From positions 6,790 to 56,438 of the forward strand of contig NZ_AOIL01000068.1 in the NCBI RefSeq assembly GCF_000337595.1: DNA of 49,649 nt, read 5' to 3'. The position numbers and the translations under genes are program-made. Positions within the stretch are counted from its first letter, which is position 1; each line of letters begins with the position of its first letter. The notes beneath the pieces were generated by a model. That model had not been told where the DNA came from. It searched no databases and worked only from the letters and a program-made list of their open reading frames with translations. Shown here piece after piece: positions 1 to 49,649 of the stretch. This stretch comes from Natrialba taiwanensis DSM 12281 (lineage in GTDB: Archaea > Halobacteriota > Halobacteria > Halobacteriales > Natrialbaceae).

Positions 1-542
1 AGGCCGTAAATGATGTCCCGGCGCACGTCGCTCGCGAGGTCCTTCGGCGCGAGGTCGAAGTAGCCGCCCGCGTCGTTGGTCGTCGTCGTCGCGTATCCGT
101 CTTCGTCCTCCTCGAACAGGAAGAACTCCGGTTCCGGCGCGGCGTTGACCGTATATCCCATCTCCTTGGCACGGTCGAGGGCGCGCTTGAGCACGTAGCG
201 CGGATCGCCCTCGAACGGCTCGCCCGTCGAGGTGTCGTAGACGTCGCAGATCATCCGGGCCGCCGCGCTGTTCTCGTCGTTGCGCCACGGCAAGATTGCG
301 AACGTCTCCGGATCCGGCTTCAGCCGCATGTCCGATTCCTGGATCCGGACGAAACCCTCGATCGAGGAGCCGTCGAAGTAGATGCCCTCGGTAAACGCCT
401 TCTCGGCCTGACGTGCCGGCACAGAGACGTTCTTGACGGTTCCGAGGATATCCGTAAACTGCAATCGGAGGAAATCGACGTCCTCCGTCTCGATTTTGTC
501 TAACACGTTCTGTTCTGCCGTAGTCAGGTTCCCGTCTGTCAT
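1..542 (-). CDS. glnA: Glutamine synthetase type I, N-terminal 180 residues (cut by window edge)
   Basis: Makes glutamine from glutamate, ammonia and ATP, the main ammonia-assimilating step in the cytoplasm. Reading leftward from ATG at 542 gives [17 protein letters not shown], then the type I beta-grasp region ([16 protein letters not shown]), then FDGSSIEGF and the start of the catalytic domain with PEPEFFLFE, whose glutamates bind metal. The reading frame is open to base 1, so the C-terminal part lies outside the window. The ATG sits about 30 bases downstream of a TATA-like box and next to a large imperfect palindrome, so regulation by nitrogen state is plausible (inference). Identification is certain from motifs. 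Confidence 0.96.
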
Positions 543-572
543 CTTTTGTTCGGCTCAACCCACGGTACCCAC

Positions 573-581
573 TACTAAAAC
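573..581 (-). promoter_or_regulatory. TATA-like box of glnA
   Basis: On the minus strand this reads GTTTTAGTA and lies 31-39 bases before the glnA ATG, a distance that leaves only a very short leader. It directly abuts the palindrome at 587-640, so a protein bound there would sit at the BRE/TFB side of the promoter. Confidence 0.5.
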
Positions 582-586
582 TCTAC

Positions 587-640
587 TGTTGTGGGCGAAT
601 ATCCTTCTTCACATGGATTCGTGGATGTTTGTCCACAACA
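587..640. promoter_or_regulatory. Large imperfect palindrome upstream of glnA, likely operator
   Basis: Two 18-base arms (587-604 and 623-640) match as inverted repeats at 15 of 18 positions, separated by an 18-base spacer. The distal arm contains TGGACAAACATCCA on the minus strand, itself a partial dyad (TGGA/TCCA). The same 14 bases occur once more in the window at 13458-13471. Position just upstream of the glnA TATA box suggests binding of a nitrogen or amino-acid regulator such as an Lrp/AsnC protein; that identity is inference. Confidence 0.5.
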
Positions 641-754
641 ATTCGAGTTCAGCCGAGAGAGGCACATCCCATGGCAAACGTTGCGCCACAGGTTGACGAA
701 TGGTTGTGATACCGCGTCCGGCACGGATTTCCCTGCGGAGCCCCGTCACCGACT

Positions 755-1111
755 ATGAACGAGTTCACAACCACACCGGTTCAACTCGACACTGAAGCCG
801 AACTCGATGCGTTCATCGAGCGCCACGAGTGCAGTCTCGTGGAGTTTTACACGGAGGGCTGTCCGCTGTGTCAGGCGATGGAACCAGTGCTCGGCAACGT
901 TGCGCGGTCGACAGCCGTCGCCATTGGGCTGGTGAATCCGCGGGACGATCTCGAACTCGTCGATCGGTTCGAGATTCAGTCGGTACCGACGCTGGTGTTT
1001 TTTCGAGCGGGCGAACCGATCGCAACGCGCGCTGATGGATTTCTCGGCGGTGACGAGGTGGTCGCGTTTCTCGAAGCGAACGCCCCTGCGGCTGTGGCGG
1101 CTGGCGATTGA
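755..1111 (+). CDS. Thioredoxin family protein (118 aa)
   Basis: A small cytoplasmic thiol-disulfide oxidoreductase. The fold is recognisable from VEFYTEGCPLCQAMEPVL with the redox pair Cys36-Pro-Leu-Cys39, followed by the cis-proline strand SVPTLVFFRAGE. The CPLC motif differs from the usual CGPC, which should shift redox potential; related haloarchaeal thioredoxins often vary here. Length is normal for a single thioredoxin domain. It starts at ATG 755 after a 212-base spacer from the divergent glnA gene. The partner reductase and substrates cannot be told from the sequence. Confidence 0.9.
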   Translation: MNEFTTTPVQLDTEAELDAFIERHECSLVEFYTEGCPLCQAMEPVLGNVARSTAVAIGLVNPRDDLELVDRFEIQSVPTLVFFRAGEPIATRADGFLGGDEVVAFLEANAPAAVAAGD

Positions 1112-1127
1112 TCGGGGCGAGGTCTGG

Positions 1128-1547
1128 CTATTTTGCTGTCGTCTCGTCGGTGTCGTCGGTGTCGTCGGTGTCGTTGGTCTCGTCGTTTTCCCCTTCGTCG
1201 GTGCCGTCGTCTCCCGTCTCCGATTCCCCCTCTTCGGGTTCCGATATCTCGGTCGGGTCCACCTCACCCGCGAGCACCTGTTCACCGAGTTCAGTGATGT
1301 CGTACATTCCCGGTGCGTGTTTCGTCAGTAGATCCCGCTTCGTGAGTTCTCGACACCGGTAGGCGGCGTGCGGGCTCCGACAGATCTTTTCGGATTCGAT
1401 CTGGTCCGGCATGAAGAACTCGTCTTGGCTCAGGAGTTCGAGAATCGGCTCGTCGGCGGGGTCCATCCAGTCGGCGGGCACTTCGGTATCCGGTTCGGTA
1501 TCTGGTTCGGCGTCCGATTCGGTGTCGGAGTCGGCGTCCGCTGTCAT
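1128..1547 (-). CDS. Winged helix-turn-helix regulator of the PhiH1-repressor-like haloarchaeal type (139 aa)
   Basis: Probable DNA-binding regulator. An acidic N-terminal stretch (DSDTESDAEPDTEPDTE) is followed by a wHTH core of about 70 residues beginning ADWMDPADEPILELL and continuing through EKICRSPHAAYRCRELTKRDLL to the wing GMYDITELGEQVLAGE; this pattern is typical of the small MarR/phage PhiH1 repressor-like proteins common in haloarchaea. The C-terminal 40 residues are a disordered acidic tail ending in DDTDDTDDTDETTAK, encoded by a run of near-identical GTC/GTCGGT repeats that could vary in length by slippage. ATG at 1547 is chosen because upstream codons look non-coding. Target unknown. 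Confidence 0.75.
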   Translation of the reverse strand: MTADADSDTESDAEPDTEPDTEVPADWMDPADEPILELLSQDEFFMPDQIESEKICRSPHAAYRCRELTKRDLLTKHAPGMYDITELGEQVLAGEVDPTEISEPEEGESETGDDGTDEGENDETNDTDDTDDTDETTAK

Positions 1548-1638
1548 AGCGCGTTGTACGCACTCTGTGGGCAAGAAAGAACTGATCGGGAACGAGTTCG
1601 GTCGAGGCGAGCGCCTCTGGACTTGACTCCGAGACGAT

Positions 1639-1803
1639 TTATGTGGGGTGTTGGTGCTGGATGCGCTCGGCGATCGTACTGGGGACGCGCGTGCCACAGT
1701 CGGCGCAGTTCCAGTTTCGGGAGACGGTTCCGGACTCTTTCTCGAGGTCGTGATTGTACTGGATGACGGCACCGCAGTGACAGGTGTAGGTCGTACGGGA
1801 CAT
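1639..1803 (-). CDS. Small zinc-ribbon protein (54 aa)
   Basis: Two cysteine knuckles are visible: TCHCG near the N terminus and NCADCG about 26 residues later, giving a C-x-C...C-x2-C zinc ribbon. Nothing else is recognisable. The start MSRTTYTC at 1803 places the first knuckle close to the N terminus, as is common for such proteins; an ATG at 1824 would add seven residues. The protein could bind nucleic acid or another protein; no function can be assigned. It lies in a minus-strand run of small genes between the wHTH regulator and a small hypothetical gene. Confidence 0.65.
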   Translation of the reverse strand: MSRTTYTCHCGAVIQYNHDLEKESGTVSRNWNCADCGTRVPSTIAERIQHQHPT

Positions 1804-1954
1804 GCGTATGGGGGTTGTAGTCACGCGGTGCAGAAGTCTCTGTCACGTACCGGACGGTGTGAGATGATCGCATTGGTTTCGGTTGCAAGGTGGGTGCGCA
1901 ACGATGAGTCGCTGTGGATCGGAACCGAACGGTTCTCGAGTGCGACCTCGATGC

Positions 1955-2185
1955 TCACTCCGTTTCGTCGAGCAAGCCGAGTTCAGTCGCGACCAGATCG
2001 GCGATTCGGTCCGCGATGTCCGGATCAACCTCTGCGACGGCCTCGCCGTCGTGGAGTTGGGTGTTATGTCGCTCGACCGCGTCGGCGACAGCCGAGAGCG
2101 GGACGCGAGAAGTCGTCTCGCAGGCGTCACAGACGATCGGGACGCGCGGGGAATCGGCATCCGTATCCGTGTCGTCGCTCGTCAT
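1955..2185 (-). CDS. Small acidic conserved-looking hypothetical protein (76 aa)
   Basis: I do not recognise a named family. From ATG 2185 the protein has a short acidic leader (TSDDTDTDADS), a cysteine pair in IVCDACETTSRVP that could be half of a metal site, and a predicted helical C-terminal half ending in DIADRIADLVATELGLLDETE. Codon use and acidity match neighbouring haloarchaeal genes, so it is probably real. An upstream ATG at 2212 is possible but less coding-like. Function unknown. Confidence 0.6.
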   Translation of the reverse strand: MTSDDTDTDADSPRVPIVCDACETTSRVPLSAVADAVERHNTQLHDGEAVAEVDPDIADRIADLVATELGLLDETE

Positions 2186-2239
2186 TGGCGGGTCTCTCGT
2201 GGCAATCAGCAAAGAAACATCGATTTTACGGGTTCGCTT

Positions 2240-3199
2240 CTATCCGCGTCGACGGACCGCGACAGCGGCGAGCAGCGCACCCAGCGCAGCGAGAACGCCG
2301 AAGCCGGGAACCGTGTCAGTGTCGTTCGTATCGGTGCTGCTATCGCCGTCGTTGTCGCCAGTATCGGTGTCGGAATCGGAGCCGGTTCCAGTTCCATCGT
2401 CGGCATCACCGTCCGTCTCGTTGACGGGGATGTCCGCGTCGCCATCGAGTTGCAACACGGCGACTAGGTCGCCGTGCGAGCCGTCGGGCGTGTACGTCCA
2501 GCTACCGCCGGCTTCTTCGTAGGGTTCGGCTGCTTCGAGCGGATCGATGTTCGACTTCCAGTCCTGGTTGGCTTGCTGAATGTAGCCGACGAGTTCGATC
2601 TGGTCCGCGTGGGGGCCCCCAATTTCGACTTCGCCGTATTCGACGGTCTCGTTCTCCGGCAGACCGTGCCATTCGACACAGTGAGAGTCGAGGTACCCGT
2701 CACCCTGTGGGAGTTCGCTCGTGCCGAACTGATCCCCGTCCATCGGGCGGTTATAGTTGTCCGTCAGCGGGTACTCGACGGTGAACGGATCGGCTCCCTG
2801 GTGCCAGGAGAGCGACTCGCCGGTGGGAATCGTCACGGTCGTGTCCGGCACCGATTCGCCGGAGACGGGTTGACCCGCCTCGTTGACCAACGTGACGCAC
2901 ATCTTCCCGGAACCCTCGCCGAGGTAGGGCATGCGGTAGTCGTCGCGCGGGTTCGTGTAACTGATCCAGCTTCCGTCATCGGCCGCCGCCTCGAAGTACG
3001 GGTCACCTTGCTCCGGAACGGCCTCGACGTACTCCTCTTCGGAGACGTACTGCTGGGTTACCGCGGACACCGGGTCGGAACCGGTTCCGGCCGCGGCGGC
3101 ACCGGCAGGGCCGAGAGCGGCGACCGTTCCGAGAAGGGCACAGATACCGACGACGAGAACCGCACGGCGTCCGGACGGGGAATCGCGCGCCCCGCTCAT
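2240..3199 (-). CDS. Secreted PGF-CTERM-anchored surface protein (319 aa)
   Basis: Exported protein likely fixed to the cell envelope. The N terminus ([21 protein letters not shown]) is a Sec signal peptide ending near AAAAG. The mature part of about 200 residues has no domain I recognise; it holds CVTLVNEAGQPVSGE, which looks like a beta-sandwich strand pair, and two cysteines. A Thr/Asp/Gly-rich, probably glycosylated linker follows, then the PGF-CTERM signal VPGFGVLAALGALLAA with a basic end (VRRRG), the substrate of archaeosortase A, which in haloarchaea leads to lipid attachment. The combination is diagnostic of an S-layer-associated lipid-anchored protein; its ligand or role is unknown. 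Confidence 0.85.
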   Translation of the reverse strand: MSGARDSPSGRRAVLVVGICALLGTVAALGPAGAAAAGTGSDPVSAVTQQYVSEEEYVEAVPEQGDPYFEAAADDGSWISYTNPRDDYRMPYLGEGSGKMCVTLVNEAGQPVSGESVPDTTVTIPTGESLSWHQGADPFTVEYPLTDNYNRPMDGDQFGTSELPQGDGYLDSHCVEWHGLPENETVEYGEVEIGGPHADQIELVGYIQQANQDWKSNIDPLEAAEPYEEAGGSWTYTPDGSHGDLVAVLQLDGDADIPVNETDGDADDGTGTGSDSDTDTGDNDGDSSTDTNDTDTVPGFGVLAALGALLAAVAVRRRG

Positions 3200-3479
3200 A
3201 GTGATCGCCCCCGCGGCGAGTGCGGTATCGTGGGCGTCGGCGACGCGTTCGCTCGCCCGGATGAGTTCGCCGATTCGGGACCTGCTTCCGTCAACGGGTG
3301 TCGATTAGTACGGGTCTGTGACAGTCGTCTGCGTGGAGCTGTCATCTCGTCGGCATACCGAATAGACCGTTGTAGGTATGTGCCGATTACCGACGTCTAG
3401 GCACTCCATACCGTCACCTGAGCGTGAATCGCAGTCGAGAACGTGGCTCTTATGCATCGCTCGCTCGTATACCGGTTCG

Positions 3480-6362
3480 ATGACCGAGGGGGACGTTGCG
3501 GCTTTCTCACGTCTCGGCGCGACAGTCCGCGGAGCGCTCTCCGAACGCGGGTTCTCGACGCCGACGGCACCACAGCGACTCGCGATTCCGCCGCTTGCCG
3601 CCGGCCAGAACACGCTCGTGATCGCACCCACCGGGAGTGGCAAGACCGAGACGGCCATGCTCCCCGTCTTCGACGATCTCGTCGACGCCCAACCGGAGGG
3701 GTTCGGCGTGCTCTACGTGACGCCGCTACGGGCGCTCAACCGCGACATGTTAGACCGTCTCGAGTGGTGGGGCGAGTTCCTCGACCTCGAAGTCGACGTT
3801 CGCCACGGCGACACGACCGACTACCAGCGCAGCAAGCAAGCCGAGGACCCGCCAGACGTACTGATTACGACGCCCGAAACCGTCCAGGCGATGCTCACCG
3901 GCGACCGCCTTCGGGACGCGCTCGCGGACCTCTCCCACGTCGTAATCGACGAAGTCCACGAACTCGCGGCCTCCAAACGCGGCGCACAGCTGGCGATCGG
4001 GCTCGAGCGCCTCCGCGACATCGCCGGCCAGTTCCAGCGGATCGGCCTCTCGGCGACCGTCGGCGACCCCGAAGAGGTCGGCCAGTTCCTCACCGGCGGC
4101 CGGCCCTGCGAGATCCGCGAAATCGATGTCGGCAGCAACGTCGGCGTGACTGTCCGCGAACCCGAGATCACCGACGAGGACGAGCAACTCGCCGGGCAAC
4201 TGATGACCGAACCCGACACGGCGAGTCACGTTCGCCTGATCCGCAACCTCGTCGACGAACACGAGTCCACGCTCGTCTTCGTCAACACACGCCAGACTGC
4301 CGAGGCACTGGGCTCGCGCTTCAAAGAACTCGATCTGCCGATCGGTGTCCACCACGGCTCGCTCTCGAAGGAGGCCCGGATCGACGTCGAAGATCGATTC
4401 AAAGCGGGCGACCTCGACGGCCTGCTCTGTACCTCCTCGATGGAACTCGGAATCGACGTGGGCCGCGTCGATCACGTGATCCAGTACAAGAGCCCCCGGC
4501 AGGTCGCCCGCCTGCTCCAGCGGGTCGGCCGCGCCGGGCACCGACGCGACGAGGTCTCGAGCGGCACGATCGTCACCACCCGACCCGACGACACCTTCGA
4601 AGCACTCGCTATCGCCCGCCGCGCCCGCGACGGCGAGGTCGAACCGGCGCGGATCCACGAGGGCAGCCTCGACGTGGTCGCGAACCAGATTCCGGGATTC
4701 GTCCAGAGCCGCGGCTCGGTGCACATCCGCGACGCCTACGAGACGGTCAGCCGAGCGTATCCGTTTCGCGACCTCGCGCCGGAGACGTTCCGCGAAATCC
4801 TCGGCGAACTCCACCGCAACCGGATCGTCTGGTTCGACGAGGGCGAGGACCGCCTCGAGACGACGGGCGGCACCTGGCAGTACGTCTACGCCAACCTCTC
4901 GATGATCCCCGACGAGGAGACCTACGAGGTCCACGACATCGCCTCGAGTTCACAGATCGGGACCTTGGACGAGCGGTTCGTCGTCAATTTCGCCCAGCCG
5001 GGCGAGGTGTTCGTCCAGCGAGGCGAGATGTGGCGCATCGCCGAGATCGACGACGACGAGGCGCGGGTGAAGGTGAGCCCGATCGAGGACCCTGCCGGCG
5101 AGGTGCCCTCTTGGATCGGGCAGGAGATTCCGGTCCCCGCGGCGGTCGCACAGGAGGTCGGCGAGATTCGCGGCGTCGCCGAACCGCAGTTCGAAGCGGG
5201 CGCAGACGCCCGCGCCGTCGGTCGCGAACTCGCCGGCCGGTATCCCGCGGACGAGTTCACGTTGACCGAGGCCTGTACGCAACTCGAGCGGCAGGTCGAC
5301 GCTGGTTCGGGATCCGGTTTGCGGTCGGGAACTGAGTCGGAATCGGACGGGGCCGCACCAATTCCCACCGCGGATCGGATCGTCCTCGAACGCCAGGGTC
5401 GGACCATCGTCATCAACGCCTGTTACGGCCACACGGCGAACGAAACGCTCGGACGGCTCCTCTCGTCGCTGCTCGGTCAGCAGGCCGGTTCCTCGGTCGG
5501 CCTCGAAACCGATCCGTACCGGATCGAACTCGAGGTGCCCACGTCGGTCGCGACGAGCGATATTGTCGCGGTGTTAGAAGAGACCGACCCCGAGCACGTC
5601 GCGACCATCGTCGAACTCGGGCTCAAGAACTCGGACGCGCTCGCGTTCCGGCTGGCGCAGGTCTCCGCCAAGTTCGGCGCGCTCAAGCGCTGGCAGGGAC
5701 AGGGCTCGGGCCGACTTTCGAACGACCGCCTGCTCGCTGCACTCGAGGACACTCCGATGTACGACGAGTCGATCCGCGAGGTATTCCACGAGGATCTGGA
5801 CATCGAGCGGGCGGCGGCGGTTCTCGACGGCGTTCAGTCCGGTGCTATTGAACTCGTCACCCACCGCGGGCGGACGCCGGTCGGGCAGGGCGGCCGTTCC
5901 TCCGGCGGGAAGGAACTTCTCGCGCCCGAGAACGCCGACGCGGGGGTCATCGACACCGTCAAGGAGCGCCTGCAGGACGACCGGGTTATCCTGTTGTGTA
6001 CGCACTGTACCGACTGGAAGGTTACAACGAAGGTCAAACGCGTTCGCGACCAGCCAAAATGTCCCGAATGCGGGTCGACCCGGATCGCCTCGCTGAACCC
6101 GTGGGCCGACGAGGTCGTGCAGGCGGTACGCGCCGAAGAGAAAGACGAAGAGCAGGAGGAGATGACCGAGCGCGCGTTTCGGGCTGCGAGCCTCGTTCAG
6201 AGCCACGGCAAACGAGCCGTCGTCGCAATGGCGGCCCGCGGCGTCGGCCCGCACAACGCCGCCCAGATCATCAACAAACTGCGGGAGAACGAGGACGAGT
6301 TCTATCGTGACATCCTCTCGAAGGAACGCGAGTACGCGCGGACGCAGTCGTTCTGGGACTGA
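3480..6362 (+). CDS. lhr2: Lhr-type superfamily 2 ATP-dependent helicase (960 aa)
   Basis: DNA/RNA helicase of the archaeal large helicase-related family, linked to repair and recombination. Helicase domain 1 carries the Q-motif region (TAPQRLAIPPL), Walker A APTGSGKT at residues 50-57 and the DEVH box at 157-160 with motif III LSATV. Domain 2 has TLVFVNTRQ, GVHHGSLS, CTSSMELGIDVG and QRVGRAGHR. The C-terminal half is the Lhr winged-helix and DEAD-associated region, and near the end a four-cysteine zinc site (CTHCTD...CPECGS) is intact. ATG 3480 is preferred: the upstream in-frame codons do not look coding and a TATA-like CTTATGCAT lies about 27 bases upstream. The assignment to the Lhr2 rather than Lhr1 group rests on the zinc site and length and is less certain than the family. 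Confidence 0.92.
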   Translation: MTEGDVAAFSRLGATVRGALSERGFSTPTAPQRLAIPPLAAGQNTLVIAPTGSGKTETAMLPVFDDLVDAQPEGFGVLYVTPLRALNRDMLDRLEWWGEFLDLEVDVRHGDTTDYQRSKQAEDPPDVLITTPETVQAMLTGDRLRDALADLSHVVIDEVHELAASKRGAQLAIGLERLRDIAGQFQRIGLSATVGDPEEVGQFLTGGRPCEIREIDVGSNVGVTVREPEITDEDEQLAGQLMTEPDTASHVRLIRNLVDEHESTLVFVNTRQTAEALGSRFKELDLPIGVHHGSLSKEARIDVEDRFKAGDLDGLLCTSSMELGIDVGRVDHVIQYKSPRQVARLLQRVGRAGHRRDEVSSGTIVTTRPDDTFEALAIARRARDGEVEPARIHEGSLDVVANQIPGFVQSRGSVHIRDAYETVSRAYPFRDLAPETFREILGELHRNRIVWFDEGEDRLETTGGTWQYVYANLSMIPDEETYEVHDIASSSQIGTLDERFVVNFAQPGEVFVQRGEMWRIAEIDDDEARVKVSPIEDPAGEVPSWIGQEIPVPAAVAQEVGEIRGVAEPQFEAGADARAVGRELAGRYPADEFTLTEACTQLERQVDAGSGSGLRSGTESESDGAAPIPTADRIVLERQGRTIVINACYGHTANETLGRLLSSLLGQQAGSSVGLETDPYRIELEVPTSVATSDIVAVLEETDPEHVATIVELGLKNSDALAFRLAQVSAKFGALKRWQGQGSGRLSNDRLLAALEDTPMYDESIREVFHEDLDIERAAAVLDGVQSGAIELVTHRGRTPVGQGGRSSGGKELLAPENADAGVIDTVKERLQDDRVILLCTHCTDWKVTTKVKRVRDQPKCPECGSTRIASLNPWADEVVQAVRAEEKDEEQEEMTERAFRAASLVQSHGKRAVVAMAARGVGPHNAAQIINKLRENEDEFYRDILSKEREYARTQSFWD

Positions 6363-6425
6363 CCGGGGCCGTTCGTTTCAGTTCACTCGTCTCCCGGCGG
6401 AACGATCCGAATCTGCAAGAAGAAC

Positions 6426-6437
6426 TATTAGATAAAC
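6426..6437 (+). promoter_or_regulatory. TATA-like box of the receiver gene
   Basis: TATTAGATAAAC lies 21-32 bases before ATG 6458, consistent with a leaderless transcript. Confidence 0.5.
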
Positions 6438-6457
6438 CTGTGTCACTGCCACCATAC

Positions 6458-6838
6458 ATGCCATCTCACAGCGTTCTTCTCGTCGAAGACAGCGAGTTCC
6501 TCACGGAACACGTCAGCAAGACGTTACGAGAGGAACACAGCTTCGAGGTCGACGCGGTGGCGACGGCGGCCGCAACGCGGACGGCGCTCGCGGAGGGGAC
6601 GTTCGACTGCGTCGTCTCGAGTTACGAACTGCCCGACGAGACCGGCATCGAACTCGCAGGCTCGCTCTCCGAGGAGGGGGTTCCGTTCGTGCTCTTTACC
6701 GGGAATTCGCTCGAACCGCTCGTCGACGAGGCGCTCGCGGCCGGCGTTTCCGCGTTCATCAGCAAGAGCACCCACGCGACGGGCGAGATGAACGTCTTTG
6801 CGAACCGGATCCGACTCGCGATTCGGGCGGGCACGTAG
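6458..6838 (+). CDS. Stand-alone receiver-domain protein lacking the phospho-acceptor Asp (126 aa)
   Basis: A single CheY-like receiver domain with no output domain. The fold is clear: VLLVEDSEF with the acidic pair Glu10/Asp11, LFTGN with the switch Thr81, and AFISKST with Lys103. The phosphorylation site is not intact: the strand that usually ends in Asp reads FDCVVSSYELPDETG, placing Ser55 (codon AGT at 6620-6622) where haloarchaeal receivers normally have Asp (VVSDY). It is therefore likely a pseudo-receiver that cannot be phosphorylated in the usual way, although binding to a kinase or other partner remains possible. Leaderless start at 6458. It has no adjacent kinase gene, so the partner is unknown. 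Confidence 0.88.
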   Translation: MPSHSVLLVEDSEFLTEHVSKTLREEHSFEVDAVATAAATRTALAEGTFDCVVSSYELPDETGIELAGSLSEEGVPFVLFTGNSLEPLVDEALAAGVSAFISKSTHATGEMNVFANRIRLAIRAGT

Positions 6839-6912
6839 CGTGATCCACACCTGTATCACGACACGAGCACCCCATCCGTAACGACCATACAACTCGCTCA
6901 CCTTCTCTCGCT

Positions 6913-7575
6913 ATGGACCTCGCACCGGGTGCCTGGAAGTACGCGCTCGTGCCGCTGCTCGCCGCGCCCTTCGCGTTCGTCTTCAGCGTGACGGCGAGCG
7001 CCGTCGCGCTCGCGCTCGGCGTCGGAACGCTCGCCTTCTTCCGCGATCCGGAGCGCACGCCGCCGCCGACCGGCGTCGTCGCCCCCGCCGACGGCAGCGT
7101 GTCCGTCCTGCGCGAGGAGGGCGACCGCGTCCGTCTCGGTACCTTCATGAACGTCTGGCACGTCCACGTCGTCCGCGCTCCCTTCGCCGGAACGGTCACC
7201 AACGTCGAACACATCCCCGGCGCGAACAAACCCGCCTTCTCCAAGGACTCCGACCGAAACGAGCGCGTCCACGTGCGGTTCGAAACTGACCCAGACTCCG
7301 CCACGAACCGGCTGCCGACCGACAGCGAGGCGACTGTCACCTTCATCGCCGGCGCGTTCGCTCGTCGAATCCACCCCTATCGCGAGGCCGACGATGAACT
7401 CGAGCGCGGCGACCGCCTCGGCCACATCGCCTTCGGGAGCCGCGTCGACGTGCTCTTCCCACCCGCGGTCGACATCGACGACATCGCCGTCGATCCCGGC
7501 GACTCGATGACCGCCGGGGAGACCGTGATCCTCGACGATGGCCCGCTTGAGGAATTCGACGTCCCCGGTGCGTAA
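6913..7575 (+). CDS. asd: Archaeal phosphatidylserine decarboxylase (220 aa)
   Basis: Decarboxylates archaetidylserine/phosphatidylserine to the ethanolamine lipid at the membrane. The N terminus has two hydrophobic segments (ALVPLLAAPFAFVFSV and ASAVALALGVGTLAFF), then the short-form PSD core with FRDPERTPP, GVVAPADGSV, TFMNVWHVHVVRAP and the self-cleavage site Phe174-Gly175-Ser176 (HIAFGSRVDV), where the serine becomes the pyruvoyl group. Cleavage after Gly175 would leave a small alpha chain of about 45 residues. Length fits the short archaeal form. Neighbours give no operon; the prenyl-lipid genes are elsewhere in the window. Confidence 0.93.
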   Translation: MDLAPGAWKYALVPLLAAPFAFVFSVTASAVALALGVGTLAFFRDPERTPPPTGVVAPADGSVSVLREEGDRVRLGTFMNVWHVHVVRAPFAGTVTNVEHIPGANKPAFSKDSDRNERVHVRFETDPDSATNRLPTDSEATVTFIAGAFARRIHPYREADDELERGDRLGHIAFGSRVDVLFPPAVDIDDIAVDPGDSMTAGETVILDDGPLEEFDVPGA

Positions 7576-7733
7576 TCCGCGCCGCCTCCGTATCCCCACT
7601 CCCGGCGCTCAACTCGCAGTTCAACTTCGGAGACGCGCAACTTGCAACTCCCAGAGGCGCTCCACTCGCGGATCACGGTGCGAACCACGACCGGTCGACA
7701 GGCACTCGACAGCACGCCACAGAAACCGACCCA

Positions 7734-9998
7734 CTACGACGCATCGACGTTCTCCCGCGCCGCCTCGAGATGCCGACGCTCAACGACAACCTCGTCGGCC
7801 CGCTCGTTCGCTTCGCCCGGACTGAACTCGTCTGCAACCTCGCGGATCGCCTTCATCGAGGCGTCCCTGACGAGCGCTTCGAGGTCCGCGCCGGTGTAGC
7901 CCTCGAGTTCAGCGGCCAGTTCGTCGAGGGCCACGTCGTCGCCGAGGGGCTTGCCGCGGGTGTGGACTGTGAGGATCTTCTCGCGGGCCTTGCGGTCGGG
8001 GTCGCCGACGTAGACGTGGGTGTCGAGGCGGCCGGGGCGGAGGAGGGCGGGGTCGATCTGGTCCTTGCGGTTGGTTGCCGCGAGGACGACCAGGTTCGGG
8101 TTCTCGCGCATCCCGTCGAGTTCGGTCAGCAGTTGCGAGACGACGCGTTCCGTGACTTCGTGGCCTTCGCCGCGAGCGGCGGTGATGGCGTCGATTTCGT
8201 CGAAGAAGACGATGGAAGGTGCGGCCTGGCGGGCGCGTTCGAACACCTTGCGGATGGCCTTCTCGCTCTCACCGACGTAGCGGTCGACGATTTCTGGACC
8301 GTCGACGCGGACGAAGTTCACGTCGGTTTCGCCGGCCAGCGCGCGGGCGAGCAGCGTCTTGCCGGTGCCCGGTGGGCCGTAGAGCAGGACGCCTGAGGGT
8401 GGTTGGGTGTTCGTCGCCTCGAAGAGGCGGTCGTAGGTCAGCGGCCACTCGACAGATTCCCGAAGCGTCTGCTTTGCGTCCTCGAGCCCGCCGACGTTGG
8501 TGAAATTCGTGTCGGGCGACTCGGCGACGTACTCGCGCATCGCCGAGGGCTCGACGGAGGCGAGCGCCTCGTCGAAGTGGCGCTTTTGTACCGTCGGATT
8601 CCGATTCCACGCCTCGCGGTCGTCCGTCTCGGCCGGCCGATCCCGGATCGCCGCCATCGCGGCCTCGCTTGCGACGCCGTCCAGGTCCGCGCCGACGAAG
8701 CCGTGCGTCCGACGGGCGAGGGCATCCACGTCGACATCGTCCGCGAGCGGCATCCCGCGAGTGTGGACCTCGAGAATCTCCCGGCGTCCCGTCTCGTCGG
8801 GAACGCCGATCTGGATTTCGCGGTCGAACCGGCCGCCGCGACGGAGTGCGGGATCGATGCTGTCGACGCGGTTCGTCGCACCGATGACAATCACTTCGCC
8901 GCGTGCGTCGAGGCCGTCCATCAGCGTCAGCAACTGACCGACGATCCGATTTTCGGCGTCGCCGTCGTCGTCTCTCGTCCCCGCAATCGAGTCGATTTCG
9001 TCGAAGAAGATGATCGTCGGAGCGTCCTCACGCGCCTGCTCGAATGTCTGGCGCAGCTGCTCTTCGGATTCACCCTTGTACTTCGACATGATCTCCGGCC
9101 CCGAAATCGTCACGAAATGGGCGTCGACCTCGTTTGCGACCGCCCGGGCGATCAGCGTCTTCCCGGTCCCGGGCGGGCCGTAGAGCAACACGCCGGAGGG
9201 CGGTTCGACCCCGAGCCGCTGGAACAGCTCCGGCTCCGACAGCGGGAGTTCGATCATCTCCCGCACGAGTTCGAGTTCGTCGTCCAAGCCGCCGATATCC
9301 TCGTAGGTGACGCCGGAACTGGCTGTGCCGTCTGCCGGCTGCTCGCCAGTGGCTGACGGCGACGAGCCGCCACCAGCCGTGGCTGTGCCAGTGCTCTCGC
9401 CGTCACTCTCGGGGGTGGTGGCTGTACTCGAGCCGGTACTGCTACTGGTACCGGAGCCCGCCCCACCACCCGCCGAGCCCGTGACGCGGACCGTCGTTGA
9501 ACTCGTGATTCGAACGTCACCGCCGGGGGTCGTGTCAACGACGGAAAACGGTTCCTGGCCGACGCCTTCGATTCTGATCTGTTCTCCGGCACGCACCGGT
9601 CGGTTTCGCAGCGTCTTGGCCGCCTCGTGTTCTGCGACTTGCTGCTGGCTGGAAGACAGCGTCGGCGGCGGCGTTAGTGTCACGCGCTCAGCGTCGCGGA
9701 TCGAGGACGTGTCCTTCGTCCGGATGGTAACCGTATCGCCGACGTGAACGCCGGCATTGGCACGGGTGTCGCCATCGATCTGAATCGCGTGCTCCGGAAT
9801 CGACGCGTCCGCGGGCCACATCTTTGCGACGGTCGTCTTCCCCCCGTCGCCCTCGCCTTCGATGACGATCGTATCGCCACTGAGAACGCCCAACTGCCGG
9901 CGAGCAAGCTCAGGTATTCGGGCGACACCTCGGCCCGCGTCGCGCTTCTCGGCTGCTTGGACCGACAGCGAGATGCCATCGGAATCCGACCCACTCAT
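7734..9998 (-). CDS. Cdc48/VAT-type AAA+ ATPase (754 aa)
   Basis: Hexameric unfoldase that feeds the proteasome or dismantles complexes. An N-terminal double-psi beta-barrel region (about 10-170, [18 protein letters not shown]) is joined by an unusually long Gly/Ser/Thr-rich linker (about 173-230) to two AAA+ domains. D1 has Walker A GPPGTGKT at 274-281 and Walker B DEID at 333-336; D2 has GPPGTGKT at 541-548 and DEID at 600-603. The sequence before D1 ([13 protein letters not shown]) is typical of Cdc48. ATG 9998 begins MSGSDSDG and is preceded about 27 bases upstream by a TATA-like AATTCTCAAGG. Archaea of this class carry several Cdc48 paralogues; which one this is cannot be told here. The C terminus ([19 protein letters not shown]) lacks a clear HbYX tail. 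Confidence 0.95.
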
Positions 9999-10156
9999 AC
10001 CCGGTTCTTTCGGCCACGTCGCCTTGAGAATTACCCACGTCACTCCCACCTTGCGAGACGTCCCCGCTGGGAGGAGATCGTCTTCCCTGACCTACCCGAC
10101 GACACGTCTCAGTGTGCCGGAGCAATGCCTTTGGGTATTCGTGGCCAACTCTCGAT

Positions 10157-10291
10157 ATGGTGGTCCAGACCGAGCGGGACGACGCCACCTGGTACGAGTG
10201 TGAAACCTGCGGGCTGCTCTTCGATGAGGAGTCCGATGCAACAGCGCACGAAAAACGGTGTGACGGAGCTGATCCGAGCTACATTCAATAA
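10157..10291 (+). CDS. Tiny one-finger zinc protein, DUF7128-like (44 aa)
   Basis: A very small gene. ATG 10157 gives MVVQTERDDATWYECETCG, then LLFDEESDATAHEKRCDG and stop TAA at 10291. Cys-x2-Cys and, 12 residues or so later, His-x4-Cys form a C2HC zinc finger. This length and spacing match a family of haloarchaeal micro zinc-finger proteins (DUF7128 in my memory). Divergent from the Cdc48 gene across about 160 bases. Small haloarchaeal zinc-finger proteins of this kind often act as regulators or protein adaptors, but no role is known from this sequence. Confidence 0.72.
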   Translation: MVVQTERDDATWYECETCGLLFDEESDATAHEKRCDGADPSYIQ

Positions 10292-10347
10292 CGTCCTGCA
10301 CTCGCGACGGTCTCGATGAGTCAGCAGCCGATCAACCCGCAGGTGGC

Positions 10348-10593
10348 CTACTCGAGCCGTTCACGATGAGACGCAGCGAGTTCACCTGCGCGATCGAGCG
10401 TGTGTGTCTCGGTCCAGCGGATGCGGTCGCCGTCGCCGTAGGCAAGCGCCGTCTTCAGTTCGTCGCGCAAGACACCGTGGCCGACCGACAGCACCGTGCC
10501 GGACTCGTCGCCGAGTTCGTAGACGCCGGGTCGATCCGGTGCACTTGCGACTGCCTCCCGGTCGAGCGTCGTCCAGGCTTTTTGCAGCGGCAT
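10348..10593 (-). CDS. Small conserved haloarchaeal protein with a GIY-YIG-like N terminus (81 aa), DUF7508-like
   Basis: The core reads APDRPGVYELGDESGTVLSVG, which resembles the first strand pair of GIY-YIG proteins (PGVYxLxD...VlYVG), but the catalytic Arg and Glu are not evident, so I do not call it a nuclease. It ends in a basic helix (AASHRERLE). ATG 10593 (MPLQKAW) follows the stop of the upstream DUF5796 gene by one base, so the two are co-transcribed and probably translationally coupled. Family name DUF7508 is from memory. Confidence 0.65.
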   Translation of the reverse strand: MPLQKAWTTLDREAVASAPDRPGVYELGDESGTVLSVGHGVLRDELKTALAYGDGDRIRWTETHTLDRAGELAASHRERLE

Positions 10594-10594
10594 G

Positions 10595-11101
10595 TTACGC
10601 GGTGGAGTCCTCACGATGCTGTTCAGGAGTGTCGTCCGACTCGCCGCTCGTGAACTCGTCGGTAGCGGACTCGTCAGTAGCGGGGACGAGTTCGTAGGCG
10701 TGTTCGCTCAGTTCGTCCTCGGCGAAGACGAATACCCGCCCGTCGACCAGTGAGAGGTCGGCCTCGACGCGGATCGAGTAGGCGTCTGTCGAGACGGTCA
10801 CGCCGGGATACAGCACTTCTTCGTCGTCACCGCTGAGTATCACGCGACCGACGCCAGTCGTCTCCAGAATATCGTCGTGGGTGTCCCGGTCGTTGACGTA
10901 GGTCATGACGCCCTCGACGCCGTCGGGGTCGGTGACGAGGACGTGGACGTCCTTCCCCGGCGAGGTCTTGATCGACTCCGTGACGGGTTCGGGTGGTCCG
11001 TGGTAGAAGACCTCCCGGCCGTCGAGGTACTGGACGACAACCCCGCCCTCGACGAGGTTGACGGTGATCGTACTCGGAGCGACGTTATTGCGTGCGCTCA
11101 T
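10595..11101 (-). CDS. DUF5796 family protein (168 aa)
   Basis: Recognised by its start MSARNNVAPSTITVNLVEGG and the strand-rich body YLDGREVFYHGPPEP, GKDVHVLVTDPDGVEGVM and YVNDRDTHDDILETTGVGR, all typical of the haloarchaeal DUF5796 family. No enzymatic motif is visible. The last 30 residues are a Ser/Thr/Asp/Glu tail. ATG 11101 is chosen because family members begin at this residue. First gene of a two-gene unit with the small DUF7508-like gene immediately downstream. Function unknown. Confidence 0.8.
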   Translation of the reverse strand: MSARNNVAPSTITVNLVEGGVVVQYLDGREVFYHGPPEPVTESIKTSPGKDVHVLVTDPDGVEGVMTYVNDRDTHDDILETTGVGRVILSGDDEEVLYPGVTVSTDAYSIRVEADLSLVDGRVFVFAEDELSEHAYELVPATDESATDEFTSGESDDTPEQHREDSTA

Positions 11102-11222
11102 TGTTCGCCCGTTCGGGCGGAGTTGGGAAAAGCGGTGCGTTCTCGCCGATTGTACGCCGGTCGCGATACCGAAACGCCCGGCGGGAAGCCCCGAACGGCA
11201 CCGCGAGCAGCGAGTATCGGCT

Positions 11223-12026
11223 TCACTCCGAGCGCGGATCGAACGGAACGAACCAGCTTGCAAAGCCGCTCGGATCTGGGTCGTTCTCCGCCCGGAATCG
11301 AGACCACTCGACAACGAGCTTTCCTAGAACGACTCCCGTGGCAAAGAAGAATTCGAGCGTCCCGCGCGTCGGAACGACGCCGAATACTTCTCTGACGGTT
11401 CCCATGATCAGGAAGAGTGAGAACCCGCCGACAAGCGTGGCGAGCGCAAGAAAAACGATCGCGAAGAAGATGACTCGACAGGGAATCTCGAGGACCATGT
11501 GTGCAGACAGGTCCTCGTACCGTTTCGTCGCAAAGAACTCGCGACGCAACTCGACGAGATGGGAACCGATCGTGGCGAGCACCGCCGCGATGAGAGAGGG
11601 AGACACGATCGATTCGACAACCGGGTATAGGCCGAAGCTACCGAGCGGGAGTAGCAGGAATCCAAGCCCCCAGACAACGGACATAACGATAATTCTGATG
11701 TTTCGTGGGTAAATCGGCGGAATCGATCCTCCGAGATTGATGGTGGTTGGATTATCGCCCCATTTCGACTCGGACAACTCTTTTCCCCGGTTCACTCCCG
11801 GCAAGAAGAGATTCCGCCCCTCGAGCACGATCCGTCGTTCGGCGAAAAGCGCCGCCCCGCTGTACGCCAAAAGCATGACCGCGACTTCGATCCAATAAAT
11901 CGCCAGCACCTCGCCGATGCGCCAGTCGAACCAGAGAACGCCTCCGAGGGGGAGCAGATTCGAGAGCAGAGTCGGAGCAAACGCAGTGACAGTGGGGCGG
12001 TTTCGCGTTCGCCGATCGAACTCCAT
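11223..12026 (-). CDS. DUF6498-like polytopic membrane protein (267 aa)
   Basis: About six membrane segments are visible, including FAPTLLSNLLPLGGVLWF, VLAIYWIEVAVMLLAYSGAAL, IIVMSVVWGLGFLLLPLG, LIAAVLATIGSHLVEL and FFAIVFLALATLVGGFSLF. The pattern LLSNLLPLGGVLWFDWRIGEVLAIYWIE fits, over its first residues, the haloarchaeal DUF6498 family (from memory). ATG 12026 is preferred over the GTG at 12053 because a TATA-like GTACTTAGTG lies 25-34 bases before it. Function unknown; no catalytic motif seen. It is divergent from the shikimate kinase gene. Confidence 0.75.
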   Translation of the reverse strand: MEFDRRTRNRPTVTAFAPTLLSNLLPLGGVLWFDWRIGEVLAIYWIEVAVMLLAYSGAALFAERRIVLEGRNLFLPGVNRGKELSESKWGDNPTTINLGGSIPPIYPRNIRIIVMSVVWGLGFLLLPLGSFGLYPVVESIVSPSLIAAVLATIGSHLVELRREFFATKRYEDLSAHMVLEIPCRVIFFAIVFLALATLVGGFSLFLIMGTVREVFGVVPTRGTLEFFFATGVVLGKLVVEWSRFRAENDPDPSGFASWFVPFDPRSE

Positions 12027-12232
12027 CGAGCTGACAAATTGCGTAGCAGTCACTAAGTACTGTCTCTTCTCGAGGCGAGTTCCTGCCGCGCCGGCCGGAA
12101 AGTACGGAGTCGCATATGACGACCAGACTGTGGGTACTCAGCGACCGGTTTCGATCCCGTGCTCTCCTTGCCACCGGGAGAAGACTTGTCAGAACCGCCA
12201 GCCGTAAGTACGCACTCTGTGAGTCTTCTCGT

Positions 12233-13111
12233 ATGGACGGCCGCGCCGTCGCACCCGCAGCCGGAACGGTCCTCAACGCCCTTGCAACAGGAACCGGTTC
12301 GGCCTTCGCGATCGACCTCGAGACGACCGCGACGGTCGAACTCACCGACAGTGGCGAAACCGTCGGCCGGGTCGACGGCCACCCGGACGCGGACACGACG
12401 CTCATCGAACGCTGCGTCGACCTGACCCTCGACGAGTTCGCCGCGTCGGCCGGCCTCGATCGGTCCACCGTCGGCGCTCGCGTTCGCACCGAAAGCGAGG
12501 TTCCGATGGCCGGCGGGTTGAAGAGTTCGAGCGCGGCGGCCAACGCCACCGTTCTCGCGACGCTCGATGCACTGGCAGTCAGCGACGCCGTCGATCGCAT
12601 CGACGCCTGTCGACTCGGCGTCCGCGCCGCTCGCGAGGCCGGTGTCACCGCGACCGGCGCGTTCGACGACGCCAGCGCGAGCATGCTCGGCGGCGTGACG
12701 ATCACCGACAACACGAGCGACGAGCTGCTCGCCCGCGACGAACCCGACTGGCACGCGGCGGTCTACACGCCGCCGACGCAAGCCTACAGCGCTGACGCCG
12801 ACACCGCCGCCTGTGAGCGCATCGCGCCGATGGCTGAACTCGTCGAAGAACTCGCACTCGATGGGCGCTACGGCGAGGCGATGACGGTTAATGGCTTCGC
12901 GTTCTGTGGCGCGCTCGAGTTCTCGACGGGGCCGATGCTCGACGCACTGCCGGACGTAACCGGGGTGTCGCTGTCTGGGACGGGACCCAGCTACGTCGCC
13001 GTCGGCGACCGCGACACGCTGGCCGGCGTTCGAGAGCGGTGGGACGAGCGCGAGGGAACGACACGATTACTGCAGACCCGAACAGACGGGACACGTATTC
13101 AAACACCATGA
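12233..13111 (+). CDS. aroK: Archaeal (GHMP-type) shikimate kinase (292 aa)
   Basis: Phosphorylates shikimate with ATP in the route to chorismate. It is the archaeal GHMP-kinase version, not the bacterial P-loop one: the start GRAVAPAAGTVLNALATGTG, the glycine/serine-rich ATP loop VPMAGGLKSSSAAANAT and the late motif SLSGTGPSYVAVGD are all in place. ATG 12233 is chosen since this family begins right before the GRA motif and a TATA-like GTAAGTACG lies 22-30 bases upstream. Its stop TGA overlaps the ATG of the chorismate mutase gene by four bases, so the two enzymes of the same pathway are translationally coupled. Confidence 0.93.
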   Translation: MDGRAVAPAAGTVLNALATGTGSAFAIDLETTATVELTDSGETVGRVDGHPDADTTLIERCVDLTLDEFAASAGLDRSTVGARVRTESEVPMAGGLKSSSAAANATVLATLDALAVSDAVDRIDACRLGVRAAREAGVTATGAFDDASASMLGGVTITDNTSDELLARDEPDWHAAVYTPPTQAYSADADTAACERIAPMAELVEELALDGRYGEAMTVNGFAFCGALEFSTGPMLDALPDVTGVSLSGTGPSYVAVGDRDTLAGVRERWDEREGTTRLLQTRTDGTRIQTP

Positions 13112-13437
13112 CGCCAGATTCAGCTTCGAACGGAGACGAGATCGCAAGCGAGAACCGAACACCGGACGAGATGGATCTCAAAGAACTCCGCGAGGAGATT
13201 GAGACGATCGACCAGGAGATCGTCGAACTGATCGCCCAGCGAACCTACGTCGCGGATACGATCGCAGCGGTCAAAGACGAGAATGACCTGCCGACGACCG
13301 ACGAGAAGCAAGAGGAACAGGTAATGGTGCGAGCGGGGCAGAACGCAGAGCAGTTCGATGTCGACGCGAATCTGGTGAAGGCAATCTTTCGGTTGTTGAT
13401 CGAACTGAACAAGGTCGAGCAAAGAAGCAATAGATGA
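13108..13437 (+). CDS. aroQ: Chorismate mutase, AroQ type (109 aa)
   Basis: Converts chorismate to prephenate for phenylalanine and tyrosine. A disordered acidic leader of about 25 residues precedes the all-helical AroQ domain: LKELREEIETIDQEIVELI with the key Arg, AQRTYVADTIAAVKDE with the conserved Lys, and a last helix VKAIFRLLIELNKVEQ. Start ATG 13108 overlaps the aroK stop (ATGA). An internal Met at MDLKEL could also serve as a start. Together with aroK it forms a two-gene aromatic amino acid operon, a normal arrangement in haloarchaea. Confidence 0.93.
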   Translation: MTPDSASNGDEIASENRTPDEMDLKELREEIETIDQEIVELIAQRTYVADTIAAVKDENDLPTTDEKQEEQVMVRAGQNAEQFDVDANLVKAIFRLLIELNKVEQRSNR

Positions 13438-13457
13438 TTAAAAATTGAGCGAATGAT

Positions 13458-13480
13458 TGGACAAACATCCAGTATTTAAT
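13458..13480 (+). promoter_or_regulatory. Second copy of the glnA-type 14-mer beside a TATA-like box
   Basis: TGGACAAACATCCA at 13458-13471 is identical to the core of the distal arm of the glnA palindrome, and TATTTAAT follows one base later (13473-13480). The layout resembles a regulated promoter pointing rightward, yet no coding gene starts downstream on the plus strand; transcription would run antisense to the GNAT gene. It may be chance. Confidence 0.3.
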
Positions 13481-13504
13481 GTCCGGGTTGCCATATATGG
13501 TTCA

Positions 13505-13939
13505 CTATTTCAGCGGCTGCTTGTATACGTAGCTGGCCCGCTCCATTCCGGCCCGCTCTTCATAGAAGCGATGTGCATCCTCGCGCTGGAGTCCAGAAGA
13601 GAGTGCGACGAGTTCACAGTTGTTCACCTCGGCCCAGTCTTCGACGAACGAGAGGAGTTTCGATCCGTGTCCCGCCGATCGGTGGTCGGCATCCGTTACT
13701 AATTCGTAGACCCACACGTGCCGACCATAGTACATGTTCACCTGAACTCCGACGCCAGCGAGCGAAACGATTTCGTCGTCTACCGAGACGGCGAAGAACC
13801 GGTATCCCTCGGCGGTCATCTCGCGGAGGTAGTCGAGATAAGATTCCTCGTCTAGATGAGTTCGCAATTGGTTCAACACCGGAAACGCAGCCACCCATTC
13901 TTCTTCCGTCTCCAATTCGTGAACTCGTGTCTCAGTCAT
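13505..13939 (-). CDS. GNAT family N-acetyltransferase (144 aa)
   Basis: Acetyl-CoA-dependent acyltransferase of unknown substrate. The GNAT core is clear: DEIVSLAGVGVQ and VWVYELVTDADHRSAGHGSKLL, which contains the pyrophosphate-binding R-x2-G-x-G signature, then the helix FVEDWAEVNNCELVALSSGLQREDAHRFYEERAGM typical of motif B. Start ATG 13939. It ends 67 bases from the convergent aroQ stop. A glnA-like regulatory motif lies just past its stop codon, but on the wrong side for its own promoter. Upstream begins the low-GC gene-poor patch. Confidence 0.88.
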   Translation of the reverse strand: MTETRVHELETEEEWVAAFPVLNQLRTHLDEESYLDYLREMTAEGYRFFAVSVDDEIVSLAGVGVQVNMYYGRHVWVYELVTDADHRSAGHGSKLLSFVEDWAEVNNCELVALSSGLQREDAHRFYEERAGMERASYVYKQPLK

Positions 13940-14455
13940 CTCTTGGAGAGATGAGCGAGTACGTGTTAGTAGTCCATCAAATTTAACGTCTACTGAACTG
14001 GACTGGGAGGTTGTCGGTGCGATCGAGTGAGTATGGACAAAACCGTGTCATCCAGATGGCCTTGAGCCGTCACTCGACAATCTCGTCGAGCCGTTCCAGG
14101 TGAAACTCTATTGCACCCAACTGAACAAAATCCTAAAACACCTACCGAAGGCAAGTTGTTCGTTGTACATATCCTTTTCTGCCCATGCGGGAAGCTCTAG
14201 TATTCGTAGGCTGGCTCCAATATGTTACAAAAGAGCGACACCAGGTGTAGTCGATCCACTCAGACGACTCGAGTATTGTGCCCATGAGCTTACAGATACC
14301 GTTCTCTCAACCGACGAAGCGTCCGTGCGATCGGTGGAGCCACTGTATTCGATTGCGCCGTCACCTACCTCCCCAAGTTCGAGCATCCAGTGACATTGCT
14401 CCAAGCCCGTTCGGTGCTGCTTACCATATCATATGTGAGTTCAGAACACAACCAG
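13940..14455. other. Gene-poor, lower-GC stretch
   Basis: No convincing gene. On the minus strand a 17-residue piece ending IEFHLERLDEIVE before a stop (about 14064-14108) reads like the C terminus of a lost protein, preceded at once by in-frame stops. A 53-codon minus-strand frame from 14386 has Ser/Thr-biased content and no recognisable fold. Base composition is clearly lower in GC than the flanks, which suggests decayed or imported DNA. Confidence 0.5.
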
Positions 14456-14629
14456 CTAATCAGATGAGAAATGCTGGAGAATGATAGCAGTGAGGGTGAT
14501 TAACACGCCTCCCCAAACCAGGAGGTATACTGGCCCCTCAGGAGTGGAGCCAATTTCCCGGAGAATCAGATCGATTGCAGCAACTACCGAAATTTGAAAG
14601 CCGAGTATCGCAAGTAAGTTCTCATCCAT
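14456..14629 (-). CDS. Small two-segment membrane protein (57 aa)
   Basis: ATG 14629 gives MDENLLAILGFQISVVAAID, a loop LILREIGSTPEG, a second hydrophobic run PVYLLVWGGVLITLTAIIL and the end QHFSSD before TAG at 14456. Two membrane helices with a short polar hairpin are evident, and the composition is far from random. A TATA-like box (GTTTTAATGG on the minus strand, 14653-14660) sits 24-31 bases before the ATG, as expected for a leaderless gene. Family and role not recognised; similar small hairpin membrane proteins are found near mobile DNA in haloarchaea, but this link is inference. Confidence 0.62.
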   Translation of the reverse strand: MDENLLAILGFQISVVAAIDLILREIGSTPEGPVYLLVWGGVLITLTAIILQHFSSD

Positions 14630-14652
14630 AGCTGAGTTGATATAATTCTACC

Positions 14653-14660
14653 ATTAAAAC
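14653..14660 (-). promoter_or_regulatory. TATA-like box of the 57-aa membrane protein
   Basis: GTTTTAAT on the minus strand, 24-31 bases before ATG 14629, the usual haloarchaeal spacing for a leaderless transcript. Confidence 0.45.
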
Positions 14661-14661
14661 C

Positions 14662-15013
14662 GTTGCTGTTATATTCGGCTAGTCACCTGCATAGAATGCT
14701 ATGAGTCCACTTGTTGAGGTTTTCGCCCCTGTCGTTCATGGATAACTCAGATTGATGTGGGAAGGTATCATAGAAGAATTGGATCTCATAACACGGATGT
14801 TGTGAGTATGTTATACGTGCTGTTTTCGGCAGGTAGAGCAGTAATAGCGTATTCTCAAGTAGCGTAGCCCGATACGAAATTGGCTTCATAACACGGCTGC
14901 ATCCGTCTTTAGTTAGGAGACGAATCGCGTGACAGCGGCGGCTTATCGAGGTATGTTTGCGGAAGGAACGAGGAGGCGACAAGTGTGCAAAAGACGTCTC
15001 CTCATTTCGAATT
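14662..15013. other. Non-coding patch upstream of the IS4-type gene, with IS-end-like sequences
   Basis: No gene seen. At 14764-14775 it holds GGTATCATAGAA, identical to 12 inner bases of the right inverted repeat of the ISH11-like element at 15989-17059. The 11-mer TCATAACACGG occurs twice, at 14786-14796 and 14886-14896, exactly 100 bases apart. The left end of the IS4-type element should lie in this interval, but I cannot define it without its other end. Confidence 0.4.
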
Positions 15014-15988
15014 ATGCCTCGGCTCACTACACTGTTTCCCTCCGAGTTCCTCGAAGAGCACGCCAAGGAACTCGGCGTGGTCGAACGCGACCGCAAGCTC
15101 CGGATTCCTGCCTTCGTCTGGGCATTCGTGTTCGGCTTCGCCGCAGGCGAGAGCCGAACACTCACTGGGTTCAGACGGAGCTACAACGCTACAGCGGATG
15201 AAACGATCTCTCCTGGCGGATTCTATCAGCGTCTGACTCCCTCGCTCGCGGAGTATCTCCGCGACCTCGTTGAGCGAAACCTCGACGAGGTCGCTGTCCC
15301 GGATACAGTTGATACAGATTTCGACCGGTTCCATGACGTGATGGTCGCTGACGGGACAATCCTGCGGTTACATCGATTCCTCGCTGATGCGTACGAACCA
15401 TGGAAAGGGGAGCAGGGTGGAGCGCGGCTCCACCTGCTCCACAACGTCACTGATCAGACGATAGACCGGTTCAGCGTCACTGACGAAAAAGCACACGATA
15501 GCACAGAGTTTGACACAGGTCCGTGGCTCAAAGACCGGTTAGTACTGTTCGATCAAGCGTACTTCAAGTACCGCCGTTTCGCACTAATCGACGAGAATGA
15601 CGGCTACTTCGTGAGTCGGCTCAAATCAAACGTGAACCCGGAGATAACCGGAGAATCGCGGGAATGGCGTGGCGACGCCATTCCCTTGGAGGGTGAGAAG
15701 ATCCACGACGTGGTTGATGACCTCTATCGGTAGTATATCGATGTTGAGATCGAAGCAGAATTCCAGCGGAGAGAGTATGCAGGGACGCAGTCGTGGGACA
15801 CGAAGACGTTCCGCGTCGTCGGCGTCCTCGTTGCGGACGCCGACGACTATCATCTATATATTACGAATCTCCTGCGAGAAGAGTTCTTACCGGCAGATCT
15901 AGCGACGATCTACCGCTGCAGATGGGAGGTTGAGTTGTTATTCCGCGAATTCAAGACGCAATACTCGTTGGACGAGTTTTCCACAAGC
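15014..15988 (+). pseudogene. IS4-family transposase, nonsense-mutated and truncated
   Basis: DDE transposase of the IS4 group (haloarchaeal ISH8-like type). Starting at ATG 15014 (MPRLTTLFPSEFLEEHAKEL) it has the first Asp region MVADGTILRLHRF, the second LVLFDQAYFKYRRF, then an in-frame TAG at 15731-15733 after DDLYR. The same frame continues past the stop as YIDVEIEAEF and reaches the Y-x2-R-x3-E-x6-K signature of IS4 transposases (from Tyr codon 15911 to Lys codon 15953). After LDEFSTS at 15988 homology stops abruptly at the end of the ISH11-like element. The roughly 100 C-terminal residues are absent from the far side of that element, so a deletion accompanied or followed the insertion. 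Not functional. Confidence 0.88.
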
Positions 15989-16119
15989 AGAGGGTGTCAT
16001 AGAACGCTTCTTCCACCGTGATGATCGTGCTTCCCGGATTGTCTCCGCGTTCGTAGTTGGTGATAGCGACGACGAGACGAAGGCACAGGGCAATGAAACA
16101 CCTGCGCTCTTGCGTGGAC

Positions 16120-16151
16120 GCGGCCTCGGGCGTGCGTTCGCCCGAGGCCGC
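16120..16151. repeat. Perfect 13-bp hairpin inside the transposase gene
   Basis: GCGGCCTCGGGCG (16120-16132) and CGCCCGAGGCCGC (16139-16151) pair perfectly around a six-base loop. It encodes the CGLGRTHARGRV segment of the transposase, so it may be only a by-product of coding, but a stem this strong in the mRNA could slow translation or protect against read-through into the element. Confidence 0.6.
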
Positions 16152-16319
16152 AGTCCTTCACTGATTCGTTGGTTCGTTCGACTCCAGTAGGTCGGTTGTA
16201 CGTCTCATCTACCGTTGATTGCTTCAGCTGGACGTCCTCGCTGTGTTTTTCGATGCGGTCTTCGACCCTGTACTCGATGTCTTTCGGGTCATCAGCGTTC
16301 CGTGCGTTGTACGAGCAAC

Positions 16320-16355
16320 TGGCACGACCACCTGCTGGCCGCAGGGGTCATGCCA
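16320..16355. repeat. Inverted-repeat-flanked micro-inversion
   Basis: TGGCACGACC (16320-16329) and GGTCATGCCA (16346-16355) are inverted repeats at 9 of 10 positions around a 16-base core. On the plus strand the segment reads HDHLLAAGVMPV; on the minus strand, the coding strand of the transposase, it reads HDPCGQQVVVPV. The former is the expected transposase sequence, so the core has flipped relative to the gene. Confidence 0.75.
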
Positions 16356-17059
16356 GTCAAGCGTGTCATAGGTACTGTCACCAACCATCCAGATTGGTTG
16401 CTTGACGGCGAACGCGTCACGTATGACGCGCATCGCCGTCTCTTCTGGCGCTTGTTTGCTCTCGGTGAACTCGACAGCTATTGGGATCTTTTGGCCGGTC
16501 GAGACGATCGTACAGCCGTAGCCGTAGTAGTATTCATCATCGGTTGGATCGTAGCATTTTGATGCGTCTTGATCGGCAGGCATCGTCCTCACATTTGACG
16601 AATCGATGCAGTAGGTCAAGTCGAGCAGGCCGCGGCAGGCGGCCTGCTTGACGAGGTGGTCGAACACCTCGTCAACGATGTGTTCGAGATCGGTGAGGAA
16701 GCGATCGACCGCGTCTCTCGACGGCGGTCGATCGAACCCACAGCTCAGCCAGACAACCGTGTTCTGAAGCTCCCGCTCAACGGGGCGAATGCCGTAGATG
16801 TCCTTGTAGTAGCAATGGAGAAAGCCGCGCATCAGCTCAGGTGGTTCATGCTCTCGTGTTCGCCCCGTCTCCGCCGGGGCGAACACGTCGAACTCTTCAA
16901 GAAACTCGAAGGAGAGGTGCTCAAACAACGCTAACGTCTCTGTCTCCGCGACATTGAAGAACGAGTCTACCGAAGGATGATCTTGCAGGGTCGCTGGGCT
17001 CATACCACCTCAGCGTTCACCCTGCTCTTTGGTGTGCTAATCGTTCTATGATACCCTCT

Positions 17060-17235
17060 ATCACACGCTACCTGTAGCGCCGTTATTGTTTCTTCGTCGG
17101 AGTGTTCGATGGCCATAGTGCAGTCCCCGCGAGAGGCTACGCCGTGAACTCGCATGTAGGCACCGAGTGGGCGGCATGCACCCCCTGACTCGCGTGCAGT
17201 TGCTGCAACCGTCTATCGCTACGAGCCGTCACACG
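17060..17235. other. Short non-coding flank right of the insertion element
   Basis: No complete gene. On the minus strand ATG 17116 opens MAIEHSDEETITALQVACDR, which runs straight into the element end at 17059 and stops within it. Its acidic, helical look suggests the N terminus of a host gene interrupted by the insertion, but the rest of that gene is not found on the left side, in line with a flanking deletion. Confidence 0.35.
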
Positions 17236-18045
17236 TCACTCGCTTACCGATCCGAGCGTGAGCGGTCGCGACTCGCGTCGGTAGCGCTCGAACGCCGATT
17301 CCGCCCATTCGCACGTCGTCGGCACATCGGTATCGAGTAGCAGTTGCACCGCGCCGCTCCGTCGGTCGGCGCAGCTAACGGCGACGCGGTCGTCGAAGAG
17401 ACTGATGCCGTAGGGCGGCAGGTCGTCGTGCGCGCGGACCGTGAGATTCCCGCTTTCGAGCGGCCCGGCGCAGTGCTCCCCGTAGGTCGCGAGAATGGAG
17501 CGGGCGACGCTCGGCGGGTCGATGATCTCCGTCCGCATCCCGTCGAGAACTCGCTCTCGAAGCTCGTCCTTACAGGGTTCGAGCAGGGCGATATCGAACC
17601 CGACGAACCGAAATCGGTCGGTCTCTTCGAACAAGGATGCGAACCGGTTTACCGGACGGTACGGCGCATCGACCTCCGCAACTGTCACGACCGCGTCGGT
17701 CGCCATTTCGATGGTGAACCCGCTCCCCTCACTCGGGAGCCACTGCCAGGTGTCACGAAGCTTTCGCTCGGTTTCGAGCCGGTCGATCAACTCCCGCAGC
17801 CCCGCCGCGACGAACGCGCCCAACTGCGTCGTTTCGTACCGCTTGCCGGTCCGCCTGATCCAGTTGCGCTCTTCGAACGCCCGCAGCGTCCGCCCGACCG
17901 TGGACGACGACGCCCCCGTCTCCCTCCGAAGCGCAACTCGACTCCGAGGCCGGTCGGCCAGCGCATCGAGCACGGCCACGCGATGTTCCGACCGCGCGAG
18001 GAACTCGATGTCGTCGAGCGGCGTGCTCGTGGCTCTCGACATCAT
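17236..18045 (-). CDS. Haloarchaeal helix-turn-helix transcriptional regulator with ligand-type C-terminal domain (269 aa)
   Basis: Probable transcription factor. The N-terminal wHTH is clear: DDIEFLARSEHRVAVLDALADRPRSRVALRRETGASSSTVGRTLRAFEERNWIRR, in the ArsR-like form widespread in haloarchaea, followed by a middle and C-terminal region (RFRFVGFDIALLEPCKDEL, LPPYGISLFDDRVAVSC) seen in the FilR1-domain regulators. ATG 18045 is chosen as proteins of this group start shortly before the TPLDDIEFLARS motif; an ATG at 18150 would add 35 residues and cannot be excluded. It lies 157 bases downstream of the aminotransferase gene on the same strand. The ligand and targets are unknown. Confidence 0.82.
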   Translation of the reverse strand: MMSRATSTPLDDIEFLARSEHRVAVLDALADRPRSRVALRRETGASSSTVGRTLRAFEERNWIRRTGKRYETTQLGAFVAAGLRELIDRLETERKLRDTWQWLPSEGSGFTIEMATDAVVTVAEVDAPYRPVNRFASLFEETDRFRFVGFDIALLEPCKDELRERVLDGMRTEIIDPPSVARSILATYGEHCAGPLESGNLTVRAHDDLPPYGISLFDDRVAVSCADRRSGAVQLLLDTDVPTTCEWAESAFERYRRESRPLTLGSVSE

Positions 18046-18201
18046 GGTACTAATACGCACACGCTCGACATAGCTGTTCGGATCGCCAAGCGCACTTCGA
18101 ACACGCCGTCTCGCTGCCGGCGACTCAGGCTGCTCATCGTCTCCCGTCATCGACGAGCGACTGAACTCGTGTGAAAACGAACGATAGTCCCGTCCGGCAG
18201 G

Positions 18202-19350
18202 TTAGAGATACCCTTCCTCGGCGAGCCGTTCGATACCCTCCTCGAGTCGCTCTTCGCTCGCCGCGTAGGAGATGCGGGCGTAGCCGGGCGTCCCGAACGC
18301 GCTGCCGGGAACCGTTGCGACGTGGGCGTCCTCGAGCGCTCCCTCGCACCAGGCCTGATCGTCGTCGGCGACGGGAAGCATCATGTAGAACGCGCCGTCC
18401 GGAACCGCAACGTCGACATCGTGTTCGTCGAGCAAGTCGATGACGAGTTCACGTCGCTGGCCGAAGGCGTCGACCATCTGGGTGACGGCGTCGTCGGTGT
18501 GTTCGAGGGCTTCGACGCCGGCGTGTTGGACGAAGTTGACGGCCGACGACACGGAGTGGCTGTGGAGTTTGCCGGCCTGATCGATCAGGTCCTCGGGGCC
18601 GGCGAAGTAGCCGAGCCGCCAGCCGGTCATGGAGTAGGCCTTCGAGAAGCCGTTGACGGTGATGGTGCGATCGGCCATGCCGTCGAACGTTCCCAGACTG
18701 GTGGGTTCGACGCCGTAGGTAATCTCCTTGTAGATTTCGTCGGAGATGACGGTGATGTCGTGCTCGACGGCGAGGTCGCGGACGCCCTCGAGTGCGGCGT
18801 CCGTGTAGACGGCACCGGTCGGGTTCGACGGCGAGTTCACGATGAGCAGCTCGGTTTCGTCGGAGACGGCGGCCGCCAGGTCGTCGAGGGCGGGTTCGAG
18901 CTGGAAGTCGGAGTCGGAGAGGTCGACGCGGGTGAGGTCGCCGCCGGCCATCTTGACCATGGCCTCGTAGGAGACCCAGGCGGGGTCAAGCAGTGCGACC
19001 TCGTCGCCGTCCTGAATCAGGGCCTGGACGATCTCGTAGAGCGCCTGCTTCGCGCCGGGGGTGACGATGATCTCATCGGGGCCGTGGTCGAGGCCGTCAG
19101 CGGCGAGTTTGTCCGCGATGGCCTCGCGGAGTTCGAGGATGCCGGCGGAGGTCGTGTAGCCGGTGTGGCCGGCGTCCATTGCGTCCTGGCCGGCGTCGAC
19201 GATGTTCTGTGGCGTCGGGAAGTCGGGTTCGCCGACGGACAGATCGACGACGTCTGCGCCCTCTTGCTCGAGTTCGGTGGCGAGCGCGGAGATGGCGAGG
19301 GTTGCGGACGGTTCGACTCGGGTCAGGCGGTCGGTGAATTCCATGGTCAT
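18202..19350 (-). CDS. Class I/II PLP-dependent aminotransferase, aspartate aminotransferase-like (382 aa)
   Basis: Transfers amino groups between amino and keto acids with pyridoxal phosphate. Family marks: LSVGEPDFPTPQNIV near the N terminus, VTPGAKQALYEIV, NSPSNPTGAVY, ISDEIYKEITYG, the PLP-lysine motif TVNGFSKAYSMTGWRLGY, and a C-terminal RISYAASEERLEEGIERL with the substrate Arg. Length is normal. This family in haloarchaea covers aspartate and related aminotransferases, so the exact substrate is uncertain. The start may be at 19350 or 19344 (MEFTDRL). It lies 41 bases downstream of ribH on the same strand, so the two could share a transcript. Confidence 0.92.
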   Translation of the reverse strand: MTMEFTDRLTRVEPSATLAISALATELEQEGADVVDLSVGEPDFPTPQNIVDAGQDAMDAGHTGYTTSAGILELREAIADKLAADGLDHGPDEIIVTPGAKQALYEIVQALIQDGDEVALLDPAWVSYEAMVKMAGGDLTRVDLSDSDFQLEPALDDLAAAVSDETELLIVNSPSNPTGAVYTDAALEGVRDLAVEHDITVISDEIYKEITYGVEPTSLGTFDGMADRTITVNGFSKAYSMTGWRLGYFAGPEDLIDQAGKLHSHSVSSAVNFVQHAGVEALEHTDDAVTQMVDAFGQRRELVIDLLDEHDVDVAVPDGAFYMMLPVADDDQAWCEGALEDAHVATVPGSAFGTPGYARISYAASEERLEEGIERLAEEGYL

Positions 19351-19391
19351 TGCTGGAACTGAGTTCGATTTCGGGATGCGTCGTGGTCGTT

Positions 19392-19826
19392 TTAGTCGGT
19401 GGTACGCGACGGTGACTCGGGATCGGGTAGTTCGTCGACGAGATCGAGCGCGCTGTCGACTGCTTTCGCAGCGTTTTCGATGCGCTCGCGGGACTCGGCC
19501 GCGGACATGCCGGGGCCGGTGACGCCGAGTGTGACGGGAGTATCACGCTCGAGGCTCACGTCTGCGAGCCGCTGGGCGGTCGCGTCGGAGATAACCTGAT
19601 CGTGGTCGGTGTCGCCGGTGATGACGGTCCCGATGACGGCCACGGCGTCGACGGCCTCGAGTCGCGCGAGGCGGTCGGCGGCCAGCGGGGCGTCGTACAC
19701 CCCGGGGACGTGGACGATGTCGTGTACCTCGGCTCCCGCAGCCTGGGCTGCCTCCGCGGCTTCGTGCTCCATCTGCTCGGTGATCGGTCGATTGAACTCC
19801 GCGACCACCAGTCCGAGCGTGGTCAT
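19392..19826 (-). CDS. ribH: 6,7-dimethyl-8-ribityllumazine synthase (144 aa)
   Basis: Penultimate step of riboflavin synthesis, condensing the aminopyrimidine with dihydroxybutanone phosphate. The archaeal short form is seen: TLGLVVAEFNRPITEQM, the phosphate-binding HVPGVYDAPLAADRL, VDAVAVIGTVITGDTDHDQVI with the catalytic His nearby, and PVTLGVTGPGMSAAES. ATG 19826 is chosen because the family begins at this point and a TATA-like CTTTTAC lies about 24-31 bases upstream. It may be transcribed together with the downstream aminotransferase gene. Confidence 0.92.
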   Translation of the reverse strand: MTTLGLVVAEFNRPITEQMEHEAAEAAQAAGAEVHDIVHVPGVYDAPLAADRLARLEAVDAVAVIGTVITGDTDHDQVISDATAQRLADVSLERDTPVTLGVTGPGMSAAESRERIENAAKAVDSALDLVDELPDPESPSRTTD

Positions 19827-20048
19827 ACGCGAGCCGAGGTGAGCGGGCGTAAAAGAGGTACCGTTCTCGCCGAATGTATCCTCAAGTCGGAACCCGACGG
19901 TGTCGGCTGGCTTGCCGGGAAAGCGGACCGGCTCCATTATCGCCGGTAACGGACTCATATCTAGTGTTTCTGTACTGTTCAGTAAATGCCGCACAAGGGT
20001 TTAGGAGTACATATCGAGTAGATCCTGCTAGCGGTACTACCCACTACC

Positions 20049-21314
20049 ATGAGTGCAAGTCCACACCAGAATCTGGCCATTATCGGCCACGTCGACCACG
20101 GAAAGAGTACGCTCGTCGGGCGACTCCTCTACGAGACGGGGAGCATCCCTGAGCACGTCATCGAACAGCACCGCGAGGAGGCCGAAGAGAAGGGCAAGGG
20201 CGGCTTCGAGTTCGCCTACGTGATGGACAATCTCGCCGAGGAGCGCGAACGCGGCGTCACCATCGACATCGCCCACCAGGAGTTCTCGACGGACGAGTAC
20301 GACTTTACCATCGTCGACACGCCGGGCCACCGCGACTTCGTCAAGAACATGATCACGGGCGCGTCCCAGGCGGACCACGCCGTTCTCGTCGTCGCCGCCG
20401 ACGACGGCGTCGCGCCCCAGACCCAGGAACACGTTTTCCTTGCACGAACGCTCGGCATCGACGAACTCATCGTCGCCGTCAACAAGATGGACGTCGTCGA
20501 CTACGAGGAATCCACCTACGACGAGGTCGTCGAGGAGGTTACCCAACTGCTCAATCAGGTGCAGTTCAACACCGAAGACGCCTCGTTCATTCCCGTCTCG
20601 GCGTTCGAAGGTGACAACGTCGCGGACGTCTCCGATAACACGCCGTGGTACGAGGGTGAAACCATTCTCGAGGCCCTCAACACGCTGCCGGAGCCGGAGC
20701 CGCCGACGGATGCACCGCTTCGCCTGCCGATCCAGGACGTGTACACGATCTCGGGTATCGGTACCGTCCCGGTCGGCCGCATCGAAACCGGCGTCATGAA
20801 CACCGGCGACACCGTTTCCTTCCAGCCCAGCGACGTGGGCGGCGAAGTAAAGACGATCGAGATGCACCACGAGGAAGTGCCGAAGGCCGAACCCGGCGAT
20901 AACGTCGGGTTCAACGTCCGCGGCATCGGCAAGGACGACATCCGCCGCGGCGATGTCTGCGGTCCGGCCGACGATCCGCCGAGCGTCGCCGAGACCTTCC
21001 AGGCCCAGATCGTCGTCATGCAGCACCCGTCCGTGATCACGGCCGGCTACACGCCGGTCTTCCACGCCCACACGGCACAGGTCGCCTGCACGATCGAATC
21101 CATCGATCAGAAGATCGACTCCTCGAGCGGCGAAGTTGCCGAGGAAGACCCCGACTTCATCCAGTCGGGCGACGCTGCTGTGGTCACCATCCGACCCCAG
21201 AAGCCCCTCAGCATCGAACCGTCTAGCGAAATCCCCGAACTCGGGAGCTTCGCCATCCGCGACATGGGCCAGACCATCGCGGCCGGCAAGGTCCTCGACG
21301 TCAACGAGAAATAA
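20049..21314 (+). CDS. tuf: Translation elongation factor 1-alpha (EF-1A), outside any ribosomal-protein cluster (421 aa)
   Basis: GTPase that brings aminoacyl-tRNA to the ribosome. All GTPase motifs are intact: G1 GHVDHGKS at 13-20, the switch I region [11 protein letters not shown]3 DTPGH (the second residue differs from the usual DAPGH or DCPGH), and G4 NKMD. Domains 2 and 3 follow ([52 protein letters not shown]). Start ATG 20049. In most haloarchaea the EF-1A gene is followed by rpsJ; here no ribosomal gene is adjacent. It is therefore a relocated copy or a second copy. A TATA-like TTTAGGAG lies some 45 bases upstream, which implies a short leader. Confidence 0.94.
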
Positions 21315-21403
21315 CGAGCATCGGAAATCCGATTTCGTTGTTCGGAATCGAGTTCGAAACTGAAACGACCACTCTGGTACTACAGCTTCGAACTGAACAC
21401 CCC

Positions 21404-21708
21404 CTATAATTCCGCATCGCAGTACTTGCATATTATTTGCTCCGGGTCGTTCGGCGCTCCATACGCAGGGCAATTTTTCACTGGCGGAGCAGAACTCTGC
21501 GTGTGATTCTTCCGTCTCTGCTCCCGATCCACTTGAAGGATCCGATGGCGAGTAACACCCCAAAAAATAGCCATCCAATGGGCCCCATACCAACGAACCC
21601 TTGGAAAAGCAACCAGATGACGAAGAGAAGGCCGATAACTTGGAGGGCGTCTCGGAGCGACATACAAACGGCTTCTTTCAGTGCGGGAAACGCCTTCTTA
21701 TCAGACAC
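21404..21708 (-). pseudogene. Small membrane protein with C-terminal zinc ribbon, frameshifted
   Basis: From GTG 21708 a frame encodes SDKKAFPALKEAVCMSLRD, two membrane segments (VIGLLFVIWLLFQGF and IGWLFFGVLLAIGSF) and ends at 21478. In the next frame, from about 21530 down to the stop at 21404, the sequence reads DREQRRKNHTQSSAPPVKNCP, then GAPNDPEQIICKYCDAEL, which is a typical C-terminal zinc ribbon. A single one-base deletion near 21510-21535 would explain the split. One ligand is also changed: CPAYG where CPxCG is expected. So it is most likely a decayed gene. A TATA-like AGTTTAATT sits 18-27 bases before the start. Confidence 0.65.
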
Positions 21709-22011
21709 ACATCACTCGTCCCCGGAATTAAACTAGACGAGCCATGCTACCGTGATACCTGTGTCACCTGTACTGAACGCGAGTTCACGGAAGCGTCTAC
21801 AGGCGGCGCAGGCCGAGTGCTTCGGAGTCGTTCGGAAATCGAAGATTTTCGTGATGACGAGACACAACGGTCTCGAATCACTTGACCCTGAGACGGTTCA
21901 CAGACCGAGATTGCGCGCCGAGCCGCTGATACTCACGGGAAACCGCGTTCGATCCGCTGCCTCGAGAACTCGTAACGTCGTAACTGCCCGAACTCGATCG
22001 TTCGGAATCGC
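21709..22011. other. Intergenic stretch without a recognised gene
   Basis: About 300 bases between the decayed zinc-ribbon gene and the ABC permease stop. It carries the TATA-like box of the former near 21726-21734. A plus-strand frame here has cysteines (TCVTCTERE) but no convincing start or fold. I see nothing else. Confidence 0.4.
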
Positions 22012-22788
22012 TCAGTAGTGGCCCATCACGCCGCGGTCGCGAGTTCGCTCGACCAGGGACAGAAAGACGAGGTAGCCGCCGACGAGGTAGACGGTGCTGT
22101 TGACGAGCAGTGCTGCGAGTTCGGATATAGGGAACTGCCAGAGACTCGTTCCCGCGGTCATCGAACGGATGATGAGGGAACTGCCGGGGCTGATCGGGAG
22201 CAACGCGAGGGTGGGGCCCCGGAGCGCGCCGGGTGCGGCGATCAGGCCGGCAAAGCCAAAGCGAAGCAGTTGCTGGACGTTTTCGAGCCGTTTGTAGAGC
22301 AGGGAGAGACCGGCCACAACGTAGCCGATGCCGATCGCCGGGAGGATCGTCACGACGAGCAGCGGGACGATAGTGAGGAGTTCGATCGAGAGCGTCCGCC
22401 CGGTCGTGACGATCATCGCGGCAAGGAGGGAAAGCGCGAGACCGCTACTGAGGACGACGTTGAACACTGCTTCGACGGACAGGATGCGACCGATGCCGGC
22501 GGGCGAGAGATACAACTGTTCGAGCGTCCCCCATTGAGCCTCTCGCATGACGCTCCCGGCGACATCGAAGTAGGCTGCGCTGGTGGCGAGAAAGAGGAAG
22601 AACCCAACGACGGTGATATCGAGCGCACCGTCGGTGTTCGCCCCGCCGATCGAGCGGCCGCCGAGAAAAACCAGTGCGAACGTCGCATACATGGTGAACA
22701 CCCGGAGTGCCGTGTTCATCCAGTATCGCCTGAGAAGGACGAGTCGTTTTTCCACGACGGCGGCGACGAGTCTAGACGGATTAGTCAT
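22012..22788 (-). CDS. ABC-2 type exporter, permease subunit (258 aa)
   Basis: Membrane half of an ABC exporter. Six hydrophobic segments are seen, among them VFTMYATFALVFLGG, ITVVGFFLFLATSAAYFDV, VVLSSGLALSLLAAMIV, LLTIVPLLVVTILPAIGIGY and LAALLVNSTVYLVGGYLVFL, with the coupling-type segment EAQWGTLEQLYLSP between TM2 and TM3, characteristic of ABC-2 transporters. ATG 22788 (MTNPSR) overlaps the last eight bases of the ATPase gene, so the two are translationally coupled. Substrate unknown; similar haloarchaeal pairs are annotated as multidrug or antibiotic exporters. Confidence 0.9.
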   Translation of the reverse strand: MTNPSRLVAAVVEKRLVLLRRYWMNTALRVFTMYATFALVFLGGRSIGGANTDGALDITVVGFFLFLATSAAYFDVAGSVMREAQWGTLEQLYLSPAGIGRILSVEAVFNVVLSSGLALSLLAAMIVTTGRTLSIELLTIVPLLVVTILPAIGIGYVVAGLSLLYKRLENVQQLLRFGFAGLIAAPGALRGPTLALLPISPGSSLIIRSMTAGTSLWQFPISELAALLVNSTVYLVGGYLVFLSLVERTRDRGVMGHY

Positions 22789-23821
22789 CACTGGCCACCC
22801 GCTCGGTTTCGATAATGCGCAGGAACACCGATTCGAGGTCCGGTTCGAGTGATTCGACCGAGACGAACGTCGTCCCGGAGGTTCGAAGGACGGCCATCAA
22901 CTCGTAGAACTCGTTTCCCTGTACGTGGGTCGCATCGAACTGGTGCGTAACGGTCTCCCCGTCGCCGCGGGTCGTCCACGCTGTCGCGCCAAACCGTTCC
23001 TCGAGTTCAGTCCGAACGCCGTTCGATAACTGGCCGTCGACGGTCACGCGAACGACGCGCGTCTGAAACAGGTCGAGGAGGGTATCGACCGATTCATCAG
23101 CCAGAACCGTCCCCTCGTTCAGGATGATAACCCGGTCGCACAGGGCCTCGATCACCTGCATGTCGTGACTCGAAACGAGGACTGTCCGCCCCTCCTGTGT
23201 TGCCAGTCGTCGGAGTTCCCGGCGGAGTTCGAACGAACTCTCGACATCGAGGCCAAGCGTGGGCTCATCGAGAACGACGATGGGGGTCTCTCGAACGAGG
23301 GTGCACGCCAGCGAGGCTTTCTGCTTCTGTCCGCGAGAGAGTTCGTTGACCGGGTCGTCGGCCCGGTCAGCGAGACCGACCTGTTCGAGCAGGCGATCGA
23401 TTCGGTTGGGATCGGCGGGCTGGCCGCCGATTCGGGCGAAAAACCGGATGTTTTCGCGAACGGTAAGCCGCCAGTAGATGTTCCGGGCCCCTTCGAGCAT
23501 CGCGGCGACGGACTGGGAGGCACCAGTCGGCGATTCAGTGGCGGAGACACCGTTAATGCGTGCTGTCCCGCTGGTCGGACGGATTAGTCCAAGGAGCAAC
23601 TTGATCGTCGTCGTCTTGCCGGCCCCGTTCGGTCCGAGCAGTCCGACGACGGATCCCGTTTCGACAGTGAATGAGATGTCGTCGACTGCAGTGGTCGTCC
23701 CCGCGTCGGTCTCGTAGGTCTTCCGCAGCGAATCGACCGTCAGTATCGGCTCTGACCGATCGCTGGCGACCGCCTCCGTTCCATCGGACCGTTGTCCCAG
23801 CACACGACCATCCGAAATCAT
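22781..23821 (-). CDS. ABC-2 type exporter, ATP-binding subunit (346 aa)
   Basis: Cytoplasmic ATPase paired with the downstream permease. Walker A GPNGAGKT at 63-70, the Q loop AAMLEGARNIYWRLTVREN, the signature LSRGQKQKASLA, Walker B IVVLDEPTLGLD and the H loop VSSHDM are all present, so it should be active. After the 215-residue ATPase domain come about 100 residues (RVVRVTVDGQLSNGV onward) of the kind found at the C terminus of ABC-2 ATPases. The N-terminal 25 residues are poorly conserved-looking and disordered. Leaderless start at ATG 23821 with a TATA-like box 25-33 bases upstream. Confidence 0.93.
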   Translation of the reverse strand: MISDGRVLGQRSDGTEAVASDRSEPILTVDSLRKTYETDAGTTTAVDDISFTVETGSVVGLLGPNGAGKTTTIKLLLGLIRPTSGTARINGVSATESPTGASQSVAAMLEGARNIYWRLTVRENIRFFARIGGQPADPNRIDRLLEQVGLADRADDPVNELSRGQKQKASLACTLVRETPIVVLDEPTLGLDVESSFELRRELRRLATQEGRTVLVSSHDMQVIEALCDRVIILNEGTVLADESVDTLLDLFQTRVVRVTVDGQLSNGVRTELEERFGATAWTTRGDGETVTHQFDATHVQGNEFYELMAVLRTSGTTFVSVESLEPDLESVFLRIIETERVASDD

Positions 23822-23845
23822 GTATTACTATACCAACACCACCCA

Positions 23846-23854
23846 GGATATACC
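23846..23854 (-). promoter_or_regulatory. TATA-like box of the ABC exporter operon
   Basis: GGTATATCC on the minus strand, 25-33 bases upstream of the ATPase ATG at 23821. It is the palindromic-looking, best-matched TATA element in the interval shared with the divergent purK promoter. Confidence 0.5.
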
Positions 23855-23920
23855 TTCGGATTCTTCGATGAATAATACTCGCTTGAACGCCGTCTGACGC
23901 ACTCGCTCACCGATTGCCAA

Positions 23921-23928
23921 TTCTTAAG
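23921..23928 (+). promoter_or_regulatory. TATA-like box of purKE
   Basis: TTCTTAAG, 26-33 bases before the purK ATG at 23954, fits a leaderless transcript of the two purine genes. Confidence 0.5.
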
Positions 23929-23953
23929 CGGGGCCCCCGTCAATGCCCGCCTA

Positions 23954-25117
23954 ATGACGACGTTACAGACCCCAGGACCAACGATCGGCGTCGTCGGCGG
24001 CGGCCAACTCGGGCGCATGCTCGCGGAGGCAGCGGCACCGCTCGGCGTCGAGGTCGTCGTCCTCGATCCGACAGCCGACTGCCCGGCCGCACCGGTCGCT
24101 CGCGACCAGATCGTCGCCGACTTCGGCGACGAAGCCGGCATCCGCGAACTCGCCGCTCGCGCCGACGTGCTCACCTTCGAAATCGAACTCGCCGACCAGG
24201 ACGTTTTAGAGCGCGTCAGCGAGGACTCCGGCACACCGGTCCACCCCAAGCCAGCAACGCTCGAGACGATCCACGACAAACTCGTCCAGAAACGTGAACT
24301 CGAGGACGCGGGCGTTCCCGTCCCGCCGTTTCGCAAGGTTATGGACGCCGCCGACATCTGCGCTGCGATCGACGACTACGGCGCGCCGGTCATGCTCAAG
24401 GCTCGAACCGGCGGCTACGACGGCCGCGGGAACGTTCCAGTCGAGTCCAAAGCGGACGCCGAGGCCGCACTCGACTCCGTCGCCGGCCCCGCCATGGTCG
24501 AGGCCTTCGTCGAGTTCGAGCGCGAAATTTCGATCATCGCGGTCAAAAGCAAGAACGAAATCGCGACGTTCCCGATCGGCGAGAACGTCCACGAGGACGA
24601 GATTCTGCGGGAGACGATCGTGCCGGCAGGCTCCTCCGACGCGGTTGCAGAACGCGCTCGCGAAGTCGCTTCGGATGTCCTCGACGTGATGGAGGGCCGC
24701 GGCGTCTACGGCATCGAATTGTTCGAAACGAGCGACGGCGAGATCCTGCTCAACGAAATCGCCCCGCGCCCGCACAACTCCGGCCACTGGACCATCGAGG
24801 GCGCACAGAGTTCGCAGTTCGAACAGCACGCGCGGGCGGTTCTGGGGTGGCCCCTCGCCGCGACCGATCTCCGCTCGCCGACGGTGTCGATGAACCTGCT
24901 CGGTGACGTCGAGGAGTCCCAGTCTGCGACGTTGCACCACGCAGATCGGATTCTCGAGATGCCGGGTGCGGCCCTCCACTGGTACGGCAAGCGAGAGGCG
25001 CGGCCCCTGCGAAAACTGGGTCACGTGACGCTGTCCGGACGCGACGGCGAGACAACCGATGAATTACTCGAGACCGCGCGCGAACTCAAGCGGTCCGTTA
25101 CGTTCACGTCGGAGTGA
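23954..25117 (+). CDS. purK: N5-carboxyaminoimidazole ribonucleotide synthase (387 aa)
   Basis: ATP-grasp enzyme that carboxylates AIR with bicarbonate in purine synthesis. Motifs: the nucleotide-fold start TIGVVGGGQLGRMLAEAA, the ATP-grasp residues LKARTGGYDGRGN, FVEFEREISIIAVKS, and the metal site GVYGIELFETSDGEILLNEIAPRPHNSGH, here quoted in parts: GIELF, LLNEIAPRPHNSGHWT. Length is normal for the family. ATG 23954 has a TATA-like box at the usual distance. purE follows after 15 bases, so both steps of the two-enzyme carboxylation are encoded in one operon. Confidence 0.95.
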   Translation: MTTLQTPGPTIGVVGGGQLGRMLAEAAAPLGVEVVVLDPTADCPAAPVARDQIVADFGDEAGIRELAARADVLTFEIELADQDVLERVSEDSGTPVHPKPATLETIHDKLVQKRELEDAGVPVPPFRKVMDAADICAAIDDYGAPVMLKARTGGYDGRGNVPVESKADAEAALDSVAGPAMVEAFVEFEREISIIAVKSKNEIATFPIGENVHEDEILRETIVPAGSSDAVAERAREVASDVLDVMEGRGVYGIELFETSDGEILLNEIAPRPHNSGHWTIEGAQSSQFEQHARAVLGWPLAATDLRSPTVSMNLLGDVEESQSATLHHADRILEMPGAALHWYGKREARPLRKLGHVTLSGRDGETTDELLETARELKRSVTFTSE

Positions 25118-25132
25118 CCGCCACTACCTACT

Positions 25133-25771
25133 ATGAGTGACAGCGTTTCCGACCTGATCGACCGACTCCACGAGGAAGCCACACAGGACCGCCCAGCGGC
25201 CGAGACGCCGGACGTTGGCATCGTGATGGGCAGCGACTCCGACCTCGAGACGATGCTGACCGGCGGCGAGCGCCGCGGAGCCTACGACGCGTTCGTTGAT
25301 GAACTTGGCTTTGCCGAGCAGACCGACTACGAAAACGCCCCCGACGAGCGGTTTACGTTCGAAACGTACGTCACCTCGGCCCATCGGACGCCGGACCTGA
25401 TGGCAGCCTACGCCGAGACGGCAGAAGAGCGCGGACTCGACGTCATCATTGCCGGTGCGGGCGGGAAATCTGCTGATCTGCCGAATATGACCGCCTCGAT
25501 CGCGTATCCGCTGCCGGTCATCGGCGTCCCCGTCCAGGAGAAGTCCGTCGACAGCGTGATCGGGATGCCGACCGGCGCGCCGCTCGTCGCCGTCGACGCC
25601 GGCAAGTCCTTCAATGCCGCCCTCTCTGCCGCACAGATCCTTGCTCGTCAGTACGACGACGTGCGCGACCGCCTCGTCACCTACCACGATGGACTGCGCG
25701 ACGGCGTCGGTACCGTTTCGCGCGAACTCCACGACGAGGGAACACCTGCCTTCCGAGAGCGCGAGCAGTAA
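25133..25771 (+). CDS. purE: N5-CAIR mutase (212 aa)
   Basis: Moves the carboxyl group of N5-CAIR to give CAIR. The family core is GIVMGSDSDLE, YVTSAHRTPDLM with the catalytic His, VIIAGAGGKSADLPNMTASI and PVIGVPVQEKSVDSVIGMPTGAPLVAV, in short pieces. At 212 residues it is about 50 longer than bacterial PurE because of an N-terminal helical extension, an insert after the first strand (TGGERRGAYDAFVDEL) and a C-terminal tail, all usual in haloarchaea. Second gene of the purKE operon. About 240 bases without a gene follow before nuoA. Confidence 0.95.
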   Translation: MSDSVSDLIDRLHEEATQDRPAAETPDVGIVMGSDSDLETMLTGGERRGAYDAFVDELGFAEQTDYENAPDERFTFETYVTSAHRTPDLMAAYAETAEERGLDVIIAGAGGKSADLPNMTASIAYPLPVIGVPVQEKSVDSVIGMPTGAPLVAVDAGKSFNAALSAAQILARQYDDVRDRLVTYHDGLRDGVGTVSRELHDEGTPAFREREQ

Positions 25772-25989
25772 TCACGCACCACCTGCCACTTCCCCGGCGT
25801 GGTCGTCCAACGTTCATCGTTCTTCATCGCCGCTCCTATCGTCTGTAATCAGCCAATTCCCGATTCGCTCGCGTGGAAACGACTACGGCAAGTATACGCC
25901 AAGTATTCGGACAGGCCGTTTATCCCTGATCTCTCGGCTTGGCCCGTGTTGACCCGGAAAACGAACAATCAACCCTTATGTGCGTGCGG

Positions 25990-25995
25990 TTTAAA
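25990..25995 (+). promoter_or_regulatory. TATA box of the nuo operon
   Basis: TTTAAA within GGTTTAAACTCC, 19-24 bases before the nuoA ATG at 26014. It is one of the best TATA elements in the window and leaves almost no leader. The related heptamer CAAGTAT occurs twice about 100 bases upstream (near 25890-25905). Confidence 0.6.
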
Positions 25996-26013
25996 CTCCC
26001 GAACGTTACGGAG

Positions 26014-26427
26014 ATGAACGATTGGATAGCGATCGGGGCACTCGCGCTCGTCGGAGTCCTGATACCGCTCAGTATGATGGCGGTATCGGCGCTGCTACGT
26101 CCGAGTGTGCCCGAAACGAGCAAACGTGCCACCTACGAGAGCGGTGAGGTTCCGACCGGCGGCACACGCGTCCGGTTTAACATCCAGTACTACATGGTTG
26201 CGCTTCTGTTCCTCGTCTTCGATATCGAAACCGTCCTCCTGTTTCCCTGGGCGGTCGTGTACCTGGATGCCATCGAATCGGATGCCGTGTCGCTGCTCGA
26301 TATCCTCGGCCCGATGGTGCTTTTCGTCGCGATCCTGCTCGCGGGACTTGCATGGGCATGGCGAAACGGTGCCGTCCAGTGGGCACAGACACCTCGTCAG
26401 GTAGACACGGAGCGGAATCGACCATGA
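26014..26427 (+). CDS. nuoA: Complex I subunit A (137 aa)
   Basis: Small membrane subunit at the junction of the peripheral and membrane arms. Three membrane helices (IAIGALALVGVLIPLSMMAV, YYMVALLFLVFDIETVLLFPWAV, LGPMVLFVAILLAGLAWAW) and the conserved loop YESGEVPTGGTRVRFNIQY with the acidic FDIETV segment are visible. ATG 26014 is chosen for its fit to the family and to the TATA box; in-frame ATG 25978 lies upstream of that box. First gene of an eleven-gene operon; 22 bases separate it from nuoB. Confidence 0.93.
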   Translation: MNDWIAIGALALVGVLIPLSMMAVSALLRPSVPETSKRATYESGEVPTGGTRVRFNIQYYMVALLFLVFDIETVLLFPWAVVYLDAIESDAVSLLDILGPMVLFVAILLAGLAWAWRNGAVQWAQTPRQVDTERNRP

Positions 26428-26449
26428 GCACGAGCACGAGCCAGACACC

Positions 26450-27157
26450 ATGAGTAGCGACGAACCACAACAAACGATTCACGACAGCACAGCGCCGTCG
26501 ACGGACACCCGTGAGGCCCGGATCGGCGAGGGTGTCGACGATCGCTTCAACTCCAGACTTCGCGAGGCGTTCGGCGCATCCCCGTTCATCCTCACGAAGT
26601 TCGACGAGTTCATGAACTGGGTGCGCGGGAACTCGATGTTCATGCTCCAGTTCGGGATCGCCTGCTGCAGCATCGAGATGATGCACACGTACGCGATCAA
26701 ACACGACCTCGACCGATTCGGGGCCGGCGTTCCGCGTGCGTCGCCGCGACAGGCCGACGTGATGATCGTTCCGGGAACAATCGTCTCGAAGTTCGGGCCA
26801 CGTATGAAGCGCGTCTACGATCAGATGCCCGAACCAAAATTCGTCGTCGGGATGGGGTCCTGTACGATTTCGGGCGGCCCGTTCCAGGAAGGGTACAACG
26901 TCGTCAAGGGTGCCGAGGAGATCATCCCGATCGACATCCACGTCCCCGGCTGTCCGCCGCGACCTGAAGCCCTGATCTACGGTGTCCTCAAACTCCAAGA
27001 GCGGATCAAAAACGGTGAGTCCTCGGCCGTCGTCGTCAAACCGTACGAACTCGAGGAGTTCGGCGATCTGCCGAAGGACGAACTGGTTCAGAAACTCGCA
27101 GACCAGATCGACGAGGACGACCTCGTCATGCGGTATAACTGGGCTGATTCACCATGA
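26450..27157 (+). CDS. nuoB: Complex I subunit B (235 aa)
   Basis: Carries the terminal iron-sulfur cluster N2 that reduces the quinone. The four cysteine ligands are visible in IACCSIEMM (adjacent pair), MGSCTISGG and VPGCPPRPEALIYG. An acidic haloarchaeal N-terminal extension of about 40 residues precedes the core, and the C-terminal 60 residues (AVVVKPYELEEFGDLPKDE) are a family-specific tail. ATGA overlap joins it to nuoCD. Confidence 0.95.
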   Translation: MSSDEPQQTIHDSTAPSTDTREARIGEGVDDRFNSRLREAFGASPFILTKFDEFMNWVRGNSMFMLQFGIACCSIEMMHTYAIKHDLDRFGAGVPRASPRQADVMIVPGTIVSKFGPRMKRVYDQMPEPKFVVGMGSCTISGGPFQEGYNVVKGAEEIIPIDIHVPGCPPRPEALIYGVLKLQERIKNGESSAVVVKPYELEEFGDLPKDELVQKLADQIDEDDLVMRYNWADSP

Positions 27158-28830
27158 GCACGGGCACGGAATCCGAGGTCGAGTCGGAGCTGACACAGCC
27201 AGCGTCCGGCGCCGACGAAGCCGAACTCGAGGCGCTGCTCGGTGACCGCGCGATCGCACGCGAGGAACATCTGAACGCACCGGGATTCGTCATCAATCCC
27301 AACGACGTGCAGGCGGTTCTTTCGGACCTTCGGGACGAGGCCGGCTACGACCACCTCTCGTGTGTCACTGCACAGCAGTACGAAGACCGGTACGAGTCGA
27401 TCTACCACCTGAAGAAGTTCGCCGATCCGACCGATGAACTCAGCATCGTCGTTCCGACGACGACCGAGAATCCGGTCAGCCAGAGTGCTGAACCGGTGTT
27501 CCGGACGGCCGACTGGCACGAGCGAGAGGCCTACGACCTCATCGGCGTCGAATACGAGGGGCACCCGGACCTCCGACGGATTCTCCTGCCCGAGACCTGG
27601 CAGGGACATCCGCTCTCGGGGGATTACGATCAAGAAAAACCGCAACTCGTCACGCTGACGGAGCATCAGAACCCGATCCAGCCCGACCACCGAGAGGCCG
27701 ATTCGGACACGATGTTCCTGAACATCGGGCCGCACCATCCGGCAACTCACGGTGTCCTTCACGTCGAAACGGTACTCGACGGCGAGACCGTCGCCGATGT
27801 CGAGCCGGATATCGGCTATCTCCACCGGTGTGAAGAGCAGATGTGTCAGTCGGGAACCTACCGCCACCAGATCATGCCCTACCCCGACCGCTGGGACTAC
27901 GTCTCGGCGGGCCTGTTGAACGAGTGGGCCTACGCGCGGGCGATCGAAGATCTGGCCGACGTCGAGGTCCCCGAGTACGCGCAGGTCATCCGGACGATGG
28001 GCGCTGAACTCTGCCGGATCGCCTCGCACATGCTCGCACTCGGAACGTTCGCACTCGACGTTTACGGCGAGTTCACCGCGACGTTCATGTACACGTTCCG
28101 CGACCGGGAGGTCATCCAGGATCTGCTGGAGGATCTGACGGGCCAGCGGATGATGTTCAACTACTTCCGGGTCGGGGGCGTCGCTTGGGATCTGCCCGAA
28201 CCGCGCGAGGAGTTCTTCGCGCAGGCGCGGGACTTCCTCGACGAACTCCCGGCGAAGGTCGCGGAGTACCACGACCTGATCACTGGGAACGAAATCTTCC
28301 AGACCCGGTGTATCGACACGGGCGTCTTAGAGCCGGACGTCGCGAAAAGCTACGGCTGTACGGGCCCGGTCGTTCGCGGCTCCGGTGTCGACTACGATCT
28401 CCGTCGAGACGATCCCTACGGGTACTACGACCAACTCGATTGGGACGTTATCACTCGCGACGGCTGTGACAACTACGCCCGCGTCCTCTGTCGGATGGAA
28501 GAAGTCGAGGAGTCCGCAAAGATCATCGAGCAGTGTCTCGACCTGCTCGAAGAATGGCCCGAAGACGAACGTGACGTCCAGGCCAACGTCCCCCGGACGC
28601 TGAAGCCGGACGCCGACACCGAGATCTACCGGGCCGTCGAGGGTGCCAAAGGTGAACTCGGCATCTACATTCGCTCCGACGGCACGGACAAGCCCGGTCG
28701 GTTCAAGATCCGAAGTCCGTGCTTCTCGAACCTGCAGGCGCTCGCCGAGATGTCCGAAGGGGAGTACATCCCCGACCTGATCGCGTCGCTCGGCAGCCTC
28801 GATATCGTCTTAGGTGAGGTGGATCGATGA
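27154..28830 (+). CDS. nuoCD: Complex I fused subunits C and D (558 aa)
   Basis: A natural fusion of the 30 kDa (C) and 49 kDa (D) subunits, common in haloarchaea. The C part occupies about residues 1-175 and includes DWHEREAYDLIGVEYEGHPDL and RRILLPETWQGHPL. The D part begins near residue 188 with FLNIGPHHPATHGVLH, whose histidines line the quinone pocket, and continues with DIGYLHRCEEQMCQSG, GAELCRIASHMLALG and FKIRSPCFSNLQAL. Start ATG 27154 overlaps the nuoB stop, and its stop overlaps the nuoH start (ATGA), so synthesis is coupled. Confidence 0.95.
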   Translation: MSTGTESEVESELTQPASGADEAELEALLGDRAIAREEHLNAPGFVINPNDVQAVLSDLRDEAGYDHLSCVTAQQYEDRYESIYHLKKFADPTDELSIVVPTTTENPVSQSAEPVFRTADWHEREAYDLIGVEYEGHPDLRRILLPETWQGHPLSGDYDQEKPQLVTLTEHQNPIQPDHREADSDTMFLNIGPHHPATHGVLHVETVLDGETVADVEPDIGYLHRCEEQMCQSGTYRHQIMPYPDRWDYVSAGLLNEWAYARAIEDLADVEVPEYAQVIRTMGAELCRIASHMLALGTFALDVYGEFTATFMYTFRDREVIQDLLEDLTGQRMMFNYFRVGGVAWDLPEPREEFFAQARDFLDELPAKVAEYHDLITGNEIFQTRCIDTGVLEPDVAKSYGCTGPVVRGSGVDYDLRRDDPYGYYDQLDWDVITRDGCDNYARVLCRMEEVEESAKIIEQCLDLLEEWPEDERDVQANVPRTLKPDADTEIYRAVEGAKGELGIYIRSDGTDKPGRFKIRSPCFSNLQALAEMSEGEYIPDLIASLGSLDIVLGEVDR

Positions 28831-29912
28831 ACGCGGCGACGGCCACACCGCTCCAGTCGGACGTGCTGTTACCCGAGCGTCTCGGCGATCTCACCGGCCT
28901 GAACGAGTTCGGTCTCGCCGGCGAGTTGCTCTCGACGCTCATCGGTGCGGTCATCGTCGGGAGCCTGATCCTTGCGATGACCGCCGTCGCCGGTCCTTGG
29001 GCGAAGCGAAAGATAACGGCCTCCTTTACGGACCGAATCTCGATCAACCAGATCGGGCCGGCCGGCATCGGCATCATCATCGCGGACGCGGTTCGGATGC
29101 TCTCGAAGGAGAACATCATTCCGGAGAACGCGGACCGACCGGCCTACGACCTCGCGCCGATCGTCATCGTGGGATCGGCGCTCCTCGGGTTCGCCGTGAT
29201 CCCGATGGGAAGCGGCATCCAACTTGCGGATCCCGAAGTCGGCCTGGCGTTCGCCTTCGCCGTCGCCGGGATCGCCTCGATCGGGCTCGTGATGGCCGGC
29301 TACGCTTCGGGCAACAAGTACTCGCTGCTCGGCGGCTTGCGCGCGGTCGCACAGAACGTCGCCTACGAGATCCCGCTCGTCGTGACCGGAATGTCCGTCG
29401 TGCTGTTTGCGGGCTCGCTGCAGATGAGTACGATCGTCGATGCGCAGGCCGAGCCGCTCGTCGACCTAGGAATCACGGCGATCCCACAGTGGTACGCGCT
29501 CGTCAACCCGTTCGCGTTCGTCCTCTTTCTGATCGCGAACTTCGCCGAGGTCGGGCGCAACCCGTTCGACATGCCGGAAGCGCCGGCTGAACTCGTCGCC
29601 GGCTACCAGACCGAGTACTCCTCGGTCTACTTCGTGCTGGTCTACCTCGGCGAGTTCCTCCACATCTTCCTCGGCGGGGCGATCATCTCGACGATCTTCC
29701 TCGGTGGCCCCGACGGGCCGGGTCCAGAGGCACTCGGCATCGTCTGGTTCACCCTCAAAATCTGGGGCGTGTTCTTCCTGACGCAGTGGCTGCGCTCGGC
29801 GGTACCGCGCGTACGAATCGACCAGCTTATCGAAATCGGCTGGAAGGGACTGCTCGTCCTGTCCTTTGCGAATCTCGGACTGACTGCGGCAATCGTAGGG
29901 GTGATAGCATGA
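28827..29912 (+). CDS. nuoH: Complex I subunit H (361 aa)
   Basis: Membrane subunit that forms the entrance of the quinone channel with nuoB and D. About eight membrane helices are seen. Conserved marks: RISINQIGPAGIGIIIADAVRM in pieces NQIGPAGIG and IADAVRMLSKE, GLRAVAQNVAYEIPL, NFAEVGRNPFDMPEAPAELV with acidic residues of the channel, and GYQTEYSSVYFVLVYLGEF. Starts four bases before the nuoCD stop and ends overlapping nuoI. Confidence 0.95.
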   Translation: MNAATATPLQSDVLLPERLGDLTGLNEFGLAGELLSTLIGAVIVGSLILAMTAVAGPWAKRKITASFTDRISINQIGPAGIGIIIADAVRMLSKENIIPENADRPAYDLAPIVIVGSALLGFAVIPMGSGIQLADPEVGLAFAFAVAGIASIGLVMAGYASGNKYSLLGGLRAVAQNVAYEIPLVVTGMSVVLFAGSLQMSTIVDAQAEPLVDLGITAIPQWYALVNPFAFVLFLIANFAEVGRNPFDMPEAPAELVAGYQTEYSSVYFVLVYLGEFLHIFLGGAIISTIFLGGPDGPGPEALGIVWFTLKIWGVFFLTQWLRSAVPRVRIDQLIEIGWKGLLVLSFANLGLTAAIVGVIA

Positions 29913-30370
29913 TCGGGGTACTCAAATCGATGGCAACGACGATGAAACACGCACTGGACGGCTCCACCTTCACGGTGGAGTATCCGAGCACGGCACCGGA
30001 CGTGTCGCCACGATTCCGCGGCGTCCACAAGTTCAGCCAGGAACGGTGCATCTGGTGTCGCCAGTGCGAGAACGTCTGTCCGAATGACACGATCCAGATC
30101 GTCATGGACGACAAGCGAAACGGCGAACAGTACAACCTCCACATCGGCCAGTGTATCTACTGCCGCCTCTGCGAGGAGGTCTGTCCCGTCGACGCCATCC
30201 TGCTCACGCAGAACTTCGAGTTCACCGGCGATACCAAACACGACCTCGTTTACAACAAAGAGGAGCTGAAGTCGGTACCGTGGTACAAGGATATCGACCC
30301 GCTCGAGTCGCGCGAACCGGATCGGGGCGCGTGGATCGGCGAGGGAGACGGGGAGGTCGATTACCAGTAA
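29909..30370 (+). CDS. nuoI: Complex I subunit I, 2[4Fe-4S] ferredoxin-type (153 aa)
   Basis: Peripheral-arm subunit with clusters N6a and N6b. Two classical motifs are complete: CIWCRQCENVCP and CIYCRLCEEVCP. N-terminal helix MIGVLKSMATTMKHA and the C-terminal acidic tail (REPDRGAWIGEGDGEVDYQ) are typical. Start ATG 29909 overlaps the nuoH stop by four bases. With no nuoE, F or G here, this subunit is the likely entry for electrons from an unknown donor. Confidence 0.95.
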   Translation: MIGVLKSMATTMKHALDGSTFTVEYPSTAPDVSPRFRGVHKFSQERCIWCRQCENVCPNDTIQIVMDDKRNGEQYNLHIGQCIYCRLCEEVCPVDAILLTQNFEFTGDTKHDLVYNKEELKSVPWYKDIDPLESREPDRGAWIGEGDGEVDYQ

Positions 30371-30410
30371 CTGGGTCGCCCGTCCCCGAAACGGGCAGTT
30401 GAACACAACA

Positions 30411-30701
30411 ATGATATACGAGCAGATCGCGTTCGCGCTGTTTGCGTTCATCACGCTCGCCAGCGCGCTGGGTGTGGTTCTCTTGCGAGAGCCGTGGCAC
30501 TCAGCGCTCATGCTCGGCGTTGCGCTGTTGAGCATCGCGGTCCACTTCGTGATGCAGGCGGCCGAGTTCGTCGCGATGATGCAGGTTCTCGTCTACGTCG
30601 GCGGGGGGCTCATCCTCATCACGTTCGCCGTGATGCTGACGGAGCGTGAGGACGCGACAGACGATACGGAGACGAACGCCGACGAGGTGGTACAGACATG
30701 A
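30411..30701 (+). CDS. nuoJ1: Complex I subunit J, N-terminal half (96 aa)
   Basis: First part of a split nuoJ. Three membrane helices: IAFALFAFITLASALGVVLL, SALMLGVALLSIAVHFVM and MMQVLVYVGGGLILITFAVML; the last one with its pi-bulge glycine-rich stretch YVGGGLILI is the mark of NuoJ. ATG 30411 is preferred over TTG 30399. It ends in a short acidic tail and overlaps nuoJ2 by four bases, so the two halves are translated one after the other. Confidence 0.9.
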   Translation: MIYEQIAFALFAFITLASALGVVLLREPWHSALMLGVALLSIAVHFVMQAAEFVAMMQVLVYVGGGLILITFAVMLTEREDATDDTETNADEVVQT

Positions 30702-31213
30702 CGACCAAGCCGCGACTCCGGGTCGGACGGGTGCTCCTTCCGGGCGTCCTCGCGGTCGGCCTCTTCGGGCTGATGGCGCTGATCGTCCTGAATACGAGCT
30801 TTGGCGGGAGCCAGGGATTCCCCGAGAGTATTGCGATCACATCTGAACTCGGGTACGCGATGTTCCAACTCGATGAACTCCAGTCCACCGCGGGATCGAT
30901 TCCGAACACGGAGTCGTTCCTCGCGGCGTTCTTCCTGATCGCCGTCGTCCTCGATGCGGCCCTTGACGGGGCGATCGTCCTCGCAAAGCGCGAGGAGGGA
31001 GGGAAACCGGTCGTCGCACTGCCGAGCCAGCGTGACGATGCCGAACCGGCTCGGTCCGCGACGGGACGTGAGACGGTTGCAGATGGCGGTTCAGATTCGA
31101 CCGAGAGTGTGACAACTACCGGATCCGACGCTGATTCTGCTACTGATTCGACGGCCGCCGGCAATGGCAACGACGATAACGATGGCGACGGCAACACAGG
31201 AGGTGACGCCTGA
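30698..31213 (+). CDS. nuoJ2: Complex I subunit J, C-terminal half with acidic tail (171 aa)
   Basis: Second part of split nuoJ. One helix near the N terminus (LLPGVLAVGLFGLMALIVL) and another ahead of the tail (FLAAFFLIAVVLDAALDGAIVLA) follow the usual ELGYAMF region. The last 65 residues are a disordered Asp/Ser/Thr/Gly/Asn-rich tail with no relation to bacterial NuoJ. Its stop overlaps the ATG of nuoK. The split J with a low-complexity tail is a haloarchaeal trait; the tail's role is not known. Confidence 0.88.
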   Translation: MTTKPRLRVGRVLLPGVLAVGLFGLMALIVLNTSFGGSQGFPESIAITSELGYAMFQLDELQSTAGSIPNTESFLAAFFLIAVVLDAALDGAIVLAKREEGGKPVVALPSQRDDAEPARSATGRETVADGGSDSTESVTTTGSDADSATDSTAAGNGNDDNDGDGNTGGDA

Positions 31214-31518
31214 TGGCGGTCGAGGTTCAGTACTACGTCCTCCTGTCGATGGCCCTGTTCTCGATCGGGCTCTTTGGCATTCTGACGCGTCGCAACGCAC
31301 TGCTGTTTCTGATGTCCGTCGAACTCATGCTGAACGCGGCCAACATCAATCTGATCGCGTTCGCATTTTATCACGGCAACCTCACTGGGCAGGTGTTCGC
31401 TCTGTTCACCATGGCGCTTGCCGCCGCAGAGGTTGCAATCGGACTCGGAATCTTGCTGGTGTTGTACCGTAATTTCCGTGACGTCGATGTCACGGTTCCA
31501 ACGACGATGAGGTGGTAA
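31213..31518 (+). CDS. nuoK: Complex I subunit K (101 aa)
   Basis: Small proton-channel subunit of the membrane arm. Three helices: YYVLLSMALFSIGLFGILT, ALLFLMSVELMLNAANINLIAF in parts with the conserved Glu of MSVELMLNA, and FTMALAAAEVAIGLGILLVLY with the second conserved Glu (AAAEVAIG). Both glutamates needed for proton movement are present. Starts within the nuoJ2 stop and ends one base before nuoL. Confidence 0.95.
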   Translation: MAVEVQYYVLLSMALFSIGLFGILTRRNALLFLMSVELMLNAANINLIAFAFYHGNLTGQVFALFTMALAAAEVAIGLGILLVLYRNFRDVDVTVPTTMRW

Positions 31519-31519
31519 G

Positions 31520-33562
31520 ATGGCAGGTACAGGTGCATTCGGCTACGCTCCGGCAATCGCACTGTTCCCGCTCGTGGCGTTCGTCGTCGCGCTAACCTTC
31601 GGCAAGTACATGCCGAAACGGGGCGCGATCGCGGGCATCCTCGCGACGGCAGGCTCGTTCCTGCTCTCGCTGTGGCTGCTCGTCACCGTCGCGGGCGGCG
31701 AAGTATATCACGAAACGCTCTACGAGTGGGCCGCCGGCGACGTGCTGACCGAGGCCGGATCCAACGGGATCGAGTTCACCTTCGGACTCCTGATCGATCC
31801 GCTGTCGGCGTTGATGCTCGTCATCGTCTCGCTGGTCGCGTTCCTCGTGCACGTCTTCAGCCTCGGGTACATGAACGCCGAGGGCGAGACCGGGCTCCCG
31901 CGGTACTACGCCGGGCTCGGGCTCTTTACGTTCAGCATGCTCGCCTTCGTCTACGCGGACAACCTGCTGATGGCGTTCATGTTCTTCGAACTCGTCGGCC
32001 TGTGTTCGTACCTGCTGATCGGCTTCTGGTTTCGCACCCGCTCGGCACCCTCGGCCGCGAAGAAGGCGTTCCTGGTCACCCGTTTCGGTGACTACTTCTT
32101 CCTGCTGGGCGTCGTCGCCATCGCGTCGACGTTCGGTACGGTCGCGTTCGCCGGCGAGAACTCCTTCGTCGTCGCCGCTGAGACAGCGATCGAAAACGGC
32201 CAGACGCTGTTCGGCTTCGATGCGCGGACCTGGGTGACGATCACCGCCTTGCTCGTCCTCGGGGGCGTCATGGGCAAGTCCGCGCAGTTCCCGCTGCACA
32301 CCTGGCTGCCGGACGCCATGGAAGGTCCGACCACCGTCTCCGCACTCATTCACGCGGCGACGATGGTCGCGGCCGGCGTCTATCTGGTCGCCCGGATGTT
32401 CGGCTACTACGCGCTCTCGCCGACCGCGCTGACGGTCATCTCGTTCGTCGGCGGCTTTACCGCGCTGTTTGCCGCGACGATGGGTGTCGTCAAAGACGAC
32501 ATCAAGCAGGTGCTGGCGTACTCGACGATCAGCCAGTACGGCTACATGATGCTCGGACTCGGCGTCGGCGGCTACGTCGCCGGCGTCTTCCACCTCATGA
32601 ACCACGCCTTCTTCAAGGCGCTGCTGTTCCTGGGTGCCGGCGCGGTCATCGTCATCATGCACCACGAACAGGACATGTGGAAGATGGGCGGTCTGAAGGA
32701 CAAAGCACCCATCACGTACTACACCTTCCTCGCCGGCGCGCTCGCGCTCGCGGGGATCATCCCGTTCTCGGGCTTCTGGTCCAAGGACGAAGTGCTCTAC
32801 GACGCCCTGATCGTCGGCCTCGAACAGCCGGTGATCCTCGTCGCCTACGCGATGGCGCTGATCGCGGTCTTTTTCACCGGCTTCTACACCTTCCGGATGG
32901 TCTTTCTCACCTTCCACGGTGAGCCCCGCTCGGAGACCGCCGAGGACCCGCACCCGGTCGGCTGGTCGATCAAGGCCCCGCTGATCGTGCTGGGGATCCT
33001 TGCGGTCGTCGCCGGCCTCGTCAACCTCGCACCGCTCGCGCAGGTGCTGGGTGTTGACATCACGTTCTTAGAGCACTGGCTCGACGGCGAGTTCGGCTCG
33101 GTCGAAGGGCTGACCTACCACGCCTACCACGAGACCGTCGCCTTCGACGAGGGCGCGATCGGGTCCGAGACGGTGACGATGCTGCTCGGTGCCGGCCTCT
33201 CGCTCGGACTGGCACTCGCCGGTGCACTCACCGCACACACCCTCTACAACGTTCCCGAACCGGTGCGCCACAAGGAGCGACTCGGCGGCGTTCGTCGGAC
33301 GCTCGAGGCGAACTACTACCAGGACGAGTATCAGGTCTGGATCGCCGAACGATTCACGTTGCCGGTCGCTCGCATGGCGGACCGGTTCGACCAGTCCGTC
33401 ATCGACGGCCTCGTCAATAGCGTCTCGACTGCAAGTCTGTTCGGCGGTAGCCGGCTGAAACGAGTCCAGACCGGCCTCGTGACGAACTACGCGGCGCTGT
33501 TGGTGGCCGGGTTCATCGGCCTCCTGCTTCTCCTCGGCACGCTCGGGGGGTGGTTCCTATGA
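31520..33562 (+). CDS. nuoL: Complex I subunit L, antiporter-like (680 aa)
   Basis: Largest of the three Mrp-like proton-pumping subunits. Some 15 or more membrane helices are visible. Signature residues: FFELVGLCSYLLIGFW with the key Glu, GKSAQFPLHTWLPDAMEGPTTVSALIHAATMVAAG in parts (lysine in GGVMGKSAQF), KQVLAYSTISQYGYMMLG and HAFFKALLFLGAGAVI. The C-terminal part has the extended lateral-helix region (about residues 560-640) expected for NuoL. Coupled to nuoM by an ATGA overlap. Confidence 0.96.
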   Translation: MAGTGAFGYAPAIALFPLVAFVVALTFGKYMPKRGAIAGILATAGSFLLSLWLLVTVAGGEVYHETLYEWAAGDVLTEAGSNGIEFTFGLLIDPLSALMLVIVSLVAFLVHVFSLGYMNAEGETGLPRYYAGLGLFTFSMLAFVYADNLLMAFMFFELVGLCSYLLIGFWFRTRSAPSAAKKAFLVTRFGDYFFLLGVVAIASTFGTVAFAGENSFVVAAETAIENGQTLFGFDARTWVTITALLVLGGVMGKSAQFPLHTWLPDAMEGPTTVSALIHAATMVAAGVYLVARMFGYYALSPTALTVISFVGGFTALFAATMGVVKDDIKQVLAYSTISQYGYMMLGLGVGGYVAGVFHLMNHAFFKALLFLGAGAVIVIMHHEQDMWKMGGLKDKAPITYYTFLAGALALAGIIPFSGFWSKDEVLYDALIVGLEQPVILVAYAMALIAVFFTGFYTFRMVFLTFHGEPRSETAEDPHPVGWSIKAPLIVLGILAVVAGLVNLAPLAQVLGVDITFLEHWLDGEFGSVEGLTYHAYHETVAFDEGAIGSETVTMLLGAGLSLGLALAGALTAHTLYNVPEPVRHKERLGGVRRTLEANYYQDEYQVWIAERFTLPVARMADRFDQSVIDGLVNSVSTASLFGGSRLKRVQTGLVTNYAALLVAGFIGLLLLLGTLGGWFL

Positions 33563-35094
33563 TGATCGAAGCACTGATCGCGGTCGCACTGCTCGGCGCG
33601 CTCGTCACGTTTGTCGCGCCGAACCGTATCGCCGGCAAACTGGCGTTCGCCATCAGCCTGATTCCGACCGCACTCGCGCTGTGGCTGTTCTCGGCGTTCG
33701 ACGGCAGCGGCAACGCCCTGCTCGACGGTGAACTCGCGTTCTCCTCGAACGTCGAGTGGATTCAGTTCGGCGACTACACGATCTCGTGGTTCGTCGGCCT
33801 CGACGGCATCAGCCTGCCGCTCGTGGTCATGACGACGATTCTCGTCACCCTCGCGATCGTGAGTTCGTGGACGCCGATCGACGAGCGCGAGTCCCAGTTC
33901 TACGGCCTCCTGCTCTTTATCGAGGCGAACCTGATCGGCGTCTTCGCCGCGCTCGATTTCTTCGTCTGGTTCATCTTCTGGGAGGCCGTCCTCATCCCGA
34001 TGTACTTGCTGATCGGGATCTGGGGCGGTCCGCGCCGGAAGTACGCGGCGATCAAGTTCTTCGTCTACACGAACGTCGCCTCGCTCGTGATGTTCGGCGC
34101 GTTCATCGCGCTCGTCCTCGGCCTCGGTGACGAGGTCACGAGCTTTGCACTGCCCGAAATCGCGGACGCGATGGTTAACGGCGGCGGCGTCCAGACGGCG
34201 CTGTTCGGCGTCGATCCGGGCACGCTCACCGCAATCGTGTTCGTCGCGATGTTCCTCGGCTTCGCGGTCAAGGTGCCGGTCGTCCCGTTCCACACGTGGC
34301 TGCCGGACGCCCACGTCGAGGCCCCGACGCCGGCTTCCGTCCTGCTTGCCGGCGTGCTGCTGAAGATGGGGACCTACGCACTGTTGCGGTTCAACTTCAC
34401 CATGTTCCCCGAGCAGGTCGAGGCCTACGCGGTGCCGATCGCCGCGATCGCGGTCATCAGCGTCATCTACGGCGCACTGTTGGCGCTGGCGCAGACGGAC
34501 CTGAAACGGATCGTCGCCTACTCCTCGGTCTCCTCGATGGGCTACGTCATCCTCGGCCTGATCGCGTACACCGAGTTCGGCGTCAGCGGCGCGACCTTCC
34601 AGATGGTCAGTCACGGACTGATCTCCGGGCTGATGTTCATGGCCGTCGGCGTCATCTACAACGTGACCCACACGCGGATGGTCACCGACATGTCCGGACT
34701 GGCGGATCGGATGCCAGTCGCGGCCGGCGTTCTCGTCGCCGGCGCGTTCGGCTACATGGGACTGCCGCTGATGAGCGGCTTCTACGGCGAGTTCACGATC
34801 TTCTTCGGAGCCTTCGGCTCCGAGTTGCTCGCGTACTCGCAGGTGTTTACGGCGCTTGCGATGTTCGGCATCGTCATCGTCGCCGGCTACCTGCTGTTTG
34901 CGCTCCAGCGGACGGTCTTCGGGCCGTACCACCTGGAAACTGACTACGAGATCGGCCGCGCCGCGTTGCACGACATCGCACCGATGTTCGTGTTGCTCGG
35001 ACTGATTATCTTACTCGGCGTGGCCCCCGAGTTGATCTTCGAGATGATGAAAGACGCAGTTACTCCGATTCTGGAGACCGGAGGTGGACTGTAA
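33559..35094 (+). CDS. nuoM: Complex I subunit M, antiporter-like (511 aa)
   Basis: Second proton-pumping subunit. About 14 helices. Marks: FFVWFIFWEAVLIPMYLLIG with the conserved Glu, GFAVKVPVVPFHTWLPDAHVEAPTPASVLLAG in parts with the conserved Lys, and DLKRIVAYSSVSSMGYVILG. ATG 33559 is chosen as it overlaps the nuoL stop (ATGA); a GTG lies nine bases upstream. Its stop TAA shares a base with the nuoN ATG. Confidence 0.96.
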   Translation: MMIEALIAVALLGALVTFVAPNRIAGKLAFAISLIPTALALWLFSAFDGSGNALLDGELAFSSNVEWIQFGDYTISWFVGLDGISLPLVVMTTILVTLAIVSSWTPIDERESQFYGLLLFIEANLIGVFAALDFFVWFIFWEAVLIPMYLLIGIWGGPRRKYAAIKFFVYTNVASLVMFGAFIALVLGLGDEVTSFALPEIADAMVNGGGVQTALFGVDPGTLTAIVFVAMFLGFAVKVPVVPFHTWLPDAHVEAPTPASVLLAGVLLKMGTYALLRFNFTMFPEQVEAYAVPIAAIAVISVIYGALLALAQTDLKRIVAYSSVSSMGYVILGLIAYTEFGVSGATFQMVSHGLISGLMFMAVGVIYNVTHTRMVTDMSGLADRMPVAAGVLVAGAFGYMGLPLMSGFYGEFTIFFGAFGSELLAYSQVFTALAMFGIVIVAGYLLFALQRTVFGPYHLETDYEIGRAALHDIAPMFVLLGLIILLGVAPELIFEMMKDAVTPILETGGGL

Positions 35095-36614
35095 TGGCGA
35101 TCTTCGAACTCCCCGGCTGGACGGCACTCGCCCCGGCAGTACTGCTCGCGGCGACGGCGCTGGCCCTGTTCGTCATCGATAGTATCTCGCCGACGACGAC
35201 GAACCGCGGTCTGCTCGCCGGCACCGCGACGGCGGGCTCGCTCGCCGCACTCGGCGTCGCGGTCTGGTTCGTCCTGGCCGGCGTCGGCACGCCGACTATC
35301 GACGGCGGCCGCGGCGTCATCGACGTGCTGGACAACCAGTTCGTCGTCGATCAGCTCGCGCTGTTCTTCATGATCGTCATCACCGTCGTCACGGCGCTCG
35401 TGACCGTCGCGAGCTACGATTACATGGAAGACCACGCCTACCAGGCCGAGTACTACTCGCTGGTCTTGCTCGCCGCGACCGGGATGGCCACGATGGCCGC
35501 CGCCAATAGTCTGGTAACGATCTTCATCGCGCTCGAACTCTCGAGTCTGCCGTCCTACGCGCTCGTCGCGATCCTCAAGGACAACCGCGGCAGCGTCGAG
35601 GGCGGTCTGAAGTACTTCCTGATCGGCGCGCTATCCTCGGCCATCTTCCTCTACGGTATCTCGCTGGTCTACGGTGCGACAGGGCATCTGCAACTCGAAA
35701 CCATCGCGGATGTCATCGGGAACGGCGACGCGAACGACTACGGCGGACTGCTCGGTCTCGGCATCCTCATGCTGATCGGCGGCTTCGCGTACAAGACCGC
35801 GAGCGTCCCGTTCCACTTCTGGGCCCCGGAGGCCTACGAGGGCGCGCCCGCACCGATTTCGGCGTTCCTCTCGTCGGCCTCGAAGGCCGCCGGTTTCGTC
35901 ATCGCGTTCCGCGTGTTCACTGAGGCGTTCCCCGTCGCCCAGACGGCGAGCGTCATCGGCGTCGACTGGACGGTCGCGTTCATCGTCCTCGCGGTCGTCA
36001 CGATGACGCTCGGGAACTTCGCCGCCGCAACCCAGGAGAACGTCAAACGCATGCTCGCGTACTCCTCAATCGGCCACGCGGGCTACGCGCTGATCGGTCT
36101 CGCCGGCATCTCGGCCGACGGCGGTGCACTCGTCATGGGCGCGGCGATGATGCACCTGCTGGTCTACGGCTTCATGAACACTGGCGCGTTCCTGTTCGTC
36201 GCCCTCGCCGAGTACTGGGGCGTCGGCCGTACCTTCGAAGACTACAACGGCCTCGCCCGACAGGCACCCGTCGCCTGCTTCGCTCTCGGCATCTGTCTGT
36301 TCAGTCTCGCCGGCATTCCGCCGCTGGGCGGCTTCTGGAGCAAGTACTTCCTGTATACCAGCGCACTCGACGCCGGCTTGCTCGTCGTCGCCGTCGCGCT
36401 CGTGGTCAACAGCGCGCTCTCGCTGTACTACTACTCCCGGCTGATCAAGGCCGTCTGGATCGAAGACCCGATCGCCGAACGCGACTCCCTCTCCCAGCCG
36501 ATCGGACTGTACGCTGCGCTCGTCGTCGCAGCCGTCATGACGGTTGCACTCCTGCCGATGTTCGGCCCCGTCGCCGATACAGCCGTCAACGCAGCAACTG
36601 CCGTGCTCACCTAA
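35094..36614 (+). CDS. nuoN: Complex I subunit N, antiporter-like (506 aa)
   Basis: Third proton-pumping subunit and last gene of the operon. About 14 helices. Marks: IFIALELSSLPSYALVAI with the key Glu, GFAYKTASVPFHFWAPEAYEGAPAPISAFLS in parts with the key Lys, and NVKRMLAYSSIGHAGYALIG. Starts within the nuoM stop (TAATG). A four-copy heptamer array begins three bases past its stop codon. Confidence 0.96.
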   Translation: MAIFELPGWTALAPAVLLAATALALFVIDSISPTTTNRGLLAGTATAGSLAALGVAVWFVLAGVGTPTIDGGRGVIDVLDNQFVVDQLALFFMIVITVVTALVTVASYDYMEDHAYQAEYYSLVLLAATGMATMAAANSLVTIFIALELSSLPSYALVAILKDNRGSVEGGLKYFLIGALSSAIFLYGISLVYGATGHLQLETIADVIGNGDANDYGGLLGLGILMLIGGFAYKTASVPFHFWAPEAYEGAPAPISAFLSSASKAAGFVIAFRVFTEAFPVAQTASVIGVDWTVAFIVLAVVTMTLGNFAAATQENVKRMLAYSSIGHAGYALIGLAGISADGGALVMGAAMMHLLVYGFMNTGAFLFVALAEYWGVGRTFEDYNGLARQAPVACFALGICLFSLAGIPPLGGFWSKYFLYTSALDAGLLVVAVALVVNSALSLYYYSRLIKAVWIEDPIAERDSLSQPIGLYAALVVAAVMTVALLPMFGPVADTAVNAATAVLT

Positions 36615-36616
36615 TA

Positions 36617-36644
36617 CCGACCACCGACCACTGACCACTGACCA
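36617..36644. repeat. Four-copy heptamer array right after nuoN
   Basis: CCGACCA, CCGACCA, CTGACCA, CTGACCA in tandem, starting three bases after the nuoN stop codon. It is in the last transcribed stretch of the nuo operon. A similar kind of array follows the prenyl synthase gene at 41101. Confidence 0.75.
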
Positions 36645-36769
36645 CCTAACTCCTGGCCTCTCTATCCCGTCTCTTCTGCACTCGAAAATCCCTCGTTTGG
36701 CGTCGGTTCGAGTTCACGATAGCGCACGTGGGTGCAGTCGTGCGGTCTCGCCCGAACTCGGTACCGGTA

Positions 36770-36778
36770 GGTTTTACC
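36770..36778 (+). promoter_or_regulatory. TATA-like box of the DHH/RCK gene
   Basis: GGTTTTACC, 25-33 bases before ATG 36803, the expected spacing for a leaderless start. Confidence 0.45.
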
Positions 36779-36802
36779 TCTCTGGGTCGCAAGCCGCGAT
36801 AC

Positions 36803-38521
36803 ATGGTTTTCCGGCTCGTCCTCGGGTGCGGAACCGTCGGCCGCACCGTTGCCGAAGCGTTCTCTACCCGCGGCCAGAGCCATCTTCCGGGCCACACGCA
36901 CGGTTCCGACGCTATCAATTCATCTCACTCTTCCACTTTCACTTCCACACCAACTGCTACTGCCACCAGTCCGAGCACGGCACCAACTGCTGCGTACACT
37001 ACTGCCAGACAGTCTGCACTCTCTCTTGCCGCCAGGACTGCAACAGCAACCAGTCCGGCCGACCGCCTCCTCGTCATCACCGCCGACCAGAACGTCGCCG
37101 AAACGCTCCGTGATGAGAGCATCCCCGCCCGCCGCGGCGACCCGACCGATCCCGACATCCTCGCGACCATCGACCACCCCGATGTCATCTTCATCGGCGG
37201 TGACCGAACCGATACCAACCGCCACGCCCTCGAAACAGCGAGAGATCAGTTCCCCGCCGCTTCGATCACCGCCTACATGGGCGGGAATCCGACACCCGAC
37301 GACCGAGCCAGGTTTACCGAACTCGCGGATCACACCGTCGATGCCACGAGTTCACTCGTCGAACGGGTGTTGGAGGAGACGACGACATCGGAGGCCGAGG
37401 CGGCGCTCGGGCTGCAACGGAAGTTAGTGACGATCGATGGGCCGCTCGCGGTCGTGATGCACGACAATCCCGATCCGGACGCGATTGCGAGCGCGGTTGC
37501 GCTTGCTGATATTGCCGAGTCGGTTGGCGTTCCCGCCGATGCCTGTTATTTCGGGGATATCTCTCACCAGGAGAATCGGGCGATGGTGAACCTGCTGGGG
37601 CTGTCCCTGCGGAACCTTTCGCCGGGTGAGACGCTGGATACGTACGAAGCAGTTGCGCTGGTGGATCACTCCCGACCGGGGGTCAACGACCAACTTCCCG
37701 AGGAGCGCCCGATCGATATCGTCATCGACCACCATCCGCCGCGGGGGCCGATCCCGAGCGAGTTCGTCGAGTTGCGCGAGTCGGTCGGGGCGACCAGTAC
37801 GATACTGACGGAGTATATCGACCGGTTCAGTGGGACGTTCGACTCGGCGACGGCGACGGCGTTGCTGTACGGCATTCGGATCGACACGAACGACTTTACG
37901 CGGGAGGTCTCGCCGGCGGACTTTCGGGCAGCGTCGGTTCTCCGGCCGCACGTCGAGACGTCGATTCTTCGTCGGATCGAACAACCGACGCTCGAAGGCG
38001 AGACGCTCGAGACGATTGCGCTGGCGATCAAAAACCGAGTCCAGCGCGGATCGGTCGTCGTGGCGAGTGCCGGCCGGATCGGGAACCGGGACGCGCTTCC
38101 CCAGGCGGCGGATCAGTTGCTCGCGATGGACGGTGTCGAAACGACGCTCGTGTTCGGGTTCAGGGGCGAAATGGCGTTTCTCTCGGCCCGGTCCCGGTCC
38201 AGCGATGTTGATCTCGGGGAAACGCTCCGGGACGGGTTCGACCAGATCGGGAGTGCCGGCGGTCACGCGGACATGGCCGGTGCCCAACTCGAGGTCGGTA
38301 TTCTCGGCCAACTCGATGACGAAGCGGAGGTCGAATCGATCGTCAACGTTGCAGAGGAAGTGATCACCGACCGGTTTTTCGAGGCGATGGAGACGCGCCC
38401 GGGCGTCCCGGTCAGCACGGACCACCGGGCGAGCGAGTGGCTGTTCGAGGCGGATGCCGACTGGGTGGAGTCGCCGGAGTCGGTTCGCTCGCCCGTCGAA
38501 GCAGACGACGACGAGGAGTGA
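36803..38521 (+). CDS. DHH-family phosphoesterase fused to an N-terminal RCK/TrkA-N domain, with Ser/Thr-rich insert (572 aa)
   Basis: Probable cytoplasmic phosphoesterase whose DHH domain is preceded by a nucleotide-binding Rossmann domain. The N-terminal VFRLVLGCGTVGRTVAEAF is the TrkA-N glycine loop. Residues 22-86 are an unusual Ser/Thr/Ala-rich insert placed before the second strand (RLLVITADQNVAETL). The DHH part has VVMHDNPDPDAIASAVAL, VALVDHSRPG and IVIDHHPPRGP, and the DHHA1 part ends in GSAGGHADMAGAQ; all metal ligands appear present. In haloarchaea such RCK-DHH proteins are thought to act on cyclic dinucleotides or short nucleotides, though this is not proven here. Leaderless ATG 36803. 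The CBS-ParB gene follows after 54 bases. Confidence 0.88.
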   Translation: MVFRLVLGCGTVGRTVAEAFSTRGQSHLPGHTHGSDAINSSHSSTFTSTPTATATSPSTAPTAAYTTARQSALSLAARTATATSPADRLLVITADQNVAETLRDESIPARRGDPTDPDILATIDHPDVIFIGGDRTDTNRHALETARDQFPAASITAYMGGNPTPDDRARFTELADHTVDATSSLVERVLEETTTSEAEAALGLQRKLVTIDGPLAVVMHDNPDPDAIASAVALADIAESVGVPADACYFGDISHQENRAMVNLLGLSLRNLSPGETLDTYEAVALVDHSRPGVNDQLPEERPIDIVIDHHPPRGPIPSEFVELRESVGATSTILTEYIDRFSGTFDSATATALLYGIRIDTNDFTREVSPADFRAASVLRPHVETSILRRIEQPTLEGETLETIALAIKNRVQRGSVVVASAGRIGNRDALPQAADQLLAMDGVETTLVFGFRGEMAFLSARSRSSDVDLGETLRDGFDQIGSAGGHADMAGAQLEVGILGQLDDEAEVESIVNVAEEVITDRFFEAMETRPGVPVSTDHRASEWLFEADADWVESPESVRSPVEADDDEE

Positions 38522-38575
38522 CCGTCATCTGCGGACAGTAACAGTACTTTTGCGCACGGACCCGTTACCACCGGT

Positions 38576-39388
38576 ATGGAGATCGTGTCGGACAGGACAA
38601 AGCCCCAGGTCGAGGAGTACATGACCCGCGACGTGGCGACCGTCTCGCCCGACGCTACCGTGGGTGACGTTGCAGCGCGGATCGCAGAGAGCGACGAGCA
38701 CAGCGGCTTTCCCGTCTGTGAACGCCGCCGCGTCGAGGGCTTTATCAGCGCTCGCGATTTGCTGCTGGCCGACGACGACGACCCCATCTTCAAAGTCATG
38801 ACGACCGACCTGCTCGTCGCCCACCCCGAAATGAAAGTCACCGACGCCGCCCGCGTCATCCTCCGCTCCGGCATCCAGAAACTCCCCGTCGTCGATGATG
38901 CGGGCAACCTCGTCGGCATCATCTCGAACGCCGACGTCATCCGCAGTCAGATCGAACGCGCAACCCCGGAAAAGGTCGGGAAGCTCGTCCGAACGCTCGA
39001 ACAGATCCACAATATCGAGCTCGAACAGGAACGCCGTACCGTCGCGATCGATCAACTCACCCCCACCCAGGGCCGCGTCTACGCCGACGAACTCGAGGGA
39101 CGCCAGTACGAACTCGAACGTGGCCTGGCCGAACCCCTCGTCGTCATCGACAACGGCGGGACGCTCTTGCTCGCCGACGGCCACCACCGCGTCCTCGCCT
39201 CCGACCGACTCGGCATCGACGCCATGGATGCCTACGTCATCGTCATCGACCACGAAATCGAACTCGGAATGGCCAAGACCGCCGCCAACGAGGGACTCGA
39301 AGAACTCGACGATATCGAGGTCGTCGACTACGCGCGCCACCCGCTGGTCCAGACGACGAAGCGATTACAATCGGCGGCGAACGACTGA
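38576..39388 (+). CDS. CBS-pair plus ParB/Srx-fold protein, SerK-like (270 aa)
   Basis: Residues 10-125 are two CBS domains (VEEYMTRDVATVSPDATVGD and VMTTDLLVAHPEMKVTDAAR), which usually bind adenosyl ligands. Residues 130-270 are a ParB/Srx-type domain: TVAIDQLTPTQGRVYADELEG, then PLVVIDNGGTLLLADGHHRVLA with the DGHHR motif. This motif is shared with archaeal SerK, an ADP-dependent free serine kinase of the ParB/Srx fold, so kinase activity is more likely than plasmid partition (inference). Leaderless start: ATG 38576 with GTACTTTTG 25-33 bases upstream. Neighbour of the DHH/RCK phosphoesterase, another nucleotide-sensing protein. Confidence 0.85.
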   Translation: MEIVSDRTKPQVEEYMTRDVATVSPDATVGDVAARIAESDEHSGFPVCERRRVEGFISARDLLLADDDDPIFKVMTTDLLVAHPEMKVTDAARVILRSGIQKLPVVDDAGNLVGIISNADVIRSQIERATPEKVGKLVRTLEQIHNIELEQERRTVAIDQLTPTQGRVYADELEGRQYELERGLAEPLVVIDNGGTLLLADGHHRVLASDRLGIDAMDAYVIVIDHEIELGMAKTAANEGLEELDDIEVVDYARHPLVQTTKRLQSAAND

Positions 39389-39438
39389 TCGCGATCGATC
39401 ATCTCCGCTCCTCGGAGCCTTCACATCGCGTTGGACGA

Positions 39439-39747
39439 TTATCCGCCGTTTCCGTTGCCGACTCGTGATGCCACCATTACGACTGCGACCAGTGCCATCA
39501 GTATACACCCGATCGTCACAGCCCCGTAAACCGAACCCGTTATCGGCGACACGACGACCGTTGCTCCGTTCACGGTTACCGACTCGAGTGCAGCGTGCCG
39601 GGGAAGCAGGAAGCCCAGAACGGCCCCGAAGACAGCAGTGACGAGGACAATCGTCCCAACCGTAGCGAGAACGAGTGTGCGTCCGGTGACGGTTCTCCCT
39701 GTCGCCGCGACCGGCTCGGTCGTCGTCTCGCTTCGGTCGTCAGTCAC
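39439..39747 (-). CDS. Two-helix membrane protein of the 'cox cluster' DUF7520 type (102 aa)
   Basis: Two membrane segments: TLVLATVGTIVLVTAVFGAVLGFLL in parts, and GAVTIGCILMALVAVVMVAS, linked by an extracellular-type loop (ESVTVNGATVVVSPITG). GTG 39747 gives MTDDRSETTTEPVAATGRT, a normal haloarchaeal start. The pattern resembles DUF7520, found near haem-copper oxidase genes in other haloarchaea (family name from memory). Divergent from a 28-residue gene across 59 bases. No oxidase genes are in the window. Confidence 0.62.
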   Translation of the reverse strand: MTDDRSETTTEPVAATGRTVTGRTLVLATVGTIVLVTAVFGAVLGFLLPRHAALESVTVNGATVVVSPITGSVYGAVTIGCILMALVAVVMVASRVGNGNGG

Positions 39748-39773
39748 GGTCGTCCACCCTCGACATCGGATAC

Positions 39774-39782
39774 AAACTTTTG
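39774..39782 (+). promoter_or_regulatory. TATA-like box before the 28-residue gene
   Basis: AAACTTTTG, 25-33 bases upstream of the GTG start at 39807, supports that this tiny frame is transcribed. Confidence 0.4.
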
Positions 39783-39806
39783 TTCGTGTCCGGTGTTCGT
39801 ACGGCT

Positions 39807-39893
39807 GTGACCGAGAAGGAACTCTTCGCACTCTTGCTGGTTGGGATTGCACTCTTGATGGGAACGGCGGGATTCATGTTGATCATCAATTGA
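39807..39893 (+). CDS. Tiny single-helix membrane protein (28 aa)
   Basis: GTG 39807 reads MTEKELFALLLVGIALLMG followed by TAGFMLIIN and TGA at 39893. A charged N-terminal start (TEKE) followed by one uninterrupted hydrophobic helix is a strong sign of a real small membrane protein, and a TATA-like box is at the right distance for leaderless transcription. It lies between two small membrane-protein genes of the cox-cluster kind and may be an accessory subunit of the same complex. Without homologues to compare, this remains a proposal. Confidence 0.5.
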   Translation: MTEKELFALLLVGIALLMGTAGFMLIIN

Positions 39894-40096
39894 ACTCGCG
39901 CCGGCGTTCGAGTCGCCACACACCGGGTCTCATAGCGACCCGGAAGAGAGCGTCATTTGGTTGCTGTCTATACCCGGTCGTTCGAGGCCTGCGAGCCGAT
40001 TCGTTTCGAGAGTGTCTCGGGAGTCTCGGAAGCGGGGGTTTCGAATCGTGACCAAATCCGGTCACCGCCACAACAAAGCGAGCCATTCCTCTCCGA

Positions 40097-40339
40097 TTAC
40101 GGCGTTTCCCCGCGCGTGTGGTCGTCACTCTCGATTACGCGTGCGGCAATGGCCGTAACGACCGCGAGTGAAACGGCTATCGAGATCAAAATCGCGAACT
40201 GAATCGTCGACCGTAGCGGGTCGAACCCCCACGGATTGAACACGGCGAATAAGCCGATGAAGAACACGATAATTACGAACGGAATGAAGTTGACCGCGAG
40301 GTCCAATGCGAGTTCAGTGTCGAATGCACGGCGGCTCAT
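40097..40339 (-). CDS. Small two-helix membrane protein, DUF6684-like (80 aa)
   Basis: Begins MSRRAFDTELALDLAVNFIP and holds two helices (VNFIPFVIIVFFIGLFAVF and ILISIAVSLAVVTAIAARVI) joined by NPWGFDPLRSTIQF. The NPWG-x-DP motif between two helices is typical of the haloarchaeal DUF6684 'cox cluster' family (name from memory). ATG 40339 is chosen as family members begin at MxRRxFD. Likely inner-membrane; possibly linked to terminal oxidase assembly. The 203 bases upstream to the tiny gene hold nothing I can identify. Confidence 0.72.
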   Translation of the reverse strand: MSRRAFDTELALDLAVNFIPFVIIVFFIGLFAVFNPWGFDPLRSTIQFAILISIAVSLAVVTAIAARVIESDDHTRGETP

Positions 40340-40506
40340 GTGTCTGTGGGTGTGTTGGGTGTGGGCTTTGGTCTCGAGTGGCGATTGCGTCCGGTAGTTT
40401 CGATGTTTCAACGTTTCGGTAGTTCCGATGATTTTGAGAGTTCCGAGAGTTCGATGGTGACCGATGTGGTTTCAGCGGCATCCGGGTGCGGTCTCTTTCC
40501 GGTCTC

Positions 40507-40938
40507 TCACCCGTGTTGGCCACCTCGTTCGCTTCCGCGTTCGCGTTCGCGGTTCCGGCGCGAGCGAACACGGAGGGCGACTGCGCCGACAGCGGTGATG
40601 ACACCCGCGGCAGCGATTGCGATTCCACGTCTCGCGAGGCCGGTCAGTTCGTCGGCAGGAGCGACCGAGAGCGTTCCGGTCCCGAGTGCGTACAGGAGCC
40701 CGCCGAGAACGACGAAGGCGATACCGAATCCGATTGCGAGTGGCCACGGCCGAGCGACGCGAGCGGACTCCGTGAGGAAGCCGGTGACGCTCGCGGCGAA
40801 CAGGACGAGGCCGGCGACGGCAACCGGGAGCAGGGCGACAACGATCCCGACCTCCGAGAAGACGAGGCCGAGAGCGACGAGCAGCGGCCAGGGACTCGTG
40901 GTCGCCGATCCGGTACCGTGTGCAGAGTGGTCGCCCAT
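40507..40938 (-). CDS. Four-helix membrane protein, DUF7541-like (143 aa)
   Basis: Four hydrophobic segments: WPLLVALGLVFSEVGIVVALLP in parts, AVAGLVLFAASVTGFLT, WPLAIGFGIAFVVLGGLLYAL and RGIAIAAAGVITAVGAVAL, with a strongly basic, Arg-rich C terminus (VRSRRNRERERGSERGG). The start MGDHSAHGTGSATTSPWPLL at ATG 40938 matches the DUF7541 'cox cluster' family as I remember it, where it accompanies DUF6684 proteins. Same strand as the DUF6684-like gene and 167 bases upstream of it. Confidence 0.68.
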   Translation of the reverse strand: MGDHSAHGTGSATTSPWPLLVALGLVFSEVGIVVALLPVAVAGLVLFAASVTGFLTESARVARPWPLAIGFGIAFVVLGGLLYALGTGTLSVAPADELTGLARRGIAIAAAGVITAVGAVALRVRSRRNRERERGSERGGQHG

Positions 40939-41100
40939 AGGGAACGGTATGACGCCCTCGCCGTAGTATCTACCCCTACCAATCACGGAACGGAACACTC
41001 TGTATTGCTAACCGGTACGTAATCGGTGCCGGAATCGAGAGAATAACAGTGCGGTTTCGGAGTCACTTCCGCGGTCGAGTCGAACTCGGCGCTGGAACAT

Positions 41101-41139
41101 CACACACCACACACCACACACCACTCACAGCACTCACAG
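41101..41139. repeat. Short tandem repeats right after the prenyl synthase stop
   Basis: On the plus strand CACACAC is repeated three times (41101-41121) and CACTCACAG twice (41122-41139). The array ends three bases from the stop codon of the minus-strand prenyl synthase gene, so it forms the start of its 3' untranslated region. Slippage-prone. Confidence 0.75.
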
Positions 41140-41142
41140 CAC

Positions 41143-42207
41143 CTAGATGTCGCGATCGACGACGAACTCCGTGAACGTGTACAGCCGGTCGGTCGTCTCC
41201 GTGTCGAGAGCGAGTTCATCGACGGCGGCACGAGCATCGGCGGCGAGTTCGAGTGCGTGCTCGCGGGCGTACTCGATGCTGCCGGCGTCCTCGATGATCG
41301 ACAGCGCCTCGGCGAGTTCGTCGTCGGTGTTCGTCTCGGCTTCTAGAATCTCCTGCAGGCGCGTCGCCGTTTCCGGCGGACTCTCCTCGATGGCGTGGAT
41401 GACCAGCAGCGTCTTCTTGCCCTCACGAACGTCATTGCCGAACTCCTTGCCGAACTCGCCGGCGCGACCCAGAGAGTTTTCAACGTCAAGGATGTCGTCG
41501 CCGATCTGGAAGGCGACGGCGGTCAGTTCGGCGTAGGTGGCGGCGGCCTGTTCGACGCGCTCAGGTTGGTCGGTGATGATCGCGGCGAGGCGGGCGACGA
41601 TGCGGCCGAGACAGCCGGTCTTGCACGCGCACATCTCGAGGTACTCCGCGGGTGTGATCCGAACCTCGCGCTCGTTGTGCCAGCAGATGTCCATGCCCTG
41701 CCCGAGGTGGGTGCGGTTGAGTTCGTCCATCAGCATCTCGTAGGCGGCGAGTCGCTGTTCGGCCGGCAGGTTCCCGGGGTCCTCGGTCAGGATCTTCAGC
41801 GGCAGGAAGTAGAGCGCGTTGCCGGCGTTCAGCGCGACATCGCGCCCGTAGATGTGGTGCAGCGCGGGTTCGCCGCGGCGTTTCGTCGCGCCGTCCTCGA
41901 CATCGTCGACGATGATCGTCCCGTTGTGCAGGATTTCCGGAATGCACGCGTAGGGCAAGTACGCCATCGGGTCCTCGCCGAAGCCTTCGACGAAGACGAG
42001 AAAGAGGACGGCACGCCAGCGTTTGCCGCCGCGGTCGAGCAAGTCCCAGAGCGGGTCGGACAGCGCCCGCTGGAGACCGTCCGGGTCGTAGGCGTAGGTC
42101 GGCTCGCCGAAGAACGATTCGAGGTACTCGGTGTCGATCTCGCGCGGCACGAGATCGGCGATCGCCTCGTCTACGACCGGCCGCCACTCGGCAAGCGTCT
42201 CCCGCAT
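41143..42207 (-). CDS. idsA: Short-chain isoprenyl diphosphate synthase, geranylgeranyl/farnesyl type (354 aa)
   Basis: Builds C15-C20 prenyl diphosphates for archaeal ether lipids. The core is intact: RGGKRWRAVLFLVF, the first Asp-rich motif DDVED at 101-105 followed by TKRRGEPALHHIYG, the hydrophobic helix NAGNALYFLPLKIL, and the second Asp-rich motif GDDILD at 236-241. Product length depends on bulky residues before the first motif (HNGTIIVDD) and cannot be fixed by eye. Start ATG 42207 (MRETLAEW) has a TATA-like box 24-33 bases upstream. Works in the same pathway as phosphomevalonate decarboxylase, 5 kb away. Confidence 0.92.
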   Translation of the reverse strand: MRETLAEWRPVVDEAIADLVPREIDTEYLESFFGEPTYAYDPDGLQRALSDPLWDLLDRGGKRWRAVLFLVFVEGFGEDPMAYLPYACIPEILHNGTIIVDDVEDGATKRRGEPALHHIYGRDVALNAGNALYFLPLKILTEDPGNLPAEQRLAAYEMLMDELNRTHLGQGMDICWHNEREVRITPAEYLEMCACKTGCLGRIVARLAAIITDQPERVEQAAATYAELTAVAFQIGDDILDVENSLGRAGEFGKEFGNDVREGKKTLLVIHAIEESPPETATRLQEILEAETNTDDELAEALSIIEDAGSIEYAREHALELAADARAAVDELALDTETTDRLYTFTEFVVDRDI

Positions 42208-42230
42208 ACACGCCCCGAGAGCGAGCGAGG

Positions 42231-42240
42231 TAAAAAAGAT
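42231..42240 (-). promoter_or_regulatory. TATA-like box of the prenyl synthase gene
   Basis: ATCTTTTTTA on the minus strand, 24-33 bases before ATG 42207. The six-base T run is unusually AT-rich for this DNA. Confidence 0.5.
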
Positions 42241-42356
42241 TCTCAGTTCGTCCTGAACGTGCGGTGAGACCACACGTGGCGGGACTCCAAAGCCGAATCG
42301 CGGTACCGTATCCGACAAACGGTACAGTTACCCGCCCCGCCGAGATACCCGTCACT

Positions 42357-43685
42357 ATGACCGCCTGGATCGGCGACGTGTTCACCAGTGACGCTGGCTG
42401 GACCCATCTGGAACGACTGGTCGACATCGGTAATCGAATGGCAGGCAGCGACGGCGAGCGAGCGGCCGCCGAACTGACCCGCGACGCGCTCGCCGACGCC
42501 GGCGCGCGAAACGCCCGCCTCGATCCCTTCGACATTCAGGGCTGGACGCGCGGCGAGAGTTCGATCGTCGCTGGCCACGGAGAGGGCGAAGCCGAGACCG
42601 AACTCGACTGCATCGCGCTCCCGCGAAGCCCGGCCGACGGCGCGACGGCCGAACTCGTCGACCTTGGGTACGGACTGCCGGAAGACTTCGAGGACGCCGA
42701 TCTCGAGGGGACGGTTGCAATGGTCCGCAGCGACATTCCGGACTACTACGAGCGCTACATCCACCGCCGGGAGAAGTATTACCACGCCGTCGACCAGGGT
42801 GCCGTCGGCTTCATCTACCGCAACCACGTTCCCGGCTGCCTCCCGCCGACCGGCAGCGTCGGGACCGAGGACGATCCGATCGGCGACATCCCCGCCGTCG
42901 GCGTCTCGAAGGAGGTCGGGGCGCGCCTGGCCCGCCGGTACGACGGCGAGGAACTCGCGGTCAGCGTCGACGCGGACATTGAGGCGGCCGCGAGCCAGAA
43001 CGTCCACGCCGAACTCGGCCCCGAAACCGAGGAACGCGTCCTCGTCACGAGCCACGTCGACGCCCACGACATCGCCGAGGGCGCGCTCGACAACGGTGCC
43101 GGCACCGCGATGGTCGTCGAACTCGCCCGCGCACTTGCCGCCCGCGAGGACGAACTCGAGACGCGCGTCGAGTTCGTCGCCTACGGTGCCGAGGAGGTCG
43201 GCCTGGTCGGCTCCGGCTACCACGCCGAACGAGCCGACCACGACGAAATCAAAGCGATCGTCAACAACGACGGCGTCGTCCGCGACCGGACGCTCTCGCT
43301 CACGACCCACGGGTTCCCCGAACTGGCAGACGCCGCGAACGCGGTCGCCGAGCACCACGACCACCCGATCGAGACGGTCCCCGAACTCGGTCCCCACAGC
43401 GACCACTGGCCGTTCGTCCAGTGGGGCGTCCCCGGCTACCACGCGAAATCGACCGCCGACGAGGTCGGCCGCGGCTGGGGCCACACCTTCGCCGACACGC
43501 TGGAGAAACTCGAGGTTCGAACCCTGCGCGAACAGGCGATCTTGCTCACCGACCTCGTCGTCGAACTCGCAGACGACGAGCGGACCGTCGAACACCGACC
43601 GGCCGAGGAAATCGCCGCCGAACTCGAAGCGCAGGGACTCGCCGAAGGCAGCAAACTCACGGGCGACTGGCCGTACGACGACTGA
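42357..43685 (+). CDS. M28-family zinc aminopeptidase (442 aa)
   Basis: Metallopeptidase with a PA (protease-associated) insert. The zinc ligands are seen in order: VTSHVDAHD (His and Asp), LDNGAGTAM (Asp), FVAYGAEEVGLVGS (catalytic Glu next to the metal Glu), VNNDGVV (Asp) and a late His in SDHWPFVQWGVPGYH. The N-terminal region (RLVDIGNRMAGSDGERAAAE) is typical, and residues 100-200 form the PA part (GTVAMVRSDIPDYYERYIHRR in pieces). No signal peptide is present, so it acts in the cytoplasm. ATG 42357 has a TATA-like ACAGTTACC 24-32 bases upstream. Substrates unknown. Confidence 0.9.
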   Translation: MTAWIGDVFTSDAGWTHLERLVDIGNRMAGSDGERAAAELTRDALADAGARNARLDPFDIQGWTRGESSIVAGHGEGEAETELDCIALPRSPADGATAELVDLGYGLPEDFEDADLEGTVAMVRSDIPDYYERYIHRREKYYHAVDQGAVGFIYRNHVPGCLPPTGSVGTEDDPIGDIPAVGVSKEVGARLARRYDGEELAVSVDADIEAAASQNVHAELGPETEERVLVTSHVDAHDIAEGALDNGAGTAMVVELARALAAREDELETRVEFVAYGAEEVGLVGSGYHAERADHDEIKAIVNNDGVVRDRTLSLTTHGFPELADAANAVAEHHDHPIETVPELGPHSDHWPFVQWGVPGYHAKSTADEVGRGWGHTFADTLEKLEVRTLREQAILLTDLVVELADDERTVEHRPAEEIAAELEAQGLAEGSKLTGDWPYDD

Positions 43686-43764
43686 TCGAACCCCGCGACC
43701 GGCCGCTCGATAGTAACCCGCAGCCACCCGAGGAGAGATGCACCGCAGAGATCTGGGACCCCAC

Positions 43765-43772
43765 GCTTTTGA
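43765..43772 (+). promoter_or_regulatory. TATA-like box of the NAD-kinase-like gene
   Basis: GCTTTTGA, 24-31 bases before ATG 43796; supports this start rather than an upstream one. Confidence 0.4.
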
Positions 43773-43795
43773 GCACGCCACGCGAACTGCTCCGC

Positions 43796-44608
43796 ATGGA
43801 CGCTGGCACGTGGTCTCCCGATGAGTCGCCGGTTATCGGCCTCCTCGAGTTCAGTTCGAACGAGTCGCTTCCAGCGACCGACGCGTTCGAGTCGGCGCTC
43901 GCCGCGGCCGACGCGACGATTCATCGGGGTGAACTCGAGGCCGTCCTCGATGCGGAACCGGCTCCGACGCTGCTGGTCGCAGCCGGCGAGTCGGCGCTTT
44001 CGGCGCTCGCTCGCGCAACCGCCACCGCCTCGCTCTCCGCTCCAGTGCTTCCGGTCGGGTTGATTCCGGGCGTTCGAGCCGCGTCTCGCCATCGCGCTCC
44101 CGACGCCCTCGCCGCGGCACTCGACGGCGATGCGACGGTTCACCGCCGGGACGTGTTGGAAGCCGACGCGTTGCTCGAGGGCGACGCGAGCCACCCCCCC
44201 GTTCGGGCGCTGTTCGATCTCACCCTCGTCACCGACGAACCCGCCTCCATCTCCGAGTTCTCGATTCGAAGCCGGGACGAGCCAGTCGACTCGGTTCGGG
44301 CGGACGGCATCGTCGTCGCTACCGCGGCCGGCACACACGGCTACGCGAGCGCCGTCGACGCCCCGGAACTCTCTCGGGCGGTCGACGGCGTCGCCGTCGC
44401 TCCGATCGGACCGTTCGTGACGAAGACCCGCCAGTGGGTTCTCCCGGATCATGAACTCGCGCTGACGATCGACCGCGACGAACAGCCGGTGACGCTGGTC
44501 GCCGACGACCGAGCGATCGGCCGCGTTGCCGTGGCCGAACCGGTTACCGTCTCGGTCACCGAGACACTCCCGGTGCTTGCGGTGCCCGATACTGTACTCG
44601 ACGGGTGA
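43796..44608 (+). CDS. NAD(+) kinase-like protein without the GGDG motif (270 aa)
   Basis: Fold of NAD kinases is suggested by the order of elements: an N-terminal Rossmann-like part, then LIPGVRAASRHRAPDAL, LFDLTLVTDEPASISEFSI, a long strand-rich C-terminal domain with DGIVVATAAGTHGYASA (equivalent of the TPTGSTAY segment) and GVAVAPIGPF. The catalytic GGDGT is replaced by VAAGES at residues 61-66, so phosphate transfer to NAD is doubtful; a dinucleotide-binding or regulatory role is more likely. Haloarchaea commonly carry such a second, divergent copy besides a normal NAD kinase. ATG 43796 is chosen from the TATA spacing. Confidence 0.8.
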   Translation: MDAGTWSPDESPVIGLLEFSSNESLPATDAFESALAAADATIHRGELEAVLDAEPAPTLLVAAGESALSALARATATASLSAPVLPVGLIPGVRAASRHRAPDALAAALDGDATVHRRDVLEADALLEGDASHPPVRALFDLTLVTDEPASISEFSIRSRDEPVDSVRADGIVVATAAGTHGYASAVDAPELSRAVDGVAVAPIGPFVTKTRQWVLPDHELALTIDRDEQPVTLVADDRAIGRVAVAEPVTVSVTETLPVLAVPDTVLDG

Positions 44609-44664
44609 ACTCGGTCCGACCGCAAGCGCCTCGAAAACGAGTGAAAAACAACGAGAAACCGCAA

Positions 44665-44775
44665 CTACGTGTTCGACCCGCCGGAATCGCGCTGGCCCTG
44701 CGTTCGTGATCGCTGTCGCAGTTCGGGACGTGGGATCGCCCGCCAGCTGAACTCGCCCCAGTTCAGCCTGCCCAC
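44665..44775 (-). CDS. Possible small basic protein (36 aa)
   Basis: GTG 44775 gives MGRLNWGEFSWRAIPRPELR then QRSRTQGQRDSGGSNT and TAG at 44665. It begins 17 bases after the stop of the acidic protein gene on the same strand. The composition, rich in Arg and Gln and with two Trp, is not what random high-GC DNA usually gives, and the reading frame fits the codon pattern, but no homologue is recalled. Could instead be a 3' untranslated stretch. Confidence 0.35.
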   Translation of the reverse strand: MGRLNWGEFSWRAIPRPELRQRSRTQGQRDSGGSNT

Positions 44776-44792
44776 GCCCGATCGCCCGTCGT

Positions 44793-45056
44793 TTAACTGT
44801 TGTACGGCTCTTCGTCCCGGTGGTGGTCCGGATTCGCGTTGTCGACCGCGTCCGCCTCGCGCTCGTCGGATTTGTGCTCGATATCCTGTCGGCGCTGTTC
44901 TTCGTCCTCTCGCTCTCTGGCTTCCTTCTCCTCCTCGGTGAGCTCGTCGTCGTCCTCCTCGTCGTCGATTTCTTCGTGGGTTAGTTCGACGTCCCGTCCG
45001 TGTTCGTCTTTCCCGGTCCTGTCGGTCTGGCCGGTTTCGCTTGGGTCGTCAACCAT
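44793..45056 (-). CDS. Highly acidic, charged small protein (87 aa)
   Basis: Nearly all residues are charged: EEIDDEEDDDELTEEEKEARER and so on, with a short helical heptad-like middle (quoted in part: ELTEEEKEAREREDEEQRR). It looks like an intrinsically disordered or single-helix protein. ATG 45056 (MVDDPSETGQTDRTGKD). No family recognised. Such proteins are frequent in haloarchaea and may act as counterweights to basic partners or be stress-related; this is speculation. Confidence 0.6.
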   Translation of the reverse strand: MVDDPSETGQTDRTGKDEHGRDVELTHEEIDDEEDDDELTEEEKEAREREDEEQRRQDIEHKSDEREADAVDNANPDHHRDEEPYNS

Positions 45057-45137
45057 GGTGATCCCATCCGGGGCTATCGTCGCTCGCCGAAAAGGCGTTC
45101 GGCTTGCGTGAGTCGACCCGCAGCCAGCGCCGCGGCG

Positions 45138-45821
45138 CTACCAGGGCTCGCCGGAAGCGAGATCGATCTCGCTGTCGCCCTTCTCCGAAGGACAGATGTC
45201 CGCGAGGACGCAGTCGTCGCAGTCGGGGTTCCGGGCCGTACAGGTCGCACGACCGTGATCGATACAGAGGTGGGTGAACTGCTGCCAGTAGCCCTCGGGG
45301 ACGAGTTCCATCAGCTCCTGTTCGATCGGTTCGGGGTACTCTTCCTCGGTCAGCCCGAGCCGGCGAGAGAGGCGCTGGACGTGCGTGTCGACGACGATGC
45401 CCTCGACGACATCGTGGCCGTGCTGGAGGACGACGTTCGCCGTCTTGCGCCCCACACCGGAAAGATCGGTGAGTTCGTCCATCGTATCGGGGACCTCGCC
45501 GTCGTGTTCCTCGACGATCGTCTGGCAGGCGCTGCGAATGTACTTCGCCTTGTTGTTGTAGTAGGTGATCGAGTTCAGTTCCTCGGCGAGTTCATTCTGG
45601 GGCGCGTTGGCGTAGTCTTCGGGCCCGTCGTACGTCTCGAAGAGGTGTTCGGTTTCGGTGTTGACGCGCTCGTCGGTGCACTGTGCCGAGAGGATGACGG
45701 CGATCAGCAGTTCGAGGCGGTTCGAGTACCGGAGTGAAATCGTCGAGTCCGGATACGCCTCCTCGAGTCGATCGACGACCTCCGCAGCCTGATTCGTGCG
45801 GCTCTCACGCGGCGTTCCCAT
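45138..45821 (-). CDS. nth: Endonuclease III, DNA glycosylase/AP lyase (227 aa)
   Basis: Removes oxidised pyrimidines and nicks at abasic sites in base-excision repair. The HhH-GPD core is complete: LLIAVILSAQCTDERVN, the helix-hairpin-helix LSGVGRKTANVVL with the catalytic Lys, and IVVDTHVQRLSRRLG with the catalytic Asp. The C-terminal [4Fe-4S] motif is C-x6-C-x2-C-x5-C (from CTARNPDC to ADIC), so the cluster is present. The N-terminal ATG at 45821 precedes a short extension (GTPRESRTNQAAE). Length is typical. Confidence 0.95.
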   Translation of the reverse strand: MGTPRESRTNQAAEVVDRLEEAYPDSTISLRYSNRLELLIAVILSAQCTDERVNTETEHLFETYDGPEDYANAPQNELAEELNSITYYNNKAKYIRSACQTIVEEHDGEVPDTMDELTDLSGVGRKTANVVLQHGHDVVEGIVVDTHVQRLSRRLGLTEEEYPEPIEQELMELVPEGYWQQFTHLCIDHGRATCTARNPDCDDCVLADICPSEKGDSEIDLASGEPW

Positions 45822-46146
45822 GCAGCGTTCGTTGCGAGAGCGTCCATTTGAGGTGTTCGGTTCGAGCCCGGCAATCCGGCAGGCGTGCCACGGCGGGTCG
45901 GATTGCAGGAGAGTGCGTTACTGTGGCATACCGTGGCTGTCGCGGACGGACGAACGCGTGAGCGGTGGTTCGTTCCGGCCGACTAGTTGCACCGCTTTCA
46001 ACGAACAGGTGGTATTATTAGCCACGTTGTGTGACTAGTTCAACGAACGAGCGATCGCACATCGCCGGCTCGCTCCTGACGGAGTGACCGAGACGAGCGG
46101 GTGACGTATACGCCTCCGTCTTGCCCACGCTGTACCCGTGATACCG
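45822..46146. other. Intergenic stretch with a 10-bp direct repeat pair
   Basis: No gene found. TTCAACGAAC occurs at 45997-46006 and 46039-46048, 42 bases (four DNA turns) apart, with GACTAGTT lying just before each (45981-45988 and 46033-46040). Between them is an AT-rich GGTATTATTA. This looks like a regulator's paired binding sites ahead of the coiled-coil gene, though the promoter of that gene is not clear. Confidence 0.4.
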
Positions 46147-47049
46147 ATGCCATCACGAAACGATACGACGCCGTCGGCCGATTCATCGGACGAGACTGAC
46201 GTTCTCGAGACGCTGGTCGCTGCACTCCGCGACGAGCGAAACGAGCCACAGCGACGGGCGCTCCAGCGCGCGCTCGGTCTTCCCGACACTGCACCCGCGG
46301 GCGAGACCGCCGGTACACCCGGTACTGCCCCCGGTGTGGCCGACACCGCTGACAGTGCTGTCGGCGCTACCGACGAGACCAGCGCTGACGCAGCGTCCAC
46401 TGACACCGCACTCGAAGACGTCCAGACCGAACTCGAAGCGGCCACAACCGAAATCGAGCAGCTCCAGGCTGACATCGCGGATCTCAACGCGGCCGATAAC
46501 GTCCTTCGGCGTCGTCTCGAGGGAACGCTCCAGCCCCAACTCGATTCGGTCACCAACCGGCTCGAAGCACTCGACTCCCAGCTGGAACACCGCCGATCCG
46601 AGACGACCAGTAGCCTCGCCGACTTCGAGGCCACCTGTACCGCTCTCGAGGACTCCATTGCCGAACTCGAGGCCGATGTCGACACCTACGGCGACCGCCT
46701 CACCGAACTCGAGACCCGTATCGACACCGTCGAACGCACCCTCGAATCCAGAACGGACGAGTTGGCCGCCCAAACCGACGAGGCCGAAGTGCGTCTCAAA
46801 CGCGAACTCCTCTTACTCCGATCGGCCTTTTCGGGGGAAATCGAACGCGTCGACGACACTCTCGACGCGCTCGAGGCGACAGTCGGGACAGATCACGATA
46901 CTCTCAACGATTTCGATACTACACTGAGCGAACTCGAAACTCGCCTGGCTGAACTCGAAGCCGAAGCTGACGCCGCCAGCGACTGGCGTCACTCACTTCG
47001 GGACGCGATCCAGTCGTCGTCCGATTCGGTAGCGAGCGACGAGCAGTAG
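46147..47049 (+). CDS. Coiled-coil protein of unknown function (300 aa)
   Basis: Residues 1-55 have a short helical part (DVLETLVAALRDERNEPQRRALQ), followed by an Ala/Thr/Gly/Pro/Asp-rich linker. From about residue 95 to 285 it is continuous coiled coil: many repeats of the type LEAATTEIEQLQADIADL, LEALDSQLEHRR, LEDSIAELEADVDTY, LTELETRIDTVERTLE and LSELETRLAELEAEAD. No ATPase head, membrane helix or signal is present. It resembles SMC-arm or tropomyosin-like proteins but belongs to no family that I know; a scaffold or adaptor role is possible. ATG 46147 is preferred over GTG 46138. Confidence 0.75.
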   Translation: MPSRNDTTPSADSSDETDVLETLVAALRDERNEPQRRALQRALGLPDTAPAGETAGTPGTAPGVADTADSAVGATDETSADAASTDTALEDVQTELEAATTEIEQLQADIADLNAADNVLRRRLEGTLQPQLDSVTNRLEALDSQLEHRRSETTSSLADFEATCTALEDSIAELEADVDTYGDRLTELETRIDTVERTLESRTDELAAQTDEAEVRLKRELLLLRSAFSGEIERVDDTLDALEATVGTDHDTLNDFDTTLSELETRLAELEAEADAASDWRHSLRDAIQSSSDSVASDEQ

Positions 47050-47098
47050 CAATTCGCGATTCGACGCCCGCGTGAAGCCACCAATCGAATGCCGTGAA

Positions 47099-47105
47099 CT
47101 TTAAG
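47099..47105 (+). promoter_or_regulatory. TATA box of the phosphomevalonate decarboxylase gene
   Basis: CTTTAAG, 25-31 bases before ATG 47130; a good match to haloarchaeal TATA elements. Confidence 0.55.
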
Positions 47106-47129
47106 CGGCCATCATCCGCCTATCCGGGT

Positions 47130-48113
47130 ATGAAAGCGACCGCGATGGCCCACCCGATTCAGGGGTTGGTCAAGTACCACGGGATGCGCGATGACATCAA
47201 GCGACTCCCGTACCACGACAGCATCAGCGTCTGTACGGCCCCGAGCCACACCCGTACGACCGTCGAGTTCTCGATGGACTACGACGAGGACACCTACGTC
47301 GTCGACGGCGAGGAATTAGAGGGCCGCGCCGCAGAGCGCGTCGACGCCGTCGTCGAGAAGGCCCGCGACCTCTCGGACGCCGCGCACACGGTCTACCCCG
47401 TTCGTCTGGAGAGCGAGAACAGTTTCCCGACGAACGTCGGGCTCGGCTCCTCCTCCTCCGGCTTTGCCGCCGCCGCGATGGCGTTGGCCGACGCGGCCGA
47501 AATCGACGCCGACAGGCCCACGATTTCGACCATCGCTCGCGTCGGCTCGGCCTCGGCCGCGCGCGCCGTCACCGGCGCGTTCTCCCACCTGCACACCGGG
47601 CTGAACGACGAAGATTGCCGGTCCGAACGCCTGCCGAGCAATCTCCACGAGAATTTAAAGATCATCGTCGGGCTCGTCCCCTACCACAAGGAAACCGAGG
47701 ACGCCCACGACGAGGCCGCCGACAGTCACATGTTCCAGGCCCGCAACGCCCACATCCACGGCCAGATCGCCGAGATGCGCGACGCACTTCGCAACGACGA
47801 CTTCGAGGGCGTCTTCGAACTCGCCGAACACGACTCGCTCTCGCTCGCGGCGACGACGATGACCGGCCCCAAGGGCTGGGTCTACTGGCAACCGGCGACG
47901 CTCGCGGTCTTCAACCGCGTTCGCGAACTGCGAGAGGAAGAGGACATCCCCGTCTACTTCTCCACCGATACGGGCGCAACCGTCTACGTCAACACGACCG
48001 ACGAATACGCCGAGGAGGTCGAAGAGGCAATCTCGGACTGCGGCGTCTCGACGACGGTCTGGGACGTCGGTGGCCCCGCCCGACTCCTGGACGAGGACGA
48101 CCACCTGTTCTGA
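47130..48113 (+). CDS. mvaD: Phosphomevalonate decarboxylase (mevalonate diphosphate decarboxylase family, 327 aa)
   Basis: GHMP-fold decarboxylase that makes isopentenyl phosphate from mevalonate 5-phosphate. The start MKATAMAHPIQGLVKYHGMR is the family N terminus, and FPTNVGLGSSSSGFAAAAMALADAAE, in pieces, is the ATP-binding loop; PVYFSTDTGATVYVNT and SDCGVSTTVWDVGGPARLL close the fold. In Haloferax volcanii the orthologous group was shown to use the monophosphate, so I infer the same substrate here. Isopentenyl phosphate kinase would then complete the route; it is not in this window. Leaderless start with a good TATA box. Confidence 0.9.
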   Translation: MKATAMAHPIQGLVKYHGMRDDIKRLPYHDSISVCTAPSHTRTTVEFSMDYDEDTYVVDGEELEGRAAERVDAVVEKARDLSDAAHTVYPVRLESENSFPTNVGLGSSSSGFAAAAMALADAAEIDADRPTISTIARVGSASAARAVTGAFSHLHTGLNDEDCRSERLPSNLHENLKIIVGLVPYHKETEDAHDEAADSHMFQARNAHIHGQIAEMRDALRNDDFEGVFELAEHDSLSLAATTMTGPKGWVYWQPATLAVFNRVRELREEEDIPVYFSTDTGATVYVNTTDEYAEEVEEAISDCGVSTTVWDVGGPARLLDEDDHLF

Positions 48114-48175
48114 CGGCTGCGTTTTGGGTTCGCGGCCCCGCGAGTTCACGACTCCACGGATTCGGCCGCCGCCGG

Positions 48176-49414
48176 CTACGCTCGAAACGCCCGCACCGAC
48201 TCGTTCGTCCCGACGTACAGCGTCTCGCCCGCGATCGCGAGTTCGGGTGAACTCGCCACGTCGCGCCGCCAGAGTTCGTCGCCGGTCGCGGCGTCGAACG
48301 CGACCAGCGGAACTCGGTCGTTGGCGAACGGGCCGACGTAGACGGTCCCGTCGGCGCTGACCGGCGGCCGCAGACTCGCCTCGGGCTCGTAACGCCAGTG
48401 TTCCTCGCCGTCGACTGAGAACGCGGCGAGTCGTCCCGCCGATCCGATGGTTCCCCCTCGAACGTCGGACGTACTCACGTACACCCGCTGTCCGTCGACT
48501 GACGGCGATCGAGTCGTTCGCTCCGTGGTGAGTGCCGTTCGTCTCGTTCCGTCAGTCACATCGTAGACCGAGAGCCGACCCCTATCCTCGCCGTCGCCGT
48601 CGTAATTATGGCGCTCCGATCGAACTACCAGCCCGTTCGCTACCGCTGCCGATCCGTAGGCTTCGTAGGGCGATCCGTCGTCGGCCGTCCAGCGCCGGCT
48701 GAACTCGGCGTCGACGATATCGTACGCCGTCAGCGAGTAGCGCCCGGCGTAGACCGACCCACCCGCAGTTATCGGGCTCGCTGCGTCCCGATCCGCCGTG
48801 GCGATGATGTCGCCGGTGTCGGCGTGGAGTCGGGCGACGGTATCTCGACCCGTGACGTAGACCCACCCGTCGCGTTCGAGGGGCGTGTAATAGTAATTGT
48901 CGTCGTCGAATTCAGTTTCCCAGATCGATTCTCCGCCCGGGGTGAGCGCGCGGAGTTGATCCTCCCTGAACTCGTACAGTCGGCCGGCAACGAACGCGAG
49001 AAATGCCCTGCTCGCGCGCGAGCGAGTCCACTCCGTTTGCCCGGTCGCCGCGTCCAGCGCCACGAGTTCACCGTCGGTTCTGACGTACACGGTGTCGTCG
49101 GCGACGATCAGCGTCCGAAGCGAGTTCTGTTCCTGCCCGTTCTCGTGGTCGTACGTCCACGCGGTTTCGGGATCGTCCCGAGGCGGTGTCGCGTACGGGT
49201 TGTGGCTCGTCTGGGCGAAGTTATAGCCGTCAATCGGCCACTGACCCGGATCGGGATGCCAGTCGGGTGAGAGTCGTCGGTCGGGTTCTCCGAGCCGCCG
49301 TTCTCGGAATTCGGTTCGGACCGTCGAGCAGCCGGCGAGCGCACTGAGCGAGAGGGACGCAGTCGCGATGAACTCGCGTCGACGCCGGGCCGGCGGTGTT
49401 GCGTTGGAGGGCAC
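48176..49414 (-). CDS. Twin-arginine lipoprotein with PQQ-like beta-propeller (412 aa)
   Basis: Exported, lipid-anchored protein. The N terminus has the Tat signal ARRRREFIATASLSLSALAG with the lipobox LAGC, so the mature protein would begin at Cys29 or so and hang on the outer face of the membrane. The mature part shows about seven PQQ-like propeller repeats: VYVRTDGELVALDAATGQTEW in part, LYEFREDQLRALTPGGESIW, VYVTGRDTVARLHADTGDII, VYVSTSDVRGG, VYVGPFANDRVPLVAFDAATGDELW and LYVGTNESVRAF. No PQQ-binding or metal residues can be pinned down. GTG 49414 is the start, with a TATA-like AAAAGTATAA 27-36 bases upstream. Might act as a scaffold or sugar-binding surface protein. Confidence 0.9.
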   Translation of the reverse strand: MPSNATPPARRRREFIATASLSLSALAGCSTVRTEFRERRLGEPDRRLSPDWHPDPGQWPIDGYNFAQTSHNPYATPPRDDPETAWTYDHENGQEQNSLRTLIVADDTVYVRTDGELVALDAATGQTEWTRSRASRAFLAFVAGRLYEFREDQLRALTPGGESIWETEFDDDNYYYTPLERDGWVYVTGRDTVARLHADTGDIIATADRDAASPITAGGSVYAGRYSLTAYDIVDAEFSRRWTADDGSPYEAYGSAAVANGLVVRSERHNYDGDGEDRGRLSVYDVTDGTRRTALTTERTTRSPSVDGQRVYVSTSDVRGGTIGSAGRLAAFSVDGEEHWRYEPEASLRPPVSADGTVYVGPFANDRVPLVAFDAATGDELWRRDVASSPELAIAGETLYVGTNESVRAFRA

Positions 49415-49440
49415 TACTGGTTAGTGTGAAGTACATTCAG

Positions 49441-49450
49441 TTATACTTTT
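49441..49450 (-). promoter_or_regulatory. TATA-like box of the lipoprotein gene
   Basis: AAAAGTATAA on the minus strand, 27-36 bases before GTG 49414. Confidence 0.5.
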
Positions 49451-49544
49451 CATACGCAAAAGGGGTGGTGTGTCTCGGTTCGATCGTCCGATTTCGTGGT
49501 CGATGTGGGCCGCTGCGCGTCGTTGCGGGTGTGGCTGTGTCGCG

Positions 49545-49649
49545 TTACCACCGCGGGCGCGTGTATCGCATCGCTCGGAGTGCCATGCTAATCACGAGCA
49601 GCGCGATGAACGCGACGGCGAGCCACTGGCCAGTGTGGGTCGTCAACGC
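49545..49649 (-). CDS. C-terminal end of a membrane protein (34 residues, cut by window edge)
   Basis: Reading leftward from 49649 gives ALTTHTGQWLAVAFIALLVI then SMALRAMRYTRPRW and stop TAA (49545). A single membrane helix followed by a basic cytoplasmic tail is visible. The start and rest of the protein lie outside. Too short to name a family. It is separated from the lipoprotein gene by about 130 bases that contain the latter's promoter. Confidence 0.5.
   Translation of the reverse strand, partial: ALTTHTGQWLAVAFIALLVISMALRAMRYTRPRW

Follow-up and report, generated by a model that had tools for sequence, protein, structure and literature searches.

A two-box element upstream of a duplicated haloarchaeal glnA as a candidate Lrp-type control region

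Directly upstream of the core promoter of a glnA gene in Natrialba taiwanensis there is a conserved element of two boxes, and with a probability of about 0.5 we consider that it activates a duplicated haloarchaeal glnA from upstream, as an element of the Lrp type derived from a control region shared by lrp and glnA. The features are collected in Table 1, numbered from the first letter of the window, by which we mean the whole stretch of 49,649 nucleotides that was analysed.

Table 1. Features mapped at the glnA end of the window
Feature	Positions	Strand	Remarks
First 180 codons of glnA (glutamine synthetase), clade B paralog	3..542	-	window starts inside gene; ATG at 542
BRE/TATA-like core promoter of glnA (TAGAGTTTTAGTAGT)	571..585	-	TATA-like TTTTAGTA at 573-580; presumed from sequence
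Proximal box GGATATTCGCCCACAACAG	586..604	-	abuts BRE; includes left arm 587-604
Palindrome spacer	605..622	.	sequence unconserved, length nearly fixed in the alignments
Distal box core ACAAACATCCA	622..632	-	aligned with ACGAAYATnCA of the clade A lrp/glnA intergenic region
16-bp imperfect dyad GTGGATGTTTGTCCAC	621..636	.	overlaps right arm; 5/8 pairs by eye
Right arm of palindrome	623..640	.	outer half 632-640 resembles left arm in three species only

We envisage that lrp and glnA, as divergent genes, shared an ancestral control region that would have passed its layout to the duplicated glnA, with a proximal box beside the glnA BRE (586-604) and an inverted distal box (622-632) at a nearly fixed distance. 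The likely binder would be the haloarchaeal Lrp whose gene neighbors the other glnA copy, acting in trans. Bound to the proximal box it could help to recruit TBP and TFB to a weak TATA element, and the distal box might provide for cooperative binding, a single protein presumably occupying both. The location of the proximal box against the BRE would suit an activator, unlike that of a repressor covering the TATA element. From the arrangement described below we infer the binding of Lrp, the activation, and a signal of nitrogen status or an amino acid.

The window GlnA fragment has TIGR00653 as its best NCBIfam match (E 1.3e-48, 165.9 bits, the full-length cut-off being 429 and only 180 aa having been scanned), and is 99% identical to the GlnA of Natrialba aegyptia and N. 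asiatica. The host genome (4.6 Mb in 70 contigs) has a second glnA on contig C17, 88% identical over the fragment and divergent from lrp, and a distant glnA-like gene with 36% identity. Upstream of the window glnA, in the place of lrp, lies a divergent thioredoxin-like gene (755-1111, + strand; TIGR01068, below cut-off). In both glnA copies some 85-90 bases of the gene are repeated either side of a single N, at window 1-90 plus C68:6702-6789 (L096) and at about 1990-2160 of L095, the window starting after the N. This looks like an assembly join over a stretch common to both paralogs, with no real duplication.

The earlier note had described a 54-bp inverted repeat at this position, and its geometry is reproduced exactly. 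The sequence 587-604 (TGTTGTGGGCGAATATCC) is identical to the reverse complement of 623-640 (TGTTGTGGACAAACATCC) at 15 of 18 positions, around a spacer of 18 bases (605-622), and as described it lies directly upstream of the glnA TATA, given the presumed core promoter that adjoins it. Within the intergenic region 543-754 a repeat as good arises in one of 1000 Markov copies. Over the entire 49.6-kb window the count of inverted repeats is unremarkable: eight, including an overlapping pair, reach at least 15/18 with a spacer of 0-40, where 20 first-order Markov copies give 3.2 (sd 3.9). A degenerate arm pattern has zero-mismatch matches in the genome at the two arms only, with 15 additional places at three mismatches, compared with six for the reversed control pattern. 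A dimer-of-dimers geometry, also proposed for the repeat, is not particularly supported, as the arm centres lie 36 bp apart, some 3.4 turns and thus non-integral, and the interval in the clade A loci described below is 22 or 23 nt.

We compared 81 upstream regions, comprising the window and 80 glnA loci that were the best 80 of 452, from named genomes. They divide according to the presence of lrp. In clade A lrp is divergent and upstream of glnA in 51/51 loci, a figure that is partly by construction because 50 of the 51 were assigned by means of the lrp start motif. In clade B, to which the window belongs, lrp is found within 2.5 kb in none of the 30 loci, at least one contig (L056) reaching only 2.3 kb upstream, less than the distance searched. 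One locus (L066) was first assigned by pattern to clade B, and was moved to clade A when lrp was found. The symmetry and motif comparisons omit 9 of the 31 non-redundant clade A regions, in which the register is shifted, and 4 of 26 in clade B (L066, L025, L026 and L028), leaving 22 loci. A held-out set of 20 clade B loci, 14 of them with less than 85% identity to the earlier set, was picked by the proximal box and is thus uninformative on that box; 19 of the 20 have a GlnA match at a very permissive threshold (E up to 10), and the remaining one has a GlnA-like start by eye.

When the labels A and B are placed on the GlnA tree three changes are needed, at least two of them forced by well-supported branches, with weak support within the family, so that glnA without lrp probably has more than one origin. 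At two loci (L034 and L041) glnA lacks lrp, the GlnA falls with L035, a copy of clade A, and the proximal box is still of the clade A type; these have probably lost the lrp neighbor independently. A contig titled Candidatus Nealsonbacteria (L040) bears a haloarchaeal lrp/glnA locus, and is probably mis-binned.

The earlier note had called for a comparison of the 18-bp arms at orthologous glnA genes, and they are not conserved. Both full arms occur in 3 of the 81 regions, those of the window, N. aegyptia and N. asiatica (L002 and L003), and two held-out copies at 15/18 come again from N. aegyptia and N. asiatica. Mean agreement between the two arms is 6.6/18 in the 22 non-redundant clade B loci, or 6.2 without the single member of this trio, set against a background of 4.6 (sd 0.96) in which 124 of 2510 placements exceed the latter value. 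In clade A it is 8.0, exceeded by 7 of the 2510 placements. With the arms near background in the clade B loci beyond three close species, the 54-bp palindrome is ruled out as a conserved glnA operator. The reason for the low agreement outside the trio is that only the inner nine columns are inverted copies, the outer nine being unrelated. On comparing clade A distal with clade B proximal columns, the inner nine (CGAATATnC) correlate at 0.94, the first of 66 axes, compared with 0.56 (second) within clade A alone and 0.43 (first) within clade B alone. The outer nine give 0.04, -0.03 and 0.16 in the three comparisons, the value for clade A distal against clade B proximal being -0.03. The inner 9 bp are thus one motif, inverted and in the register of the palindrome, and the outer 9 bp are lineage-specific; the outer match TGTTGTGG is confined to the window, N. 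aegyptia and N. asiatica, and is missing from four other genomes of the genus. We see the symmetrical 54-bp palindrome as an embellishment local to the N. aegyptia/asiatica group. What stands of the proposed glnA control element is a conserved element directly upstream of BRE/TATA, for which a binder of the Lrp family is plausible; its identification with the palindrome does not.

There are two boxes between the divergent genes of clade A. The lrp-side box TTTACGAAYATnCARTT is present in 41 of the 51 loci, and its core in 43, and on one side it overlaps the lrp TATA/BRE. From the core to NTTGC, part of the box that lies beside the glnA BRE, there are 22 nt in 37 of the 51 loci and 23 nt in six, with eight unmatched. 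TTGC at any position of the 160 nt upstream is found in 51 of 51 clade A and 15 of 30 clade B loci, a criterion too loose to carry weight. The glnA-side box has a mean information of 1.14 bits versus 1.54 for the lrp-side box; the BRE/TATA columns are among the best conserved in both clades, at 1.32 bits in A and 1.48 in B. Without mismatch, the two-box pattern is found in 97 of the 194 genomes of the class and in 40 of 65 genera, once per genome except in G065, and the reversed control gives none. In all 30 of the loci retrieved with it, lrp and glnA flank it as expected.

The pattern fails in half of the genomes, including all 13 sampled from family f2. We revisited 26 pattern-negative genomes by way of lrp, which provided 30 loci of which 22 were read, with mismatches counted without a shuffled control; six of the others had no match to the helix string, and two, from G138 (family f5), had neither a glnA match nor a box. 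In the 22 loci lrp and glnA are divergent, and the lrp-side box has 0-3 mismatches in 19 and 4-5 in three, at an offset from lrp that is constant to plus or minus one base. It often reads TTTACGAAYGTCCA. The TTGC of the glnA side is not always kept, and is absent in several family f2 loci. These loci extend the lrp-side box and leave the odds of the explanations unchanged. At two lrp genes, L124 (in G049) and L155 (the second match in G065), the lrp-side box is kept and no glnA is seen beside it, L124 having no GlnA match and the open frames of L155 showing none; L124 came from a variant of the two-box pattern with a shorter gap, which matched one of 194 genomes. Since the lrp-side motif is kept at two lrp genes that have no glnA, it is tied to lrp itself, and these loci are a useful natural test of lrp autoregulation.

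In clade B the proximal box is nearly invariant (TATTCGCCCACAACA, inside 586-604), with TATTCGCC in 27 of 30 loci (the exceptions are L025, L034 and L041) and in none of the 51 of clade A. Averaged over the 22 non-redundant loci, the proximal box carries 1.41 bits of information, the distal box 0.79, the spacer 0.33 and the far upstream sequence 0.27. In the 14 more divergent held-out loci the distal box has 0.54 bits against 0.41 for the spacer, and its conservation in clade B is thus modest. The axis of the 16-bp dyad is the best in five Natrialba sequences (mean 5.6 of 8 pairs, z 3.9). Scored over 8 pairs it is only fifth in the 22 clade B loci, where an axis at the edge of the proximal box (70.5) is second, and it falls outside the top six of clade A; over 11 pairs it is second among the six best of clade A.

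A possible alternative, which we do not favor, is that only the proximal box functions, the distal box being a decaying relic of a lost lrp promoter and the palindrome a coincidence fixed in a small lineage. The contrast between the nearly invariant proximal and weak distal box in clade B is consistent with this, as is the ACGAAYATNCA core, which none of the 30 clade B loci keep. So is the restriction of the full arms to three close species, between two of which, N. asiatica and the window, the arms have 0 changes in 36 positions and the surroundings 11 in 164, a difference that is not significant (p 0.22). Yet of the 12-column stretches that lie beyond the clade B proximal box on its upstream side, the best conserved still falls on the distal box, at 0.95 bits against a median of 0.32, and the two boxes align with no indel between them in 27 of the 30 loci. 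Moreover, variants of the GTCCA type need not mean decay, because other families also have them in the box on the lrp side, adjoining lrp itself. Some observations weigh against an Lrp-type activating element as well. The distal conservation of clade A largely overlaps the lrp TATA/BRE, the clade B distal box is weak, and the glnA-side box of clade A is less well kept than that on the lrp side. In addition the proximal box is unique in the genome, whereas Lrp is described as a regulator of many targets.

The inverted inner cores could also reflect an exchange of sides, although we think it somewhat unlikely that the strong core switched sides once a duplicate of glnA had been separated from lrp. 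On this view the CGAATATnC core of clade A would stand beside the lrp promoter for autoregulation, with a weaker box at glnA. In clade B the same core would lie inverted beside the glnA promoter, with a loose box on the former lrp side, and the palindrome would mark a lineage in which both sides converged on one sequence to give a symmetrical operator. If true, this would be a readable case of a regulator whose affinity was transferred from its own gene to the gene it controls.

It is improbable that the boxes bind another factor, such as a different protein of the Lrp family like the one put forward for an unrelated AT-rich motif in Hfx. volcanii (PMC6801745), and that their adjacency to lrp is incidental. 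Lrp is after all a deduced binder, there are eight matches to the Lrp/AsnC ligand domain in the genome, and the proximal box takes a very specific form in clade B; on the other hand, the lrp-side box stays with the two lrp genes that lack glnA. In favor of the Lrp-type element, the Lrp encoded beside the second glnA of the genome belongs to the haloarchaeal Lrp equivalog NF041396 (277 bits, cut-off 190), and its best match by sequence to a solved structure is 8q90 (E 1.5e-80). The string [ST]VTTVSNHL, which we take to be the recognition helix of Lrp, is present at 45 of the 51 loci; its lack at six counts against that reading.

Binding by a repressor of the NrpR type, as at the glnA of methanogens, is very unlikely. 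The methanogen NrpR operator is GGAA-N6-TTCC, with palindromic sites at glnA. The distal dyad reads GGA-N6-TCC and so resembles it, although the full GGAA-N6-TTCC is not present, the window reading GGACAAACATCC. PF01995 (NrpR-like) matches two places in the genome, and is found in 7/7 sampled genomes of the genus. Nevertheless it occurs in only 27 of 121 genomes of the family, and is lacking from 33 of the 48 genomes with a zero-mismatch proximal box among the matches listed, not all of these confirmed to lie at glnA. The Haloferax volcanii control genome has no PF01995 match, and seven Haloferax species keep the lrp-side box. The PF01995 genes of Natrialba taiwanensis adjoin genes for an agmatinase-like protein, an aminotransferase and an ABC transporter, away from glnA. 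NrpR is thus disfavored as a general binder by the patchy distribution of PF01995, which does not track the box. The two NrpR-like genes lie at about 3.8-4.3 and 9.9-10.9 kb of L101 (C52:172000-186000), the names of their neighbors being read off translations; one has, by eye, an N-terminal winged-helix-like segment, and the single PF01995 protein scanned gave no NCBIfam match. The pair may regulate how Natrialba uses polyamines or agmatine.

A structured RNA or terminator is barely credible: the inverted arms could form a hairpin, but the element lies upstream of the expected start site, an Rfam scan of 450-800 (E up to 1) gave no match, and relatives do not keep the arm pairing, and we rejected RNA structure.

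No wider regulon was found in the genome among 20 matches outside glnA and lrp, of which six were inspected. The proximal box has a single match there at up to three mismatches, as does its reversed control; a one-mismatch scan finds it in 104 of 121 genomes of the family, an inflated figure, since the reversed control also matches many. The 20 outside matches are to the distal-box (5) and arm (15) patterns, with 4 and 6 for the reversed controls. None of the six inspected lies at recognizable nitrogen genes: four are inside open frames, one is between convergent genes beside an integrase-like gene, and the sixth is in AT-rich DNA with no 100-aa open frame across it.

Work on other haloarchaea links Lrp to glnA. 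In Halobacterium salinarum lrp overexpression induced glnA, and the table row for glnA has values of -1.5 and 2.1 that we take as lrp deletion and overexpression respectively (PMC2894021). In Haloferax mediterranei the Lrp encoded adjacent to glnA was pulled down on the nasABC promoter, and mutation of a palindrome in that promoter had no significant effect (PMC8143581). That Lrp behaves like a tetramer of some 67 kDa, and lrp expression was unchanged across the nitrogen sources tested (PMC8229911). An RNA-seq study of denitrification records no rise in glnA transcription (PMC11218638). A simple nitrogen switch is therefore disfavored, given an lrp gene unresponsive to nitrogen source, a flat glnA in RNA-seq and the nasABC palindrome mutation without significant effect. 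For the ammonium and alanine response of Hfx. volcanii the regulation proposed involves another motif, AT-rich, and a different protein of the Lrp type (PMC6801745). In the literature covered, in which subscription journals are thinly represented, no conserved operator of haloarchaeal glnA is described; that silence indicates novelty only weakly. Against this background the element provides concrete, mutable coordinates for a cis-element through which Lrp may control haloarchaeal glutamine synthetase, and a candidate operator for a gene where the sources covered define none. Loci where glnA occurs with or without lrp, and lrp with or without glnA, are natural promoter variants that already separate its two halves, and the history of its conservation is itself instructive.

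The operators of archaeal Lrp/AsnC proteins, such as that of Ptr2 in M. jannaschii, are imperfect dyads upstream of BRE/TATA, with multiple sites per promoter. The window element resembles those of Ptr2 and Sa-Lrp in having more than one putative site upstream of BRE/TATA. Dyad symmetry, imperfect and spanning about 11-17 bp, would also be expected of an Lrp/AsnC-type operator; the 16-bp dyad at 621-636 is strong only in Natrialba. Such an operator would be expected to have its regulator encoded alongside, or the same motif at the regulator's own promoter, and this is found at all 51 clade A loci and at L124 and L155, the window's own glnA copy being without an adjacent lrp. It would also have more than one site per promoter at a fixed spacing, as in the 22 or 23 nt of 43 of 51 clade A loci and the indel-free alignment of 27 of 30 in clade B. 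Sa-Lrp of Sulfolobus binds glutamine synthetase promoters (PMC6801745). The boxes differ from the ideal Lrp site AGAATTTATTCT (PMC8143581), and Lrp binding to them is a prediction. With regard to the NrpR operators at methanogen glnA and nif, a protein of the NrpR-like family is present in the genome, but its distribution does not follow that of the box. The lrp/glnA loci of Hbt. salinarum and Hfx. mediterranei are like those of clade A in having the same gene pair and kind of Lrp, and in Hbt. salinarum glnA responds to Lrp dosage (PMC2894021). According to a published description, lrp in these two species lies downstream of glnA in the opposite direction, with separate promoters (PMC8229911), whereas in the seven Haloferax loci that we compared, a set that excludes Hfx. 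mediterranei, lrp is upstream and divergent. In contrast to both species, the glnA of the window is an additional copy and has no lrp neighbor. As a type of archaeal upstream activating region, probably Lrp-type, the element is ordinary.
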